DNA of 64,000 nucleotides from an uncultured Bacilli bacterium (GTDB taxonomy: Bacteria; Bacillota_I; Bacilli_A; RFN20; CAG-826), in assembly GCA_944327845.1 (NCBI GenBank), contig CALVHN010000002.1, forward strand, positions 69,326 to 133,325, in the 5' to 3' direction. Positions 1 through 64,000 of the stretch are shown piece by piece. The position numbers were made by a program, and so were the translations under genes. The first letter of the stretch is position 1, and each line of letters begins with the position of its first letter. The notes under the pieces are model-generated. The model worked only from the letters and a program-made list of their open reading frames with translations, searched no databases and was not told the origin of the DNA.

Positions 1-2
1 GT

Positions 3-1670
3 GTTGAACTTGCTAATTTAATATTTGGTGATATTCATGAAACGATTGAAGATTTAGAAAAGAGATTTCCAAATAGAAATTTAAAAGAAGGAGCTAAAGT
101 TACTCGATTTGCTCCATCTCCTACTGGATTTTTACATTTAGGTAGTTTATTTACTTCAATGGTTGCAAGAAAAGTTGCTAAAGATAGTGGAGGTATTTTT
201 TATTTAAGAATTGAAGATACTGATACAAAAAGAGAAGTTGAAGGAAGTGGAGAGACAATAATTTCTCAATTAAAAGATTTTAATTTATTAAATGATGAAG
301 GATATGTTGATGGAATTAATGATATTGGAATTTATGGTCCATATAAACAATCTTTAAGAAGAGATATTTATCGTACTGTTATTAAAGAGATGATAATTAA
401 AGGTTTAGCTTATCCTTGTTTTGCTAGTGAAAGTGAACTTAATGCTTTAAGAGAAAAGCAAAAAGAAAATAAAGAAATTCCTGGATATTATGGTAAATAT
501 GCAATATATCGTGATTTAGATGTTGATACTGCAATTGAATATATTAAAAAAGGAAAACCATATGTTATTCGCTTTAAATCTAGTGGAAATCATTTAAATA
601 AGATTAAGGTTCATGATGAAGTTAAGGGTGATTTAGAATTAAGTGAAAATGATCAAGATATTGTTATTTTAAAAAGTGATGGATTGCCAACATATCATTT
701 TGCTCATGTTGTTGATGATCATTTCATGCATACAAATATGGTAACTCGTGGAGAAGAATGGCTTCCATCTTTACCAATTCATCTTGAAATGTTTAAAGCT
801 TTAGGTTTTAAGCCTCCTAAATATGCTCATCTTCCAGTCATTATGAAACTTGATAATGGTGTAAGAAGAAAACTTTCAAAAAGAAAAGATCCTGAAGCAA
901 GTGTCGAATTCTTCTTAAAAGAAGGATATGAACCATCTTCATTACTTGTTTATTTGATGACTATTGCTAATTCTAACTATGAAAATTTTTTAGTAGCTTC
1001 TAAAGATTATGATTTAGATCATTTTAAATTTTCTTTTAAGAATATGTCTTTAGATGGTGCTTTATTTGATATTGATAAATTAAATTATTATGGAAGAGAA
1101 ATTTTATCTAAGATGAATAAGGAAGAAATTTCAAATAAAGCTTACCAATATGCTTTAAAATATGATGAAAATTTAAAAACTTTTATCGAAAAGAACTTTG
1201 ATGAATTTAAAGATATTTTAAACATTGAAAGAGAAAAGAAAAATCCAAGAAAAGACTATGCTAAATATTCAGATATTTATACTCATATCAAGTTCTTTGA
1301 TTTTAATGAATTTAAAAAAATAATTGATAATAGCTTGGATTTTAATCCAAATATCGATAAAAATATTATTGTAAACTTCTTAAAATCATATAAAGAAAAC
1401 TTTAAAATTGAAGAAGAAGAAAATAGTTGGTTTAATGATGTAAAAGAGATCGCTAAGCCATTTAATTTTGCAATAGATAATAAGTTATATAAATTAAATC
1501 CAACTGAATATATTGGAAATATTAATGATGCTTGTGAAATTATTCGTATATCAATAACCGGAAGAAAAATTTCTCCAAATTTATTCCAAGTTATGAATAT
1601 TTTAATTAAATTCCATGGAATAGAAGAAATTAATAAACGTGTTGATTATATTATAAATAAAATAAGCTAA
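3..1670 (+). CDS. gltX: glutamyl-tRNA synthetase, 5' end outside window
   Basis: This enzyme charges tRNA-Glu with glutamate (class I aminoacyl-tRNA synthetase, cytoplasm). The frame is open from the first bases of the window, so the start lies upstream. Before the catalytic core there is a short segment around ELANLIF...RFPNRNLKEGAKV, as in Firmicute GltX proteins with an N-terminal extension. The HIGH-type motif reads FAPSPTGFLHLGSL (near base 110), the typical FYLRIEDTDTKREVEGS block follows, and the KMSKS-type motif reads RRKLSKRKDPEA (near base 880). The C-terminal anticodon-binding part is present and ends at a TAA. The internal ATG at 159 lies after the HIGH motif and cannot be the true start. 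Family assignment is secure. Confidence 0.95.
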   Translation, partial: VELANLIFGDIHETIEDLEKRFPNRNLKEGAKVTRFAPSPTGFLHLGSLFTSMVARKVAKDSGGIFYLRIEDTDTKREVEGSGETIISQLKDFNLLNDEGYVDGINDIGIYGPYKQSLRRDIYRTVIKEMIIKGLAYPCFASESELNALREKQKENKEIPGYYGKYAIYRDLDVDTAIEYIKKGKPYVIRFKSSGNHLNKIKVHDEVKGDLELSENDQDIVILKSDGLPTYHFAHVVDDHFMHTNMVTRGEEWLPSLPIHLEMFKALGFKPPKYAHLPVIMKLDNGVRRKLSKRKDPEASVEFFLKEGYEPSSLLVYLMTIANSNYENFLVASKDYDLDHFKFSFKNMSLDGALFDIDKLNYYGREILSKMNKEEISNKAYQYALKYDENLKTFIEKNFDEFKDILNIEREKKNPRKDYAKYSDIYTHIKFFDFNEFKKIIDNSLDFNPNIDKNIIVNFLKSYKENFKIEEEENSWFNDVKEIAKPFNFAIDNKLYKLNPTEYIGNINDACEIIRISITGRKISPNLFQVMNILIKFHGIEEINKRVDYIINKIS

Positions 1671-1678
1671 TAAAATTA

Positions 1679-1704
1679 TTAAGAAATTTTCAAAAATTTC
1701 TTAA
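1679..1704 (+). terminator. AT-rich inverted repeat after gltX
   Basis: TTAAGAAATTT and AAATTTCTTAA form an 11-bp perfect hairpin with a four-base loop, 9 bases after the gltX stop and directly before the next ATG. It has no GC-rich stem and no clear T-run, so termination would be weak. It may instead separate or attenuate the RDD operon. Confidence 0.4.
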
Positions 1705-1705
1705 T

Positions 1706-2938
1706 ATGTATAATTTTAATATGCTAAAACAAGAAAGCTTTTATAAAAATAGTCCAGTAGTAACTTTAAGAAAAAAGATTCTTCCTTATTTATTAGATTA
1801 TTTTTTAACACTTATTTTATCTCTTCTTTTATATGTCGGAGTAAATGCAATTGGAGAAACTTTACCTTATTTTAAAAATATTCAATCTGAAGCTAGCTCT
1901 ATCCAATTAGATTTATATTCATTAGTAAATGATAGTGGAATAAGACATCAAGGAGAGGATGGATTTTTAGTAACTTCTGAATATAAACTTGAAAAAATGA
2001 TTAAAGAAGAAGTTTTATATTCTTTAAAAATTAATAATAATGCTAATAGTAATTCAGCAATTTATGATGGATTTGAAGCTTTAGATTTAAATAACAAAGA
2101 ACATAATAATGGAATTTATTATTATTTTATAAATTATAAAGTTAATAATTTAAATTTATACAATGAAGAATATAAAGTAAAAGATTATGGGATAGATTTT
2201 TATTTAAATGAAATAGTTAAACTTAAAGAAAATAATTATTTTGAACAAGGATTATATGTTAATGATTTAAATTATCCTTTAATTAAATATGATATAGCTA
2301 TTGCAATTGATGAATATTATCGAAATAGTAAGTATAAAATAGGAAGCGATTATTATAATGAAATTTATTCTCTTTATTATTCTGGTATTAATAAAGCAAT
2401 GAATGATTTAATTTATGGAAATACATCATATATTTCTTTAAATAATAAGCATAACGAATTAGTTAATGATATGTTAAATTTTAGAGGCAATGCATTATTA
2501 ATTAGTTATTTATTATCAGTTATTATTATTTATTTAATATTCCCGTTAATTTTAAAAGAAGGAAGAACTATTGGTTTAAGAGTATTTAAACTTGTTTCTA
2601 TTGATATAAATGGAAATAAAGTAAGTATTTTAAATAATTTAATAAGAATGATAGTTTCAATTTTTTCAGTATTTTCCTTGCTAATCATTGATATTTTTCT
2701 TCTTTTTGGAACACAAGCGATGTACTTTTTTAATATTAATTTATTAGGATTTATTAATATTTTTGTTTTAAGTTTAATATCTTTAATTTTTAATTTAATA
2801 TCTATAGCATTTACTTTCATTAATAAGAATAGACATCAAAATATTGAAGAAACATTAGCGATGATTGTTGTTGTTGATGGTGATGAATTTATTGTTAACA
2901 ACAATAAAGAAAAAGAGGTAATCGATGAAAAAAAATAA
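1706..2938 (+). CDS. RDD family membrane protein with large outer domain
   Basis: A 410-residue integral membrane protein. A first hydrophobic helix lies near residues 30-50, then about 210 polar residues rich in Asn and Tyr, then three hydrophobic segments near 262-284, 311-337 and 342-372. The last part carries the RDD-type signature (TIGLRVFKLVSID near 288-300, followed by a conserved Arg). RDD proteins are thought to act in transport or ion homeostasis, but no substrate can be read here. The long loop between helix 1 and helix 2 is unusual, since typical RDD loops are short. There is no ribosome site before ATG 1706; an alternative ATG is at 1721. Its 3' end overlaps the next RDD gene by 14 bases, so the pair is translationally coupled. 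Confidence 0.75.
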   Translation: MYNFNMLKQESFYKNSPVVTLRKKILPYLLDYFLTLILSLLLYVGVNAIGETLPYFKNIQSEASSIQLDLYSLVNDSGIRHQGEDGFLVTSEYKLEKMIKEEVLYSLKINNNANSNSAIYDGFEALDLNNKEHNNGIYYYFINYKVNNLNLYNEEYKVKDYGIDFYLNEIVKLKENNYFEQGLYVNDLNYPLIKYDIAIAIDEYYRNSKYKIGSDYYNEIYSLYYSGINKAMNDLIYGNTSYISLNNKHNELVNDMLNFRGNALLISYLLSVIIIYLIFPLILKEGRTIGLRVFKLVSIDINGNKVSILNNLIRMIVSIFSVFSLLIIDIFLLFGTQAMYFFNINLLGFINIFVLSLISLIFNLISIAFTFINKNRHQNIEETLAMIVVVDGDEFIVNNNKEKEVIDEKK

Positions 2939-3932
2939 AGTAGAAGAAATAAATATACCAGTAGAAGTTCATGAACTTGAATATGAAAGAGCAACAAATC
3001 CTCGTAGAATTGCTTCTAATTTATTAGATACTTTTTTATCGTTACTTCTTGGAATGATTCTTTTATGTTTAACTTTCTATTTAATTGAAGTATCACCTGT
3101 AGTTGGCAATTTTGAATCAACAAGAAATGAGATTGCTCTATCTTCTGGATTATATGAAAAAAGTGAAATTGATGGATTCATTATTCGAAAAAATGAAAAT
3201 ATTTTAGATAGTGAAGAATTAACTTCGCAAGAAAAAATCGATAAATTACATGAGATTTTATATATTTTTTATCAAAATGAAGACTTTTTTAATACTTCAA
3301 AAGAAGGTTTAGATTTATTTTATGATTATTTTGATCTTGGAATTGATGAAAATGAAAATAAATTATTTGATGAAAATCATAATCGAATTTATTTAAGTTC
3401 AGATTATGATCAAGCGTATTTAAATTTTTATAATGATTTATTTAATCTTTCAACTGGTTATTTAGCAAATAATTCAGATTATTTGCATTCGAGTCAAGCA
3501 ATCATTTTAATTTTAATTTTTTCAATTATTGGAACTATGCTTGTTCCTTTTATTATCTTTTATTATATTATTCCTTTATTTTTTGTTCGAACAAGACAAA
3601 CTTTAGGAATGTTATTAACTAAAACTGCAATAATTAATTATGATGGATTAGCGGTTAGTTTTAAAAAACATACATTTAGATTTATTTTTATATTTATCTT
3701 TGAAATTATATGTTCAATCTTTGCTTTTTTAGTTCCTTTTATTATTTCTTTTTCGATGATGATATTAAGTAAATCTCATCAAACTTTGCATGATTATTTA
3801 TTTTCGACTTATTGTGTTAATATAACTGATAGGACAATTTATAAAGATAAATATGAATATAAATTATCTTTAAGAGATAAAGAAGGATTAAGAATCGAAG
3901 ATAAAGATTACAAGCCTTATATAGAGGAGTAG
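2925..3932 (+). CDS. RDD family membrane protein, second copy
   Basis: A 335-residue membrane protein related to its upstream neighbour. A hydrophobic helix near residues 30-55 is followed by a polar loop of about 130 residues. Two or three C-terminal helices follow (near 188-218 and 250-280). RDD-like features are RRIASNLLDTFLS near the N terminus and RTRQTLGMLLTKTAI near 222-236. The start overlaps the previous gene and has an upstream AAAGAGG ribosome site. The gene probably arose by duplication of an RDD ancestor, and the two proteins may form a heteromer; that is inference. Function is unknown. Confidence 0.72.
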   Translation: MKKNKVEEINIPVEVHELEYERATNPRRIASNLLDTFLSLLLGMILLCLTFYLIEVSPVVGNFESTRNEIALSSGLYEKSEIDGFIIRKNENILDSEELTSQEKIDKLHEILYIFYQNEDFFNTSKEGLDLFYDYFDLGIDENENKLFDENHNRIYLSSDYDQAYLNFYNDLFNLSTGYLANNSDYLHSSQAIILILIFSIIGTMLVPFIIFYYIIPLFFVRTRQTLGMLLTKTAIINYDGLAVSFKKHTFRFIFIFIFEIICSIFAFLVPFIISFSMMILSKSHQTLHDYLFSTYCVNITDRTIYKDKYEYKLSLRDKEGLRIEDKDYKPYIEE

Positions 3933-4032
3933 AGTTTATTTTATTGAAAACTATAAATTTAAAGCATTATTATTAATTTAGTTGAAAAGAAAGAAATTTA
4001 ATTTAATAATGAAAAGGAGGAAATTTCTTATT

Positions 4033-4548
4033 ATGAAAAATACAAAATTTTTAACCATTTTAGGTTTAACAGCTTTAACTCTTTTAACAAGTTGTGGTAA
4101 TGATATTGAAATTAGTATCGGACTTGGAGATGGTTCAGTTCCTGATGATGGCATACGACTTTATTTTGGATTAAATAATACAATCGAAGAAGGATTTGCA
4201 ATAGAAGGATATTTAACCGCAGAAAAAGATGCTGTTATTAAGGATGAATATGTTTTTACTTATGCTCATACTGATCCATTATTTGGAGATGATACTTATA
4301 TTGAAACAACTTTATTTACTTGGAAAAAAGATCAAATTTTAGCTACTAAAAATGGTGATGCATATGGTAATGTTGAATTTAAAGCAGAACTTAATTTAGA
4401 AAGTGTTTTTCCTAAAGATTTAGAAGATAAGATAGTATATTTTGTTCTTCATGCATCTATTTGGGATAAAAATAATGTCACTGAAGTTGGATCAACAGAT
4501 TATAGTTATACTTGGAATGGAGATAAAGTAAATATTAAGAAGGCTTAA
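4033..4548 (+). CDS. small surface lipoprotein of unknown function
   Basis: A 171-residue exported protein. ATG 4033 is chosen because an AAGGAGG site lies at 4014-4020 and because it gives a clean lipoprotein signal (MKNTKFLTILGLTALTLLTSC), with the modified Cys in LTSC; an upstream TTG would add an uncleavable basic extension. The mature part is acidic with several Tyr and Thr and looks like a beta-rich domain, but I do not recognise a family. It stands alone between the RDD pair and the nuclease gene. Confidence 0.65.
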   Translation: MKNTKFLTILGLTALTLLTSCGNDIEISIGLGDGSVPDDGIRLYFGLNNTIEEGFAIEGYLTAEKDAVIKDEYVFTYAHTDPLFGDDTYIETTLFTWKKDQILATKNGDAYGNVEFKAELNLESVFPKDLEDKIVYFVLHASIWDKNNVTEVGSTDYSYTWNGDKVNIKKA

Positions 4549-4719
4549 ATTAAAATAATTTATTAATTATTAATTATTTACTTATTTATTAGCATATTTA
4601 ATTTAACTATAAATTTTAAAAAACTTTTAAATTCTAAATATTTTTATTAAATATATCGATTTTGTAAATTTATAAATTTAATGTTTTAATTAACTACCTT
4701 TTTAAGTAAAATATTGTTT

Positions 4720-6183
4720 ATGAAAAATTCTTATATATTTTTAAAAGGTTTAATTGGATTAACAATTGCATCGCTTACAAGTGTTTCACTTTTTAGTTGT
4801 AATAATGATGGAACTAATATAATTGAGGATAATATTTATGCTCATTTAACAATAGAAGAATCGCAAAATGGTAGCGTTTTCCTCAATGATTTAGTACCTG
4901 ATGATAAAGGAATTTATAATATTGAGGTTGATACAAAAATAACTTTTAATGTAATTCCTAATGAAGGATATGTTCTTGATTCATTATTAATTAATGGATT
5001 GGATATTAGCGATACTTTAAGTTTTAATATTTCAATTGCTGCTGAATTTGTTGTTACAGCAAATTTTTCAAAAGAATTTATTGAAGAAGAAAAAGGAATA
5101 ATTTCTATTTCAGATGAGATTATTCATGGTTCTATTACCTTTAAAAATTATGAAAACCATGCAGAAGTGCCATTAAATTCAGAGATTGAAGTAGAAGTTG
5201 CTCCTGAAACTAATTATCAATTATCTAGTTTAACTGTTAATTCAATTGATATTTTAAGTACTAAGAAATTTATTGTTAGTGAAAGTATTGAATATATTGT
5301 AGATGCAGAATTTAGATATGTTGCAACAGGTGAAAATCCTGATTGGTCATATTTATATGATAATAACATTGAACCATCTAGAGGAAGAAATGAAAGTATT
5401 GATAGTTATTATGAACCAATTAGAGGTTTAAAAGGAGAAGCTTTAAAAGAAGGTTTACATGAAATAATTGATAATCATCTTGAATTTTCTTATAACAGTT
5501 CAAAAAATAGCTGGCTCGATACTGACGTTTTAGAAAGCGATACTAGTAAAGAGTATGTTTTTTATCAAGGCGCATTAAATAGAAGTATTCACGAGTCTTT
5601 AAATAGAGAGCATGTTTGGGCAAAATCTCATGGTGATTTTGAAAATGTGTTACCAATGCATTCAGATTATCATAATCTTCACGGGTGCCATGTAAGTTTA
5701 AATTCAACAAGAGGAAATTTAGATTTTGGCGAAGTTGATACTTCAAAAAGTTATACTGATATGGGTGAAGATTATAGTTGGTCTGTTTCTTCAATGAAAG
5801 GCAATTTAAAAGGAAAAAATAGTAAAGGTCAAAGTGTATTTGAACCTAAGGATGAGTTTAAAGGTGACACTGCTAGAACTATTTTTTATATGGCTGTTAG
5901 ATATGAAGGTGATAATGGAGAAATTGATTTAGAAGTTGATGGCACAATTGATCAAAATAATTTCTATGATTTTACTGCTGGAGCTGATGGACTACATGGA
6001 AATTTTGAAGATTTATATGAATGGGCAACAAGTGGAATCGATCCAATTAGTGATTATGAAATGCATCGAAATAATGAAATAGATCAAAATTATCAAGGAA
6101 ATCGTAATCCTTTTATCGATCATCCTGAATTTATAATTATGATTTATGATAAAAACTATAATGGACCAGGAGCGTTAATGTAA
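4720..6183 (+). CDS. secreted EndA/endonuclease I-like lipoprotein
   Basis: A 487-residue surface nuclease. The N terminus is a signal with a lipobox-like Cys (SVSLFSC near residue 27). Two repeated beta-type domains follow at about 40-120 and 125-200, resembling the small bacterial repeat domains found on surface proteins. The C-terminal half is an endonuclease I (EndA/NucM, His-Me finger) domain: NREHVWAKSHG near 295-305, SDYHNLHGCHVSLNSTRGN near 315-333, and a C-terminal HRNNEID...GNRNPFIDHPEF block typical of the family. It should cleave extracellular DNA, probably to supply nucleotides or phosphate. There is no Shine-Dalgarno site; TAAAAT lies 7 bases before ATG 4720. A second, differently anchored EndA relative is at 59855-61366. 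Confidence 0.85.
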   Translation: MKNSYIFLKGLIGLTIASLTSVSLFSCNNDGTNIIEDNIYAHLTIEESQNGSVFLNDLVPDDKGIYNIEVDTKITFNVIPNEGYVLDSLLINGLDISDTLSFNISIAAEFVVTANFSKEFIEEEKGIISISDEIIHGSITFKNYENHAEVPLNSEIEVEVAPETNYQLSSLTVNSIDILSTKKFIVSESIEYIVDAEFRYVATGENPDWSYLYDNNIEPSRGRNESIDSYYEPIRGLKGEALKEGLHEIIDNHLEFSYNSSKNSWLDTDVLESDTSKEYVFYQGALNRSIHESLNREHVWAKSHGDFENVLPMHSDYHNLHGCHVSLNSTRGNLDFGEVDTSKSYTDMGEDYSWSVSSMKGNLKGKNSKGQSVFEPKDEFKGDTARTIFYMAVRYEGDNGEIDLEVDGTIDQNNFYDFTAGADGLHGNFEDLYEWATSGIDPISDYEMHRNNEIDQNYQGNRNPFIDHPEFIIMIYDKNYNGPGALM

Positions 6184-6268
6184 TCGCTTTCAGTTTTCAT
6201 ATTTTTATTTTTATTGATTTTAATTACCTTTAAAATTAAAATGATTTTATAATTAAAGGACAAACTTT

Positions 6269-8062
6269 ATGCAAATAAAACTTGTAAACTTAACCAAAAA
6301 GTTCCCAGGAGATCCAAAGAAAAATATTCCTGAGACAGTTGCTGTTGATAATTTAGATATCACTATTAAAGATGGTGAATTAATTGGTTTGCTTGGACCT
6401 TCAGGATGTGGTAAATCAACTACTCTTTATATGATTTCCGGCCTTAAAGAACCAACAGGTGGAGAAATTTGGTTTGATGATGAAGATGTTACTCATCTTG
6501 CTCCTGAAAAAAGGGGTATTGGTTTAGTTTTCCAAAACTATGCTTTATATCCTCATATGAGTGTTTATAAAAATATTGCTTTCCCTTTAACTAATTTAAG
6601 AGTTGAAGAAAAACAAAAAGATTTTACTTTAGTTGAAATCGATAAAATTATTGAAATTTTACAAAAACCTAGTGAACTAAAGAATTGTATCTTAGATTCT
6701 CAACTTGATGGAAGAATTAAAAAAGAAGGTGCTATAAGATTTATTTGCGATAAGTTCCATATTTCTCGTTATACAGCAGCTAAATTATTTAAATTAAATT
6801 TACATAATACCGCTGATAATGAATTAGCTAGTAAAAGTGAAGAATTATTAAATAAATATCAAGAAATGAAAAAAGCTAGACTTTCACTTTTAGCTAGTAA
6901 AAACATTCAATTAAATGATAAATATGAAATTATTAAAGTTCTTGATCCAATTCCAGCTAAAATTTTAAATAGAAATACTAAATTAATTGATATCTTAAAT
7001 ACAAAAAAGGGTGAATTAATTGCAACCATTAAAGAATCTTTTGTTGATAAAAAATTCAATTTAGAAACTTATAAACAAGATTTAGCTTCAAAATTTAATC
7101 TTGATGAAGAAGAAGTTAAAAGATTAATTAAATTTAAGTTTGAAAAAACAAAAGAAGAAGAATTTGAAAATAAACTTTGGGAATCAATTAATGTTTTAAA
7201 AAGAGAAATTAGAGAAGAAAATGATGACTATCGTTTACAAGGTTTCTATTTAAATGAAAAGAATGAATTTGTTAAAGATGAATATACAATTATTCAAACA
7301 CGTAAACTTACAAAAGACGAAATTGATGCATTAGTTAGAGATGCTGCTCGTCTTGTTCAAATTCAAAACTATTTAGACCGTAAACCTGCTGAACTTTCTG
7401 GTGGTCAACAACAACGTGTTGCTATCGCTAGAGCTTTAGTTAAAAAACCAAGAGTTTTATTGTTAGATGAACCTTTAAGTAACCTTGATGCTCGTTTAAG
7501 ACTTCAAACTCGTGAAGAAATCAAACGTATTCAAAAAGAAACTGGAATTACAACGATTTTTGTTACTCACGACCAAGAAGAAGCAATGTCAATTTGTGAT
7601 GATATTGTTGTTATGAAAGATGGAAAGATGATGCAAAAAGATCATCCACAAGAAGTTTATCGTAATCCTGATGATTTATTTGTTGCTAAGTTCTTAGGAA
7701 CTCCACCTATCAATGTTTTTAAAGGCTATATTAAAGATTGTTCATTATTTATTGGTGATGAATTAATTTTAAAAAATGAAAAATTAACTGAGAATAAAGA
7801 GGTTTTTGTTGGAATTAGACCAGAAGGCTTCTTATTAGATGGTGAAAAAGAGAAAGTTTTAACATTAAATGTTGATGAAATTGTTACAATGGGAAGAGAT
7901 TTAACTCTTGTTTGCTCTTCTACATATCATTTAGGTGATGAAAAAATCAAAATCATTGTTGATAGTGATTTAGAACCTAGTGTTGGACCAATTAAATTTG
8001 CTATTCGTTCAAGTAAAATATTTATTTTTGATGGTAAAACTGAGGAGAGAATTTACTTATAG
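6269..8062 (+). CDS. sugar ABC importer ATPase (MsmK/UgpC type) with ~235-residue insertion
   Basis: ATP-binding subunit of a CUT1-type importer, 597 residues where 360-380 is usual. Walker A is GPSGCGKST (43-51), the Q-loop is near 89, the signature LSGGQ is at 376-380, Walker B LLLDEP is near 397-402 and the switch His lies in [10 protein letters not shown]-terminal TOBE-like part follows. The excess length is an inserted Lys/Glu-rich helical block at about 116-350, between the Q-loop and the signature helix, i.e. in the helical subdomain that touches the permease. Comparable enlarged ugpC-like ATPases are known from mycoplasmas. The start has an AAAGGAC site. It heads an operon with two permeases and a binding lipoprotein. 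Confidence 0.93.
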   Translation: MQIKLVNLTKKFPGDPKKNIPETVAVDNLDITIKDGELIGLLGPSGCGKSTTLYMISGLKEPTGGEIWFDDEDVTHLAPEKRGIGLVFQNYALYPHMSVYKNIAFPLTNLRVEEKQKDFTLVEIDKIIEILQKPSELKNCILDSQLDGRIKKEGAIRFICDKFHISRYTAAKLFKLNLHNTADNELASKSEELLNKYQEMKKARLSLLASKNIQLNDKYEIIKVLDPIPAKILNRNTKLIDILNTKKGELIATIKESFVDKKFNLETYKQDLASKFNLDEEEVKRLIKFKFEKTKEEEFENKLWESINVLKREIREENDDYRLQGFYLNEKNEFVKDEYTIIQTRKLTKDEIDALVRDAARLVQIQNYLDRKPAELSGGQQQRVAIARALVKKPRVLLLDEPLSNLDARLRLQTREEIKRIQKETGITTIFVTHDQEEAMSICDDIVVMKDGKMMQKDHPQEVYRNPDDLFVAKFLGTPPINVFKGYIKDCSLFIGDELILKNEKLTENKEVFVGIRPEGFLLDGEKEKVLTLNVDEIVTMGRDLTLVCSSTYHLGDEKIKIIVDSDLEPSVGPIKFAIRSSKIFIFDGKTEERIYL

Positions 8063-8065
8063 TTT

Positions 8066-8989
8066 ATGGAAACTAAAAACAACTGGAAAGCTTGGTTATA
8101 TTTAGCTCCTGCCTTAATATTAATGGCGCTATTTACTTTTTATCCTTTGATAAATACTTTACTTGTATCTTTTTTAAAAAACTATAATTATGTTTCTGGT
8201 GCATCAGAGGGATTTACTTTTGAAAATTTTGGTATTGTTTTAGGAATAACTCCTATTCAAACCGGAGGAACACCTGTTTATGTAACAAATTTTATAAGGT
8301 ACGCTCTTCCAAATACCTTAATTATTACATTTGTAACCGTTCCAATCTCAATTATTTTAGCTTTATTTATTGCTATTCTTATTAACTCGATTAAAGTTTT
8401 AAGAGGTTTATTCCAAACCATATTCTTCTTACCTTATGTTACTAACGTAATTGCTGTTGGTATGGTTTTCTCCTTAATTTTCTCTACATCTGGCGTTTTT
8501 AATTCTTTATTTAATTTAAGAATAGACTGGATAGGTTATGGCAGTAATCGAGTAACAGCTTTATTTATTCTTTGTATTTATATTATCTGGACTCAATTAC
8601 CTTATAAAATATTAATTTTCTTATCTGGCTTACAAGGAATTGATAAACAATATTATGATGCAGCAAAACTTGATGGAGCTAGTAAATTAAAAACAACATT
8701 TAAAATTACAATGCCATTACTATCTCCTCAAATCTTATATATTATGATTACTTCATTTATTTCTGCCTTTAAAGAATATAATGCAGTAGTTGGACTTTTT
8801 AACAGATCATACACTGGTTCACCAAACACTCCGGATTTGTATACTGTTGTTTATTATATTTATGATCAACTTGGAACTAACAATAACAACGTCTCCTATG
8901 CTTCAGCTGGTGCTGTTGTTTTGTTTGCTATCATACTTGTTTTCACACTTCTTCAAATGTGGGCATCTAAAAAGAGGGTACATTATTAA
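8066..8989 (+). CDS. sugar ABC importer permease, MalF/UgpA type
   Basis: A 307-residue inner-membrane permease. Helices are visible near 11-33, 90-115, 122-147, 165-190, 215-240 and 275-297. The EAA-type coupling motif is YYDAAKLDGASKLKTTFKIT near 203-222, which docks on the ATPase. It starts 3 bases after the ATPase gene, so translation is probably coupled. Together with the next gene it forms the heterodimeric pore of a CUT1 carbohydrate importer. Confidence 0.92.
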   Translation: METKNNWKAWLYLAPALILMALFTFYPLINTLLVSFLKNYNYVSGASEGFTFENFGIVLGITPIQTGGTPVYVTNFIRYALPNTLIITFVTVPISIILALFIAILINSIKVLRGLFQTIFFLPYVTNVIAVGMVFSLIFSTSGVFNSLFNLRIDWIGYGSNRVTALFILCIYIIWTQLPYKILIFLSGLQGIDKQYYDAAKLDGASKLKTTFKITMPLLSPQILYIMITSFISAFKEYNAVVGLFNRSYTGSPNTPDLYTVVYYIYDQLGTNNNNVSYASAGAVVLFAIILVFTLLQMWASKKRVHY

Positions 8990-8991
8990 AT

Positions 8992-9957
8992 ATGACAAAT
9001 CCTGTTAATGTAACAACAACCTTAACTTTAAGAATTCCTGGCAAGAAAAGGAATGTTGAGGATACAAAAAAGAGAGATAAAGTTTTTAAGATAATTGGCT
9101 TAATTGTTACTTATGTTTTATTAGTACTTTTTGCTTTATTAATTTTAGTCCCATTTTATTACATGATTGTCGCTTCAATGATGACCGAAGATGAAGTAAG
9201 AGAAGGTATTTTATTCCCAACAACAGATATATTCTCTAATTTAGTTGATAATTATTCTCGAACAATTAATAATCCTAGCTTCCAATATTTTGATCTTGTT
9301 CTTAATACTTTAATTGTCGCTTTAAGCACAACTTGTTTTGGATTAATTATTACTATTCTTACGGCATTTGCTTTTTCTCGACTTCAATTTAAAGGAAGAG
9401 ATTTATTATTTACAATATTTTTAGCGACAATGATGATTCCTGGTGAAATGATGGTTATTACAAATTATACAACAATGTCTAATTTGAATTTAATCACATT
9501 GAATCAATCAAGAATGGAGGCATATTTAGTTATGATTCTTCCATTCTTAGTTTCAGTATTTTATATTTATTTATTAAGACAAACATTCAAACAAATTCCA
9601 AATGAATTATATTTAGCAGCAAAAGTTGATGGTAAATCAGATTGGTCATACTTATGGAAAGTTATGGTTCCTTTAGCTTCACCAACTTTAATTACGATTT
9701 TCATTTTAAATCTTATTGGTGGCTGGAACGCTTATGTTTGGCCTAAAACAGCTGTTTTAAATTCTGATTATTATCCAATTTCTGTCGCTTTAAGAAGTGC
9801 TGCTCTTCAAAAAGAGGTTATGCCAGATGTTTATGAGACACAATCATCCTGGCAAATGGCTGCAACAGTTTTAACTGTTCTCCCATTATTAATTTTGTTT
9901 ATTATTTTTAGAAAATATATCATGCGTGGTGTTGGTCGTGCAGGTATTAAAGGCTAA
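8992..9957 (+). CDS. sugar ABC importer permease, MalG/UgpE type
   Basis: A 321-residue permease with about six helices, beginning near residues 32-60 after a basic cytoplasmic leader. The EAA-type motif is ELYLAAKVDGKSDWSYLWKV near 204-223. It starts 2 bases after the first permease gene. It completes the transmembrane channel of the importer, and the gene order ATPase-permease-permease-binding protein is intact. Confidence 0.92.
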   Translation: MTNPVNVTTTLTLRIPGKKRNVEDTKKRDKVFKIIGLIVTYVLLVLFALLILVPFYYMIVASMMTEDEVREGILFPTTDIFSNLVDNYSRTINNPSFQYFDLVLNTLIVALSTTCFGLIITILTAFAFSRLQFKGRDLLFTIFLATMMIPGEMMVITNYTTMSNLNLITLNQSRMEAYLVMILPFLVSVFYIYLLRQTFKQIPNELYLAAKVDGKSDWSYLWKVMVPLASPTLITIFILNLIGGWNAYVWPKTAVLNSDYYPISVALRSAALQKEVMPDVYETQSSWQMAATVLTVLPLLILFIIFRKYIMRGVGRAGIKG

Positions 9958-10011
9958 AAATGGTAATATATTTGTTTATCGATTTTATGCATTATTAGGA
10001 GGAAAAATTCG

Positions 10012-11676
10012 ATGAAAAAATTTAAAAAAGGCTTACTTCCAGTATTGGCTCTTGGCGCAGCAATGGTTATGGTTGTAAGCTGTGGCCCAACTGGCGGTGC
10101 AGGTTACCAAGAATGGAACCCAGAAATGAGTCCAAGAGAATTAAAGGCTGAAATTACTTGGTGGAATAATTATCAACAACCTACATCAGAAGACGATCCA
10201 GACGACAATGATTTCGCTGAATATCGTTTCATTCAAGGCGTTATTAAAGATTTTAATAAAATTTATCCAAATGTAAAAGTTAACACAGTTGGTTATGAGG
10301 GTGGATATAATGCAATTCAAGAAGCTGTTAATAGTGGTTTAAGCGGTGGAAACTTACCAAATATGGCTACCTGCTATGGTGATCACGTTGCAAATTATCA
10401 CAAAGCTGGTGCTACATTAGCAATGGATGGTTTCTTAACTGATGAAACAATTGGTTTTGGAAAATCAGTCGATGAAACAGGAAAAGTAATTGATGATGCT
10501 TCTACTGCATATAATGATTTTAACCAAAGCTATTTAAACGGTGAAAAATCAATGTATGCTTCAAATGAATTTTTATCATTACCATATTCAAAATCTGCTG
10601 AAACTTTAGCTGTTAACCAAGATGTTTTTGATAAAGTTGGTGCTGGTAATTGCGGTACTACTCAAATTAAAGGATATACAGCTCCTGTTGCTGCTGAAAC
10701 AAAACAAAAATATGAAATTCCAAATAACTGGGAAGAATTAATTGCTACTGCAAGACAAATGAAAGTAGATTTCCCTGAAACATTTAAGACACAAAAGAAT
10801 GGCGATGGATTATTTTCAGCTGTTCCATTTGTTTACGATTCAGCACAAAATATGTTCATTTCATTCTTAACAATGTCTGGTATTGAATATACTGATGCAA
10901 GTGGAAAAGACTTAGCACATCAAATTTTATTTAATACTGAAGAAACTAAAGATATTCTTATTCAATTAAAGAAATGGAATAATGAAGGATTAATTTGTTC
11001 ACAAAATCAATTAGAATGGTCTAACCAAGCTTTAGGTTATCACCAATATTCTTCTACTTTATTAGCTCAAGGAAAAGTATTTATGTGTATTTCTTCTACA
11101 GCTGGTGCAAGATATTTTAGTGCAGATGGCTTTAAAGCATCTTTAAATCCAACTCCAACATTCACATTAGATGCTCTTGATGGAGATAATGATCCAGTTG
11201 ATGAAACACAACATAGAGTTATTGCTCAAGGACCTTCAATCACTTTCTTTGATAAAGCTGATATCAATGAAAATTATGCTTCTTGGTTATTCTATAAATT
11301 CTTAACAAATACTGATAATGCTGCTCAACTTGCTTATGACACTGCTTATTTCCCAGTAAGAGCAAGTTCATATGAAACAGAAGATATTAAAACTTTATTA
11401 ACTGCTGCAGAAAATAAAGATCAATTAACTTCAGAATCAACTCGTGAAGTAAAGAACAATACATATGCAGGTACTGCTTTAGAATTAGATGCTCAATACA
11501 CAGAAGATAACGATTATATTGTTACTGATGTATTTGATCGTTCTAGTGCTGCAAGAACTGCTGTTGGTAACTTAGTTGATGCTGTATTTAATAACACAAC
11601 AGCTGATACTGATGCTAAAATCGAAGCACTTGTTGAAGAAGAATTAACAAAAGCATATAATAGCGCAATTGCTTAA
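10012..11676 (+). CDS. carbohydrate-binding lipoprotein of the CUT1 importer
   Basis: A 554-residue extracellular solute-binding protein. The signal peptide ends in the lipobox VVSC (Cys 24). The early ITWWNNY segment and later FLTMSG and KFLTNTDNAAQLAY blocks fit family 1 binding proteins for sugars or sugar derivatives. A strong AGGAGG site precedes the ATG. Codons here are less AT-biased than in the neighbours, consistent with high expression. The substrate cannot be read from sequence; a KdgK-like kinase downstream gives only a weak hint at uronate-type sugars. There is a 54-base gap after the second permease. Confidence 0.9.
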   Translation: MKKFKKGLLPVLALGAAMVMVVSCGPTGGAGYQEWNPEMSPRELKAEITWWNNYQQPTSEDDPDDNDFAEYRFIQGVIKDFNKIYPNVKVNTVGYEGGYNAIQEAVNSGLSGGNLPNMATCYGDHVANYHKAGATLAMDGFLTDETIGFGKSVDETGKVIDDASTAYNDFNQSYLNGEKSMYASNEFLSLPYSKSAETLAVNQDVFDKVGAGNCGTTQIKGYTAPVAAETKQKYEIPNNWEELIATARQMKVDFPETFKTQKNGDGLFSAVPFVYDSAQNMFISFLTMSGIEYTDASGKDLAHQILFNTEETKDILIQLKKWNNEGLICSQNQLEWSNQALGYHQYSSTLLAQGKVFMCISSTAGARYFSADGFKASLNPTPTFTLDALDGDNDPVDETQHRVIAQGPSITFFDKADINENYASWLFYKFLTNTDNAAQLAYDTAYFPVRASSYETEDIKTLLTAAENKDQLTSESTREVKNNTYAGTALELDAQYTEDNDYIVTDVFDRSSAARTAVGNLVDAVFNNTTADTDAKIEALVEEELTKAYNSAIA

Positions 11677-11692
11677 TTAGTGAGGTTTTAAA

Positions 11693-12133
11693 ATGAAGAA
11701 GTATTGCATAAATTGTGGAAAAGCTATTGATAATAAACATAACTCTCATAATTTAAAAGAAGAGCATAGTTTTGACTATTGCTCTTCTTGCAATACTTCT
11801 AATTCTTATGAAGATTTAGATAAGATTGAAGATCATGAATTTAATCAAAAAGTTCATAATAACATCATTAAAGCTAATGATATGAAAAATAATTCATTAT
11901 GCTTTATTGTTGGTGGATTCATTTTGTTAATTATAGGTATATTTTTCTTTGTACTTTCGTTTAAAAGAAATGTTATTGGCATTAGAGTTTTTTCACCTAT
12001 GTGTTTTGAATTTTTTATAGCAATTATTGCTTTAGCTTTATCTGCTGTAGGCTTAATTTATGGATTTATTCGATTTTTGAGTGCTTATAATAAGAAAAAG
12101 TATTTTAAAACTTTGCTTAGAAAAATTAAATAA
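11693..12133 (+). CDS. zinc-ribbon membrane protein
   Basis: A 146-residue protein. Two CxxC pairs near the N terminus (CINCGK at 5-10 and CSSCN near 30-34) form a likely zinc ribbon. Two hydrophobic helices follow near 66-90 and 101-128. It starts 16 bases after the binding-protein gene with a GTGAGG-type site and is closed by a terminator, so it is the last gene of the importer operon. Its role is unknown; a cytoplasmic zinc ribbon on a membrane hairpin could be a small accessory or regulatory factor. Confidence 0.7.
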   Translation: MKKYCINCGKAIDNKHNSHNLKEEHSFDYCSSCNTSNSYEDLDKIEDHEFNQKVHNNIIKANDMKNNSLCFIVGGFILLIIGIFFFVLSFKRNVIGIRVFSPMCFEFFIAIIALALSAVGLIYGFIRFLSAYNKKKYFKTLLRKIK

Positions 12134-12135
12134 GC

Positions 12136-12178
12136 GTAAATTTTCTTAGTTTTTTTATTAGAAATTAAGAAAATTTAC
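12136..12178 (+). terminator. terminator of the sugar-importer operon
   Basis: GTAAATTTTCTTA (12136-12148) and TAAGAAAATTTAC (12166-12178) are perfect 13-bp arms around a 17-base T-rich loop, 2 bases after the stop codon. Confidence 0.65.
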
Positions 12179-12382
12179 ACTTTAATTAAGAACAATTATT
12201 TATTTTTAATATTTTTTAATGGAACACTATTTTAAAGTTTATTTTTTTAATTTTTAAAATGAAGTTTGACTATAATTAATATATTTTTAAAGTTGATTTT
12301 TTTATCCTTTATATATAGTTTTTATCTTAAGAATAGTATATTATTAAACAATAATTTTCTTAATTTTAAGAGGAATGTTTAT

Positions 12383-13390
12383 ATGGATAAAAACAAAAAC
12401 AAAGTAATAGCAATGGGAGAAATAATGTTACGTCTTACTCCTCCAGATTATACAAGAATTGATCTAGCTTCATCATTTTTAGCAAATTATGGTGGAGGAG
12501 AAGCAAATGTTATTGTTTCTTTGTCTCATTTAGGCCATTCAACTTATTTTGTTTCTAAGTTACCTCCTAATCAACTTGGAGATGGAGCAATAGATCATCT
12601 TAGGGCACACGGTGTTAATACTGATTATGTAGTTAGAGGATCATCAAACATGGGAATCTATTTTTTAGAATCAGGTTTTGGTGGTAGACCAGGGAAGATA
12701 ATATATAACCGTAAACATTCAGCTATAACTAGAATTAATGAAAATGAACTTGATTTTGATGAAATATTTAATGGTGCGAAATGGTTTCATTTATCAGGAA
12801 TTACTTTAGCTTTATCAAACAAAACAAGAGAATGTGCATTAACAGCTTTAAAATATGCTAAAAAATATAATGTAACAGTCTCTTTTGATTTTAATTATCG
12901 TTCAAAATTATGGACAATAGAAGAAGCTCAAAAAGTTTATCCATTAGTCATGGATTATGTTGATGTAGTGTTTGCTTCTCCTTTTGATTTTAAAGTAATT
13001 TTAAAAATGGGTAATGATTTATCTGATGAAAAAGTAATGCTAAACGCAATTAAAAAATATAATTTGAGTCATATATTTGGAAAAACAAGAAAAATATTTT
13101 CTTCAACAGAAAATGCTATGAAAGCTTATGTATATACTAAAGATGAAAAAATTTATACAACTGATGAAATATCTTTCCAAATACTTGATCGAATTGGTGC
13201 AGGAGATGCTTTTGCTTCTGGTGTTATCCATGGATTATTAACAAAACCTAATGAACCTTTATATGCAGCTAAATTTGGTTTAGTAAATTCAATTTTAAAA
13301 CAAACTATATTTGGTGATGTTTCAACATTTACCGAAGAAGAAATACTTGAATATATGGAAAATGAAGGGAAAATTGAGGTAAAAAGATAA
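12383..13390 (+). CDS. kdgK: PfkB-family sugar kinase, 2-keto-3-deoxygluconate kinase-like
   Basis: A 335-residue cytoplasmic kinase. ATG 12383 is chosen: an AAGAGG site lies at about 12368-12373, and homologues start just before the MGEIMLRLTPP segment; the open frame upstream to 12266 is hydrophobic and not family-like. Features are YGGGEANVIVSLSHLG near 32-47, the substrate-region LGIYFLE-like MGIYFLESG and the ATP/catalytic motif RIGAGDAFASGV near 272-283. These match KDG kinase more than fructokinase or ribokinase. The reaction would be phosphorylation of 2-keto-3-deoxygluconate. The middle part (DVVFASPFDFKVIL...) is divergent, so the exact substrate is not certain. It is monocistronic, with no aldolase beside it. 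Confidence 0.8.
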   Translation: MDKNKNKVIAMGEIMLRLTPPDYTRIDLASSFLANYGGGEANVIVSLSHLGHSTYFVSKLPPNQLGDGAIDHLRAHGVNTDYVVRGSSNMGIYFLESGFGGRPGKIIYNRKHSAITRINENELDFDEIFNGAKWFHLSGITLALSNKTRECALTALKYAKKYNVTVSFDFNYRSKLWTIEEAQKVYPLVMDYVDVVFASPFDFKVILKMGNDLSDEKVMLNAIKKYNLSHIFGKTRKIFSSTENAMKAYVYTKDEKIYTTDEISFQILDRIGAGDAFASGVIHGLLTKPNEPLYAAKFGLVNSILKQTIFGDVSTFTEEEILEYMENEGKIEVKR

Positions 13391-13572
13391 TTTATAAAAT
13401 AACTATTTGATTAGCATTAAAGTTCATTATTGATGTATCTTGCGTTAATGGATGCTATGTAATTGAATTCTTAAATTGTTGAGTTTACAATATTTATTAG
13501 ATTAATTAAGTGTTTATCTTAAACATTTAAAAATAAAATTAAGAGATATTTTATTTAAGATTTGAGGTGATT

Positions 13573-14481
13573 ATGAAACGATATTTTTTATTTAGAAGTC
13601 TAGTTTTTAGTGTTATTGCTATTTCATCTTTTTGTTTTAATACAAAATATTTAAATAGAACATCAATACCTATTAATTATGTTAAGAGAGATAATGATTT
13701 AAGATTAAATAGTGCATCAAATTCAAATGTTTTTGATATGGTGTATTCTTCAAAAAGGTTTAATGTCATTGAATGTGATGATGGTTATGTTGATATGCAA
13801 TATAACATTTACGATATAGAATTTACCTCGCAGAGTAGGCTTAATTTATTAGAATTTAATTTAAACTTTGTTCCTGGACACGTAGCTAGAGAAAATAATG
13901 AAAAACAGACAAACGGAAAAGAGTTTAAAGATTATTCATTAAAGAGTGGTTATTTTCATATTTATACAAAGCATCGGGAAAAGGAATTAGACCAATCGCT
14001 AACTGTTCATTCTGCTTTTCCTTTTTTTATTGAAGCTTTCCCTAATTCATCAACAAAAAGTTATGCCACGTTAGAAACGAAAACAAATTGTGAAATTACT
14101 CTTAGCCAAACTAAAGGTGGTGAAATCGGAATTGATGGTTTTTCTTTAAAGTATGAATCAGAACAAGGATTTAATATTGGGTACGAAAAATCAGTAACTT
14201 CAACATCACAGGATCCAATGATTTCATTTCAATTTTCTCCTAACATCAAAGAACAAGCGGAATGGAATTACGAAATTTTAGGTCCTGATGTTGCTGGTAA
14301 AAAAACATTTAATTTTACTTGCTATTATTTGCTTGAACTAGATAATAATGTCCATCAAAGCCTTCAAAATACATTTGATATTTATTATGAGGCTAATTAT
14401 CAAGGACAATATTATTCATGGTTTGCTTGGAGAGAAGGATGGGATTTTAATAAAAGTGGCAGTATCCGTGTAAGATACTAG
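13573..14481 (+). CDS. exported protein of unknown function next to twin ABC-FtsX genes
   Basis: A 302-residue protein I do not recognise. ATG 13573 follows a GAGGTGA site at 13564-13570. Residues 1-24 look like a signal peptide (KR, then hydrophobic, then SSFCFN), with no good lipobox. The mature part is polar with alternating hydrophobic residues and several aromatic clusters, suggesting a beta-rich secreted domain, and ends in SIRVRY. The stop is 23 bases before the first ABC-FtsX fusion gene, with no terminator between them, so the three are likely one operon. It may be the cargo, partner or sensor of those transporters; that is inference from position only. Confidence 0.55.
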   Translation: MKRYFLFRSLVFSVIAISSFCFNTKYLNRTSIPINYVKRDNDLRLNSASNSNVFDMVYSSKRFNVIECDDGYVDMQYNIYDIEFTSQSRLNLLEFNLNFVPGHVARENNEKQTNGKEFKDYSLKSGYFHIYTKHREKELDQSLTVHSAFPFFIEAFPNSSTKSYATLETKTNCEITLSQTKGGEIGIDGFSLKYESEQGFNIGYEKSVTSTSQDPMISFQFSPNIKEQAEWNYEILGPDVAGKKTFNFTCYYLLELDNNVHQSLQNTFDIYYEANYQGQYYSWFAWREGWDFNKSGSIRVRY

Positions 14482-14504
14482 TTAAAGTGTTATTTTTGTA
14501 ATTT

Positions 14505-17500
14505 ATGCTTGCTTGTAAAAATATTAAAAAAATTTATGCACTTAAAAATAGTCCAGACGTTTGTGCATTGAATAATGTTTCTTTAGAATTTAATGATACT
14601 GGGCTTGTATTTATTTTAGGAAAATCAGGTAGCGGTAAAACTACATTATTAAATATTTTAAGTTGCCTTGATAAACCTGATGAAGGTGAAGTTATATATA
14701 ATGGTGTATTATTAAAAGATAAAAAGAATATTTTGAATTATCAAAAAAATGAAATTGGATTTGTTTTTCAAGAATTTAATTTAATTGATGAACTTAATGT
14801 TGAAGAAAATATTTCTTTACTTGATAGTTCAAATTCATCTAGTTCTATAAGAAAGGAAAAAATTAAGGAGATTCTTAAAAAAGTAGGCTTAGAAGGATAT
14901 GAAAAACGTAAGGTTTTTGAATTAAGTGGTGGAGAAAAGCAAAGAGTTGGGATTGCTCGATCCTTATATAAAGATGCTAAAATTCTTTTTGCAGATGAAC
15001 CTACCGGATCTGTTGACTCAAAAAATCGTGAAGAAATATTTACTTTATTTAAAAATATTTCATCAAATTGTTTAGTAATTATTGTTAGTCATGATGAAGA
15101 AGCTTCAAAAAAATATGCTGATAGAATAATAAATATTGAAGATGGACAAATTATTCTAGATAAGACTATTAATCCTAATTATTCTAAGAAAAATGCTGAA
15201 TCTGCACAGATTTTAAAAAAAAGAAACACAAAAACTTCCTTTTTATCATTATTAAAACTTGCTTTTAAATTCAACAATAATGGACTGATAAGAAATATTA
15301 TAGTTTCAATTCTTCTCTTTATCTGTTTTACTGGAATGTTAGGTTTTGTAAACTTAATTAACTTTAATTATGAAGAATATGTTGTCAGGGAGTTTGCTGC
15401 AAGGAATTATAATGAAATTTTAATAAATAAGACGAGTGGCTTTGATAATGCGGGAGCAGGTTTTACATATGAAGATGAATTATATTTTAAAGATAAGTTA
15501 GATATTCCTTTTTTTCAAACTTACGATACTTTAAAAAGCACAAAAACAAATATTTCATTGACAGATTGTTTAAACAAAAGTGAAATAGATCAAACATTTG
15601 GACAAAACTCTTTAGTTGAAAACTCTTTATTAAATACAGACAGTCTTGTTTATTTAGATGAAAATACCTTAAATAATTTTACTAATTATACTATTGAAGG
15701 TTCGTTCCCTAAAAAGAGAAACGAAATAATGCTTACAGACTTTTCAATATTTCTACTTAATAATTATAATTTAAATCTTTTAGATGATAACTTTGATTAT
15801 TTGTTTATTGAAGAAAAAGATTTAACAAGTGATAAATTAATTGGCAATTACATGGTTTTAGGAGATGAATTATTTAAAGTTACAGGAATTTTAAATAGTG
15901 GTATTGATTTTAATAATAAAAGTTTTAAATATTATGATTTATTTAATGGTACTAAATATGAACAAATTAAAGAAAATAAAAATTATGCTAATTTTGACAT
16001 GGAGTATCTTAAAGGATTTCCTACCAATATTTTTATATCAAAAGAAATGTATCAGGAATTAAGTGATTATGATGTTGCTGATTTTGGACATTCATTTAAT
16101 TTCTTTATTAAACCTGATGTAAACACTATTGGAGGTTTAAGGTTTGGAGGAATTTATAAGACTAAAAATCAATCTAACCTTGTATATTTTAATAAGAAGA
16201 AAACTTCATTAGATAATGATGAAATTATCTTACAAAGTGATTTATTAAATAATATATTAATTCCAGATTTATTAAATAAAATTGAAAACAACCAATTAAA
16301 TTTATTTGATGAAGATAAAAAATATAAAGTTTATTCTTTAATTAATAATAACAACTCATATTCTATTGGTATAAAAGAGGAAATTTTCTTAAATGAAAGC
16401 GATTATTTTAATAATCATGATGAAGCAATATTTGAATATGCATTAAAAAATATCCCTGAAAACAATAGGTTATTTGATGAATATTGTGCTGAATTTTATG
16501 ATGTGCCTTTTAATGAAGTTTCTTCTATTTCTAATGAATTAAAAGCTTATCTTTATTTTGAAGCAATAAAAGGAAATATCTTTTATGAGCAATTGGATGA
16601 TACATTTAGTATAAAATTAAAAAAATATATTGATTTTGCAAGGTATTTTTCTAATTATAACTACTTTTTAGGTAGGGATTATGAAAATATAAGCTCGGAA
16701 GATTTTATTCAAAAATATGTAAAATATTTTGGTTATGATGACATTGAATTAAATCTACTTATTAATTTTAAATTCTTTAATCAAAAAAATTCCTTAGTTG
16801 AAAATATAAAAATAGATAAAAATTTTAAATTAGTTGGATATTCTAATTCAGATTATCTTTTTTATCCCCCTATTTTTTTAAGTGATGACAATGTTGATGA
16901 TTTTATTAAAAGTTATAATTTAGGAAATTCAAATGAAGCATATATTCTTTATGATGATATAAAGAAAGATAGTTATTTAGAAATAGTTAAAAATTCTAAC
17001 CTATCATCACCAATAAACAGATACTATTATTCAATATATTTTTCATTGTATTTTGGAGATGCTCCACTTTTTGATGTGAAATTTAGTTGTAAAGACTTTA
17101 TTGTTTTTGGAAGAATAGTTTTCATTATTAGTTCTATTTTATCGTTCTTTTTAATTTTATATTTTGTTATTTCTTCGTTTGCAAAAAATAAGAAACAAAT
17201 TGGAACCTTACTAACCTTAGGATTATCAAAAAAAGAAATATATTTCATTTCATTTTTAGGAATAATATTTTTAACAATCATTCCTTTTGGTTTAAGCGTT
17301 TTGGGTGGTTTTTTAGTAGTAAATTTAGTTAATACTTTAACTTTTGGTAGATTTTTAGGTTATTTATCAGCATATCCATTTGTTTTTAATGGCGTTAGCA
17401 TTTTATTAATATTGGTTTTAATACTCTTGTATAATTCAATTTCAAATATTTACTTTCTTTTAAAAATTTCTTCTGATAGTGGTATAAAATTAATAAATAA

Positions 17501-17516
17501 CGATAAAAATGAGTAA
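14505..17516 (+). CDS. ABC ATPase-FtsX-type permease fusion, first copy
   Basis: A 1003-residue fusion. Residues 1-225 are a LolD/MacB-type ATPase (Walker A GKSGSGKTT at 39-47, Q-loop in FVFQEFNL, signature LSGGEKQRV, Walker B FADEPTG). A helix near 262-285 is followed by about 580 outward residues and three C-terminal helices near 868-892, 912-936 and 962-985, the FtsX/MacB four-helix plan. The outer region is more than twice that of typical MacB. There is no sign of a periplasmic partner gene, as expected for a monoderm. MacB-like proteins work mechanically on outer substrates (peptide export, lipoprotein or lipid extraction, hydrolase activation). Start: ATG with no clear ribosome site. 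The next gene is a paralogue. Confidence 0.85.
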   Translation: MLACKNIKKIYALKNSPDVCALNNVSLEFNDTGLVFILGKSGSGKTTLLNILSCLDKPDEGEVIYNGVLLKDKKNILNYQKNEIGFVFQEFNLIDELNVEENISLLDSSNSSSSIRKEKIKEILKKVGLEGYEKRKVFELSGGEKQRVGIARSLYKDAKILFADEPTGSVDSKNREEIFTLFKNISSNCLVIIVSHDEEASKKYADRIINIEDGQIILDKTINPNYSKKNAESAQILKKRNTKTSFLSLLKLAFKFNNNGLIRNIIVSILLFICFTGMLGFVNLINFNYEEYVVREFAARNYNEILINKTSGFDNAGAGFTYEDELYFKDKLDIPFFQTYDTLKSTKTNISLTDCLNKSEIDQTFGQNSLVENSLLNTDSLVYLDENTLNNFTNYTIEGSFPKKRNEIMLTDFSIFLLNNYNLNLLDDNFDYLFIEEKDLTSDKLIGNYMVLGDELFKVTGILNSGIDFNNKSFKYYDLFNGTKYEQIKENKNYANFDMEYLKGFPTNIFISKEMYQELSDYDVADFGHSFNFFIKPDVNTIGGLRFGGIYKTKNQSNLVYFNKKKTSLDNDEIILQSDLLNNILIPDLLNKIENNQLNLFDEDKKYKVYSLINNNNSYSIGIKEEIFLNESDYFNNHDEAIFEYALKNIPENNRLFDEYCAEFYDVPFNEVSSISNELKAYLYFEAIKGNIFYEQLDDTFSIKLKKYIDFARYFSNYNYFLGRDYENISSEDFIQKYVKYFGYDDIELNLLINFKFFNQKNSLVENIKIDKNFKLVGYSNSDYLFYPPIFLSDDNVDDFIKSYNLGNSNEAYILYDDIKKDSYLEIVKNSNLSSPINRYYYSIYFSLYFGDAPLFDVKFSCKDFIVFGRIVFIISSILSFFLILYFVISSFAKNKKQIGTLLTLGLSKKEIYFISFLGIIFLTIIPFGLSVLGGFLVVNLVNTLTFGRFLGYLSAYPFVFNGVSILLILVLILLYNSISNIYFLLKISSDSGIKLINNDKNE

Positions 17517-17527
17517 AGATCAGAGAT

Positions 17528-20500
17528 ATGTTAATTTGTAGGAATATTTTTAAAACATATAAATTATCTAAGAATCAAAGTATTAAAGCAGTTAATGATA
17601 TAAGCTTAGCTTTAAATGATAAAGGCCTAGTTTTTATTTTAGGGAAATCTGGAAGTGGAAAATCGACTCTTCTTAATCTTTTAAGTGGAATAGATCGACC
17701 AGATAAAGGGGAAATCATATTTAATGATTTAATTCTTAATACAGAAGAAGCATTAAATAATTATCGTAAAAATGATATAGGCTTTGTTTTTCAAGAATAT
17801 AACCTTCTTAAAGAATTTGATGTTAGCGGCAATATTACATTAGCAAACAATTTAGATAAAAAAACTAATAGGCAACTTGTATCGGAGATTTTAAAAAAAG
17901 TTAATTTAGAAGGCTATGAAAAAAGAAGAATAAGTGAGTTAAGTGGTGGAGAAAAACAGCGTGTAGCAATTGCTCGAGCTTTAATTAGAAATCCAAAAGT
18001 AATTTTTGCTGATGAACCTAGTGGTGCGTTAGATAGAAAAAATGGAAAAGAAATTTTTCAATATCTAAAAGAACTCTCACAAGATAGATTAATAGTTATT
18101 GTAAGTCACGATGAAGAATATGCAAATTTATATGGAGATCGAATTATTAAAATTGAGGATGGAAAAATAATAAGTGATTCTAATCCTTTTAATATTGAGA
18201 ACATATCTAATAAATCAAAAAAAGATAGTAGTTCTGCAACGTTTTTAAATAGAATTAAGGGAAATTTGAAATCTAAAGAAATTTTTAAAATTTCATATTC
18301 TCTTTTTAAAATGAAGCCTTTTAGATTACTAATAACAATTTTATTAACTTGTTTTAGCTTAATTTCTTTTGGTGTTTCTTTTTCAATGTCTATTTTTAAT
18401 ATTGGTGAAGTAGTGAGTCGAGAAATTGATGCTCAAGATTATAATTATTTTCATTTAAGAAAAATGGAAAACGGGGAAAACCCTCGAGGTTTTATTTCGC
18501 TATTTGATATAGAAGATATTAATAAAATTAAAAGTGAATATAATTTAAATCTTAATGTGATAATTCCTCATAGTAAGGTCTCTAATACTCTTGATTTTAA
18601 TAATGTATATTATAAAGATTTAGATAATAGCAGTTTTTATTATTCTCGAGATCCGCTATATGGAATGGTTTATTTGGAGGAAAATAAATTAATAGATAAT
18701 TTAAATTATTCATTAATTGGGAATTTTCCGACAATGAAAAATGAAATTTTATTAACTGATTTTCAATTAGATTATTTAAATTATTATGGAATGATTCTTT
18801 TTAGTGATAATAATTTAGAAATTTTAAATCCTTATGAAATCACTCCAAAAAAATTAATTAATAAATATATTAATTTAGGTGGAGAATTTTACAAAATAAG
18901 TGGAATTTTAGATAGTGATATTAATTTTGATTCTATAGATTTTAAATTTAATTCATTAAAAAATATTAAAGAAACTGATATAAAAAATGATGAGGATTAT
19001 TTAAATCTTCAAAATGAAATTTTATTTTTTAATGAAGAATATATTCTAGGTTTTCCTAGTTGTATTTTTATTTCAAAGGTTTTTTATGAGGAATTGATAT
19101 CTAATAATTATTTAATATTATCGGCACTAAGTAATGAAATGATAAATATTAAGTATAATTTTAATGATGTTAATGAAAGTGCTCGAAGTATAAGTATAAA
19201 TAATAGTATTAATAAAAATATATTTTTTAATAAAGATAAAAAAGACATATTAGAAAATGAAATTATTTTATCATCTAGTTCTCTAGCTGAAATTTTAAAA
19301 GTAAATTTAAAAGATGAAATAAGAGAAAATAATATTATTTTAGAAAACGAAGATAAAATATATTATTTTTATGAACTAGTATCGGATGAGAACGGAATAT
19401 ATAGTGTTAATAAAATTAAAAAAGAACTTTTAGATAATCAAACTATTGATGCTTTTTATAATTATAATGAGTTAGTTTATGAATATTCTTTATCTTCTTA
19501 TCCAAAAGAAAATGAATTTTTTAATAATTTAGTAGATGAATTTTATAATGATTATCAATATGAAATCACTGATGATCTAAAAGGATATTTATATTATTTA
19601 ATTATCTCGATGAATGATGAATTTATTTTAAATTATGAAGATAAATTGAGTGATACTTTGATTAATGAATTAAATATTCTTTTTAATAAAACAAATAATA
19701 TTGAATATAAGAACATATTTGGAGGATATAATCTATCGTATTTTGAAGATTTAAATTTAATTAATAAATATATCAAGTATTTTAATGTTAACGAAGGTAA
19801 GTATATTGAAACAAGTCTTAATGGAAGAAAAATAGATACAATCGATTATTTATTTAATGATAAGCAAAAGGTTGTTGGATATTATATAAATGATTCGGGC
19901 TTTAATAATATAATAGCTAGTGAAAAATTTTATAATTATATTAAATCTAACTATTATTATGGAAATTATTTAGAGGGATTAATTTCATTTAATAATATTA
20001 ATGAAAATGGATATTATAAATTTTTTAATGATTGTTATGATGATGAAATTATTTCTTCACCTTATAGTGAATATTATTATTTGAATCAAAATATTCGTTC
20101 TTCTCTTACTAATATTAAAGATCTATTTGATATGCTGTTTTTAGTTTTGCTTGGAATTGCTATAGGATTAGCTTTATTTTCAATATTATTATTTTTTAAT
20201 TTTATGCTTACTACAATCTCCTTAAAGATGAAAGAAATAGGAGTGATACTTTCTTTAGGTGCTAAAAAGATTGATGTTTTCTATATTTTTATTTTTGAAT
20301 GTTTATTTATTATTTTAATTAACTTAATTTTTAGTTTTTTTGGAATTTTTATTGTTCTTAGTATTTTAAATAATTTCTTTAAAGGTCAATATTTATTATT
20401 AAGTAATGTTTTAATATTTGATATTAGAAGTATTATTCTTATTATTAGTATTCCAATTATTGCAGGGTTACTTGCATCAATTTATCCAATATTTACTAAT

Positions 20501-20545
20501 TTAAGAAAAAATATTTCTGAAACGATTAATAAAAACATTATTTAA
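17528..20545 (+). CDS. ABC ATPase-FtsX-type permease fusion, second copy
   Basis: A 1005-residue paralogue of its neighbour, starting 11 bases after its stop. It has the same plan: ATPase at 1-225 (GKSGSGKST near 39-47, LSGGEKQRV, FADEPSG), a helix near 268-292, about 575 outward residues and three C-terminal helices near 868-895, 915-945 and 965-990. Parts of the outer domains align clearly (VYLxENxL...EILLTDF and LGFPSxIFISK blocks), so this is an old tandem duplication. The outer part is very rich in Asn, Asp and Tyr. The two may pair as a heterodimer, since MacB-type exporters are dimers; that is inference. Confidence 0.85.
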   Translation: MLICRNIFKTYKLSKNQSIKAVNDISLALNDKGLVFILGKSGSGKSTLLNLLSGIDRPDKGEIIFNDLILNTEEALNNYRKNDIGFVFQEYNLLKEFDVSGNITLANNLDKKTNRQLVSEILKKVNLEGYEKRRISELSGGEKQRVAIARALIRNPKVIFADEPSGALDRKNGKEIFQYLKELSQDRLIVIVSHDEEYANLYGDRIIKIEDGKIISDSNPFNIENISNKSKKDSSSATFLNRIKGNLKSKEIFKISYSLFKMKPFRLLITILLTCFSLISFGVSFSMSIFNIGEVVSREIDAQDYNYFHLRKMENGENPRGFISLFDIEDINKIKSEYNLNLNVIIPHSKVSNTLDFNNVYYKDLDNSSFYYSRDPLYGMVYLEENKLIDNLNYSLIGNFPTMKNEILLTDFQLDYLNYYGMILFSDNNLEILNPYEITPKKLINKYINLGGEFYKISGILDSDINFDSIDFKFNSLKNIKETDIKNDEDYLNLQNEILFFNEEYILGFPSCIFISKVFYEELISNNYLILSALSNEMINIKYNFNDVNESARSISINNSINKNIFFNKDKKDILENEIILSSSSLAEILKVNLKDEIRENNIILENEDKIYYFYELVSDENGIYSVNKIKKELLDNQTIDAFYNYNELVYEYSLSSYPKENEFFNNLVDEFYNDYQYEITDDLKGYLYYLIISMNDEFILNYEDKLSDTLINELNILFNKTNNIEYKNIFGGYNLSYFEDLNLINKYIKYFNVNEGKYIETSLNGRKIDTIDYLFNDKQKVVGYYINDSGFNNIIASEKFYNYIKSNYYYGNYLEGLISFNNINENGYYKFFNDCYDDEIISSPYSEYYYLNQNIRSSLTNIKDLFDMLFLVLLGIAIGLALFSILLFFNFMLTTISLKMKEIGVILSLGAKKIDVFYIFIFECLFIILINLIFSFFGIFIVLSILNNFFKGQYLLLSNVLIFDIRSIILIISIPIIAGLLASIYPIFTNLRKNISETINKNII

Positions 20546-20727
20546 ATATCAAAAACCTTGCTAAAACCATATATTTTTTAATTTATTATTATTTTATGTA
20601 AAAGTTTAGTTATTTTATAGGGATTCATTTTGTGGAATTTGAAGTAACCTTAATATTGAAAAGTTCTATAAAAAATCAGATATTAATTCTTTTTTCAATT
20701 TTTAAAATTTGATACAATTTATTCACT

Positions 20728-20804
20728 GCAGCATTGGAGAAGTGGCTTAACTCATTGCCCTCTCAAGGCAACATTCACGGGTTCGAATCCCGTATGCTGT
20801 ACCA
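20728..20804 (+). tRNA. tRNA-Glu(CTC)
   Basis: 77 bases including encoded CCA. Acceptor arms are GCAGCAT and ATGCTGT. The anticodon stem is TTGCC/GGCAA around the loop CTCTCAA (anticodon CTC at 20762-20764). The T-arm is ACGGG-TTCGAAT-CCCGT. There is no long variable arm. CTC reads the minor GAG codon; a TTC isoacceptor must exist elsewhere. A TACAAT box lies 9 bases upstream. Accessory DNA begins right after it. Confidence 0.9.
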
Positions 20805-20837
20805 ATTTTTAGTTGACATTTATATTGATTAAAAAAA

Positions 20838-20958
20838 TATAAACCATTACTTACATTAGTTGAATCTATGCTAATAAAAGTAGCGTTTTTTTATACTTTG
20901 TTGAACTTTTAAAAGTGCTAGAGCGGACTTTGAAATGTAAATGTAAATATTTTACATC
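20838..20958. repeat. repeat A, copy 1 (imperfect direct repeat with 22776-22903)
   Basis: About 120-130 bases that recur at 22776-22903 with roughly 85% identity by eye. The best-kept part is ACTTACATTAGTTGAATCTA, then AAAAGTAG, and the palindrome ACTTTTAAAAGT that is identical in both. Copy 1 starts about 34 bases after tRNA-Glu. No reading frame is visible in it. The whole gap 20805-21365 holds only this repeat and the palindrome before the ATPase gene. Confidence 0.7.
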
Positions 20959-21298
20959 ACGCTTAAATTCAGTTCCATTTTTTGATAAAGTTAGAAAAGT
21001 TCGTAAAACTTCGTAATTTGCTTAAATTCGACCGTAAACTTTATTTAAAGATTTTTAATTATTTCATCTAAATATGGAAGTAACGTAGCAATTTTAGTTA
21101 TTTATAAGATGGTATAACCAGATATATCGGTTAAAGGTCTAATAATTATTTAAATAAAGTAACAGTAAACATTTTTGAAGATTTTTATTAATGCGGTAGA
21201 ATTAAAACCTATTAATTGATTTAAACTGATCACTTCTACATAAAACAAAATAATTGCGCTGTCTAATTATTATAATGATTAAGTGATAATAGTATCAA

Positions 21299-21341
21299 AC
21301 TGCGCAAAAATATTTATTTTTTAAAAAGTGCGCAGTATAAT
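21299..21341 (+). promoter_or_regulatory. palindromic operator-like site at the promoter of the first DUF4143 gene
   Basis: ACTGCGCA (21299-21306) and TGCGCAGT (21329-21336) are perfect 8-bp arms 22 bases apart, the only GC-rich words in this region. The second arm runs straight into TATAAT (21336-21341), 24 bases before the ATG, so the palindrome spans the expected -35 to -10 region. A half-site-like TGCGCTGT lies upstream near 21255. It could be an operator or an RNA hairpin. Confidence 0.55.
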
Positions 21342-21365
21342 ATTATTGTAATAAGTGGGGTATTT

Positions 21366-22547
21366 ATGATAATACGTGAAAAATATTTAAAACAAATAAG
21401 ACCTTTTTATGACAGTGACTTAGTCAAAATAATAACCGGAATAAGAAGATGTGGTAAATCTGTTATTCTGAAAACTATATTTGACGAACTGAATCACATC
21501 ACTTCAAATATAATATATTTAGATTTCGAAGACGCTTCCGATTTAAAAAAAGCAAATTCAGCTGATTTATTGTTAAACTATATAGAGCAAAATAAAAAAG
21601 ATGAAAAATGCTATATATTTTTAGATGAAATCCAAAATGTAAAAGATTGGGCGATTGCTGTAAGAACTCTTAGACTTCATAATAACTCTGTATTTATCTC
21701 TGGCTCCAATTCAAAGTTATTATCTAAAGAGTTTGCTACCGAATTATCCGGTAGATATATTTCTTTTAGGATTAGACCTTTTGTTTATAAAGAAATTGTT
21801 GAATATTCAAATCAAATCGGAAGGAATTTTAATATTACAGATTATTTAATATGGGGAGGTTTTCCAAAAAGATTTGATATGAAAAACGATGAGTCAACAA
21901 TTAGGTATTTAAAAGACTTAGAAGACACAATTGTTATAAAAGATTTAATAAAAAGGTATAAAATTAAGAAACCTGATTTATTTAATAAGTTCATTAATTT
22001 TGTTTTAAGAAATAATTCTAGAATAATGTCAGCAAGATCGATTCATAAATACCTAGCTGGCCAAGGCATTGAGTGTTCATCAAATACAATATTAGGTTAT
22101 ATGCATTACCTTAAAGAGGCTTATGTTATTGATGAAGTGCCACAATACTCTACAAAAGTTAAAAGAGAATTAAATTTTAATCATAAATTATATAATTCAG
22201 ATGTATCATTTAATTCTTTAAAAGTTGATAATAACAGATATGATTTCGATCATAATTTAGAAAATATTGTATATAATGAACTTTTATATATGGGATATGA
22301 TTTAAAGATGTTTGATAATAAAGGAAAAGAAATAGATTTTATTGCGACTAAAAATGGTAAAACATATTTAGTACAAGTTGCTTATAGTGTTGTTGATGAA
22401 AAAGCTTATAAAAGGGAATTTAGTGCATTTTCTGATTTAGATAATAGCAATCAAAAAATATTAATAACTAATGATACAATAGATTATTCAACATCTACGG
22501 TACGTCATATTAGACTTGAAGATTTCCTGTTGATGGATGAATTATAA
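21366..22547 (+). CDS. AAA_14/DUF4143 ATPase, first copy
   Basis: A 393-residue protein of the AAA_14-DUF4143 family. Walker A is GIRRCGKS (25-32), Walker B YIFLDEIQN (83-91), and sensor-type FISGSNSKLLS follows near 117. A winged-helix-like middle follows. The C-terminal domain looks like a degenerate PD-(D/E)XK nuclease fold: E-N-I-V-Y-N-E near 299, KEIDFIA near 322, and VQVAY near 335, where Gln replaces the usual catalytic Lys-side residue. The family is widespread and often mobile; its function is not settled. Ribosome site GTGGGG. It is bracketed by repeat A copies and preceded by a palindrome. Confidence 0.88.
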   Translation: MIIREKYLKQIRPFYDSDLVKIITGIRRCGKSVILKTIFDELNHITSNIIYLDFEDASDLKKANSADLLLNYIEQNKKDEKCYIFLDEIQNVKDWAIAVRTLRLHNNSVFISGSNSKLLSKEFATELSGRYISFRIRPFVYKEIVEYSNQIGRNFNITDYLIWGGFPKRFDMKNDESTIRYLKDLEDTIVIKDLIKRYKIKKPDLFNKFINFVLRNNSRIMSARSIHKYLAGQGIECSSNTILGYMHYLKEAYVIDEVPQYSTKVKRELNFNHKLYNSDVSFNSLKVDNNRYDFDHNLENIVYNELLYMGYDLKMFDNKGKEIDFIATKNGKTYLVQVAYSVVDEKAYKREFSAFSDLDNSNQKILITNDTIDYSTSTVRHIRLEDFLLMDEL

Positions 22548-22775
22548 TAATTCATATTAAAACAAAAAATATCATCCTAAATGTCTAACACAATCCTAAA
22601 AAAACATCTCATTAATGTAGATATATATGAATTAAATGAGATAGAACTTATTAAATGCAATAACTAATGATGCAGTTCATTAATTGAATTCATTACTTGC
22701 CACTTCAAAGGTATCTATTATAAAAAACTGTATGTAGGCAGATTAGTTTACTTTTAAGTTAATTAAAAAAAAGAT
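22548..22775. other. non-coding stretch between the two ATPase modules
   Basis: 228 AT-rich bases with many stops in all frames. The only structure I see is a loose inverted repeat, CTCATTAAT...ATTAAATGAG, near 22608-22642. With repeat A copy 2 and the following 200 bases this gives a 639-base gap before the next gene. Confidence 0.4.
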
Positions 22776-22903
22776 TATATAAATCATTACTTACATTAGT
22801 TGAATCTATACTGATAAAAGTAGAGGTTTTTATAGTTTATTGAACTTTTAAAAGTACTAGTGGGACTTTGAAATTTAATTGTAAATATAAATATTTTACA
22901 CCA
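22776..22903. repeat. repeat A, copy 2
   Basis: Second copy of the element at 20838-20958, with a few substitutions and short indels. It lies about 280 bases before the second DUF4143 gene, while copy 1 lies about 410 bases before the first. The spacing fits duplication of a unit made of repeat A plus an ATPase gene. Confidence 0.7.
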
Positions 22904-23110
22904 TGTGCTTATGAGTATTTTTACAAAATTATTTACACTATTAAATGCATATGTTTTCTAGCAAATCATTAAGAAAGGCATCGCTTATTTAAAAAGTAAG
23001 ATTTCTGAAAGCATTAATACTCAATCTTTTCTTTTATTATTTGCTTCATTGCTCAAGTAATTTACTAAACATGTTCTTATGTAATAAATTACTCATTAAT
23101 CATTTAAATT

Positions 23111-23153
23111 AGTGTTACAAACTGAAAATAATTTTAACTTTGTAACACATTTT
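23111..23153. repeat. repeat B, copy 1, with palindrome before the second ATPase gene
   Basis: A 43-base element repeated at 24409-24451 with one mismatch. It is itself palindromic: GTGTTACAAA (23112-23121), 17 bases, TTTGTAACAC (23139-23148). A TATAAT at 23166-23171 puts the right arm over the expected -35 position, so an operator role for the gene starting at 23187 is plausible. The short distance to the ATG leaves a leader of about 9 bases with no ribosome site. Confidence 0.7.
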
Positions 23154-23186
23154 CGATATATTTGATATAATTAAAACAGATAGATT

Positions 23187-24410
23187 ATGTATATTAAAAG
23201 AGAATATTATTTAGAAACAATTAGAAGATATTACGACTCAAACTTAATTAAAGTACTTACCGGAGTAAGGAGAAGTGGCAAAAGTGTTCTACTTTCACAG
23301 ATTAGAGACGAGATACTCTATCTTGATAAAGCAAACCAGGATCACATTATTTATATTAATTTAGAGGATTTTAAATTTGCATCTTTAAAAAATGCTAATA
23401 AATTAAATGCATACATAAATAAGCTCATTAAAGATGACAAAAAGTATTTTATATTCATTGATGAAATTCAACATGTTAACCAATTTGAAAGAATTTTGGC
23501 TTCTTTAAAAGCTACAAGAAATGTTTCCTTATTCATAACAGGAAGCAATTCCAATTTGCTTTCAGGCAAACTTGCCACGCTTTTAGTTGGAAGATGTGTC
23601 GAATTTAGAATAATGCCTTTTTCTTATGCAGAATTTATAAAATTTTATCAGGTAAATAATTTATCTTTACCCGAAGAACCATTAGTTAATTATTTGCGAT
23701 ATGGAGGGATGCCTCAAAGATTTGATTATAGTAATGAAGAGGATATAAAAAGATATTTAAAATCAATTTTTTATGGAATCATAGACAAAGATATTTGTAA
23801 TCAAAAATCGAAAATTGATCGCGATAATTTCATAACAATAGCAACATATATTATTTCAAATGTAACTAAGGAATTTTCTTCTGAAAGTATTGTAAATTTT
23901 TTTAATAAAAATAACGATAGCGAAATATATCGAATTACTATAAGCAGGTATTTAAAAAAGCTTGAAGAAGCATGCATCCTTAGTAGAGTAAAACAATATA
24001 ATGTTTCTTCAAAAAGGATTTTAAAGAAAAATGAAAAACAATTCGTTTGTGATAATGGTTTCATTTTAGCGTGTTCACAAACAAATCATCTTCTTGCTTC
24101 ACATCTTTTAGAAAATGTAATTTATAACGAATTGGTTTTGAGAGATTATGATGTAAAAATCGGTAAAACATATAAAGGGGAAATTGACTTTGTTGCAATG
24201 AAGGATGGTAAGAAGTGCTTTATGCAAGTGGCTTATTTGTTGTCTAGCGAAGAAGTAATTGAAAGAGAATTCGGTGCCTATAAATCGGTAAAAGATTATG
24301 CGCCAAAATACGTATTAAGTCTTGATAAATTTGATATGTCTGCTGACGGTATCATCCATTTAAACATTGAGGATTGGCTTCTTCATAAAAAGGATTTGAT
24401 GTTGTTTTAG
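23187..24410 (+). CDS. AAA_14/DUF4143 ATPase, second copy
   Basis: A 407-residue relative of the ATPase at 21366. Walker A is GVRRSGKS (26-33), Walker B YFIFIDEIQ near 89-97, sensor FITGSNSNLLSG near 125. The C-terminal half has ENVIYNELV, KGEIDFVAMKDG and MQVAY, the same altered nuclease-like motif with Gln. It starts with the matching MYIKREYYLETIRRYYDS. It is framed exactly by two copies of repeat B, the second overlapping its stop codon. Sequence similarity to the first copy is moderate, so the duplication is old or the copies arrived separately. Confidence 0.87.
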   Translation: MYIKREYYLETIRRYYDSNLIKVLTGVRRSGKSVLLSQIRDEILYLDKANQDHIIYINLEDFKFASLKNANKLNAYINKLIKDDKKYFIFIDEIQHVNQFERILASLKATRNVSLFITGSNSNLLSGKLATLLVGRCVEFRIMPFSYAEFIKFYQVNNLSLPEEPLVNYLRYGGMPQRFDYSNEEDIKRYLKSIFYGIIDKDICNQKSKIDRDNFITIATYIISNVTKEFSSESIVNFFNKNNDSEIYRITISRYLKKLEEACILSRVKQYNVSSKRILKKNEKQFVCDNGFILACSQTNHLLASHLLENVIYNELVLRDYDVKIGKTYKGEIDFVAMKDGKKCFMQVAYLLSSEEVIEREFGAYKSVKDYAPKYVLSLDKFDMSADGIIHLNIEDWLLHKKDLMLF

Positions 24411-24451
24411 TGTTACAAACTGAAAATAATCTTAACTTTGTAACACATTTT
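24409..24451. repeat. repeat B, copy 2
   Basis: Same 43-base palindromic element as at 23111-23153, with arms GTGTTACAAA (24410-24419) and TTTGTAACAC (24437-24446) and the same 17-base spacing. It overlaps the TAG of the second ATPase and ends 27 bases before the next ATG, so it sits in the same promoter position relative to the gene at 24479. Confidence 0.7.
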
Positions 24452-24478
24452 GAAAACTAATTTATTGATACATTTGAA

Positions 24479-24900
24479 ATGACTAAATATATGGAACACT
24501 TATTTAGCAAGCAAATTTCAGACTTTATTCAATTATCTAAGTCAGCAGTAAGAATTTTATTTGATGTAGAAGTAAATGAAGAATTATTTGATGAAAGTAA
24601 GTATCCATTTTTAGGCAAAGATGGTAAATGTACTCCTGCTTGTTTCCTACTGACAGGTATTGAAAGAATGGCAAATGATTTTTTGAGATTTCCTGTTCGA
24701 TATAAAATTAATTTGGAAAAATTGAAAAAGACAATGAAGAATTCTTAACTGGAGCAAATCTATTAGAAACTGCATATGACAAACTGCAACAATTAAATGA
24801 AAAAACTAAATCTTTTAATAAAGTGGGTGATTCCTTTAAAAAGATAATCGTTGTTGCCAAAACTATAAAAGAAGAAGAGATAAAAAAGAGTATTTACTAA
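24479..24900 (+). pseudogene. unknown small protein gene broken by a one-base frameshift
   Basis: The frame from ATG 24479 codes 89 residues and stops at TAA 24746. Reading on in the -1 frame gives a further good coding stretch (NEEFLTGANLLETAYDKL...) to a TAA at 24900. Restoring one A in the A5 run at 24717-24721 joins both into a 140-residue protein (junction INLEKIEKDNEEF). The N-terminal half includes YPFLGKDGKCTPACFLLTG. I do not recognise a family. It follows repeat B, so it may belong to the ATPase module. It has no ribosome site. Confidence 0.6.
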
Positions 24901-25028
24901 TTAGTTTAATAAACTTTTATTAAATAAAAATAGCCCTGAACTTTAAACTATAACAATGATATTTAAATTAAGTAAAAGTTTTCTATGATTAATTTAAAAT
25001 CATTATTTAATATCAAACTTAGTTTTAA

Positions 25029-26141
25029 TTATTCATTAAAAATTGTTAAATATAATTCAGTTTCTTGAGGTGTGACTCCAGCATGATTTCCATTAAATTC
25101 ACCTGGTAAAGGCCCTGTTCCGTCATTAATTGATAAATTTTTTGTTCCAAGGAGAAAATAATTTCCGAAAAAAGTTTCTACATCTTTTAAAGGAGTACCA
25201 TATCCAAATGTATGTTCTTTAATAAGTTCTTTAGAAGTTTTTAAAATAAAATATTCTTTTAAATTTTTATTATAATATTCAATAAATTTATTTTCATCTT
25301 TAACAAAGAAAGAGCAAAAACGAGGTTCTATTGTGCAAAAAGGTTTTTCTAAAGTATTTAAAAATTCTTGATTATCATTATAAAACCATTGATCTATATC
25401 AACCATTCCATGATCGGCAATTAATAAAAATAGAACATCCTTATTTTTATTAACAAGTTTTTCTAATTCATCATTTAGAATAACTAAAACATCTTTTACT
25501 TTTTGATCGTCTGTTCCAAATTCATGCATATGATGGTCAGGTTCAGTGCAATAACTATAAATAAAGTCAAATTTCTTTAAAAGTTTATCGGTTTCATTAA
25601 AATAATTAATTAAATTTTCTTTAGTAGATAATTTTTCATTATAAATTTGAAATGATTGGATATATGAAGCAATATTTTTATTATTTGTTTTATTAATAAT
25701 TTCCCAAATATATTCAATAGGATGGCGTTTTTTTGCATCATCATAAATATTTTTAGTAAGTTTTGAACGAGAAGAAAAAACATCTAAGAAATCGTTGAAT
25801 TCTTGATAATATTGATTCCAACCAAGATAACCTGTTTCAATTGGATATTTAGCTGTAGTTAAAGCGGTGGTTGCACAAACAGTTGTTGCAGGAAAAGTAG
25901 AATTTAATTCTATATGTTGATGAGAATAAATAAAAGGCATTAAATTTTTATGCTTTTCAATAATATGTTTTCCACAAGCATCAAAAAGAATTAAACAAAT
26001 TTTCTTTTTGTCAGTTTTTTTAAGTATCTTATCTAGTGGAATAAATGTATCGTGAAATGGTTTAACATTAAAATGTTTTAATATTGAATTTCCTAAATTA
26101 ACTAATGTTGTTTTCTTTGGTAAGGTAAAAGTTTTTTTCAT
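25029..26141 (-). CDS. alkaline phosphatase/type I phosphodiesterase family enzyme
   Basis: A 370-residue metal-dependent hydrolase. The expected metal ligands are visible: Asp in LILFDACGK near 54, the nucleophile Thr in TFPATTVCATT near 86, EPDHHMHEFG near 200, IADHGMVD near 242 and His in GNHAGVTPQE near 354. This is the plan of nucleotide pyrophosphatase/phosphodiesterase enzymes. No signal peptide is visible, so it is probably cytoplasmic. The substrate (phosphoglycerol, nucleotide or other phosphodiester) cannot be read. It lies downstream of rpsD on the same strand but is separated by a strong terminator. Confidence 0.82.
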   Translation of the reverse strand: MKKTFTLPKKTTLVNLGNSILKHFNVKPFHDTFIPLDKILKKTDKKKICLILFDACGKHIIEKHKNLMPFIYSHQHIELNSTFPATTVCATTALTTAKYPIETGYLGWNQYYQEFNDFLDVFSSRSKLTKNIYDDAKKRHPIEYIWEIINKTNNKNIASYIQSFQIYNEKLSTKENLINYFNETDKLLKKFDFIYSYCTEPDHHMHEFGTDDQKVKDVLVILNDELEKLVNKNKDVLFLLIADHGMVDIDQWFYNDNQEFLNTLEKPFCTIEPRFCSFFVKDENKFIEYYNKNLKEYFILKTSKELIKEHTFGYGTPLKDVETFFGNYFLLGTKNLSINDGTGPLPGEFNGNHAGVTPQETELYLTIFNE

Positions 26142-26179
26142 AAATAAAAATATAAATTAAAAATAATATAAAGTAAATA

Positions 26180-26205
26180 AATAAAAACCTCCCAAGAGGG
26201 AGGCT
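26180..26205 (-). terminator. rho-independent terminator of rpsD
   Basis: On the minus strand CCTCCC, a 4-base loop and GGGAGG (26189-26204) are followed by TTTTTATTTATTT, just after the rpsD stop. It is GC-rich compared with its surroundings. Confidence 0.9.
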
Positions 26206-26209
26206 TAAA

Positions 26210-26812
26210 TTACAATAATCTGTTGTAGTATTCAACAATAAGTGATTCGTTGATATCTGATGAAAGCTCATTTCTTTCAGGAAGTCTAGTAAATGTTCCT
26301 TTGAAGTGTTCTTTATCAAGTTCAACATATTGTGCAGTAGTTGTTATACCTTCTAAGTTTTTCTTAACGATTTCTAAGCTTTGTGATTTTTCTTTTAATG
26401 AAATTACATCATTAACATTAACAAGGTAGCTAGGAATATCGATTTTCTTTCCATTAACTAAGACGTGTCCGTGATTTACAAGTTGTCTTGCTTGTCTACG
26501 AGTAGAAGCAAAGCCTAAACGATAAACAAGATTATCAAGTCTTGATTCAAGAAGTCTCATAAATGCAAGGCCGGTAACTTCATTTGATTTAGTAGCGATA
26601 ACGTATAATCTGCGGAATTGTCTTTCGTTAACGCCATAAGTTTCTCTTAATTTTTGTTTTTCAGCGAGTTGTTTTCCATATTCGCTTAATTTTTTCTTTT
26701 CATTTCCGTGTTGTCCTGGAGCATAGCTTCTTTTTCTAAGTTCTTTTCCGCTTTCAAGAACTGAGTAACCAAGACGACGGGATTTTTTCCATACTGGTCC
26801 AGTATATCTCAT
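26210..26812 (-). CDS. rpsD: 30S ribosomal protein S4
   Basis: A 200-residue ribosomal protein that nucleates 30S assembly. It begins [17 protein letters not shown] and carries the S4 RNA-binding domain ([20 protein letters not shown] near 91-110, then [13 protein letters not shown]), and is of normal length. The ribosome site AAGGAG is 8-9 bases before ATG. It is single-gene, with its own promoter and terminator. A leader of about 150 bases precedes it, in the place where Firmicute rpsD genes often carry an S4-binding control RNA. Confidence 0.97.
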
Positions 26813-26966
26813 CTTTTCTCTCCTTTACTTATATTACTCTATTAAGCAAAGTTTAAATTCCTAACTTCGGATGAAATAAATTTGATTTCACTTTATAGCT
26901 AAGTTACTATCTTTCTAAGCGAATATTTCATCAGACAAGCAGTATTTAAACGCTACTAATGAGAGC
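26813..26966 (-). promoter_or_regulatory. rpsD 5' leader, possible S4 autoregulatory RNA
   Basis: About 150 bases of untranslated RNA between the promoter and the S4 ribosome site. It contains pairing segments such as TGAAATCAAATTTATTTCA and TTCGCTTAGAAAGATAG... I cannot fold it reliably, so the S4-leader label rests mainly on position and on the known habit of Firmicute rpsD genes. Confidence 0.4.
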
Positions 26967-26972
26967 TTTAAA

Positions 26973-27001
26973 AATATAGCGAAATATTACTTTAAAGTCA
27001 A
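26973..27001 (-). promoter_or_regulatory. rpsD promoter
   Basis: Minus-strand TTGACT (27001-26996), 17 bases, TATATT (26978-26973): near-consensus sigma-A spacing and boxes, about 160 bases upstream of the rpsD ATG. Confidence 0.8.
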
Positions 27002-27057
27002 TAATTTTATAGAATAAATAAAGTGTTTCTTATAAAATATTTACGAGGTATCAAAAA

Positions 27058-28776
27058 ATGAATTGTTTAATTAGCTTAGGACTTGTTCCAATTATTGCAA
27101 TATCTATTAGTGTTTTAGTTTTAATTATTTGTATTGTTATCTTAATAATCTTTATTAAAAAAAGAAAAGGTATAAAAAAACATTTTGAATTATTAAAACA
27201 AGATTATGAATATAAACATGCTTTATTAACTGGGCAAGATCTTCAATATATTCAAAGACTCGATGTTATTTCTCGAACTAATTTATTATATGGTGAGATT
27301 CATAGTAACTTTTTTAAGAGATTTAAAGAAATTCGTGATGTTCAAGATAGTGCAATTAATGATGTAATTAATCATTTAGGAGCTTTATTAGAGAACAAAA
27401 ATTATCATGAATATAAAGAGTATTATAAAGAAAATTCTTTAAAGATTGAAAAATATAAAGAAGCTGTTGAACAGCTTGATAGTGAATTAAATCAAATTAT
27501 TAAACCTGAAGAGGAATGTCGACAAAATATTTTAAATTTAAAGAATGAATTTAGAAGAGTTAAATCCTCTTTTAACTCAAAAGAAGAAGAATTAAGTTAT
27601 GTTGCAGATTCATTTAGAAAAGTATTTCAAGTAGTTGAAAATCAATTTTTAAAATTTGATGATTATTTAGAATCTGCTGATTATGATGAAGCAAATGCTT
27701 TACTTCCTAAAATTGAAAAAACCCTCGTAGATTTAATTGAAATCATTGCAAAACTCCCTTCTTTAATTGAAAAAACTAAAAAAGTTATTCCGGAAATGCT
27801 TGTAAAATTAGAAGTAAGATATAATACTTTAATAAGTAAAGATTTTCCTTTAGGTTATTTAAATTTTGATTATTTATTAGAGAAAATTAAGGATAGTTTA
27901 GTAGTAATCGATAATAAGATTCTTAATTTATCAATTGACAATGTTGAAGAAAATTTAACTTCAATTGAAAATCAAATAAATGATTTAAATCAAGTTTTTG
28001 ATGATGAAGAATTATCTAAAAAAGAATTTGATTCTCAATTTGAAACAGTAACAAATAAATTTTATGAATTAGAAAAAGATTTTATTAAAGTAACAAATAA
28101 TATTCATAAATTTAAAGTTTATTATTTTGTTGATGAAGCTCATGAGCAAGCTTTAGAAGATATTAAACTTGATTTAGATAAAGTATCAAAAGATAAAAGA
28201 ACATTAGAAAATTGCTTACACTCTTATGAACAAACACCTTATTCTATTTTAATTCAAAAAACAAAAGCTTTAGCTGATGGAACTGAAGATACATCAAAGA
28301 AATTTGAAGAGTTTAAAAAGTATCAAAATTCACTTAAAAATGATAGTGAATTAGCTTTTAAAAATATAAATGATATTTATAAGAAAATTAAACATTATGA
28401 AGCTCATTTAAGAAGTTTATATCAAGATGAAATTACTTTACGTTTCCAAGATGAAATTGAAAAAACATATGATTTAATGGATAAAATTAACAATTTAGCA
28501 CAAACTGTACCTATTGTTGTTAGTGAAATTAATGATTTAAATAATGAATTAAATCTTGTTACAAATAAATTATTTTCTCAACTTGATGAAATATTTAATT
28601 ATGAATTAAAAGCAAAAAACAATATTATTTTAATAAATCGTGATCGTAGTAAATTTTCAGATGTTAATACATTATTAAACCAAGCTGAAAACCAATATAA
28701 TGCTGGTGATTATAAAGAATCTTTTGAATTAACAGAAAATATTTTACTTAAATTGAAAGCTAAAGCAGGTAAATAA
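27058..28776 (+). CDS. ezrA: septation ring regulator EzrA
   Basis: A 572-residue protein with one N-terminal transmembrane helix (about 8-33, followed by KKRKG) and a long cytoplasmic coiled-coil region rich in Glu, Lys and Leu. This is the EzrA plan; length and position are also right. EzrA restrains and positions FtsZ rings in Firmicutes. Its neighbours rpsD, nifS and thiI are the conserved EzrA context. Ribosome site ACGAGG. It stops 4 bases before nifS, so ezrA-nifS-thiI is one operon. Confidence 0.88.
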   Translation: MNCLISLGLVPIIAISISVLVLIICIVILIIFIKKRKGIKKHFELLKQDYEYKHALLTGQDLQYIQRLDVISRTNLLYGEIHSNFFKRFKEIRDVQDSAINDVINHLGALLENKNYHEYKEYYKENSLKIEKYKEAVEQLDSELNQIIKPEEECRQNILNLKNEFRRVKSSFNSKEEELSYVADSFRKVFQVVENQFLKFDDYLESADYDEANALLPKIEKTLVDLIEIIAKLPSLIEKTKKVIPEMLVKLEVRYNTLISKDFPLGYLNFDYLLEKIKDSLVVIDNKILNLSIDNVEENLTSIENQINDLNQVFDDEELSKKEFDSQFETVTNKFYELEKDFIKVTNNIHKFKVYYFVDEAHEQALEDIKLDLDKVSKDKRTLENCLHSYEQTPYSILIQKTKALADGTEDTSKKFEEFKKYQNSLKNDSELAFKNINDIYKKIKHYEAHLRSLYQDEITLRFQDEIEKTYDLMDKINNLAQTVPIVVSEINDLNNELNLVTNKLFSQLDEIFNYELKAKNNIILINRDRSKFSDVNTLLNQAENQYNAGDYKESFELTENILLKLKAKAGK

Positions 28777-28780
28777 ATTA

Positions 28781-29911
28781 ATGATTTATTTTGATAATGC
28801 TTCAACAACTGTTCCTTATAAAGAAGTTTTAGATGTTTTTAATAAGGAATCAATAAATAATTTTGCTAATCCTTCTTCATTACATGCTTTAGGAATGAAA
28901 AATGATTTTAATATATTAAAAATTAAAAATAATATTTTGAAATTATTTAAATTATCTTCAAATACATATGATATTGTTTTTACAAGTGGAGCAACTGAAT
29001 CTAATAATTTAGCTTTAAGAGGATATTGCAATTTAAATAAAAATAAAGGAAAACATATAATTTCTACCTCGATTGAACATGAATCTATCCTTAATCCTTT
29101 AAAAAAATTAGAACAAGAAGGATTTAAAGTAACTTATTTAAAAGTTAATCAAGATGGTTTAATTGATCTTAATGAATTTAAAAATGCAATAACTAATGAA
29201 ACAATACTTGTTTCAATAATGGGCATAAATAATGAAGTTGGGAATATTTTAAATTGCGATGAAATCGCTAAAATCATTAAAAATTATCCTAAATGTAAAT
29301 TTCATTCGGACTTAGTTCAAGCAATTGGAAAAGAAAATATTAATTATTCAAATTTTGATATGTTTACTTTAACTTCTCATAAGATTCATGGATTAAAAGG
29401 AGTCGGAGCGTTAGTTTTTAAAAAGAATGTAAGAATTGAACCTATAATTTATGGTGGAGAACAACAAAATAATTTAAGAAGTGGAACAATTGATTATCCA
29501 AATATTGCTAGTTTTTATGAAGCTTTAAATATTACTTTAAGAAATCAAGAAAAGAATCATCTTAAAGTTAAAATGCTACATGATTATTTATATGATGAAC
29601 TTTTAAAAATTAACGAAATAGAACTTAATTCGAAAAAAGATTGGTCACCTTATATTATTTCTTTTTCTTTAAAAAATAAAAAAGCTAGTGTTTTAATAGA
29701 GGCTTTATCAAATGAAGAAATATATGTTAATGGTGTTAGTGCTTGTAATTCTAAAAAGAATGAACCTTCATATGTTTTAAAAACGTTTAATAAGAGCGAT
29801 TTCTTAGCATTAAATTCAATTAGAGTATCGTTAAGTGAATTTAATACTTTGGATGAAGGCAAAATATTTATTGAGAAGCTAATTAAAAATATTAACATCT
29901 TGAAAGGATAA
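28781..29911 (+). CDS. cysteine desulfurase (NifS/IscS family)
   Basis: A 376-residue PLP enzyme that takes sulfur from cysteine. It opens MIYFDNASTT. TSGATESNN is near 68-76, the PLP Lys is K201 in TSHKIHGLKG, and the active Cys is C322 in NGVSACNSKK. It lies between ezrA and thiI as in Bacillus-type genomes, where this paralogue (NifZ/IscS2) feeds sulfur to ThiI for 4-thiouridine in tRNA. The ThiI link is established for that arrangement and inferred here. Confidence 0.93.
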   Translation: MIYFDNASTTVPYKEVLDVFNKESINNFANPSSLHALGMKNDFNILKIKNNILKLFKLSSNTYDIVFTSGATESNNLALRGYCNLNKNKGKHIISTSIEHESILNPLKKLEQEGFKVTYLKVNQDGLIDLNEFKNAITNETILVSIMGINNEVGNILNCDEIAKIIKNYPKCKFHSDLVQAIGKENINYSNFDMFTLTSHKIHGLKGVGALVFKKNVRIEPIIYGGEQQNNLRSGTIDYPNIASFYEALNITLRNQEKNHLKVKMLHDYLYDELLKINEIELNSKKDWSPYIISFSLKNKKASVLIEALSNEEIYVNGVSACNSKKNEPSYVLKTFNKSDFLALNSIRVSLSEFNTLDEGKIFIEKLIKNINILKG

Positions 29912-29917
29912 AAAACT

Positions 29918-31090
29918 ATGGATTTCAATACTATTATTATTAGATTTGGCGAATTATCAACAAAAGGAAAGAATAAAAAAGATTTTATTTTTACTCTTGC
30001 TCGAAGTATTAAAAGACATTTAATAGATTATCAAGATTTATATGAAATGAAAATTAATCACGATCATATTTATCTTAATTTAAAAGAAAAAAACCTTGAT
30101 TTAGCAGAGATTTTAAAAAATATACAAGGAATGTATTCTTTTTCTTTAGCGTTAAAAGTTGAAGATGCGGAATTAGAAAATATTAATTCAATTATTCTTG
30201 AACAAATAAAAAAAGAAGAAGGTAAAACTTTTAAAGTACATGCTCGTAGAATTGATAAATCTTATCCTTATATTAGTGATGATATAAATCGAGAAGTAGC
30301 ATCAAATATTTTAAAAAATACCGATTTAAGAGTTGATGTTCATAATCCTGATATTTTAATTTCAATTGAGATAAGAACTGATGGAGCTTATATTTTTACT
30401 CAAACCATTAAAGGAATTGGTGGTTATCCTGAAGGATCAATTGGTAAATGTATGATGATGTTAAGTGGAGGAATTGATTCTCCTGTTGCTAGTTACTTAT
30501 TAATGAGAAGAGGAGTTGAGCTTTCCTTTATTCATTTTGCTTCTCCTCCATATACAAATAGTGGTGTAATTAATAAACTTGAAGATATTTTAACTACATT
30601 AAACGATTATCAAACAAAGATTAATCTTTATATTATTCCTTTTACTAAAATTCAAGAAAAAATCTATGAAGTTAGTGAAAAAGGTTATCAAGTTACAATT
30701 ATGAGACGAATGATGTACCGAATTGCTGCTCGTTTAGCTAAATATAAAAATATTACCTGCATTGCAAATGGAGAATCTATTGGCCAAGTTGCTTCCCAAA
30801 CTTTAGATTCGATGTATGTAATTAATAAAGTAATAGATTTACCAGTTATTAGACCTTTAGCAACATATGATAAAAACGATATTATTTCTATTTCTAAAAA
30901 GATTAATACTTATGATATATCAATAAGACCTTATGTTGATTGTTGTACAATTTTCCCTGTTTTAGAACCAAAAACCTCGCCAAAAGACAAAATTTGTAAT
31001 TTAATTGAATCTAAAGCGGATTTTGATTCTTTAATCGATGAAGCTTTAACAAACTATGAACATAAAGTCTTTAAAAAAGATTATAAATAG
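29918..31090 (+). CDS. thiI: tRNA 4-thiouridine synthetase ThiI
   Basis: A 390-residue enzyme that adenylates U8 of tRNA and transfers sulfur to it. The N-terminal ferredoxin-like/THUMP region (RFGELSTKGKNKKDF at 9-23, HARRIDKSYP near 108) is followed by the PP-loop SGGIDSPV at 183-190. Conserved Cys residues stand at 342-343 (VDCCTIFPV). There is no rhodanese domain, as in Firmicutes; sulfur must come from the upstream desulfurase, 6 bases away. Confidence 0.95.
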   Translation: MDFNTIIIRFGELSTKGKNKKDFIFTLARSIKRHLIDYQDLYEMKINHDHIYLNLKEKNLDLAEILKNIQGMYSFSLALKVEDAELENINSIILEQIKKEEGKTFKVHARRIDKSYPYISDDINREVASNILKNTDLRVDVHNPDILISIEIRTDGAYIFTQTIKGIGGYPEGSIGKCMMMLSGGIDSPVASYLLMRRGVELSFIHFASPPYTNSGVINKLEDILTTLNDYQTKINLYIIPFTKIQEKIYEVSEKGYQVTIMRRMMYRIAARLAKYKNITCIANGESIGQVASQTLDSMYVINKVIDLPVIRPLATYDKNDIISISKKINTYDISIRPYVDCCTIFPVLEPKTSPKDKICNLIESKADFDSLIDEALTNYEHKVFKKDYK

Positions 31091-31169
31091 TTAAAAACCT
31101 AGTGTTTTTCCACTTTAAATTTATATTTATATAAAAGATAAATATTTTTTAGTTTATAAAAACTAATCT

Positions 31170-31550
31170 TCATTGATTAATTTTTTTAATCAATTCGTTT
31201 TTTAAATCTGGTAATTTTTTGCTATCCCACTCTAATTTAATCCCATCTTCTTCAAGAAGAGATGCATAGCATATAGAAGTATCTTTATTAAAATAATCTT
31301 TTTTCTTTTTTGAAATAAAAAAAACAAATTCTAATTTATTTTCTTTAAAGTTAAATTTTTTTAAAAATTCATAGAATGTTTCTAAATCAAAACTTTTTGT
31401 AATGTCCTTATAATCTTTACTATTAATAATTTGAAATAAGTATGTATCTTTATTAGCATGTAATGCTTCAGAAAATACTTTTTCTAATAAAAAAATGTTA
31501 TTATCAGTGATTGAAGAACCTGTATTAGGTATTGTTATATGTTTTCTCAT
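31170..31550 (-). CDS. hypothetical protein, possibly leaderless
   Basis: A 126-residue Lys-rich protein if it starts at ATG 31550; an in-frame ATG at 31565 would add five residues. No signal, membrane segment or known motif is seen. I prefer ATG 31550 because TATAAT lies exactly 6 bases before it on the minus strand and no ribosome site exists, which suggests a leaderless mRNA. It ends in TGA, a rare stop in this window. A short hairpin, TTAGTTT/AAACTAA, lies just downstream near 31150-31167. Confidence 0.5.
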   Translation of the reverse strand: MRKHITIPNTGSSITDNNIFLLEKVFSEALHANKDTYLFQIINSKDYKDITKSFDLETFYEFLKKFNFKENKLEFVFFISKKKKDYFNKDTSICYASLLEEDGIKLEWDSKKLPDLKNELIKKINQ

Positions 31551-31663
31551 AAAATTATTATACATCGTTCTTTTTATAAAAAAAAGAAAGATTTATAAGT
31601 AAAATTAATTAGATTAAAAGATCAAAATAAGGAAAAAATCAATAAATATATATAAAATCTAAT

Positions 31664-31690
31664 AAAAAAACACCAAGTTTCCTTGGTGCT
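31664..31690 (-). terminator. rho-independent terminator of infC-rpmI-rplT
   Basis: Minus-strand CACCAAG, a GAAA tetraloop and CTTGGTG (31688-31671) are followed by T7 and a T-rich tail, 17 bases after the rplT stop. Confidence 0.92.
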
Positions 31691-31706
31691 TTTAGATTTT
31701 TAATTA

Positions 31707-32057
31707 CTATAAAGCTTTTTTAGCAATTTCAACTAATTGAGCGAAACCCTTTTCATCATGAATTGCGATTTCACTTAACATTTTTCTATTTAAATCAATA
31801 TGAGCAACTTTTAAACCGTGCATGAATTTAGAATATGAAATATCGTTAATTCTGCAAGCTGCGTTGATTCTTTTAATCCAAAGCTTTCTAAAATCTCTTT
31901 TAATGTTTCTACGATCAATATAAGCGTACATATGTGAACGCATTACTTGTTCGTGAGCGGTTTTATATAAAGCGTGTTTACTTCCGAAGTAACCTTTAGC
32001 TTGTTTTAAAACTTTTTTTCTTCTTAAATGTGTTGTATTTCCACCTTTTACTCTCAT
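31707..32057 (-). CDS. rplT: 50S ribosomal protein L20
   Basis: A 116-residue, strongly basic ribosomal protein of normal length. It begins [20 protein letters not shown] and contains the family segments [19 protein letters not shown] and [11 protein letters not shown]. It is needed for early 50S assembly and represses its own operon by binding the infC leader. Ribosome site AGGAGG, last gene of the operon. Confidence 0.97.
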
Positions 32058-32075
32058 ATAAAGTTACCTCCTAAA

Positions 32076-32270
32076 TTATTGTTGAATGAGATATTTAAGT
32101 CTCTTCATATCTGAAGAAGAAACAATAGTTGCTTTTCTTAAATGTCTTTTTTGCTTATGTGTTTTAAATGGTGCACGGTGTGAAACATAAGCATGATGTC
32201 TTTTTACTTTACCGCTTCCAGTAACTTTAATTCTTTTTGTTAAAGCTTTCTTTGACTTCATTTTTGGCAT
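32076..32270 (-). CDS. rpmI: 50S ribosomal protein L35
   Basis: A 64-residue basic protein beginning [20 protein letters not shown] and continuing [14 protein letters not shown], typical of L35. Ribosome site AAGGAG. It lies 18 bases before rplT in the classic infC-rpmI-rplT order. Confidence 0.97.
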
Positions 32271-32291
32271 AGATTACTTCTCCTTTACTTT

Positions 32292-32858
32292 TTATTTTTT
32301 TACTTTACTTGCAAGTGTACAAGTAAGCCATTTACCATCGAGAACTGGTTGTTTCTCGATAATTCCATTTTCACTAACGTAGCTAAGAAATTTTTTTAAT
32401 ACTTCTTCACCAATTTCAGGATGAGTTAATTCTCTTCCCTTGAATTTAACGCCGACTTTTACTTTGTTTCCTTCTTGTAAGAACTTATTACAAGCCTTAA
32501 CTTTTGTTTGGATATCATGTTCTCCAATTTTTGGAGACAATTGAATCTCCTTAGTTTCAATAATTTTTTGGTTTTTCTTGGCTTCTTTAGCTTTCTTTTG
32601 CTTTTGGAAGCGATATTTACCATAATTTACTATTTTACAAACTGGTGGTTTGGCATTAGGACTGACACAAATTAAGTCTAAGTCTCTATCTCTTGCTTCA
32701 TATAAAGCTTTTTGAGAAGACATTACTCCTAATTTTTCTCCATCTGGTCCAATTAATAAGACTTCATTGAAACGTATTCTTTCGTTAACAAGTTCACCAT
32801 CGTATTTATCACGACGGCTTTTTTCAAACTGCTGTGGATTCATCAAACGTGGGTTAAT
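32292..32858 (-). CDS. infC: translation initiation factor IF-3, AUU start
   Basis: A 188-residue factor that binds the 30S subunit and proofreads start codons. The body is typical: VNERIRFNEVLLIGPDGE, LDLICVSPNAKPPVCKIVNYGKYRF near 62-86, and a C-terminal domain with KFKGRELTHPEIG. I place the start at ATT 32858, because AGGAGG at 32873-32868 is 9 bases before it; the in-frame TTG 32846 and ATG 32843 are 21 and 24 bases away, too far. An AUU start in infC is known to let IF-3 limit its own synthesis. It is preceded by an L20-type attenuator. Confidence 0.93.
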   Translation of the reverse strand: MNPRLMNPQQFEKSRRDKYDGELVNERIRFNEVLLIGPDGEKLGVMSSQKALYEARDRDLDLICVSPNAKPPVCKIVNYGKYRFQKQKKAKEAKKNQKIIETKEIQLSPKIGEHDIQTKVKACNKFLQEGNKVKVGVKFKGRELTHPEIGEEVLKKFLSYVSENGIIEKQPVLDGKWLTCTLASKVKK

Positions 32859-32890
32859 AAATCAATTCCTCCTAAAATAATGTAAATAAG

Positions 32891-32926
32891 TTAAATAAAA
32901 ATAAAACGGACGTATTTACGTCCGTT
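32891..32926 (-). terminator. attenuator terminator in the infC leader
   Basis: A perfect palindrome, AACGGACGTA/TACGTCCGTT (32905-32926), is followed on the minus strand by a T-rich tail (TTATTTTTATTT), about 35 bases before the infC start region. It is clearly before the genes, so it must be a conditional terminator. Its CGGACG arm can pair with CGTCCG farther upstream. Confidence 0.85.
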
Positions 32927-33025
32927 ATCATTAATAAGTTTAAAGATAAACAATATTTCTTTGTAGCTTATTTACCAATTAACTTTGTTAATCTGGTGAG
33001 AGCGGACGCTTTCTTTCTACGTGCT
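32927..33025 (-). ncRNA. L20-type leader RNA (antiterminator region)
   Basis: Leader between the promoter and the attenuator. AGCGTCCGCT (33010-33001) can pair with the terminator arm CGGACG to form an antiterminator, and ACCA..TTAAC/GTTAA-TTGGT forms an internal stem. This is the design of the Bacillus L20 leader, in which L20 binding favours the terminator. The pairing is read from sequence; the ligand follows from the family. Confidence 0.75.
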
Positions 33026-33030
33026 TATAC

Positions 33031-33059
33031 AATTTATATTTTTAAAATCTAGTTGTCAA
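33031..33059 (-). promoter_or_regulatory. infC operon promoter
   Basis: Minus-strand TTGACA (33059-33054), 17 bases, TAAATT (33036-33031): consensus -35 and good spacing, directly before the L20-type leader. Confidence 0.78.
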
Positions 33060-33138
33060 TCTTTTTTTATTGAATTTTACTTTCGATTAATCGTTTTAAA
33101 TTTAAAAAACGATGTTATCTAAATAAAAGATAAATTAT

Positions 33139-33166
33139 TTGTTTAATTTTTAAAATAAACTAGAAT
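33139..33166 (+). promoter_or_regulatory. probable pepC promoter
   Basis: TTGTTT, 16 bases, TAGAAT, ending 30 bases before the pepC ATG; moderate match to sigma-A boxes. Confidence 0.45.
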
Positions 33167-33196
33167 ATATTTTATTGATTTAAGGGGGTTTTAATT

Positions 33197-34606
33197 ATGG
33201 AAAAAGTTATTGATTTAAAAGATTTAAAAAGTTTTGAAAAACAATATGATTCTGAAAAAATATTTCGTGTTTCTAGCAATTCAGTTAAAAAGAATGGCGT
33301 ATTTAATGCTTCTTATAATGATACTATTTTAAATTCTGTAGATGATGTTTATTCAAATGAAGTTAAAGATATTGGAAAAATTACTGATCAAAAACAATCT
33401 GGAAGATGCTGGATGTATGCTGGCTTTAATGTTTTAAGAAATATTGTTGCTAAAACATTAAAAGTAAAAGATTTTGAATTTTCTGAATCATATTTATTCT
33501 TTTATGATAAGTTAGAAAAAGCAAATTATACTTTAGAGCTTGTTTTAGAAAATTTAGATGAAGAAGTAGATTCAAGAAAGATGAGCTTTATTCTTTCTCA
33601 AGGTCCTTCACAAGATGGTGGTTTTTGGCACTATTTCAAAAATCTTGTTGAAAAATATGGTGTTGTTCCAGCTAGTGCAATGAAAGAAACTTCCGCTTGT
33701 AAAAATTCGATGGAGATGGATGAAATCTTAGAAAATTTAATGGCAAAAGATATTGCTTTAATTCGTAATTTGCATCAAAAAGGTGAATCAATTAATAATT
33801 TAAGAGCTAAAAAAGAGATAATGCTTCAAGAAATTTATAATGTATTAGTTATTTGCTTAGGGAAACCTGTTGATTCTTTTGTCTTTGAATATAATGAAGA
33901 AGGAAGTGAAGATACTAAAAAAGATAAAGAAAAAGAGAATGAAGAAAAAGAAAATAATAATAAAGAGGAGAAAAAAGATACATTTAAACATTTAGAATCT
34001 ACTCCTTTAAAATTTTATGAAGATTATATTAAAGAAGATTTATCAAATTATGTTGTTTTAACAAATTACCCTTCAGAAAAGCTACCTTTTAATAAACTTT
34101 ATCAAAGTGAAATGAATAATAATGTTTATGAAAAACCATTAGGTAGATTAATTAATTTAGATATTGAATTAATTAAGAAATTTGCGATTGCATCAATTAA
34201 AGATAATTCACCAATGTGGTTTGCGTGTGATGTTGGAGCTTTTAATATGAGAAAAGAAGGATACTTAGTTAAAGGTTTACTTGATATTGATGCAACATTT
34301 AATACTTCTTTTGATTTTGATAAAACAGATCGTGTTTTATATCAAGCAAGCAGTGCAAATCATGCTATGACTTTAGTTGGTGTTAATTTAGTTAATGATA
34401 AACCAAATAGATGGAAAATCATGAACTCTTGGGGTGATGATTATGGACTTAAGGGTTACTTAATGATGAATGATGAATGGTTCAATGAATATGTTTATGA
34501 AGTTGTTCTTAATAAAAAATATTTAACTAAAGAAATAGTTGATTTATTAGATACTGAACCAACAATTCTTCCATATTATTCACCATTTGGAAAGAAGTGC
34601 GATTAA
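33197..34606 (+). CDS. pepC: aminopeptidase C (bleomycin hydrolase family)
   Basis: A 469-residue cytoplasmic cysteine aminopeptidase. The catalytic Cys is C71 in DQKQSGRCWMYAG (with the oxyanion Gln before it), His is in SSANHAMTLVGV near 394, and Asn in KIMNSWGDDYG near 416. The family usually forms hexamers that trim peptides inside a cage. A highly charged Glu/Lys/Asn-rich insert sits at about 235-267, between the two halves, and is probably a disordered loop. A strong AAGGGGG ribosome site precedes ATG. It is single-gene, closed by a terminator at 34645. Confidence 0.95.
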   Translation: MEKVIDLKDLKSFEKQYDSEKIFRVSSNSVKKNGVFNASYNDTILNSVDDVYSNEVKDIGKITDQKQSGRCWMYAGFNVLRNIVAKTLKVKDFEFSESYLFFYDKLEKANYTLELVLENLDEEVDSRKMSFILSQGPSQDGGFWHYFKNLVEKYGVVPASAMKETSACKNSMEMDEILENLMAKDIALIRNLHQKGESINNLRAKKEIMLQEIYNVLVICLGKPVDSFVFEYNEEGSEDTKKDKEKENEEKENNNKEEKKDTFKHLESTPLKFYEDYIKEDLSNYVVLTNYPSEKLPFNKLYQSEMNNNVYEKPLGRLINLDIELIKKFAIASIKDNSPMWFACDVGAFNMRKEGYLVKGLLDIDATFNTSFDFDKTDRVLYQASSANHAMTLVGVNLVNDKPNRWKIMNSWGDDYGLKGYLMMNDEWFNEYVYEVVLNKKYLTKEIVDLLDTEPTILPYYSPFGKKCD

Positions 34607-34644
34607 GTAAAAAACTATTGTTTTGCAAGGTTTTTTAAAAAAAT

Positions 34645-34680
34645 AGGCTTAATTTTTGTTATATTTAAGCCTTTTATTTT
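34645..34680 (+). terminator. terminator of pepC
   Basis: AGGCTTAA and TTAAGCCT arms (34645-34652, 34665-34672) with a 12-base loop, followed by TTTATTTTTG. Confidence 0.8.
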
Positions 34681-34779
34681 TGAATTTTTAATTATTATTT
34701 TTTAACTTTTAATTAATAAAAAAATAATATTTTATTAAAACTTATTCATATATAATAATTAAAGTTTATAGGTAGTATT

Positions 34780-35460
34780 ATGAAGAAAGCAATTGTATTT
34801 GATTTTGATGGAACATTAGCAAGTTCATTTCCTCTTATTGAAAATGGACTTGTTGAAGCTTGTAAAAAGTTTAGATATAAAGAATTTTCTAAAGAAGAAT
34901 ATGCCCGTTTATATGGTCCAAATGAACTTGGAGTTGTTAGAAAAATTGTCCATAAAGATGATGTAAAAGATGCTTTTATGGATTATTTAAAAATATATGA
35001 AAGAGTTCATGATGATTATATTAAAGATTTTATTTACCCTGAATTTCATACACTTTTAAAGAAATTAAAGGAACTTAATTTTAAAGTTTATCTTTTAACT
35101 GGAAGATGTTTAGAAACTACCATGATTTCTTTAATAAAAATTAAAGATAAGAATGGAATTTCAAGCATTAATTATTTTGATGATATTTATACTGGTTCTC
35201 CTAGTGGTCCGGTTAAAGTAAATTTACTTAAAAAATTAATGAAACAGCATAAATTAAATCCAGATGAATTAGTATATATTGGTGATTCAAAGCAAGATAT
35301 CACTCAATGCAATAAGGCTAATGTCGATATTATATCTGTCGCATATAATCGTTTAGAACTTTATGATTCTTTAAATGGAATGAATCCTAATAGAGTCGCT
35401 AAAGACTATAATGAATTTATTTTTTTATTAGAAGAAATGATAAAAAAAGAGCTAAGATAG
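34780..35460 (+). CDS. HAD-family phosphatase, phosphoglycolate phosphatase-like
   Basis: A 226-residue HAD hydrolase. Motif I is VFDFDGTLASSF (Asp nucleophile at 8), motif II LLTGR near 107, and motif III/IV YIGDSKQDI near 167. The cap region follows motif I as in the PGP/PGMB subgroup. It dephosphorylates a small phosphate ester; the substrate is unknown. A TATAAT is visible near 34753. Its last codons form the left arm of a hairpin that follows. Confidence 0.85.
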   Translation: MKKAIVFDFDGTLASSFPLIENGLVEACKKFRYKEFSKEEYARLYGPNELGVVRKIVHKDDVKDAFMDYLKIYERVHDDYIKDFIYPEFHTLLKKLKELNFKVYLLTGRCLETTMISLIKIKDKNGISSINYFDDIYTGSPSGPVKVNLLKKLMKQHKLNPDELVYIGDSKQDITQCNKANVDIISVAYNRLELYDSLNGMNPNRVAKDYNEFIFLLEEMIKKELR

Positions 35461-35471
35461 TTTATCTTAGC
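35451..35471 (+). terminator. hairpin overlapping the end of the HAD gene
   Basis: GCTAAGATA and TATCTTAGC are perfect 9-bp arms with a 3-base loop. The left arm is the last coding segment and stop. A T-run follows only after CCCATA, and tRNA-Arg converges from the other side, so the hairpin may serve both directions. Confidence 0.55.
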
Positions 35472-35486
35472 CCATATTTTTAAATT

Positions 35487-35563
35487 TGGTGATCCTAAAG
35501 CGACTCGAACGCTTGACCCACAGCTTAGAAGGCTGTTGCTCTATCCAACTGAGCTATAGGACC
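35487..35563 (-). tRNA. tRNA-Arg(TCT)
   Basis: 77 bases with encoded CCA on the minus strand. It begins GGTCCTATAGCTCAG; the anticodon stem ACAGC/GCTGT holds CTTCTAA, anticodon TCT, reading AGA, the main Arg codon here. Confidence 0.95.
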
Positions 35564-35573
35564 AGTGCTAATG

Positions 35574-35602
35574 ATAATACCACTAAATTCATTTATGAGC
35601 AA
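35574..35602 (-). promoter_or_regulatory. tRNA-Arg promoter
   Basis: Minus-strand TTGCTC (35602-35597), 17 bases, TATTAT (35579-35574), 10 bases before the tRNA 5' end. Confidence 0.65.
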
Positions 35603-35712
35603 TAAAATAATTTTTGAAACAAGTTAAATATATTAAAATATAAAGAAATAGTTTAATGTCTATTGACTATTTTTTATAATTATTTATCTTTTTGAAGTTT
35701 AAGGAGTGAGTT

Positions 35713-37356
35713 ATGGAACTTAAGGAACAATTAATTGAATTATTAAAAAAAGTATTACATGAAGAATTAAATGTGTTGGATCATGATGATTTAATTATGA
35801 TTGAAATACCAAAAGAAACAATACATGGGGATTATTCAACTAATATTGCTTTAAGACTTACTAAAATTTTACATTCTAATCCTAAAGATATCGCATTAAA
35901 AATAAGTGAAGGATTAAAAAAAGATAGTTTAATTAAGAATGTTGAAATTGCTGGTCCTGGCTTTATTAATTTATTTTTAAATCATGAATCCTTAGGTAAT
36001 TTAATTAATGATATTTTATTAATGGATGAGAAATATGGTTCCTCAAACTTTGGAAATAATGAAAAAATAATGGTTGAATATGTTTCAGCTAATCCAACTG
36101 GAGATTTACATTTAGGTCATGCTCGTGGAGCGGCATATGGTGATTCCTTAACTAGAGTTTTAAAATTTGAAGGATATGATGTTTTAAGGGAATATTACGT
36201 AAATGATGCCGGAAATCAAATTGATGTATTAGGTTTATCTTTATATGAAAGATATAAAGAAGCTTTAAATTTACCTTTTGATCTTGAAAAAATTGGTTAT
36301 CAAGGGAAAGATGTTAAAGAATTAGCAAAACAAATTGTTAATGAAATCGGCGATAAATATGTTAATGATAATTCAAAAGAAAGATTTAATTACTTTAAAA
36401 AAGTCGGAACTAAATTAGAATTAGATAAAATTAAAAAAGATTTAGATTTATATCGCGTTAGCTTTGATCATTATCAATCCGAGCTTGAAATGTATAGTAG
36501 TGGCAAAGTTGAAAATGCATTAAAAGTATTAAAAGAATCAAAATACACCTATGAATTAGATGGTGCATTGTGGTTAAAAACTACTGAATTTGGCGATGAT
36601 AAAGATCGTGTTTTAGTTAAAAAAGATGGAAGTTACACCTATTTATTACCAGATATTGCTTATCATAAAGACAAATTTGATCGCGGATATAACAATTTAT
36701 TAGATATTTTAGGTGCAGACCATCACGGATATACAACAAGACTTAGAACAGGACTTGAAGTTTTAGGCTATGATTCATCTAAACTTAATTTTGCAATGAT
36801 TCAAATTGTTAGATTAATGGAAAATGGAGAAGAAGTCAAAATGTCTAAAAGGACAGGAAATGCTGTAACGATTCGTGAACTTTGTGATGATGTTGGAGTT
36901 GATGTTGCACGTTATTTCTTTGTCTCAAAACCAATTGTTTCTCATTTAGATTTTGATTTAAATTTAGCTAGAAAGAATTCTAGTGACAATCCAATTTATT
37001 ATATTCAATATGCTTATGCTAGATGCTGTTCTATTCTTACAAAATCAAACTATAAAGAAAAAAGATCTAGTTCTTATGAATTATTAGAACTTGAAAAAGA
37101 GAAAAGTATGTTAAAACATCTTGGAGATTTTAAAGAAACTTTAATTGAAGTTTGTAAGCATAAAGAAGTTAATATTCTTACAAATTATATTTATAAATTA
37201 GCTCAAATTTTCCATAGTTATTATAATGATACAAGAATTATCGATGAAACTGATTTAAATAAATCTAATCAAAGAATGGACTTAATAAAAAGCGTTTCTA
37301 TCGTCTTAAAAAATGCGCTAAATCTTCTTGGAATTGAAGCAAAAAAAGTAATGTAA
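35713..37356 (+). CDS. argS: arginyl-tRNA synthetase
   Basis: A 547-residue class I synthetase that charges tRNA-Arg. The N-terminal Add-1 domain (about 1-110) is followed by the HIGH motif in VSANPTGDLHLGHARGAA near 126-143. The KMSK-type motif is EEVKMSKRTGNAVT near 374-387. A C-terminal DALR-type helical anticodon domain follows. Ribosome site AAGGAG before ATG; a possible promoter TTGACT-N16-TATCTT lies upstream. tRNA-Arg is divergent next to it. It ends at a strong terminator. Confidence 0.96.
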   Translation: MELKEQLIELLKKVLHEELNVLDHDDLIMIEIPKETIHGDYSTNIALRLTKILHSNPKDIALKISEGLKKDSLIKNVEIAGPGFINLFLNHESLGNLINDILLMDEKYGSSNFGNNEKIMVEYVSANPTGDLHLGHARGAAYGDSLTRVLKFEGYDVLREYYVNDAGNQIDVLGLSLYERYKEALNLPFDLEKIGYQGKDVKELAKQIVNEIGDKYVNDNSKERFNYFKKVGTKLELDKIKKDLDLYRVSFDHYQSELEMYSSGKVENALKVLKESKYTYELDGALWLKTTEFGDDKDRVLVKKDGSYTYLLPDIAYHKDKFDRGYNNLLDILGADHHGYTTRLRTGLEVLGYDSSKLNFAMIQIVRLMENGEEVKMSKRTGNAVTIRELCDDVGVDVARYFFVSKPIVSHLDFDLNLARKNSSDNPIYYIQYAYARCCSILTKSNYKEKRSSSYELLELEKEKSMLKHLGDFKETLIEVCKHKEVNILTNYIYKLAQIFHSYYNDTRIIDETDLNKSNQRMDLIKSVSIVLKNALNLLGIEAKKVM

Positions 37357-37383
37357 ATATTACATGAAAAAATATTGAAAAAA

Positions 37384-37406
37384 GCTCGATGCCATCGAGC
37401 ATTTTT
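37384..37406 (+). terminator. rho-independent terminator of argS
   Basis: GCTCGAT, GCC loop, ATCGAGC, then ATTTTT, 27 bases after the argS stop. Confidence 0.9.
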
Positions 37407-37515
37407 CATATATTGAATTTTTTAAAAAAAATGCTTTATTTTTGCTTTTAAATATTATAATATTTTTAAGATTTTTAGAAGAACTTTACTTCTATTTCAT
37501 GGAGGGTTTCAAGAA

Positions 37516-39192
37516 GTGGAAAATGAAAACTATATCATCGAATTAAAGAATGTTTCAAAGATATTCGAAGATGATACAGTGGCTGTTGAAAATTTCAATT
37601 TTTACGTAAAAAAAGGTGAATTTGTTACCTTTTTAGGGCCTAGTGGCTGTGGAAAATCAACTACTTTAAGAATGATTGCAGGATTTGATTTTCCTTCGAA
37701 GGGAGAAATATTGTTAAATGGTAAGGATATTTCGTTGCTTCCTCCAAACAAAAGACCAATTAATATGGTTTTTCAAAAATATGCTCTCTTTCCCCATCTT
37801 GATGTTTATGAAAATGTTGCTTTCGGTCTTCGTCTTAAAAAGATTCCTGTCGAACTTAAAGATAAAGATGGAAATCCAGTATTAAAAATAAACTACAAGA
37901 AAATTTATGAAATTAAATCTGATATTAGACAAGTTAAAAGAAATAAACACTTATCTAATGAAGAGAAAGAAGAAAAATTAACAAAGTTAAATGAAGAACT
38001 TAATAAGGCATTAGTAACTAAAGAACAAGCTTATACTTATAAAAAGTTATCTAATCGAGAAATTGATGAAAAAGTTGCTAAGGCTTTAAAAATTGTTGAC
38101 CTTGATTCACTTGAAGAAAGAGATATTTCGACTTTATCTGGTGGTCAACAACAACGTGTTGCTATAGCTAGAGCAATCGTTAATGAACCTGAAATTTTAT
38201 TACTTGATGAACCTTTAGGTGCTCTTGATTTAAAAATGAGAAAAGATATGCAAATCGAATTAAAAGATATGCATACTCGTTTAGGAATTACTTTTATTTA
38301 TGTTACTCACGATCAAGAGGAAGCTTTAACAATGTCTGATACGATTGTTGTAATGAAAGACGGAGTAATTCAACAAATTGGTAAACCTAAAGATATTTAT
38401 GATGAACCTAAAAATGCTTTTGTTGCTGATTTTATTGGTGAATCCAATATTTATAATGGAACAATGCTTAAAGATTCAACTGTTAGATTTTTAGATCATA
38501 ACTTTAAATGTGTTGATACATTCCCATTAAATGAAAAGGTTGATGTTGTTGTTCGTCCAGAAGATGCAGATATAACTTCAGTTGAAGATGGAATGATTAA
38601 AGGAAAGATTGTCACTAAAATCTTTAAAGGAGTTAATTATCAATATACTTTAATGGTTGGTAAAAATGAATTAATTGTAAAATCAACTAAAGATTATCCT
38701 TTAGATAAAGAAGTAGGAATTAGTATTGAACCAGATCTAATTCATATAATGAAGAAAGATTTTACAACTAATATATATACTGATGCTTATATTAATAATA
38801 AGAATCAAGTTGTAATCGATGATAAACCATTTGATTGTGATATAACTCAACTTCTTCCAAATTCTAAGCTTGATGAAGAAGGTTATCTTATTTCAAAAGA
38901 TGGAAAACATAAATATGATTTAAAAGATGCTGATGTTGTTGCTGAAGTTGGTATTGAAAAAATTGAAATAGTTGATGATTTAAACGATCCAAAAGTTCAA
39001 GCAGTTGGCGAAATTGTTGACTTAGTTTATAAAGGAGATCACTATCGAATAATTGTTCGCACTGATAGCGAAGAAGATTTTGTTTTAGATACTCCATACA
39101 GTTATAACTTCTTTGATAAAGTTGGAATTTATATTAAACCACAAGATATTAAGTTAAGACTTAAAAAAGAGGTAAAAGAGTATGAAATTTAG
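37516..39192 (+). CDS. potA: spermidine/putrescine importer ATPase with insertion and extra C-terminal domain
   Basis: A 558-residue ATPase; typical PotA has 350-380. Start GTG 37516 is set by GGAGGG at 37501-37506, nine bases before it. Walker A is [10 protein letters not shown] (41-50), the Q-loop near 87, signature LSGGQ (207-211), Walker B LLLDEPLG, and VTHDQEEAL follows. A Lys/Glu-rich helical insert lies at about 112-180, the same place as the larger insert in the sugar ATPase at 6269. After a first TOBE-like region (about 330-430) a further unit of about 120 residues ends in a second TOBE-like fold (480-553), so the regulatory domain looks duplicated. It overlaps the permease gene by 11 bases. 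Confidence 0.92.
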
Positions 39193-39985
39193 ATTTCAGA
39201 GGAAATTCCTCGCTATTCCTTACTTTATTTTCTTAATTTTATTCATTGTTCTTCCAATTTTATTTATTATTTATTATGCATTTACAGATAGCAATGGGTT
39301 TTTTACATTTGATGCTGTTGTTGATTTTTTTACTTCAACAAACAAATTAAATGTTTTGCTATTATCTTTAATGTTTGCAATGCTTAATACAATTATTTGT
39401 TTAGTAATTGGTTATCCTATTGCTTATATTTTATCTAATACTAAATTTAATGCTAATGCAGTTATTGTCATGTTATTTGTTATGCCGATGTGGATTAATT
39501 TTGTTTTAAGAACATGGGCAACAAGAGATGTTTTAACGTGGATTGGTTTAGATGGAGGAACTCATCCATATTTAGCAACAATGATTGGTTTAATTTATAA
39601 TTATTTACCTTTTGTTATTTTGCCTTTGTATAACGTCATGTTAAAACTTGATAAATCTCAAATTGAGGCCGCAATGGATTTAGGTTGTAATAGATTACAA
39701 GTATTTACTAAATCAATTTTTCCTCAATCTATTCCAGGTGTAGTTTCTGCGGCGATGATGGTTTTTATGCCTACAATGTCTTCTTATGTAATTTCGGATG
39801 TTTTAAGTGAAGGACAAGTTGTTTTATTTGGTAATTTAATTTATTTAAACTTCTCTAATTCTCAATGGAATTATGGAAGCTTTATCTCGTTATTTATGCT
39901 TGCACTTGTTGCAATTTCAATGCTTATCTCAAGAAATTTTACTGAGAAAAGTACTACTAATAAAAAGGAGTCAAGTAAATGGTAA
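39182..39985 (+). CDS. potB: spermidine/putrescine importer permease PotB
   Basis: A 267-residue permease with about six helices (first near 10-32). The coupling motif is [20 protein letters not shown] near 160-179. [10 protein letters not shown] near 101-110 is typical of PotB. Ribosome site AGAGG; it overlaps potA by 11 and potC by 7 bases, a tightly packed operon. Confidence 0.92.
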
Positions 39986-40917
39986 AGAAAATACTCGCGA
40001 AATCATATGTTTATTTGATTCTCATCTTAATGTATATTCCTATTTTTGTTTTAATTGTTTTTTCATTTACCAATTCTGATAGTGTTGGAATTTGGAATGG
40101 TTTTTCTTTAGAGCTTTATTCACGTTTATTTAGAAATGAAGAAATAATGATTGCTGTTGGAAATACTATTATTATTGCTTTAATTTCTGCAATTTGTTCA
40201 ACAATTTTAGGTACTTTAGGAGCAATTGGTGTTTTTTATTCTAAAAGAAGAACAAAAGCATTAGTTGAAAATTTGAATCAAATTCCTGTTGTTAATGCTG
40301 AAATTGTTATGGCTTTAAGTCTTACATTTATGTTTGTTTTTTGTGGAAGCTATATTTTTAAAGATAATATTTTCTCATTCTGGACTATATTGTTTGGTCA
40401 TATGGTTTTAGAAACACCATTTGTTTATTTAAATGTTAAACCTAAATTAATTCAAATGGATCCAAGCTTATATGAAGCAGCTTTAGATTTAGGATGTTCA
40501 CCTAGAAAAGCGATGTATAAAGTTATGCTTCCTCAAATCGCTCCTGGCGTATTAAGCGGATTTATGCTTGCTTTAACTTTATCTTTAGATGATTTTATTG
40601 TTACAGCATTTTTAAGTGGACCTGGATTATTATCTGGAGCTGGAAAAATACAAACAATTTCAACATTTATTCAAAATTCAATTAAAAAGAAAATTGTTCC
40701 ACCTGAACTAAGAGCATTAACAACTATTATTTTCTTGGTTGTTGTTATTGCTACAATTTTGGTTATCTTTTATCAAAAAAGACAAAATAATCGCAGTTCT
40801 GCAAGGTTTTTAACTAAAGAACAAATAAAAATAAGAAATATAAAACGTCTTATTATTGGTGGTATTTCTTTAATAATTCTTATTACAGTTATTAGTTTAT
40901 TAATTGCTTTTATTTAA
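39979..40917 (+). CDS. potC: spermidine/putrescine importer permease PotC
   Basis: A 312-residue permease. The coupling motif is LYEAALDLGCSPRKAMYKVM near 163-182, followed by LSLDDFIVTAFLSGPG, a PotC hallmark. The C terminus has an additional basic stretch and one more helix (about 290-311) than usual, giving seven hydrophobic segments. Ribosome site AAAGGAG. Confidence 0.92.
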   Translation: MVKKILAKSYVYLILILMYIPIFVLIVFSFTNSDSVGIWNGFSLELYSRLFRNEEIMIAVGNTIIIALISAICSTILGTLGAIGVFYSKRRTKALVENLNQIPVVNAEIVMALSLTFMFVFCGSYIFKDNIFSFWTILFGHMVLETPFVYLNVKPKLIQMDPSLYEAALDLGCSPRKAMYKVMLPQIAPGVLSGFMLALTLSLDDFIVTAFLSGPGLLSGAGKIQTISTFIQNSIKKKIVPPELRALTTIIFLVVVIATILVIFYQKRQNNRSSARFLTKEQIKIRNIKRLIIGGISLIILITVISLLIAFI

Positions 40918-40934
40918 AAGGAGATTAAATAAAT

Positions 40935-42539
40935 ATGAAAATTTATAAAATTATTAATAAGTTAGCTATTTCTTTACCTCTTTTTTCTCTTTTATCTTTA
41001 ACTAGTTGTTCAGGAAATTCTAATAATCAAGATGTATTATATTTAAGAGTATATAACGCTGGAGATTATGTTTATTTAAATGATCCAGATAATGGTTATG
41101 ATGAACCTGATTTAGTTGATCAATATAATGAATGGATTAATCAAGAAGAAAATAAAGCTTTCTATTTTGGAGAAAACTTTAATAAAAGAGTTGAAATAAT
41201 CTATGATACATATGATACAAATGAAAATATGTATAATGAATTATTAACTGGAAAATCAAATTATGAACTTGTTTGTACAAGCGATTATATGATTCAAAAA
41301 CTCGCTAAAAAAGATTTGATTCAAACAATAAATAAAGAAAAAATTCCAAATTATAGTAAATATGCAAGTAAGTTTCTAACTGGAGAAGATGGAAAACTTA
41401 ATAATGTTATAATTGATGAAGAAAATCCTACTTTAGGTACTTTAGACGATTTTTGTGTTGGCTATATGTGGGGAACTTTAGGACTAATGTTTAATCCTGA
41501 GTATGATGGAATAAATAATCGAAGCAAAGAACAAGTTATTGAAGATTTCACTTCTCCTAATGGTTGGGATACTTTATGGACACACTCTGAATATTATGAT
41601 AATTGTGCTTCAATTAAAGATTCGATTCGTGATACTTATGCACTTGGTATAGCTCATGCGTTAGTAGATGAAAATGGAGAAAATAGATTTGCTAAACTTT
41701 ATAACGAATATTCTGGAAACTATAATGAGGAATATACTAAAAAACTTGGCGATTTATTTAATCTTTGTGATGATGAAACCATCGCTTTAGTTCAAGAATC
41801 GTTAATTGAATTAAAAGATTATATTTATGGTTTTGAAGTTGATACTGGTAAGACTGATATAGTTACTGGTAGAGTTGGAATAAATCTTGCATGGAGCGGA
41901 GATGCAGTTTATTCAATGGATACAGCTGAAGAAAATGATGTTTATTTATATTTTGCTATACCTCATTATGTTACAAATGTTTGGTTCGATGCTTTTGCTT
42001 TAATGAATGGAATTAGTGAAGAACAAGAAAATGCAGCATATTCATTTTTAGATTTTATTTCTTTACCTGAAATTGCAGCTAAAAATATGGATTATGTTGG
42101 TTATACTCCATTTATTGGCGGTCAAGAAATTTTTGATTTAGTAACTGAATGGTATGATCCTCGATATGATGAAGATGGAAACTTTGATGATAGTGTTGAA
42201 ACTATTGAATATGATTTGAGTTACTTTTTTAATCAAGGTGAAGATGATACAAACGATTACATAGTACATGTTGAACCTGAACAAATTAATCGACAAATGA
42301 GAGCTCAATATCCTTTAGAATCTGATTTACCACATTTAGCCATAATGAAAGATTTTGGAAATCAAAATGATAAAATAACTTCTATGTGGGAAAATGTTAA
42401 AGTTAATCCTTTACCTGTTTGGGTAAGTGTTATCGTAGTTTTAGGCTTTGTTGGCATTTTAGGATTTTTAGGAAGTTACCGTATTATTCAAAAGATAAAA
42501 GTTAATCGTAGAAAGAAATTAAGAGAGAAAAATAATTAA
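40935..42539 (+). CDS. potD: polyamine-binding lipoprotein PotD with C-terminal membrane helix
   Basis: A 534-residue extracellular binding protein, longer than typical PotD (about 350). The lipobox is LTSC (Cys 25). The early segment LRVYNAGDYVYLND and ELVCTSDYMIQKLAKKDL follow the PotD pattern. Unusually, a transmembrane helix (about 496-515, WVSVIVVLG...) and a basic tail close the protein, so it would be held at both ends if the lipid anchor is also used. In mycoplasmas PotD and PotC are fused, and this tail recalls that arrangement. Ribosome site AAAAGGAG. Last gene of the pot operon. Confidence 0.88.
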   Translation: MKIYKIINKLAISLPLFSLLSLTSCSGNSNNQDVLYLRVYNAGDYVYLNDPDNGYDEPDLVDQYNEWINQEENKAFYFGENFNKRVEIIYDTYDTNENMYNELLTGKSNYELVCTSDYMIQKLAKKDLIQTINKEKIPNYSKYASKFLTGEDGKLNNVIIDEENPTLGTLDDFCVGYMWGTLGLMFNPEYDGINNRSKEQVIEDFTSPNGWDTLWTHSEYYDNCASIKDSIRDTYALGIAHALVDENGENRFAKLYNEYSGNYNEEYTKKLGDLFNLCDDETIALVQESLIELKDYIYGFEVDTGKTDIVTGRVGINLAWSGDAVYSMDTAEENDVYLYFAIPHYVTNVWFDAFALMNGISEEQENAAYSFLDFISLPEIAAKNMDYVGYTPFIGGQEIFDLVTEWYDPRYDEDGNFDDSVETIEYDLSYFFNQGEDDTNDYIVHVEPEQINRQMRAQYPLESDLPHLAIMKDFGNQNDKITSMWENVKVNPLPVWVSVIVVLGFVGILGFLGSYRIIQKIKVNRRKKLREKNN

Positions 42540-42928
42540 TTTAATTAAATTCTTTGCAAAAACGAATTGTTTTTTAAAATTTCAATGTTTATTTTTATTT
42601 TAAATAATTTTTAAATGATTTAATCTAAATATTTAAACTTTTAAGTTGTTCTTTTTAATAATGTCATTAATTTCAAGTTGAAAATCAAACAGAGCTAGTA
42701 AAACAATAGGAAATTGATATTAAGATTAATTATATTGATTAAAAAACAGTAATAGAAAATTGATATATTTTTTATAAACTTAATAATCTTTTTAATACTT
42801 GTAGGGAACTAATTGAAGGCAGTAATAAAAATTTGCCTAGCGTATTTAGTTTTTAATGAATGAAAAAAGCTCATAATTTATCAAAAACCTTGTTAATCCT
42901 AAATATTTTTTACGAAATTTAGTATAAA
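42540..42928. other. non-coding gap between potD and tRNA-Leu
   Basis: About 390 AT-rich bases with stops in all frames. I see no clear terminator for the pot operon. AAAAACCTTG near 42887 recurs at other gene ends in the window. Otherwise nothing is recognisable. Confidence 0.5.
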
Positions 42929-42957
42929 TTGATATTTAAATTTAGTTATGGTAAAAT
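42929..42957 (+). promoter_or_regulatory. tRNA-Leu promoter
   Basis: TTGATA, 17 bases, TAAAAT, ending 8 bases before the tRNA 5' end. Confidence 0.7.
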
Positions 42958-42965
42958 TTTACCAT

Positions 42966-43052
42966 GCCTCAATGGTGAAATTGGTAGACACGAAAGACTC
43001 AAAATCTTTTGATAGTGATATCGTGCCGGTTCGAGTCCGGCTTGAGGCACCA
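42966..43052 (+). tRNA. tRNA-Leu(CAA)
   Basis: 87 bases with encoded CCA and a long variable arm (TGATAGTGATATCGT), as expected for Leu. Acceptor GCCTCAA/TTGAGGC; anticodon stem AAAGA/TCTTT around CTCAAAA, anticodon CAA. Confidence 0.95.
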
Positions 43053-43065
43053 CTATTAGAGCAAT

Positions 43066-43125
43066 AACCCCAAAAGTTGCACAAAATGTAGAAACTATAT
43101 AATGTGCAATTAAAGGGGTTTTTAT
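43066..43125 (+). terminator. terminator after tRNA-Leu
   Basis: ACCCC ... GGGGT outer arms (43067-43071, 43115-43119) with an inner TTGCACA/TGTGCAA pairing, then TTTTTA. Confidence 0.85.
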
Positions 43126-43302
43126 ATTAATAGATTAAATCTTAAAGAAAATATTTAAATAATACATTGAATATTCTTTTAAAGAAATTTAAAAATATAT
43201 TTTTGAAACTTTTAAAACATAATATTTTGTTTCTTAAGGAATTTTAAAATTAAAGATCTTTATTGAATAAAATATAAATACTTTTATAAGGAGTGGATAA
43301 AA

Positions 43303-44663
43303 ATGAAAGATCTAAATTTAGATTATTTAAATAAAGAAGACTATTTAAAGTATAAAGAAATTATGAAAACTTTTTTCCTGATGATTATGAAGAAAGGATA
43401 ATTGATCTTAATTTTATGAAAGATCCAATAAATCATAAGGTTTTTGAAGGAATTAATGCAGTATATAGTTTAAAAGAAAGTGATGAAAAGTTCATTCTAA
43501 GGTTATTTAAAAATTATATTTTTCCTTTTTTAGCTAGTCTTATTACCTTTGAAAACTATAATAAGATTGATCCTTATAGTAAAAAATGGATGTATTCATT
43601 TTATACTTTTAGAAGTAAATTTTTTAATAAAACACCTTTAATTAGCGAAATAGTGAATGAATTTTATCGAATTTACCCTACTTATAAACTAAATAAAATA
43701 ATTTATAATACTAACGATAAAATTATTCTTAATTACGAAGAAAAAGGGAAAATAATTTTAGCTCCTTTTGATTGCAATTTTAGCGCATCTTCTGTTTTTA
43801 GTTTATTTAAGAAATTCCTTCAATTTACAAATATCGATAATACTTTTTATAAAAAATCTTCTAATAATTTTGTTTTAAATTATATAGTTAATTCTCCTTT
43901 TTTCTTTTCAGTATATCGTGATTTTATAGATCCAGTTTATAAAACAATGATAGGTTTTGTTTTAGTTTTACCAAAAACTTTTAATTTATATGAATATAAA
44001 AAAGATAGCCGCCCAATAGTTTTAAACAATTTTAAAATTTCATCTTATAGTAGTTATTTTGATGAGCAAGATTTTGTTATTTATTCATATATTGATATAG
44101 ATACAAATTTAGGCGATCTAGCAAATAAAGTTGCAAATGTAATAAAAGAAAAACTTGAAAATAATGAGTTAAGGATTTCTACGAATGAAAAAATATATTG
44201 TAAAAAAAGTAAATCTTACTTAATGAATAATAAAAATATTACAATCAATTCTTATACTAATTATTTAGACTTAAAACATAAAAAAATGGAATTTTATTAT
44301 CAAGGAAGATTTTATATTTATAACATAAAAAAGATTGAAAAAGGTGCGTTTTTTAAATATAAAACCTTCTTTGATGGATGGACTTTTAATGATTATGATT
44401 TATTTTTAAGCTTTCAAAATTATTGCTATCTTAAAAATAAGGAATATGAATTATTTGAGGAAAATATAAATATTAAAGAAAGATATAAAAAAATTTTTCG
44501 TAAACTAAAAGTTGGAACAGTTCGTACTGATGAAAATAATCCATTAAAAGTAACGATAAGCTTAGATAAAAGTTTAAATAATGAACACGCTATTAATTAT
44601 ATAAAGCATGAGTTTTTATTAGATAATGATAATTTAGAGGTAACATTTAATTTTATTGATTAA
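43303..44663 (+). pseudogene. unknown protein gene with one-base frameshift near its start
   Basis: An AAGGAGTG site at 43287-43294 precedes ATG 43303, but that frame stops after 32 codons at TAA 43399. The main frame runs to 44663 and stays protein-like upstream of its first ATG (43416): FFPDDYEERIIDLNF just before it. Adding one T to the T6 run at 43371-43376 joins both into a 453-residue protein. If the shift is real, only a form starting at 43416 (415 residues) without a ribosome site could be made. The protein is Asn/Lys/Tyr-rich with no signal peptide. I do not recognise it. Its WYL neighbour lies 215 bases downstream. Confidence 0.6.
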
Positions 44664-44878
44664 AAGTTTAAAGGATAAATTTTCTTAAAATATATTAGAT
44701 TTGCATATTTTTTATAAAAAATATTAACTTTTATTCGGATTAATTTTAATTTTTTATAATTTGATCTAAGTATATTTTTAATTATAGTAAACACAAAATA
44801 TTATATTTTAAAGAATTTTATAATTTCTTTTATTATATCGTTAATAATATTTTATATCGTACAATTAAAAGGGGGCTT

Positions 44879-46837
44879 ATGAAAAATTCTGTAATTAAGA
44901 AAAATTTAAGAACTTATCAAGATAGAACAAAAAGAGAAGAAGAAATTGATAAACTAAATTTAAATAATGAAGAAAAAGAAATACTTAAAAAACAAACAAT
45001 TAAAAAACCATCTGTATTTTTAGTTTATTTAGTTTTAAAAAATTATTCTTCAATTGATAATTGCTTATCAAGAGAAAAAATAATTGAACACGTTAAAAAA
45101 GATTATGGTGTTATTTTAAGTAAAAATACAATTACAAATTGTATTAAGGAAATAGGCGATATCAATAATGAAATTTTAGAAAGCCAAGATTTTGATAAAA
45201 ATAAACCAGTAGTTATTACTAATGGTAAAAAAGGGTATTTTCTTTTAGATTCAGGAAGCTTAAATATTGGGGAAGTTTTTTTATTTGTTGAATTAATTAA
45301 AGAGTCAGAAAGTTTAACTAATAAAGATAAAAATGAAATGATTTCAAAAATACTCAAATCATCCATCTCAAATAAAAATTATGAAGATATTGGAAAATTA
45401 AAAGATGAATTTAGTGATAATTTTTTAAAAAGTGAAGATTCAAAATTTAAACAAATTATTTCTGATAGTACCGATAAGCTTACTTTAATTTCTAGAGCAA
45501 AACTTTTAAATAGAGATATTATTTTTGAACATCAAATAGGTTTAAAAAATATTAAAGAGATTGATAAAAATTTAGTTAAAAAACATAAAACAAAAACAAT
45601 TACTATGACGCCTTATTTAATATTTCAAAATAATAATGAAATTTATGTTTTAGGCTCCGCAGCTAAGGAAGTTGATGAAATTAGTTTAAAAGAAAATAAC
45701 GATAAAAAATATGTATTATATATTTCTAAACTTATTAATATGGAAAATATTAAAATTCTTTCTGATGATGATATATCTACTACACCTTGGAGCGAATCTT
45801 TTGAAATTGAAGATTTAAAGAAATATTTGATATTTTCAAAAAATGATATTGAAGAGGGAATATTTAATCCAAAGGATTTAAAAGTTAATGCCTATGAAAT
45901 TATTTATCAAGAAGAAGATTTTTTCATAGAAATTCTTAATTATTTTAAAAATGGAATATATCAAAATGATTCTCAAACTAAAAAATGTATTTTGTTTGCA
46001 ACGGAAGAAGCAATTATTAATTTTTATTATAAATATAGTTTTAAATTAAATAAGAATTTAGAAATAAAACCAATTGAACTTTCGATGCCACTTGAAGAAA
46101 GCAGTTTTATTAATTGTTCTAGTAATGATAATTTGAAAAAATTTTCAAAAAAAGTATATCAAGATTTTTATAAAGGAAGTAATAGCTATATGACTGAAAA
46201 AGATGACTATATGAATCCTATTTTATATTTAATGTCCTACCAAGAAACTATTGAAGAATTTAAGAAAGTAAATTATGAAACATTAGTTAAATTATATGAA
46301 CATGAAAATCCTAAACCATTTGAAGTTGTTTTAACTAATAAACTTAATTTTGATTTTTCTATGAGAAGTAAAATGGCTAGTGAAATAATTAAAGATTTTA
46401 AAAACTTTAATTTAAAATTTATGAGAGGTACAATGAACTCGTATAGTTTAAATAAATATAATAAAAGTTTATTAGAGGATAAAGAAACTTGGATTAATTG
46501 TTTAGCTGATGTTTTACATATTTGCTGTTTTGGATATTTCGCTCATGAAATAATGAAAGATGAAGAATTAATTAAATATGATGCTTTTAATCCTGATCAA
46601 ATTCGTTATCCATATGATTATTATAGTTTTTATTACCCGATAAATCTTGCTAAAGAAGATATAGGTGAAAGTTATGACGATTATCGATATTTTCAATTTA
46701 TGGGGTTTGAAATTAGTTTAATACCTGCTGAACATATTGTTAATTATATTTTAAAATATTACTATCGATATCGTATTAAATGGTGGACCAAGAATTGTTT
46801 AGTTGATTTTTATGATTATTTTATAGGCCTTCATTAA
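44879..46837 (+). CDS. large WYL-domain-like transcriptional regulator
   Basis: A 652-residue cytoplasmic protein. Residues about 45-100 look like a winged helix (LSREKIIEHVKKDYG, then SKNTITNCIKEI as recognition helix). The segment LNIGEVFLFVELI near 130 fits the linker of WYL regulators, and about 195-295 resembles a WYL domain (RAKLLNRDIIFEHQIG, TMTPYLIFQNNNEIYVLGSA, YVLYISKLINMENIKIL). WYL proteins sense nucleic-acid or nucleotide ligands and often control defence or DNA-damage genes. The remaining 350 residues, rich in aromatic residues, match nothing I know. A strong AAGGGGG ribosome site is present. No partner gene is obvious. Confidence 0.6.
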   Translation: MKNSVIKKNLRTYQDRTKREEEIDKLNLNNEEKEILKKQTIKKPSVFLVYLVLKNYSSIDNCLSREKIIEHVKKDYGVILSKNTITNCIKEIGDINNEILESQDFDKNKPVVITNGKKGYFLLDSGSLNIGEVFLFVELIKESESLTNKDKNEMISKILKSSISNKNYEDIGKLKDEFSDNFLKSEDSKFKQIISDSTDKLTLISRAKLLNRDIIFEHQIGLKNIKEIDKNLVKKHKTKTITMTPYLIFQNNNEIYVLGSAAKEVDEISLKENNDKKYVLYISKLINMENIKILSDDDISTTPWSESFEIEDLKKYLIFSKNDIEEGIFNPKDLKVNAYEIIYQEEDFFIEILNYFKNGIYQNDSQTKKCILFATEEAIINFYYKYSFKLNKNLEIKPIELSMPLEESSFINCSSNDNLKKFSKKVYQDFYKGSNSYMTEKDDYMNPILYLMSYQETIEEFKKVNYETLVKLYEHENPKPFEVVLTNKLNFDFSMRSKMASEIIKDFKNFNLKFMRGTMNSYSLNKYNKSLLEDKETWINCLADVLHICCFGYFAHEIMKDEELIKYDAFNPDQIRYPYDYYSFYYPINLAKEDIGESYDDYRYFQFMGFEISLIPAEHIVNYILKYYYRYRIKWWTKNCLVDFYDYFIGLH

Positions 46838-47101
46838 TAGATAAAATTTTTAAAAAGATTGCAGAACTCAACTAAAATAAAAAAATATGCTAATTTTAAT
46901 ATATAAAAAGAAGTAAAACTTTTTATATTTATTATAATTAAAGTAAGAGATAATATTTTTAATACTTAATAATTTTTTAACTAATTTTTCTTTTTTTACC
47001 ATACAAAAAGTATAGGAATATAAAAAATTAATATAATAATAAACTTAAATTTAACCTAACCATAAAATTAATGTAGAAAATTAATTTAAGGAGGCTTATA
47101 T

Positions 47102-47695
47102 ATGAAAAAATTATCTGTTCTCTTATTAGGAATTATACCAATTGTATGTTTAACAGGTTGTTCAACTAATAATCAAAATAATAATCTAAATGATGGAGAT
47201 GAAATCGAAAATGCAATAGTTGTATATTTTTCTGCAACAAATAATACTGAAGCTGTAGCTTAAACTATTGCTCGACACATTAATGCAAAAATATATGAAC
47301 TAGAACCACGTGATGCATATACTAGTACTGATTTAAATTATGGAAATAGCGATAGCAGGGTTGTTCAAGAACATAATCAAATTGTAAATGGAAATAGAGT
47401 AAATGTTAGATTAGTTGAAACTCATTTTGAAAGTTTTGAAGATGCGGAATATATCTTTTTAGGAGCACATGTTTGGTGGCAAGATTTAAGTTGGGTTATT
47501 GAAAGTTTTGTAAGTGAAAATGATTTTGAAGGGAAAACTATTATTCCTTTTGGAACTTCATCTTCATTTACTTTAGATAATTTAACTCCATTAGCAACAA
47601 ATGCTACTTGGCTTGAACCTCAAAGATTTAGATCAAGTGTTCCAGTATCCGAAGTTATAAGCTGGGTTGATGGGTTAGATATAACTTTTGTTTAA
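47102..47695 (+). pseudogene. lipid-anchored flavodoxin-like gene with in-frame TAA
   Basis: A good AAGGAGG site precedes ATG 47102. The frame codes a lipoprotein signal (VCLTGC, Cys 20), then the FMN-binding loop VVYFSATNNTEAVA, but codon 54 is TAA (47261-47263). The same frame stays open to 47695 with convincing flavodoxin features (EDAEYIFLGAHVWWQDLSWV, then IIPFGTSSSF). One base change (for example CAA to TAA) would explain the break. Full length would be 197 residues. Flavodoxins carry electrons with FMN; surface-attached ones are known in gut Firmicutes. Unless the stop is read through, no product is made. Confidence 0.75.
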
Positions 47696-47794
47696 AAAAT
47701 TTATACAATATTAGTGTTTTAAAAAAATATTTGCTTTTTTTCTTATTACCTTTATATTTAAAAAAATATATAAATAAATTTTTGGAGGAAATCG

Positions 47795-49340
47795 ATGAAA
47801 AGAAAATATTTTTTGCTTTTAGCTTTACCATTATTATTGGTTACTTCGTGTAATAATAACCAAGATGATAATAAAAAACCAACACCTGAACCAGTTTTAT
47901 CGTTTAGTGAAGTTTATAATAAACTTTCAAAAGAATTAACTTTAAGTGGAACCGTTAAAGAAGTATTAGTTGGAGAAAATAAGGAAGAAACTCCATTAAA
48001 TGGTACTATTAAAGTTAATTTAGGTGAAAATAGTTATCATATTGAACAAACTGGAGATTGCACAGAAATTATTTCTTCTATTTATACTAATGATGAAGAA
48101 AATCGTAATTCTTTACATTATTACATTACTGAGTTAAATGAAGTAGAGTATGAAGTTATTACTGAAATGGATGAAGAACTTCAAGAAGAAGTTCCTGTAC
48201 CTTTTAAAGAATATGAAAATCCATTTAAATATGTAAAAGCAGATGTTTTTAAAGATAATGGCGATAATACATACTCTTTTGATATGAGTAAAACTGAATC
48301 TTTAAACGATCTTTACTATATGAGTGGCAATATTATCTATTTAATGATAGATGAAATGGCTGCTCAATCAATTTGAAACTAATGTTATTGAAGATTTTAC
48401 TTTTACTCGTGAGAAAAATGATTTGACTAAACTTCATATCAAAACAATTAATTTATCCGATTCTTTTGGAACAAGGTATTTTGAATATAATTTTAACATT
48501 GATTATTCTAGTGATGTCGACCATGATTATCCTCTTCCTTCGCCTTTACCACATGAAGATTATCATACGAATTTAGATAAAGCTTTTGATGCATTGAAAA
48601 ATGCAACTTATGTTGCTGAAGGTAGTGTTGACTGGGGTGGAATACTTTATCCATTTACTTATGCTATAAGTGATGATTTAGTTTATGTGTATGATGAAGA
48701 TTATGATGAGTTTGTTGCATTTATAAAATTAGATGATGGAATTCATGAAGTCAGTTCAGTTGATGGAACTTATTACTATAAACCTGATATCGTTGAAGAT
48801 GGTGAAGCTTATTGGCCAACTCAAACAATGGCGACAGAATGGTTTAATTTTGATGAAGATACAGATGAATATTTCTTAGAAGGAGACACGTCTTGCTATA
48901 ATTTCTCTAGTGGAATGATTCCTTATGCTTATTTATTTGATCCAACCGCATTTGCAGGAAGTAAATTAAATATAACTCTTGACGATAATGATATGCTAAA
49001 AACCTTAACTGTAACTGGTGGTATTGCTGAAGTAACAATTAATTTTAATTTTGATAATCCGGTATTACCTATTGATGTAAGTAAAATTACTGAAGAGCCT
49101 ACTTTATTTGAACGTTTTTTAGGAACTTATACTTTTACTGATGATGGTGCAGAAAATGTAGTTGTTGTTACAGAAAATAGTGTTACTTTTAATGGTGAAA
49201 CATGTTTAGATATTGGCGAAAATAGATATGGCGAATTAGAATTTACTTATAAAGATGAAAATTGGTCAATTAATAAAGATAATAGTACAATTTATAATAA
49301 CGATTCTGGTGCAAGCTTTGCTTTTACCTATTCTGCATAG
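47795..49340 (+). pseudogene. surface lipoprotein gene split by a one-base insertion
   Basis: ATG 47795 follows GGAGG and codes a lipoprotein signal (LLLVTSC, Cys 20) and 193 residues to TGA 48374. Coding continues one frame over to 49340. Removing one T from TTT at 48372-48374 restores a 514-residue protein (junction AAQSIETNVIEDF). The second part has several acidic, Tyr-rich segments and YPLPSPLPHEDYHTNLD. I do not recognise a family; it resembles large beta-rich surface lipoproteins. A strong hairpin terminator follows. Both halves have unbroken coding quality, so the change is recent or a sequence error. Confidence 0.65.
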
Positions 49341-49361
49341 TATAAATTAATTGTTGTTTTT

Positions 49362-49437
49362 AAAAAACCTTGCAAAAATCATATAAAATTCAAAAATTAG
49401 TAATTTTTATATAATGATTTATAATGCAAGGTTTTTT
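49362..49437 (+). terminator. long hairpin after the split lipoprotein gene
   Basis: AAAAAACCTTGCA (49362-49374) and TGCAAGGTTTTTT (49425-49437) are perfect 13-bp arms; inner ATCAT/ATGAT pairs extend the stem. The trailing T-run fits a terminator before the phosphate locus. Confidence 0.8.
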
Positions 49438-49456
49438 GTTTACTTAAATTTAACCT

Positions 49457-49493
49457 TTTACATATTCTTTACAAATCTTTACTTAATTATGCT
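49457..49493 (+). promoter_or_regulatory. PHO box promoter of pstS
   Basis: Three direct repeats TTTACA (49457), TTTACA (49468), TTTACT (49478) with 5- and 4-base spacers, then 4 bases and TATGCT (49488-49493). TT(A/C/T)ACA repeats about 11 bases apart are the Gram-positive PhoP site. The identical layout recurs before pstC. Confidence 0.75.
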
Positions 49494-49549
49494 TTTATGG
49501 ATGGTTGATTTTGATAAATAATTTTTATGTCTTAAAGGAGATTTTAGAT

Positions 49550-50500
49550 ATGAAAAAAAGATTTATTGCTGTTTCAATATTAGCATTAGGCGTTTTAACT
49601 TTAGCAAGCTGTGGTAATACTACTTTTGATACTACAAATGCTATTAAATTATATTCCCGTGATGATAAATCTGGAACTAGAGATGGTTTCTTTACAAAAA
49701 TTGGTTATGAGGATGCAAAATCAGATAATTCTTTATTAAAATCAACGGTTTCTATTGTTGCAAATAATGGTGCGATGATTACCAGTGTTGCAAATGATCC
49801 TTATGGAATTGGTTATATTTCTTTATCAACACTTGAAAGTAATGACAAAATTAAAGGATTAAAGTATGAAGGTATTGCTCCTTCTGAAGCAAATGTTTTA
49901 AGTGGAGATTATCAATTAACAAGAAACTTCAATTATATTATTAGAAGTGAATATGCTGATTCAAAAGTTGGTGATATAGTCAAAGCTTTTGTTGCATATA
50001 TGAATACTAGAGAAGGTAAAACAATTATGCAAAATGAAGCTGGAATTTTAACAATTAGTAATACAGATCCTTCTTGGAATGATATTAAAGCTAACTATCC
50101 AATTGTTAATGATGCTACATTAAGTTTACAAGTTAAAGTCGGTGGATCAACTTCTGTTAGTGGAATGAGTGAAGCATTAACTGATGCTTTTACTGGTTTA
50201 CTTGCAAGTGATAATGTAACCTTCAACCATAATCATACTGGAAGTGGTGATGCTTATAAAAATACACAAGGTTCAGGAAAAGATTCTGCTACATCACTTG
50301 ATATTGGTTTCTTAAGTAGAGAAATTGAATTAACTGGTGATGAAAAAGCTGCTGCTAATACATATGGAAAAATGTGTACCGATGCAATTGTTGCTGTAGT
50401 TAATGTTGCTAATCCTTATTCCGATACAACTGCTAAAGATTTAGTTTCTATGTATAGTGTTACTGGAGCAGGAAAAGTCTGGAGCGATTTCGTTAAGTAA
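49550..50500 (+). CDS. pstS: phosphate-binding lipoprotein
   Basis: A 316-residue phosphate-binding protein. ATG 49550 is chosen for its AAAGGAG site (49534-49540) and a clean lipobox (LTLASC, Cys 21). Typical phosphate-loop residues are in SRDDKSGTRDGF near 32-43, and SGSGDAYKNTQGSGKDS near 223-239 is the second loop. It delivers phosphate to PstCAB. It heads the phosphate locus behind a PHO box. Confidence 0.93.
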   Translation: MKKRFIAVSILALGVLTLASCGNTTFDTTNAIKLYSRDDKSGTRDGFFTKIGYEDAKSDNSLLKSTVSIVANNGAMITSVANDPYGIGYISLSTLESNDKIKGLKYEGIAPSEANVLSGDYQLTRNFNYIIRSEYADSKVGDIVKAFVAYMNTREGKTIMQNEAGILTISNTDPSWNDIKANYPIVNDATLSLQVKVGGSTSVSGMSEALTDAFTGLLASDNVTFNHNHTGSGDAYKNTQGSGKDSATSLDIGFLSREIELTGDEKAAANTYGKMCTDAIVAVVNVANPYSDTTAKDLVSMYSVTGAGKVWSDFVK

Positions 50501-50503
50501 TTC

Positions 50504-50540
50504 TTTACAAAATCTTTACATATATTTACTCTCATATGAT
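50504..50540 (+). promoter_or_regulatory. second PHO box promoter, between pstS and pstC
   Basis: TTTACA (50504), TTTACA (50515), TTTACT (50525) and TATGAT (50535-50540), with exactly the spacers seen before pstS (5, 4 and 4 bases). It would give pstCAB-phoU-phoPR their own phosphate-regulated start. Confidence 0.72.
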
Positions 50541-50574
50541 ATTTACAAATAACTAAAGTTTGTAAATTATTTGT

Positions 50575-51618
50575 ATGAAATGTATAGACGAAAGTCAAAT
50601 ATTGAAAAATTCAAAAAGGAAGTCAACTATTGATAAAGTTGTCGGCTTCCTTTTTTTATTTGTTACTTTAATTTGTGCAAGTATAATCATTTTTACAATA
50701 GTATTAATTGCATATCAAGGTATATTACCTTTTATCAAGGAATATCCTGCTTCTGGAAATCAAGTTTCAACCGCTAATTTAGGTATATTTTTAACTGGAT
50801 TATCTTGGTCAAGCTCAGGATATGGGGCGTTCTTTTTAGTTATTAATACACTTTATGTTGTTTTATTAAGTGCAATAATTTCAATTCCAGCATCAATTTT
50901 AACTGCTTTATTTGTTGTTAAAATTGCCCCTAAAGTTGTTGGAGAAATTTTCCAAAGTGGAATTGAAATGCTTGCAAGCGTTCCTAGTGTTATTTTTGGT
51001 TTATTTGGTCAAGGTGTAATCTGTCCAATTATTAGAGATTTTGCTTTTGGAATAGGATTACAAACAAGTGGTGGAACTTCAGTTTTAAGTGGTGCGATAG
51101 TTTTAGCGATGATGTCTATTCCGACAATTACACTTGTTACTATTACATCATTAAGATCTGTTCCAAAAACTTATATTGAAGGTAGCTTAGCGCTTGGAGC
51201 AACAAAAAGTGAAACTAACTTTAAAGTTGTTTTAAAAGGTGCGACTAGTGGAATAATTAGTGGAATAATTTTAGGATTAGGTAGAGCATTAGGTGAAGCA
51301 ACAGCAGTAAGTTTAGTTATTGGTAATGCGGTTAGTGGTCCTACATTTAATATTTTTGATATCGGTTCAACTTTAACTTCAATTATGCTTATGGGAATTG
51401 GTGAATCTACCGGATTAGGATATGATATTAGGTTTAGTTTAGGTATCATGTTAATGGTAATTATTGTTCTTACTAATTTAATTTTAAATTATGTTAAAAA
51501 TAGAGTAACAAATCCTTTTAAAAAGCCTTCAAAAATTTTAAATGCTTGCAAAACCCTTATTATTTATATAAAAACTTATTTTAAAAAGGACAAAGATAAT
51601 GAAGAAAGTAGTAAATAA
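50575..51618 (+). CDS. pstC: phosphate importer permease PstC
   Basis: A 347-residue permease with about six helices, the first near 26-50. The coupling region is YIEGSLALGATKSETNFKVV near 201-220, and PSVIFGLFGQGV near 138-149 is typical of PstC. ATG 50575 has no ribosome site, and the only other in-frame start-like codon nearby is TTG 50602. A terminator-like hairpin lies inside codons 13-28. It overlaps pstA by 20 bases. Confidence 0.92.
   Translation: MKCIDESQILKNSKRKSTIDKVVGFLFLFVTLICASIIIFTIVLIAYQGILPFIKEYPASGNQVSTANLGIFLTGLSWSSSGYGAFFLVINTLYVVLLSAIISIPASILTALFVVKIAPKVVGEIFQSGIEMLASVPSVIFGLFGQGVICPIIRDFAFGIGLQTSGGTSVLSGAIVLAMMSIPTITLVTITSLRSVPKTYIEGSLALGATKSETNFKVVLKGATSGIISGIILGLGRALGEATAVSLVIGNAVSGPTFNIFDIGSTLTSIMLMGIGESTGLGYDIRFSLGIMLMVIIVLTNLILNYVKNRVTNPFKKPSKILNACKTLIIYIKTYFKKDKDNEESSK
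50613..50657 (+). terminator. terminator-like hairpin inside the pstC frame
   Basis: AAAAAGGAAG (50613-50622) pairs with CTTCCTTTTT (50646-50655). An upper stem CAACT/AGTTG and an 8-base loop complete it; the right arm runs into T7. It has all parts of an intrinsic terminator yet lies within the coding region whichever start is used. Confidence 0.6.
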
Positions 51619-52861
51619 TAGCGAAATTAATTCTAGTCAAATAATGTCCAAAAAAAGAACAGTAAAGGACATTTTAAGAAATGTTTCAACTTTAGTTTTT
51701 TCAATATTAACATTAGGAATTTTAATTTGGATTATTATTTATATTTTTGTAACTGGTGCTCCAAATTTAAGCTGGAGTTTTATTACAAGTGATTATAATG
51801 AAACAAGTGTATCTTTAAGAAGTGAAAGTGATTTTACTTTCGATGGTCGTGATTTTACTTTTGAAGATCCAAATGGTTTTAAAAGTGAAAGATGGGGAGT
51901 AAGCTTTATTGATGGAAAGAATAATTTAGGAGAAGATGTTATATTCTTTAATGAAATATGTGAAAATTCATATTTTTATGAATTAATTGATTATTCTACT
52001 AATGAAGTATTTTTAGATTATAGCGATCAATATGTTTATTCTATAAATTTAATGCTTGATGATGGAACATATCAAATTGTTAATGGTAATAGATATTCAG
52101 CAGAAGAACTTGTTTCTTATTTAGATCAAGCTTATTTAATCGATAATTTAAATATTATGACGGTAGGAGGCGGAATTAGAGGAAGTATTTTAACTACTTT
52201 AGCTTTAATTGGTGTGACTTTAATTATCGCTTTACCAATAGGAATAATTGGTGCAATTTATTTAGCATTATTTGCTAAGAAAAATAAAATAACTATGGTT
52301 TTACGTAGTTTAATTGATATGACTAGCGCGATTCCTTCGATTATTTTTGGTTTTATTGGAGTAATTATTTTTATTCCATTTGTGAATTCTATCACTGGAA
52401 GTAGCGGAGGTAGTATTCTTTCTGGTGCTTTTACTTTAGCAATAATGTTAATTCCAACAATTGTTAAAACAACAGAAGAAAGTATTTTAGCTTTACCAAA
52501 AGGTTATATGGATTCAAGTTTAGCATTAGGTGCAAGTAGAACCGAAACTGTTTTTAAAGTAATTTTACCTAATGCAGTCCCTGGAATTATTACTTCAGCT
52601 ATTTTATCAATTGGCCGTATAATTGGAGAAAGTGCAGCTTTAGTATTTGCAATTGGGGCAAGTATTCAAGATAATGTTTCTTTAACTAATTCATCAACTT
52701 CACTTGCTGTCCATATTTGGGTTTTATTATCTCATGAAAATCCAAATTATGATGCAGCTTGTGCAATTTCAATTATTATATTAATAATAGTTTTAATATT
52801 ATCTTTATTAACAAAACTTATTAGTTATTTACATGAAAGAAAACTTAAAAGGAGTAGATAA
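51599..52861 (+). CDS. pstA: phosphate importer permease PstA with ~130-residue outer domain
   Basis: A 420-residue permease; PstA is usually near 290. Helix 1 is at about 33-53. Then about 130 polar residues (55-187, with several Tyr and Asp) precede the usual core, which begins [12 protein letters not shown] near 191. The coupling motif is [20 protein letters not shown] near 302-321, and [13 protein letters not shown] near 246-258 is typical. The inserted loop lies outside the membrane, where PstS docks. Translation is coupled to pstC by a 20-base overlap. Confidence 0.9.
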
Positions 52862-52863
52862 AT

Positions 52864-53619
52864 ATGAATGAAGAAGTAATTTTTAGTGTTAAAAATTTAT
52901 CTTTATATTATGGTGAGAAAAAAGCTTTAAATGATATCTCTATTGATATTTATAAAAATAAAGTCACAGCTTTTATTGGACCTTCTGGATGTGGAAAATC
53001 TACTTTTTTAAGATGTTTTAATCGTATGAATGATTTAATTGAAAATTGCCGAGTAGAAGGTGAAATATTGTATAAAAATGAAAATATTTTAAAAGTTAAT
53101 CCAATATATTTAAGAACAAAAGTTGGAATGGTCTTTCAGCAACCTAATCCATTCCCAATGTCAATTTTTAATAATGTTACTTATGGTTTAAAATGCCAAG
53201 GAGTAAGAAAAAAAGACGAATTAAAAGAAATTTGTATTGAATCTCTTACTAAAAGTGCTTTATACGAAGAAGTGAAAGATCGTTTAAAAGATAATGCTTT
53301 AGCTTTAAGTGGAGGGCAACAACAGAGATTATGCATTGCTCGTTGTATCGCTTTATCTCCAGATGTAATCTTAATGGATGAGCCAACTTCCGCTTTAGAT
53401 CCAATTGCAACAAGTAAAATTGAAGAATTAATACGTGAATTAAAAAAGGATTATACTATTGTTATAGTTACTCACAATATGCAACAAGCAACAAGAATTA
53501 GCGATTATACTGCATTCTTTATGCTCGGAGATTTAGTAGAATATAATACAACCGATGAATTCTTCTCTCATCCAAAAGATAAAAGAAGTGATGATTATAT
53601 TAGTGGTAAGTTTAGTTAA
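52864..53619 (+). CDS. pstB: phosphate importer ATPase PstB
   Basis: A 251-residue ATPase of normal length. Walker A is [10 protein letters not shown] near 39-48, then [10 protein letters not shown], a PstB hallmark; [15 protein letters not shown] near 98-112, signature [14 protein letters not shown], Walker [12 protein letters not shown], and [10 protein letters not shown]. Ribosome site AAAAGGAG, 2 bases after pstA. Confidence 0.96.
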
Positions 53620-53633
53620 TAAGGAGTTTAATT

Positions 53634-54269
53634 ATGATTTATAAAGAGGAGTTAATTAATGATTTAAAAGTTAAAAGTGTTCAAATGATAGAATTAACTT
53701 TTAAAGCAGTCAAAAATTCGATTAAAAGTTTAAAAAAAGTCGATATTGAAAAAGTAAATGATGATGAAATTGATAAACTTTATGTTGATGTTGAAGAGCA
53801 AGCTTTAAAAATTCTTTTAAAAGAAAGAACTTACTCAAAAGATTTAAGAATTGTAACTGGTATTTTAAAGTTAGTTGATGACATTGAAAGAATAGGAGAT
53901 CATGCTGAAGATTTAGCTTGGTGTAGTTCTAAACTTACTTTAGTTGAAAAACATGTTGAAATTAATTCTTTAAATGAATTATGTGATGAAGTTTTATCAA
54001 AAATTGATTTAACTTTAGAAAGTTATTTAAATGAAGATAGTGAGTTAGCTAATAAAAACATTGAGCTTGATGATAATGTTGATGATTTATATTTAAAAGT
54101 TTTAGATGAGCTAGAAATTATTAAAGATAAAGAATCTAATTATAATTTAATTATTTATTCAACATTAATTGCAAAATATTTAGAAAGAATCGCTGATCAT
54201 TTAGTAAATATTAATGAATGGATTATTTATATTAAAAATGGTTATTATAAAGGTCGTACTATTATATAA
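53634..54269 (+). CDS. phoU: phosphate uptake regulator PhoU
   Basis: A 211-residue all-helical protein with the PhoU two-fold repeat: DDIERIGDHAEDLAW near 82-96 and AKYLERIADHLVNINEW near 181-197, each with the metal-binding E-R-x-x-D-H pattern. It links PstB to PhoR and damps phosphate uptake. Ribosome site AAGGAG, between pstB and phoP. Confidence 0.95.
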   Translation: MIYKEELINDLKVKSVQMIELTFKAVKNSIKSLKKVDIEKVNDDEIDKLYVDVEEQALKILLKERTYSKDLRIVTGILKLVDDIERIGDHAEDLAWCSSKLTLVEKHVEINSLNELCDEVLSKIDLTLESYLNEDSELANKNIELDDNVDDLYLKVLDELEIIKDKESNYNLIIYSTLIAKYLERIADHLVNINEWIIYIKNGYYKGRTII

Positions 54270-54277
54270 TTAAAAAT

Positions 54278-54940
54278 ATGAAAAAATTAATCTATTCAAT
54301 TGAGGATGATAAAGATATTGCTTATATCATAAATAAAGCATTAACTTCAAGCGGATATGAAGTTAAGTCTTTTAGTGATGGTGAATCTTTTTTTGATGAA
54401 TTTAATAAAAAAGAACCAGACTTAATTTTATTAGATATGATGCTTCCTAAAATTCAAGGGAGCGAAATTTTAAAATATATTCGTCAAAATAAAAAATACG
54501 ATGATATCGATATAATTATTATTAGTGCTAATAAATTATTAAGTGATAAAATTGATGGACTAAATTTAGGTGCAGATGATTATATTGAAAAACCTTTTGA
54601 AATTTTAGAATTAATTAGTCGAGTAAATGCACGTTTTAGAAAAAGTAAAAATCATATTTATCAAATCGGAAATTTAAAGGTTGATGAAGAAAAACGTATA
54701 GTTTTGCTCGGTGAAGAGAACTTAAAGTTTACTAATAGTGAATTTGATATTCTACTTGCTTTAATTAAAGCTGAAGGGAAGGTTGTAAGTCGAGAATCTT
54801 TGATGGGCATATTATGGGGAAATGAATCAAATTATGAATCTCGAATCATTGATATGCATATTACATCAATTAGAAAAAAAGTTAAAAATAAAGATTTAAT
54901 TTTAACAATTCATGGACATGGTTATCGTATAAATGAATAA
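54278..54940 (+). CDS. phoP: phosphate response regulator, PhoP/PhoB type
   Basis: A 220-residue OmpR-family regulator. The receiver domain has acidic residues EDD at 9-11, the phosphorylated Asp D53 (LILLDMMLP), and Lys in EKPFE near 105. The C-terminal winged helix contains FTNSEFDILLALI and SRIIDMHITSIRKKV. It overlaps phoR by 8 bases. By position it is the regulator of the two PHO boxes in this window. Confidence 0.93.
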   Translation: MKKLIYSIEDDKDIAYIINKALTSSGYEVKSFSDGESFFDEFNKKEPDLILLDMMLPKIQGSEILKYIRQNKKYDDIDIIIISANKLLSDKIDGLNLGADDYIEKPFEILELISRVNARFRKSKNHIYQIGNLKVDEEKRIVLLGEENLKFTNSEFDILLALIKAEGKVVSRESLMGILWGNESNYESRIIDMHITSIRKKVKNKDLILTIHGHGYRINE

Positions 54941-56573
54941 AAAGAAGTTAGTTTTGCAAGGTTTTTTATTCTTTTTAGCTAGTTTAACGATTTTTCTTTG
55001 TTCAATTTTTGTTTTAAATAATATTACTTTGAATGAAGCAAATAATAATTTAAATAATTATTATCAAATTACTTCTAAACTTTATAATGATAATGAAAAT
55101 TATAATGAAATTGTAAATATCTTTAATGATAATAAAGATATCCATGTAACAATTTTAAATAATGATTTAAAAGTTGTTTATGATAATTTTTTAAATACTA
55201 CGATAAGTGAAAAAGAATCTTTAAACATTAAATCTCACATTAATAAAGATACATATTGTGAGGTTAATTTAAAGAATAATGAAGAATATTTATATTTAGT
55301 TAAAAATAAAAATATTAATAATTCAATAATTCGAGTTGGAATTAAAAAATCATATGTTTTCCAATATAATTTATTGATAAGTATCTTAGGTCTAGTTATT
55401 TTAGTTGCTTTAAATATTGGATTTATTTTATATATTTACTTTAAAGCAAATAAGAATATTAAAATAATTAATAATGAAATTAATAGCTTAAATAAATTTT
55501 TAGGAAATAATGAAAATATTAATAACTTAAGTATTGTTGATACATTAAAAGAAACTAATTTGCTAATTGAAGAAAAAATTAAAGAAGTTAATAGTGAGAA
55601 GGAAAAATATGAATATATTTTAAATAATATTTCAGAAGGTTTTATTGCTATTAATTCAAATTTTGAAATAAAAGTTATTAATAATTCAGCTTTAAAAATG
55701 TTTAAAAAAGAAGTAAAAAGCGTGCTAAATAAACATATTTCTTATTTATTTGATACATCTTTGCTTTTAAAAAAAATAAGTGGATTAAAAGATAAAATAG
55801 TTTATGAAGAAGAGATTAATGATTCATATTATCAATTTGAAATTAATAAAATTAATTTTAATGAAAATAATATTTACTCTATTTTAATTATCGATTTAAG
55901 TGAAGAAAAAAATTCTAATCAAATGAAAAAACAATTCTTTTTAAATGCTTCACATGAATTAAAATCTCCTCTTACTTCAATTATTGGATATTCTGAATTG
56001 ATCAGTGAAGGATTAGTAAGAGATGAAGAAATTATCCAAATAAGTAAAAAGACTTTAAAAGAAGCTCGTAGAATGAAAAATATTGTTTTAGATATGCTTG
56101 AATTATCTAAACTTGAATCTAATGAATCTAAGCTTCAAGAAAATATTAATTTAAAGGAAATAATTGATTCTTCAATAGAATTATTGGAATATCAAATAAA
56201 TAAAAAAGAGATAAATATTATTAAAGATGTTAGTGATTATAATATTTATGCAAATAAAGAAGATATAAATAAATTAGTTTCAAATATTTTATCAAATGCT
56301 GTTAATTATAATGTTCAAAAAGGAAATATTTGGGTTACTTTAAAGAATAATAAATTAACTATTAAAGATAGTGGTATTGGTATTTCAAAAGAAGATTTAC
56401 CACGTATTTTTGAAAGATTTTATCGAGTTGATCAAGGAAGAAGTAAAGAAAATAGTGGAACAGGATTAGGATTAGCTATTGTTAAACATATTTGTTTAAA
56501 TTATGGCTATCAAATATCTGTTGATTCTAAATTAAATAGTGGAACTACGTTTAAAATAATTTTTAAAAAATGA
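54933..56573 (+). CDS. phoR: phosphate sensor histidine kinase, PhoR type
   Basis: A 546-residue membrane kinase. Helices at 9-31 and 146-170 frame an outer domain of about 115 residues; a PAS-like domain lies near 225-322. The phospho-accepting His is H341 in ASHELKSPLTSIIGYSEL; the ATP lid has SNILSNAVNYN, KDSGIGIS, IFERFYRVD and GTGLGLAIVK. It ends in TGA, one of the very few in the window; downstream the frame would run only 8 more codons. Confidence 0.93.
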   Translation: MNKKKLVLQGFLFFLASLTIFLCSIFVLNNITLNEANNNLNNYYQITSKLYNDNENYNEIVNIFNDNKDIHVTILNNDLKVVYDNFLNTTISEKESLNIKSHINKDTYCEVNLKNNEEYLYLVKNKNINNSIIRVGIKKSYVFQYNLLISILGLVILVALNIGFILYIYFKANKNIKIINNEINSLNKFLGNNENINNLSIVDTLKETNLLIEEKIKEVNSEKEKYEYILNNISEGFIAINSNFEIKVINNSALKMFKKEVKSVLNKHISYLFDTSLLLKKISGLKDKIVYEEEINDSYYQFEINKINFNENNIYSILIIDLSEEKNSNQMKKQFFLNASHELKSPLTSIIGYSELISEGLVRDEEIIQISKKTLKEARRMKNIVLDMLELSKLESNESKLQENINLKEIIDSSIELLEYQINKKEINIIKDVSDYNIYANKEDINKLVSNILSNAVNYNVQKGNIWVTLKNNKLTIKDSGIGISKEDLPRIFERFYRVDQGRSKENSGTGLGLAIVKHICLNYGYQISVDSKLNSGTTFKIIFKK

Positions 56574-56645
56574 TGATATTTTAAATACTTATTTTAAAAT
56601 TAATGATAAAATTAAGAAAAATATATCTTTAGGAGGTAATATAAT

Positions 56646-56942
56646 ATGGCTGAAAAAGATAAGGTAAATACTAAAGTAGAAGAAGAAGAAGAAGAAACTG
56701 AAGATGAGATTTTAACTCCTTCAAATAAAAAAGCTGATTTTACTAAGGTTTATCACGTTAATAAAAGAGCTAGTGATAAAAAATGGACTATTAAATTTGC
56801 TGGTGGAGAAAAAGTTATTAAATTATGTGATACAAAACCTGAAGCCATCGCTTATGCTAAAAGTTTAGCTGAAAAGCAAGATGGTGTCGTTTTAGTTCAT
56901 GCTTCAAAAGGAAAACAGAAAGGAAAAATTCAAAAGAAATAG
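56646..56942 (+). CDS. DUF2188-like small protein
   Basis: A 98-residue cytoplasmic protein. A Glu-rich N-terminal tail (about 12-24) precedes a small domain, YHVNKRASDKKWTIKFAGG, then KPEAIAYAKSLAEKQDG and VVLVHASKG, the pattern of DUF2188. The Lys-rich C terminus could contact nucleic acid. AGGAGG site. Stop is 2 bases before lemA. Confidence 0.75.
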   Translation: MAEKDKVNTKVEEEEEETEDEILTPSNKKADFTKVYHVNKRASDKKWTIKFAGGEKVIKLCDTKPEAIAYAKSLAEKQDGVVLVHASKGKQKGKIQKK

Positions 56943-56944
56943 TT

Positions 56945-57511
56945 ATGATAGCTGGGTTAATTATTCTTGGAATCATTGTTTTATTAGTTATTATTTTTGT
57001 TTCATGGTGGATTTATACCATGAACTGGTTCCGAAAAGCAAAAGTTAAAGTCGATGAATCTTTATCAGGAATTGATGTTGCTTTAAATAAAAGATTTGAT
57101 TTGATTACTAAATTATATGATTCAACAAAAGGTTATATTAAACATGAATCAGAAACTTTAAGTAAAATCGCTTCCTTAAGAAGTGGAAAAATTGATAATC
57201 TTGATTTAGATTCAAAATCTAAATTATCTTCTGATTTAGATTCTTTAAATCGAGAAATTAATGTTGTAGTTGAACAATATCCTAATTTAAAAGCAGATAC
57301 TGTATTTTTAAATTTAATGAATCAAAGCAACGAAGTTGAAGAAAGACTTCAAGCTGCAAGAAGATTATATAATTCAAATGTTTCTATATTTAATCAAAAA
57401 AGAGTAACCTTCCCTTCTTCTATTGTTGCTAATTCTATTGGTTTTAAAGAAAATCTTAAGTTCTTTGAAGTTGAAGAAGCAAAAAAAGAAGATGTTAAAC
57501 TAAATTTTTAA
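56945..57511 (+). CDS. lemA: LemA family membrane protein
   Basis: A 188-residue protein with one N-terminal helix (about 3-26) and a helical outer or cytoplasmic bundle. WFRKAKVKVDESLSGIDVAL near 28-47 and the later NSNVSIFNQKRVTFPSSIVA near 141-160 are typical of LemA. The exact role of LemA is not settled. It forms a pair with the DUF2188 gene. Confidence 0.9.
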   Translation: MIAGLIILGIIVLLVIIFVSWWIYTMNWFRKAKVKVDESLSGIDVALNKRFDLITKLYDSTKGYIKHESETLSKIASLRSGKIDNLDLDSKSKLSSDLDSLNREINVVVEQYPNLKADTVFLNLMNQSNEVEERLQAARRLYNSNVSIFNQKRVTFPSSIVANSIGFKENLKFFEVEEAKKEDVKLNF

Positions 57512-57524
57512 TAGATGTAAAAAA

Positions 57525-57566
57525 CGCTTGATTAAACTATTAATTTTATGATATATTAATCAAGCG
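57525..57566 (+). promoter_or_regulatory. tRNA-Asp promoter lying in an inverted repeat
   Basis: CGCTTGATTAA (57525-57535) and TTAATCAAGCG (57556-57566) are perfect 11-bp arms. Within them, TTGATT (57528), 18 bases and TATATT (57552-57557) form a promoter for tRNA-Asp, 13 bases downstream. The same hairpin could end the lemA transcript. Confidence 0.6.
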
Positions 57567-57570
57567 CGTT

Positions 57571-57646
57571 GGACCAGTGGTGTAGCGGTTAACATGCCAC
57601 TCTGTCACAGTGGAGATCGCGGGTTCGATTCCCGTCTGGTCCGCCA
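57571..57646 (+). tRNA. tRNA-Asp(GTC)
   Basis: 76 bases with CCA. GGACCAG/CTGGTCC acceptor; anticodon stem CCACT/AGTGG around CTGTCAC, anticodon GTC. Confidence 0.96.
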
Positions 57647-57664
57647 GCACTATTCATCCAGTAT

Positions 57665-57741
57665 GGCCCGGTAGCTCAGTTGGTAGCAGCGGAGGACTGA
57701 AAATCCTTATGTCGTGGGTTCGAGTCCCACTTGGGCCACCA
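57665..57741 (+). tRNA. tRNA-Phe(GAA)
   Basis: 77 bases with CCA. GGCCCGG/TTGGGCC acceptor; loop CTGAAAA, anticodon GAA; T-arm GTGGG-TTCGAGT-CCCAC. It lies 18 bases after tRNA-Asp, in one transcript. Confidence 0.95.
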
Positions 57742-57756
57742 CAGAAAAAACGACAT

Positions 57757-57802
57757 GTCTGATATATTCTTAGAAAATTCTAAGGATTTGCAGACTTTTT
57801 TT
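57757..57802 (+). terminator. terminator of the tRNA-Asp/Phe operon
   Basis: GTCTG ... CAGAC outer arms and CTTAGAA/TTCTAAG inner arms, followed by T7. Confidence 0.85.
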
Positions 57803-58129
57803 ATTTTTAGGCTTAAATGGCAATTTTTTAAATTTGTGTCGTTTTTAATAATGAGAGCCGAAATCTCTAAAATTCAATGAGAAATTATCATTTTTAAGAC
57901 CATTTTGCAACGGCAGATGTTCACTATTACATGACAACTGTACTTATTATTCTTTTTATTAATATTGATTGACAATCTGATTCTTATCGAGCTAGGTGGT
58001 CTTTTTTGACGTATCAAAAATATTTTTTAACTTTTTTCAATTTATACCCCATCATAAAGGTCTCAAAATCTCTATGTAATGAGAAGGGTAATGTTAGCTC
58101 TTCTTTAAAAACATAATGAAGAAAAAGTT
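57803..58129. other. non-coding stretch after the tRNA genes
   Basis: About 330 bases with stops in all frames and somewhat higher GC than the surroundings. AAGACCA near 57896 and TGGTCTTTTTT near 58000 could close a large hairpin with a T-run, but I cannot support a named RNA. It may be decayed accessory DNA. Confidence 0.4.
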
Positions 58130-58300
58130 ATGAAATACAAATTAATTATTGGCGTTTCTAACAGATCTCCTAAGAATAGAGTAGTTACCTACAAAAAAGT
58201 ATCACTAGAAGCGAAAGTTAAAGATGCGATTGCTGATGCAAGTAAGGCAGCTATCATTCTTCCTGGAAATTCATTTAAAAGCGTCACGCCGAAGATATAA
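58130..58300 (+). CDS. small unknown ORF, possible gene remnant
   Basis: A 56-residue frame beginning MKYKLIIGVSNRSPKNR, Lys- and Ser-rich, with many Ala codons and GC content above its surroundings. No strong ribosome site. A further protein-like run (EDNEEGSGVVDGMDCLY) follows in another frame near 58315-58370, so the region may be the remains of a longer transferred gene. Not recognised. Confidence 0.35.
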   Translation: MKYKLIIGVSNRSPKNRVVTYKKVSLEAKVKDAIADASKAAIILPGNSFKSVTPKI

Positions 58301-58408
58301 TACTAATAATTATAGAAGATAATGAAGAAGGCAGCGGAGTAGTCGATGGAATGGATTGTTTATATAGATGAACTGTTTTACTTTTGAAATTTATTCGTAC
58401 GAAAAATG

Positions 58409-58440
58409 TAATTTAATATACACTTTTTCATATTAAATTA
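58409..58440. repeat. inverted repeat before the third DUF4143 gene
   Basis: TAATTTAATAT (58409-58419) and ATATTAAATTA (58430-58440), perfect 11-bp arms with a 10-base loop, 66 bases before the ATG. It is purely AT, so chance is possible, but the other two DUF4143 genes here also carry upstream palindromes. Confidence 0.4.
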
Positions 58441-58506
58441 GTAAAATATCTTGGCTTTTTATATATTTATTTAGTATACTTATATTCCAAAAGCGAGGAA
58501 CTTATT

Positions 58507-59811
58507 ATGAAAAGACTAATTGAACAACGATTATATGAATGGAAAAATTCTTTCAATCGTAAGCCACTTCTTATTTATGGAGCAAGACAAATTGGGAAAA
58601 CTTATTCTATGCTGGCATTTGGAAAAGAACATTATGCTAATGTTGTATATTGTAACTTTGAAAACAATACGGATTTACATGCCATTTTTGAGAGAAATCT
58701 TGATCCTGAACGAATCGTTTCTGCTATTTCTGCTATGTGCAATACTGAGATTACAAAAGGTAATACATTAATAATCTTTGATGAAATTCAGGCTTGTGAA
58801 CGTGCATTGACATCACTTAAATATTTTCAAGAACAGGCAAATGATTATCATATTATTGCAGCTGGTAGTTTGCTAGGCCTTTCAATCAACCGAGGTTTAT
58901 ATTCTTTTCCAGTTGGCAAAGTTGATATGATAACAATGTATCCTCTTACCTTCAAAGAGTTTCTTATTGCAACAGGCAATGAACAACTCGTTTCACTTAT
59001 TCAAGAAGCATATATTAATTTTTCACCAGTTGTTTTGCATGAAAAGGCAATGGATTTATATCGTACATATCTTGTCGTGGGTGGTTATCCTGCTGCTGTA
59101 CAAAAATATCTCGATACCGGTAGTTTTAACTTAGTACGTGCAGAACAAAGTTCAATTTCAAATGCTTACATCGCGGATATGGCAAAGTATGCAACGCCAT
59201 CCGAGATGATTAAAAGCATAGAAGTATATAACTCACTTTTATCTCAACTTTCAAAGGAAAATACAAAATTTCAATACTCTGTAATCGGTTCGAAAGCCCG
59301 AGCAAAAGATTATGAAATGTCACTTGCTTGGTTAAAATCAGCAAACGTCGTACTTAACTGTCAGAGAGTAAGTGAAGGAAAATATCCTCTTAGTTTATAT
59401 GAAGATCATAATTCATTTAAAATTTATTATTCGGATGTTGGTCTACTTACAATGCGTATGTCAATTGCTCCTAATGCAATTTTACAACCATATAACCTTT
59501 CGGACAAAATGCGTGGTATGATGGCAGAAAACTTTGTGGCAGAGCAACTTGCGGCAAATGGATTTTCTTTATACTATTGGACTTCTGGAAATTCTGCAGA
59601 AATTGACTTTGTAATTCAACAAGGCACCTACTCTATCCCAATAGAAGTTAAATCTTCGGATAACGTAAAAGCAAAAAGTTTACAAACATATATAAAAAAA
59701 TATTCTCCGAAATACTCTTTTCGTATATCTGCTAAAAATTTTGGTAATGAAAACGGAATTAGATCTATTCCACTTTATGCAATATTCTGCTTAAAACCGG
59801 AAACAGAATAA
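58507..59811 (+). CDS. AAA_14/DUF4143 ATPase, third copy
   Basis: A 434-residue ATPase of the same broad family as those at 21366 and 23187 but of another branch. Walker A is GARQIGKT (25-32), Walker B LIIFDEIQACERAL near 91-104, sensor AAGSLLG near 118. The C-terminal domain keeps the full nuclease-type motif EIDFVIQQG...IPIEVKSSD near 382-400, with Lys present, unlike the other two. GAGGAA ribosome site. Codon use is less AT-biased than in core genes, consistent with transfer. It follows tRNA-Asp/Phe. Confidence 0.88.
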   Translation: MKRLIEQRLYEWKNSFNRKPLLIYGARQIGKTYSMLAFGKEHYANVVYCNFENNTDLHAIFERNLDPERIVSAISAMCNTEITKGNTLIIFDEIQACERALTSLKYFQEQANDYHIIAAGSLLGLSINRGLYSFPVGKVDMITMYPLTFKEFLIATGNEQLVSLIQEAYINFSPVVLHEKAMDLYRTYLVVGGYPAAVQKYLDTGSFNLVRAEQSSISNAYIADMAKYATPSEMIKSIEVYNSLLSQLSKENTKFQYSVIGSKARAKDYEMSLAWLKSANVVLNCQRVSEGKYPLSLYEDHNSFKIYYSDVGLLTMRMSIAPNAILQPYNLSDKMRGMMAENFVAEQLAANGFSLYYWTSGNSAEIDFVIQQGTYSIPIEVKSSDNVKAKSLQTYIKKYSPKYSFRISAKNFGNENGIRSIPLYAIFCLKPETE

Positions 59812-59854
59812 ATTGTTTAAATCTAACGCAAACACTTCCTATAAAATAAAACGC

Positions 59855-61366
59855 TTATTTTCTTTTCTTCTTATATTTATATTTTTTTCTTTTTCTTATT
59901 TTTTTACCAGTAAAGATTGATATTAAAATAATTATGATAAATAGAATTACTATACCAATAATAATATAGGTTCCATATTTATCAAAAAATATTTCTAAAG
60001 GTGATTTATCCTCAATTGAGATAGTATAAGTTGTGGTATATTCTTTGTTATTTTCATTAGTATAAGTAAAGGTAAATAAATATTCTCCAGGATTATTAAA
60101 AGTTAATGTTGAATAGTTAGAAATAGGTTTATTATTTTCAATAACCTTACTATTTAAGGATATTTCTAAATTAATATTAGGATCATTATTTTGAATTATT
60201 GTTTCTTTATTATCTTGATTAATATAAGTGAAGGTAAAATCTTTAAACTCTAATGTATCATTTAATTCATAATTAGGATTAATAAGAGAAACATAGAAAC
60301 CTTCTTTTTCTACACCAATATCAGAATCTAAATTAATTCCATAGGATGTATCTTTAAAACAAACATCAGCCCATTCAGGATAATCAATAAAAGGATTACG
60401 GTTATGTTGAACTGCATTATAAACTAAATTATTACGATGCTTTTCATAATTATCGACTGGATCAATCTTATTCCAACTTAATAAATCATCTAATATTCCA
60501 TAGGTTGCAGGAGTAGTTTTTGTTGAATCACAAGTTAAAGTTTCTTCAGGATTTGTATTAAATGTAGAAACAAGTTTTAATGCAGGTTCAAAATCCTCAG
60601 TTGAACGATATGAATGATATCTTGTAGCCATATAAAACAAGCTTCTTGCGATATCTCCTTTATCTTCATCTCTTGGTTCATAAACTGTGTAACCATCTTT
60701 ATTTAAACCATAATGTCCGGTAACTTTGTTGGTTACTGAATCAACAACTTCAACAGTAGTAGAAGCATTTAAATCTAAGATTTCTCCATATGGTCGATTA
60801 TTATGCCCTTGTTGATTATTTGTTCTTTCTCCAATTCTTAAATTATGCATGTCAGTAGCAGCAAATGGTTGCTCTTTTAAATCTTCATCGACAGAATATT
60901 TATCTTTAAATCCACGAGATTTTGGCCACATATGTTCTCGATCAAAATTTTTATTATTTCCTTGTTTCCAGGTATAATCATCAGTATATAAAGGATTAAC
61001 AATTACATTATCTAATTTCCATTCTTGAGTTGATATTTCTTCTTCACTTAAAGGATCAAGCTCATAGTTTCGATCAATTAATAAAAATAATTCCCAATTA
61101 GTTTTCCAAGCTAATGAATTTTCAATTTTTGAATGGCCTTCTTCGATTATTTCTTGAAGTTTAATTAATAATCCTTCTCCTTTAAGACCATCATCATCGC
61201 TTAAACTTGAATAGTAAGCTTTTATTTCTTCTTTAGTAAAATCATCAAAAATACTTTCTTTTTGAATTGCTTGAGTTGAAATAGTTAATTCATTTGAATT
61301 AAGCTTAACATTATTAATCGGCGTTAAAAGTAAAAGTGGAATTAATCCAAGGCAATAGTTTTTCAT
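59855..61366 (-). CDS. EndA-type nuclease with signal peptide and C-terminal membrane anchor
   Basis: A 503-residue exported nuclease. A signal peptide (about 1-24) leads to an endonuclease I domain with REHMWPKSRGF at 143-153, ATDMHNLRIGERTNNQQ at 170-186 and HRNNLVY...HNRNPFIDYPEW. An Ig-like beta domain (about 345-455) precedes a transmembrane helix (about 467-486) and a very basic tail, so the enzyme is held on the outer face. The other EndA relative (4720) is instead lipid-anchored. No ribosome site; GATAAT lies 6 bases before ATG on the minus strand, suggesting a leaderless mRNA. Confidence 0.87.
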   Translation of the reverse strand: MKNYCLGLIPLLLLTPINNVKLNSNELTISTQAIQKESIFDDFTKEEIKAYYSSLSDDDGLKGEGLLIKLQEIIEEGHSKIENSLAWKTNWELFLLIDRNYELDPLSEEEISTQEWKLDNVIVNPLYTDDYTWKQGNNKNFDREHMWPKSRGFKDKYSVDEDLKEQPFAATDMHNLRIGERTNNQQGHNNRPYGEILDLNASTTVEVVDSVTNKVTGHYGLNKDGYTVYEPRDEDKGDIARSLFYMATRYHSYRSTEDFEPALKLVSTFNTNPEETLTCDSTKTTPATYGILDDLLSWNKIDPVDNYEKHRNNLVYNAVQHNRNPFIDYPEWADVCFKDTSYGINLDSDIGVEKEGFYVSLINPNYELNDTLEFKDFTFTYINQDNKETIIQNNDPNINLEISLNSKVIENNKPISNYSTLTFNNPGEYLFTFTYTNENNKEYTTTYTISIEDKSPLEIFFDKYGTYIIIGIVILFIIIILISIFTGKKIRKRKKYKYKKKRK

Positions 61367-61497
61367 AAAAATATTATCATATAAAAAATAAATAAAAGAA
61401 AGATATTTTTAAAAATATTTAAGAATAGTAAGGATTTTTATCTAAAAACTCTAAATTGTTTTAAGGGAAAATAGCTCTTTATTAAGTATTTTAAACT

Positions 61498-61506
61498 TGT
61501 TATAAT
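61498..61506 (+). promoter_or_regulatory. tRNA-Ala promoter, extended -10
   Basis: TGTTATAAT (TGn plus consensus TATAAT), 10 bases before the tRNA; no good -35 is visible. Confidence 0.65.
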
Positions 61507-61516
61507 TATGTTCCTT

Positions 61517-61592
61517 GGGGCTTTAGCTCAGCTGGGAGAGCGCTTCCATGGCATGGAAGAGGTCGCCGGTTCGATACCGGTAAGCTCCACCA
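61517..61592 (+). tRNA. tRNA-Ala(GGC)
   Basis: 76 bases with CCA. GGGGCTT/AAGCTCC acceptor; anticodon stem CTTCC/GGAAG around ATGGCAT, anticodon GGC; T-arm GCCGG-TTCGATA-CCGGT. Confidence 0.95.
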
Positions 61593-61605
61593 TATTGAAA
61601 GCAAT

Positions 61606-61644
61606 GGTTTGATACAGTGAAAATCGCTGGTCAAACCTTTTTTT
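61606..61644 (+). terminator. terminator after tRNA-Ala
   Basis: GGTTTGA (61606-61612) and TCAAACC (61631-61637), then T7. Confidence 0.82.
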
Positions 61645-61743
61645 GCGCCAAAATTAGCAAAAATTAACATATTATTTACATAAATTGAACATAGTTGACT
61701 TAGCATCCTAGTCTCCACTAGTGAAGTTTTAACTCGTGATTTT

Positions 61744-61800
61744 GCACTAAAAACTTTTTATAGCACAATAAACTTTTTGTCGCACAAAAAACTTTTTATT
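61744..61800. repeat. three tandem 19-bp repeats upstream of the restriction operon
   Basis: GCACTAAAAACTTTTTATA, GCACAATAAACTTTTTGTC and GCACAAAAAACTTTTTATT start at 61744, 61763 and 61782, an exact 19-base period. They lie about 95 bases before the XRE gene. The shared word is GCAC(A/T)A(A/T)AAACTTTTT. Possible binding sites for the XRE protein. Confidence 0.7.
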
Positions 61801-61894
61801 CTTTTTGAGAAAAAATCTTATAAAAGTCTTATTAAATTATCGAAATTGTACCTATTTTGTGTTAAAATAGCGTTAAAGATTTTGAGGTGAACAC

Positions 61895-62089
61895 ATGTTT
61901 GATTACGCAAAAAAGATTAGAGAGTATCGAGAAAGAAAATTCATATCACAGCTAGAACTAGCTAAGATATTAGGTGTTAGTAATGTAACCGTCTGTCGAT
62001 GGGAGACAGGTAGATATGAACCAGACATGGAAACCAAGAAAAAGTTAGTCGCTCTCTTTAATGAGATCGGCATGAAATTAGATAATTAA
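61895..62089 (+). CDS. XRE-family regulator of the type I R-M operon
   Basis: A 64-residue single-domain helix-turn-helix protein: SQLELAKILGVSNVTVCRWE near 18-37 is the HTH. Size and position directly before hsdM fit a controller protein that delays restriction during establishment. GAGGTGA ribosome site; extended -10 TGTTAAAAT near 61859-61867. The stop is 16 bases before hsdM. Confidence 0.85.
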   Translation: MFDYAKKIREYRERKFISQLELAKILGVSNVTVCRWETGRYEPDMETKKKLVALFNEIGMKLDN

Positions 62090-62105
62090 TAATGAGGTGA
62101 AGAGA

Positions 62106-63704
62106 ATGGCTAAGAAAACCACTGACGTTAGTTTAAATCTTGATTCTATTTTATTCAATTGTAGAGACTATTTGAGAGCCGCTAGGAACTCTGGATCTTT
62201 TTTTGAAAAACGTGACATGATGCTTACGCTTGTGTTTTTGAGGTTCATTGGTGAAAAATACGATGATGGCGTTGAGAAACTTAAAGAAGATTTGAAAAAA
62301 CAAGGATTAGATCCGGAAGATCCTGAAATAAAAAGAGCATTTATTGATGATCCTACTTTCACAGATGGAACATTCTACTTACCAAAAGAAGCGCGATGGG
62401 AAACAATCATTAATACTCCAGCTACTAGTTTAAATTCTGCTCTTGATAAAGCACTTAAAGCGATTAGTGATTCATCAAATGATTTAAAAGGCTGCGTTGT
62501 TGAAGGAACTTTCACTTCAAGGAATTTAGCTCCTAATGATATAAAGAAAATCGTCGATGAAGTTAACAAAATAAGTCATAAAAAGTTTGGCGAAGAAAAG
62601 GATTTAATTGGACATGTATACGAATACTTTTTAAAGGAATTTGCTGTCAATGCCACTAAAGAAGAAGGTGAATTCTATACACCACATGATGTTGTTCAAT
62701 TAATCGCAACGCTCATCGAGCCATACGATGGGACTCTATTCGATCCAGCTTGTGGCAGTGGTGGTATGTTCATTCAAAGCGCTGAACTTGTTAAATCAAA
62801 GCAAGGTGATATTAACAAAATCAATGTTTATGGTCAGGAAAAAGATGCTGCTACTTGGCGACTTGCAAAGATGAATTTGGTTTTGCATGGCATTTCAAGT
62901 AACTTAGGAAAAACTTATGATTCGTCTTTTACAAACGATCAACACAAAGGTCTATATTTTGATTATGTCATGGCTAATCCGCCATTCAATTTAAAGAGTT
63001 GGTATGACTCTAATTTAAAGAATGATCCAAGATGGACTGGATATGGAACACCTCCCGAAAGCAATGCTAACTATGCTTGGATTTTGCATATCCTTTCACA
63101 TCTAAAGCCTAACAAAGGCGTTGCAGGATTTTTGCTTGCTAATGGGGCTTTGGGTGACAGCGATACAAAAACTATAAGACAAAAATTAATTGATAATGAT
63201 AAGGTAGAAGCCATCATTATTCTTCCTAGAGAATTATTTGTAACTACTGATATTAGTGTCACCCTTTGGATACTAAATCAAAACAAAAAAGGCGGAATGT
63301 ATCATAGAAGAAATCTTAGAAATAGAGAAGGAGAGATTCTTTTTATCGATTTAAGAACATGGCGTGACAACCCAGTTAAAAACGAAAACAAAAAGAAAGT
63401 TAGATTAAGCACTGAACAAATTCAAAAAGTTGCTGATATTTATCATACTTGGCAAAGCGAAGGAACTGATGGAAGTAATTATGCAGTTCCTGAACTTTAT
63501 CGAAGTGTAAAGAAAGACCAAATCATAGACTCTTCATTGGTGCCTTCTAAATATATTGAATTCATCGACCATGATTTAGATATAGATTTCCCTAAAGAAA
63601 TGGAGAGAATCCAAAAGGAACTAAAAGATTTAATTGACGAAGAAATAGAATCCCAAAAGAAGCTAAAAGATGCAATGCGAGGTATTGGCTATGGGATTGA
63701 CTAG
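62106..63704 (+). CDS. hsdM: type I restriction-modification methyltransferase subunit
   Basis: A 532-residue adenine methyltransferase subunit. ATG 62106 follows GAGGTGA at 62094-62100. The HsdM N-terminal helical domain (about 8-160) precedes the SAM motif FDPACGSGGMF near 217 and the catalytic NPPF in YVMANPPFNLKSW near 285; EFYTPHDVVQLI is also typical. With HsdS it methylates, and with HsdR cleaves, a split recognition site. Codon use is less AT-rich than core genes. It overlaps hsdS by 14 bases. Confidence 0.96.
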   Translation: MAKKTTDVSLNLDSILFNCRDYLRAARNSGSFFEKRDMMLTLVFLRFIGEKYDDGVEKLKEDLKKQGLDPEDPEIKRAFIDDPTFTDGTFYLPKEARWETIINTPATSLNSALDKALKAISDSSNDLKGCVVEGTFTSRNLAPNDIKKIVDEVNKISHKKFGEEKDLIGHVYEYFLKEFAVNATKEEGEFYTPHDVVQLIATLIEPYDGTLFDPACGSGGMFIQSAELVKSKQGDINKINVYGQEKDAATWRLAKMNLVLHGISSNLGKTYDSSFTNDQHKGLYFDYVMANPPFNLKSWYDSNLKNDPRWTGYGTPPESNANYAWILHILSHLKPNKGVAGFLLANGALGDSDTKTIRQKLIDNDKVEAIIILPRELFVTTDISVTLWILNQNKKGGMYHRRNLRNREGEILFIDLRTWRDNPVKNENKKKVRLSTEQIQKVADIYHTWQSEGTDGSNYAVPELYRSVKKDQIIDSSLVPSKYIEFIDHDLDIDFPKEMERIQKELKDLIDEEIESQKKLKDAMRGIGYGID

Positions 63705-64000
63705 ACTTGGAAATTTCATCGAACAAACTGATATCAGAAACGATGATTCGAAATTTGGTGAAAATGATGTAAAAGGCATCTCTACGACAAAGCAATTTAT
63801 CGAAACTAAAGCTGATTTGCTTGGCGTAAGCTTAAAAAGTTATAAAGTCATCAGGCCAAACGAGTTTGTTTATGTTGCTGATACTTCTCGTAGAGGTGAT
63901 AAAATCGGGTTAGCATATTGCGAGAATAAACCTTGTATAGTTTCTAGTATTTATACGAGCTTTAAGGTAAAAGACGAATCTAAACTTCTACCTAGATTTT
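63691..64000 (+). CDS. hsdS: type I restriction specificity subunit, 3' end outside window
   Basis: ATG 63691 lies within the end of hsdM in another frame. The 103 visible residues (MGLTRLGNFIEQTDIRND, then GISTTKQFIETKADL and VADTSRRGDKIGLAYC) match the first target-recognition domain of HsdS proteins. It decides the DNA sequence recognised. No ribosome site of its own; translation is probably coupled to hsdM. Confidence 0.88.
   Translation, partial: MGLTRLGNFIEQTDIRNDDSKFGENDVKGISTTKQFIETKADLLGVSLKSYKVIRPNEFVYVADTSRRGDKIGLAYCENKPCIVSSIYTSFKVKDESKLLPRF

Follow-up and report, generated by a model that had tools for sequence, protein, structure and literature searches.

The first codons of pstC in the window (the whole 64-kb stretch of DNA analysed here) contain a hairpin followed directly by a U-rich tract, and comparison with relatives, a group of gut-type Bacilli known from uncultured genomes, has shown that selection acts on the synonymous sites of this hairpin. 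We consider it probable, at about 0.72, that the element serves as a partly efficient Rho-independent terminator at the pstS/pstC boundary, which would leave pstS transcripts in excess over pstCAB. Termination itself, its efficiency and the PstS:PstCAB ratio are what we infer from these comparisons. The hairpin is real and selected, and a probable operon-stoichiometry terminator embedded in the downstream coding sequence is new here, the intergenic form being known for ABC importers of Clostridia.

The pst cluster and the hairpin within pstC

The window carries a complete pst cluster with every gene on the plus strand, comprising pstS, pstC, pstA, pstB, phoU and a PhoP/PhoR-type pair (Table 1). 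The reading frame 50575-51618 is pstC by profile match (TIGR02138, 203.5 bits, above the cut-off). The hairpin inside it is real and lies where the earlier note had placed it, at 50613-50657 within codons 13-28. That note had described a stem of about 10 bp with an upper stem and T7; in the RNA fold of 50613-50657 the stem has 12 pairs (AAAAAGGAAGUC / GGCUUCCUUUUU), including the A5-U5 at its base, and the upper stem above it is short (2+3 pairs). The distance of 113 nt from the pstS stop, pstS ending at 50500, is likewise correct. Judged by sequence, the element has both parts of an intrinsic terminator, a stable hairpin and a U-rich tract directly after it. Two residues encoded within the hairpin, K16 and D20, are invariant among 13 relatives in the PstC alignment, and the region is therefore truly coding sequence. 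A pstC start downstream of the hairpin is ruled out by these residues together with the TIGR02138 match, which begins at amino acid 24, profile position 5.

Table 1. Features of the pst cluster and of the pstS-pstC boundary (window coordinates)
Feature	Position	Strand	Remarks
Pho-box triplet TTTACA-N5-TTTACA-N4-TTTACT, upstream of pstS	49457..49483	+	exact match
pstS, phosphate-binding lipoprotein	49550..50500	+	circular permutation of the TIGR02136 order
Pho-box triplet in the pstS-pstC gap	50504..50530	+	exact match; same triplet in L003 and L004, degenerate in L005
-10-like TATGAT of the putative internal Pho promoter, start expected near 50547	50535..50540	+	from sequence only, on the model of the copy in front of pstS
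pstC, phosphate permease subunit	50575..51618	+	without Shine-Dalgarno at the ATG
Candidate terminator hairpin, 5' arm, codons for S-K-R-K-S	50613..50624	+	fold, synonymous-shuffle test, covariation
Candidate terminator hairpin, 3' arm, codons for G-F-L-F	50644..50655	+	fold, synonymous-shuffle test, covariation
T7 tract, partly paired with A5 at the stem base	50651..50657	+	sequence, fold
pstA	51599..52861	+	overlaps pstC end; strong Shine-Dalgarno; 5' coding sequence without hairpin signal
pstB and phoU	52864..54269	+	downstream genes, unit shared with pstS-pstC-pstA
PhoP/PhoR-type two-component genes	54278..56573	+	close the pst cluster

The claim that a PHO promoter lies just upstream of the hairpin is borne out by the Pho-box triplet at 50504. 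The triplet pattern occurs exactly twice in the 64 kb, against 0.06 copies expected; a strict pattern with N5/N5 spacing has no match, the actual spacing being N5/N4. An internal Pho promoter 65 nt upstream of the terminator would be odd if the terminator's sole role were to balance pstS against pstCAB. Between these Pho boxes and the pstC ATG lies an inverted repeat (TTTACAAA...TTTGTAAA, 50541-50566), which appears as TTTACA...TGTAAA in L003 and L004 and is a possible regulator site. No Rfam or curated riboswitch family matched above its gathering score in 49300-51000.

Two features of the neighbourhood can be recorded in their own right. PstS is permuted with respect to the usual PstS profile, amino acids 30-165 matching profile positions 162-291 and the C-terminal half matching 39-154; this order is already known, the solved protein 4h1x (called PstS 2) having the same one. 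Upstream of pstS, at 47795-49340, are two lipoprotein-like reading frames for which a Pfam search gave no match.

Selection on the hairpin and its shifts between gap and coding sequence

Within the window, the pstC hairpin is the strongest sense-strand terminator-like hairpin inside any coding sequence. The 91-nt fold of its region has a z of -2.45 (6 of 200 shuffles), and against synonymous-codon shuffles of the same protein the hairpin gives p = 0.005-0.016; a consensus terminator scanner did not list it at 50613-50657. As a post-hoc hit, the single p-value of the window is weak alone, and it is the comparative evidence that carries the case. For each relative we took the best-scoring hairpin that leads into a T-rich stretch, the scores coming from a simplified nearest-neighbour model; the null kept the protein and drew its synonymous codons anew from the gene in question. 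Seventeen of the 20 congeneric loci with a readable pstC 5' end beat this null (p 0.001-0.033), as do loci from other genera or families (L024, L025, L026, L052, L053 and L055) and, outside the main locus set, L063 and L070. Control windows further inside pstC reached p <= 0.05 in 10 of 249 cases and p <= 0.01 in one of 249, and a single one of 38 pstA 5' ends was significant. Since these controls are near chance, the test can be taken as calibrated, and the signal belongs specifically to the pstC 5' end. A chance product of codon bias is ruled out by the synonymous shuffles and the control windows.

The background for hairpins within coding sequences comprised the 64-kb window and eleven permease genes, among which a significant hairpin in the 5' coding sequence occurs only in pstC and in one OppB-type gene. 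The latter, from the same genome (L149, 1000-1500; p = 0.002), also has a gap hairpin after its upstream gene and is possibly a second case of an embedded hairpin. A similar-looking candidate in the 5' coding sequence of phoP (54325-54383) was not significant (p = 0.08). Elsewhere in the window, a very strong hairpin, flanked by T-rich sequence on both strands, lies at 11751-11794, inside a small reading frame (11693-12133) that has no Pfam match; its p against synonymous shuffles is 0.001.

The earlier note had proposed looking in relatives for compensatory changes that keep both stem and protein, and such changes are found, some of them synonymous. In the clade of the window (the window, L003, L004 and L005, with protein identities to the window of 61-72%), 7 of 16 pairs have changed on both sides and are still paired, compared with 3.9 +- 1.3 in shuffles (8 of 500 reaching this number) and 0-2 in slid registers. 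At pair 18-48 (alignment columns), two genomes have G-C and the other two A-U; the difference comes from AGG/AGA (Arg) on one side and TTC/TTT (Phe) on the other, such that AGG AAG/TTC CTT and AGA AAG/TTT CTT are synonymous on both sides. A second clade (L017, L018, L020 and L022) has five doubly changed pairs, and a third (L008-L016) has almost no covariation, since it hardly varies. The pairing register differs among the clades, which indicates that the hairpin has been rebuilt, not simply inherited. Loss of the stem with the protein kept, which by the earlier note would have refuted the idea, is not the rule: most relatives with the protein still form the stem, or else their terminator lies in the gap.

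Among 58 pstS-pstC loci, the hairpin is inside pstC only in 25, in the gap only in 20, in both places in three and in neither in ten (L054, L056 and L057 are examples), and the element is therefore not obligatory. With gap-hairpin calls that admitted 3 T of 8, the two positions are nearly mutually exclusive (Fisher p = 1.3e-5, relatedness not corrected for). Relatives with 50-140 nt between pstS and pstC have the hairpin in the gap, and in loci of the gap type the gap is at least 50 nt in all cases but one, whereas loci of the coding type mostly have gaps below 30 nt or overlapping genes. L052, with a gap of 1 nt, has a coding hairpin, in contrast to the other members of its genus, which have gaps of 57-90 nt and gap hairpins. 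The clade of the window is special in that its gap of 74 nt is filled with Pho boxes, and yet its hairpin is in the coding sequence. On the well-supported branches of a PstC tree from which the hairpin columns were left out, the coding state changed at least five times and the gap state at least six times; independent pairs of relatives number only four, mostly in the expected direction, with p of at least 0.125 (phylogenetic sign test). The hairpin has changed place several times, in keeping with a single junction terminator that moves when the gap disappears.

In one genus (L029-L031, L041 and L042) the U-tract of the gap terminator nearly reaches the pstC ATG, an arrangement that looks intermediate between gap and coding positions. 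From their matching results, L023, L024, L026 and L051 appear to be the records L061, L062, L071 and L069, respectively, which are uncultured Bacilli labelled as Erysipelotrichaceae, Bacilli or Bacillales bacterium.

Predicted termination and the alternatives to it

In the mechanism that we propose, RNA polymerase coming from the pstS promoter, and in the clade of the window also from the internal Pho promoter, would transcribe the hairpin and the T-tract before a ribosome opens them. A fraction would stop at the T-tract and yield a pstS transcript with the hairpin as its 3' end, and the remaining polymerases would read through into pstCAB-phoU, such that PstS output would exceed that of the membrane complex. 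Across the 25 loci of the coding type, the base of the hairpin lies 25-115 nt past the pstS stop; this roughly equals or exceeds the ~27 nt that, in E. coli, must separate a terminator from a stop codon for it to escape the terminating ribosome (PMC4824070). Loci that have lost the gap, and the clade of the window with its gap taken up by Pho boxes, encode an equivalent hairpin within the opening ~40 codons of pstC; there, A/G-rich Lys/Arg codons and then the U-rich Phe/Leu codons of the first transmembrane helix can supply stem and U-tract at little change to the protein.

It is unlikely that the hairpin is instead an RNA processing or stability element, which would not terminate transcription but shield the 3' end that an endonuclease leaves on pstS mRNA. 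A hairpin that separates a binding-protein gene from its permease gene can make the upstream RNA more stable, and this reading would suit the gap hairpins of L028, L035 and L059, which have poor T-tracts, and that of L006/L007, after which the sense strand continues with A in place of T and which may not terminate. However, in most members the T-tract comes directly after the stem, and no Rho was found in the genome of the window, so intrinsic signals should carry termination there.

The earlier note also suggested a translation-controlled attenuator, in which ribosomes initiating pstC would open the hairpin and pstC translation would act as the antiterminator. The hairpin does keep a roughly constant place in the reading frame, starting 32-81 nt after the pstC ATG (median 47 nt in the 25 loci of the coding type), and a ribosome could in principle unfold it. 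This position, however, falls in the first ~100 nt of the reading frame, where in E. coli terminators work and ribosomes were measured as not protecting them; translation cost a terminator placed 30 nt downstream of an active start codon only ~10% of its efficiency (PMC4824070). The brfA terminator of B. subtilis, which lies within a reading frame, likewise terminates although it is translated (PMC6881298), and the phylum Bacillota is classed among runaway-transcription species, whose polymerases outrun the ribosomes (PMC13323073). Moreover, pstC has no strong Shine-Dalgarno in 22 of 23 loci of the coding type; in these genomes pstC is essentially without one and pstA has one (paired p = 1.2e-4). 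Between coding and gap types the medians do not differ significantly (p = 0.18), strong sites are rarer in the coding type (p = 0.013), and the comparison, which is confounded with family, is no more than suggestive of a weaker pstC start where the hairpin is embedded. There is no conserved leader peptide either, a 17-codon reading frame that ends in the loop (50580-50633) being absent from L003, and in the inferred leader upstream we saw no other sequence with which the 5' arm might pair. The equivalent gap hairpins of sister genomes could not be controlled by pstC translation in such a way. Given the early position, the precedents, the weak pstC start and the missing pairing partner, an antiterminator role of pstC translation is unlikely. 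This part of the earlier interpretation is not supported; the terminator-like hairpin, the reading of an excess of PstS and the Pho promoter are.

Finally, a mere by-product of coding, with A/G-rich Lys/Arg and then U-rich Phe/Leu codons folding by chance in an AT-rich genome, is very improbable and largely refuted. In its favour, synonymous shuffles of the protein also yield hairpins, if weaker ones (mean about -6.5 kcal/mol in the window). Against it, observed energies in most genomes are far beyond the synonymous null, gap-type genomes mostly have no hairpin excess despite a similar protein, and two clades have covariation.

Related systems and the predicted stop-less RNA

In the pst operons of B. 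subtilis and E. coli, pstS excess arises through RNA events at the pstS-pstC boundary, and to our knowledge the boundary hairpins there are intergenic. The reading of an excess of binding protein agrees with a published, tested mechanism of ABC importers, as stem-loops between binding-protein and permease genes were tested as giving such excess in Ruminiclostridium (PMC9045158). The likeness consists in a 5' binding-protein gene and a stem-loop with a U-rich tail at the permease boundary. The Ruminiclostridium terminators, however, lie between genes, and the search for them covered gaps over 50 bp only; a pair separated by 24 bp showed no drop. The signal described here is inside the permease reading frame, in most cases at a short gap. 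In the window and 24 other loci, the element sits at the boundary of binding-protein and permease genes of one operon, in a location that is not intergenic; because the hairpin is inside pstC, it is a variant and not a plain member of that type.

The B. subtilis gene brfA, like arfA, also has an intrinsic terminator in a translated reading frame, its stop-less mRNA being handled by tmRNA (PMC6881298). There, the terminator is near the 3' end and regulates the gene's own product through trans-translation, whereas the pstC hairpin occupies the 5' end of the second gene, with the upstream gene supplying the useful product. Nearly the same layout is found in the synthetic W48 construct, in which the tR2 terminator stands 30 nt after the start codon between two genes. 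Translation cut its efficiency by only that ~10%. Half of the upstream expression was lost, for which its authors hold trans-translation and the decay of stop-less RNA responsible (PMC4824070). W48 differs in that it was engineered in E. coli, is not natural and lacks codon conservation.

As with brfA and arfA, an RNA terminated at the T-tract would carry a reading frame without a stop, since no in-frame stop precedes such a 3' end in 25 of 25 loci of the coding type. The short RNA of the window would contain the pstC start and about 28 codons, and ribosomes starting there would need rescue by tmRNA, which is present in the window's own genome. The missing Shine-Dalgarno at pstC would limit the cost of the stop-less RNA. 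It would be a long shot that pstS output is sensitive to ribosome rescue or pstC initiation through the embedded terminator, with a ribosome stalling at the 3' end, tmRNA-linked decay destroying pstS mRNA, and feedback thereby running from pstC translation or rescue capacity to the PstS level. If this is true, the feedback would be absent in relatives with a gap terminator.

In this family of loci, a probable regulatory stop signal shifts repeatedly between gap and coding sequence, its function seemingly kept, and codons are chosen to serve RNA and protein at once. Searches limited to gaps would miss operon stoichiometry terminators of this kind in compact genomes. The embedded position also predicts natural operons with stop-less mRNA as a routine output, which bears on the wide retention of tmRNA in small genomes.
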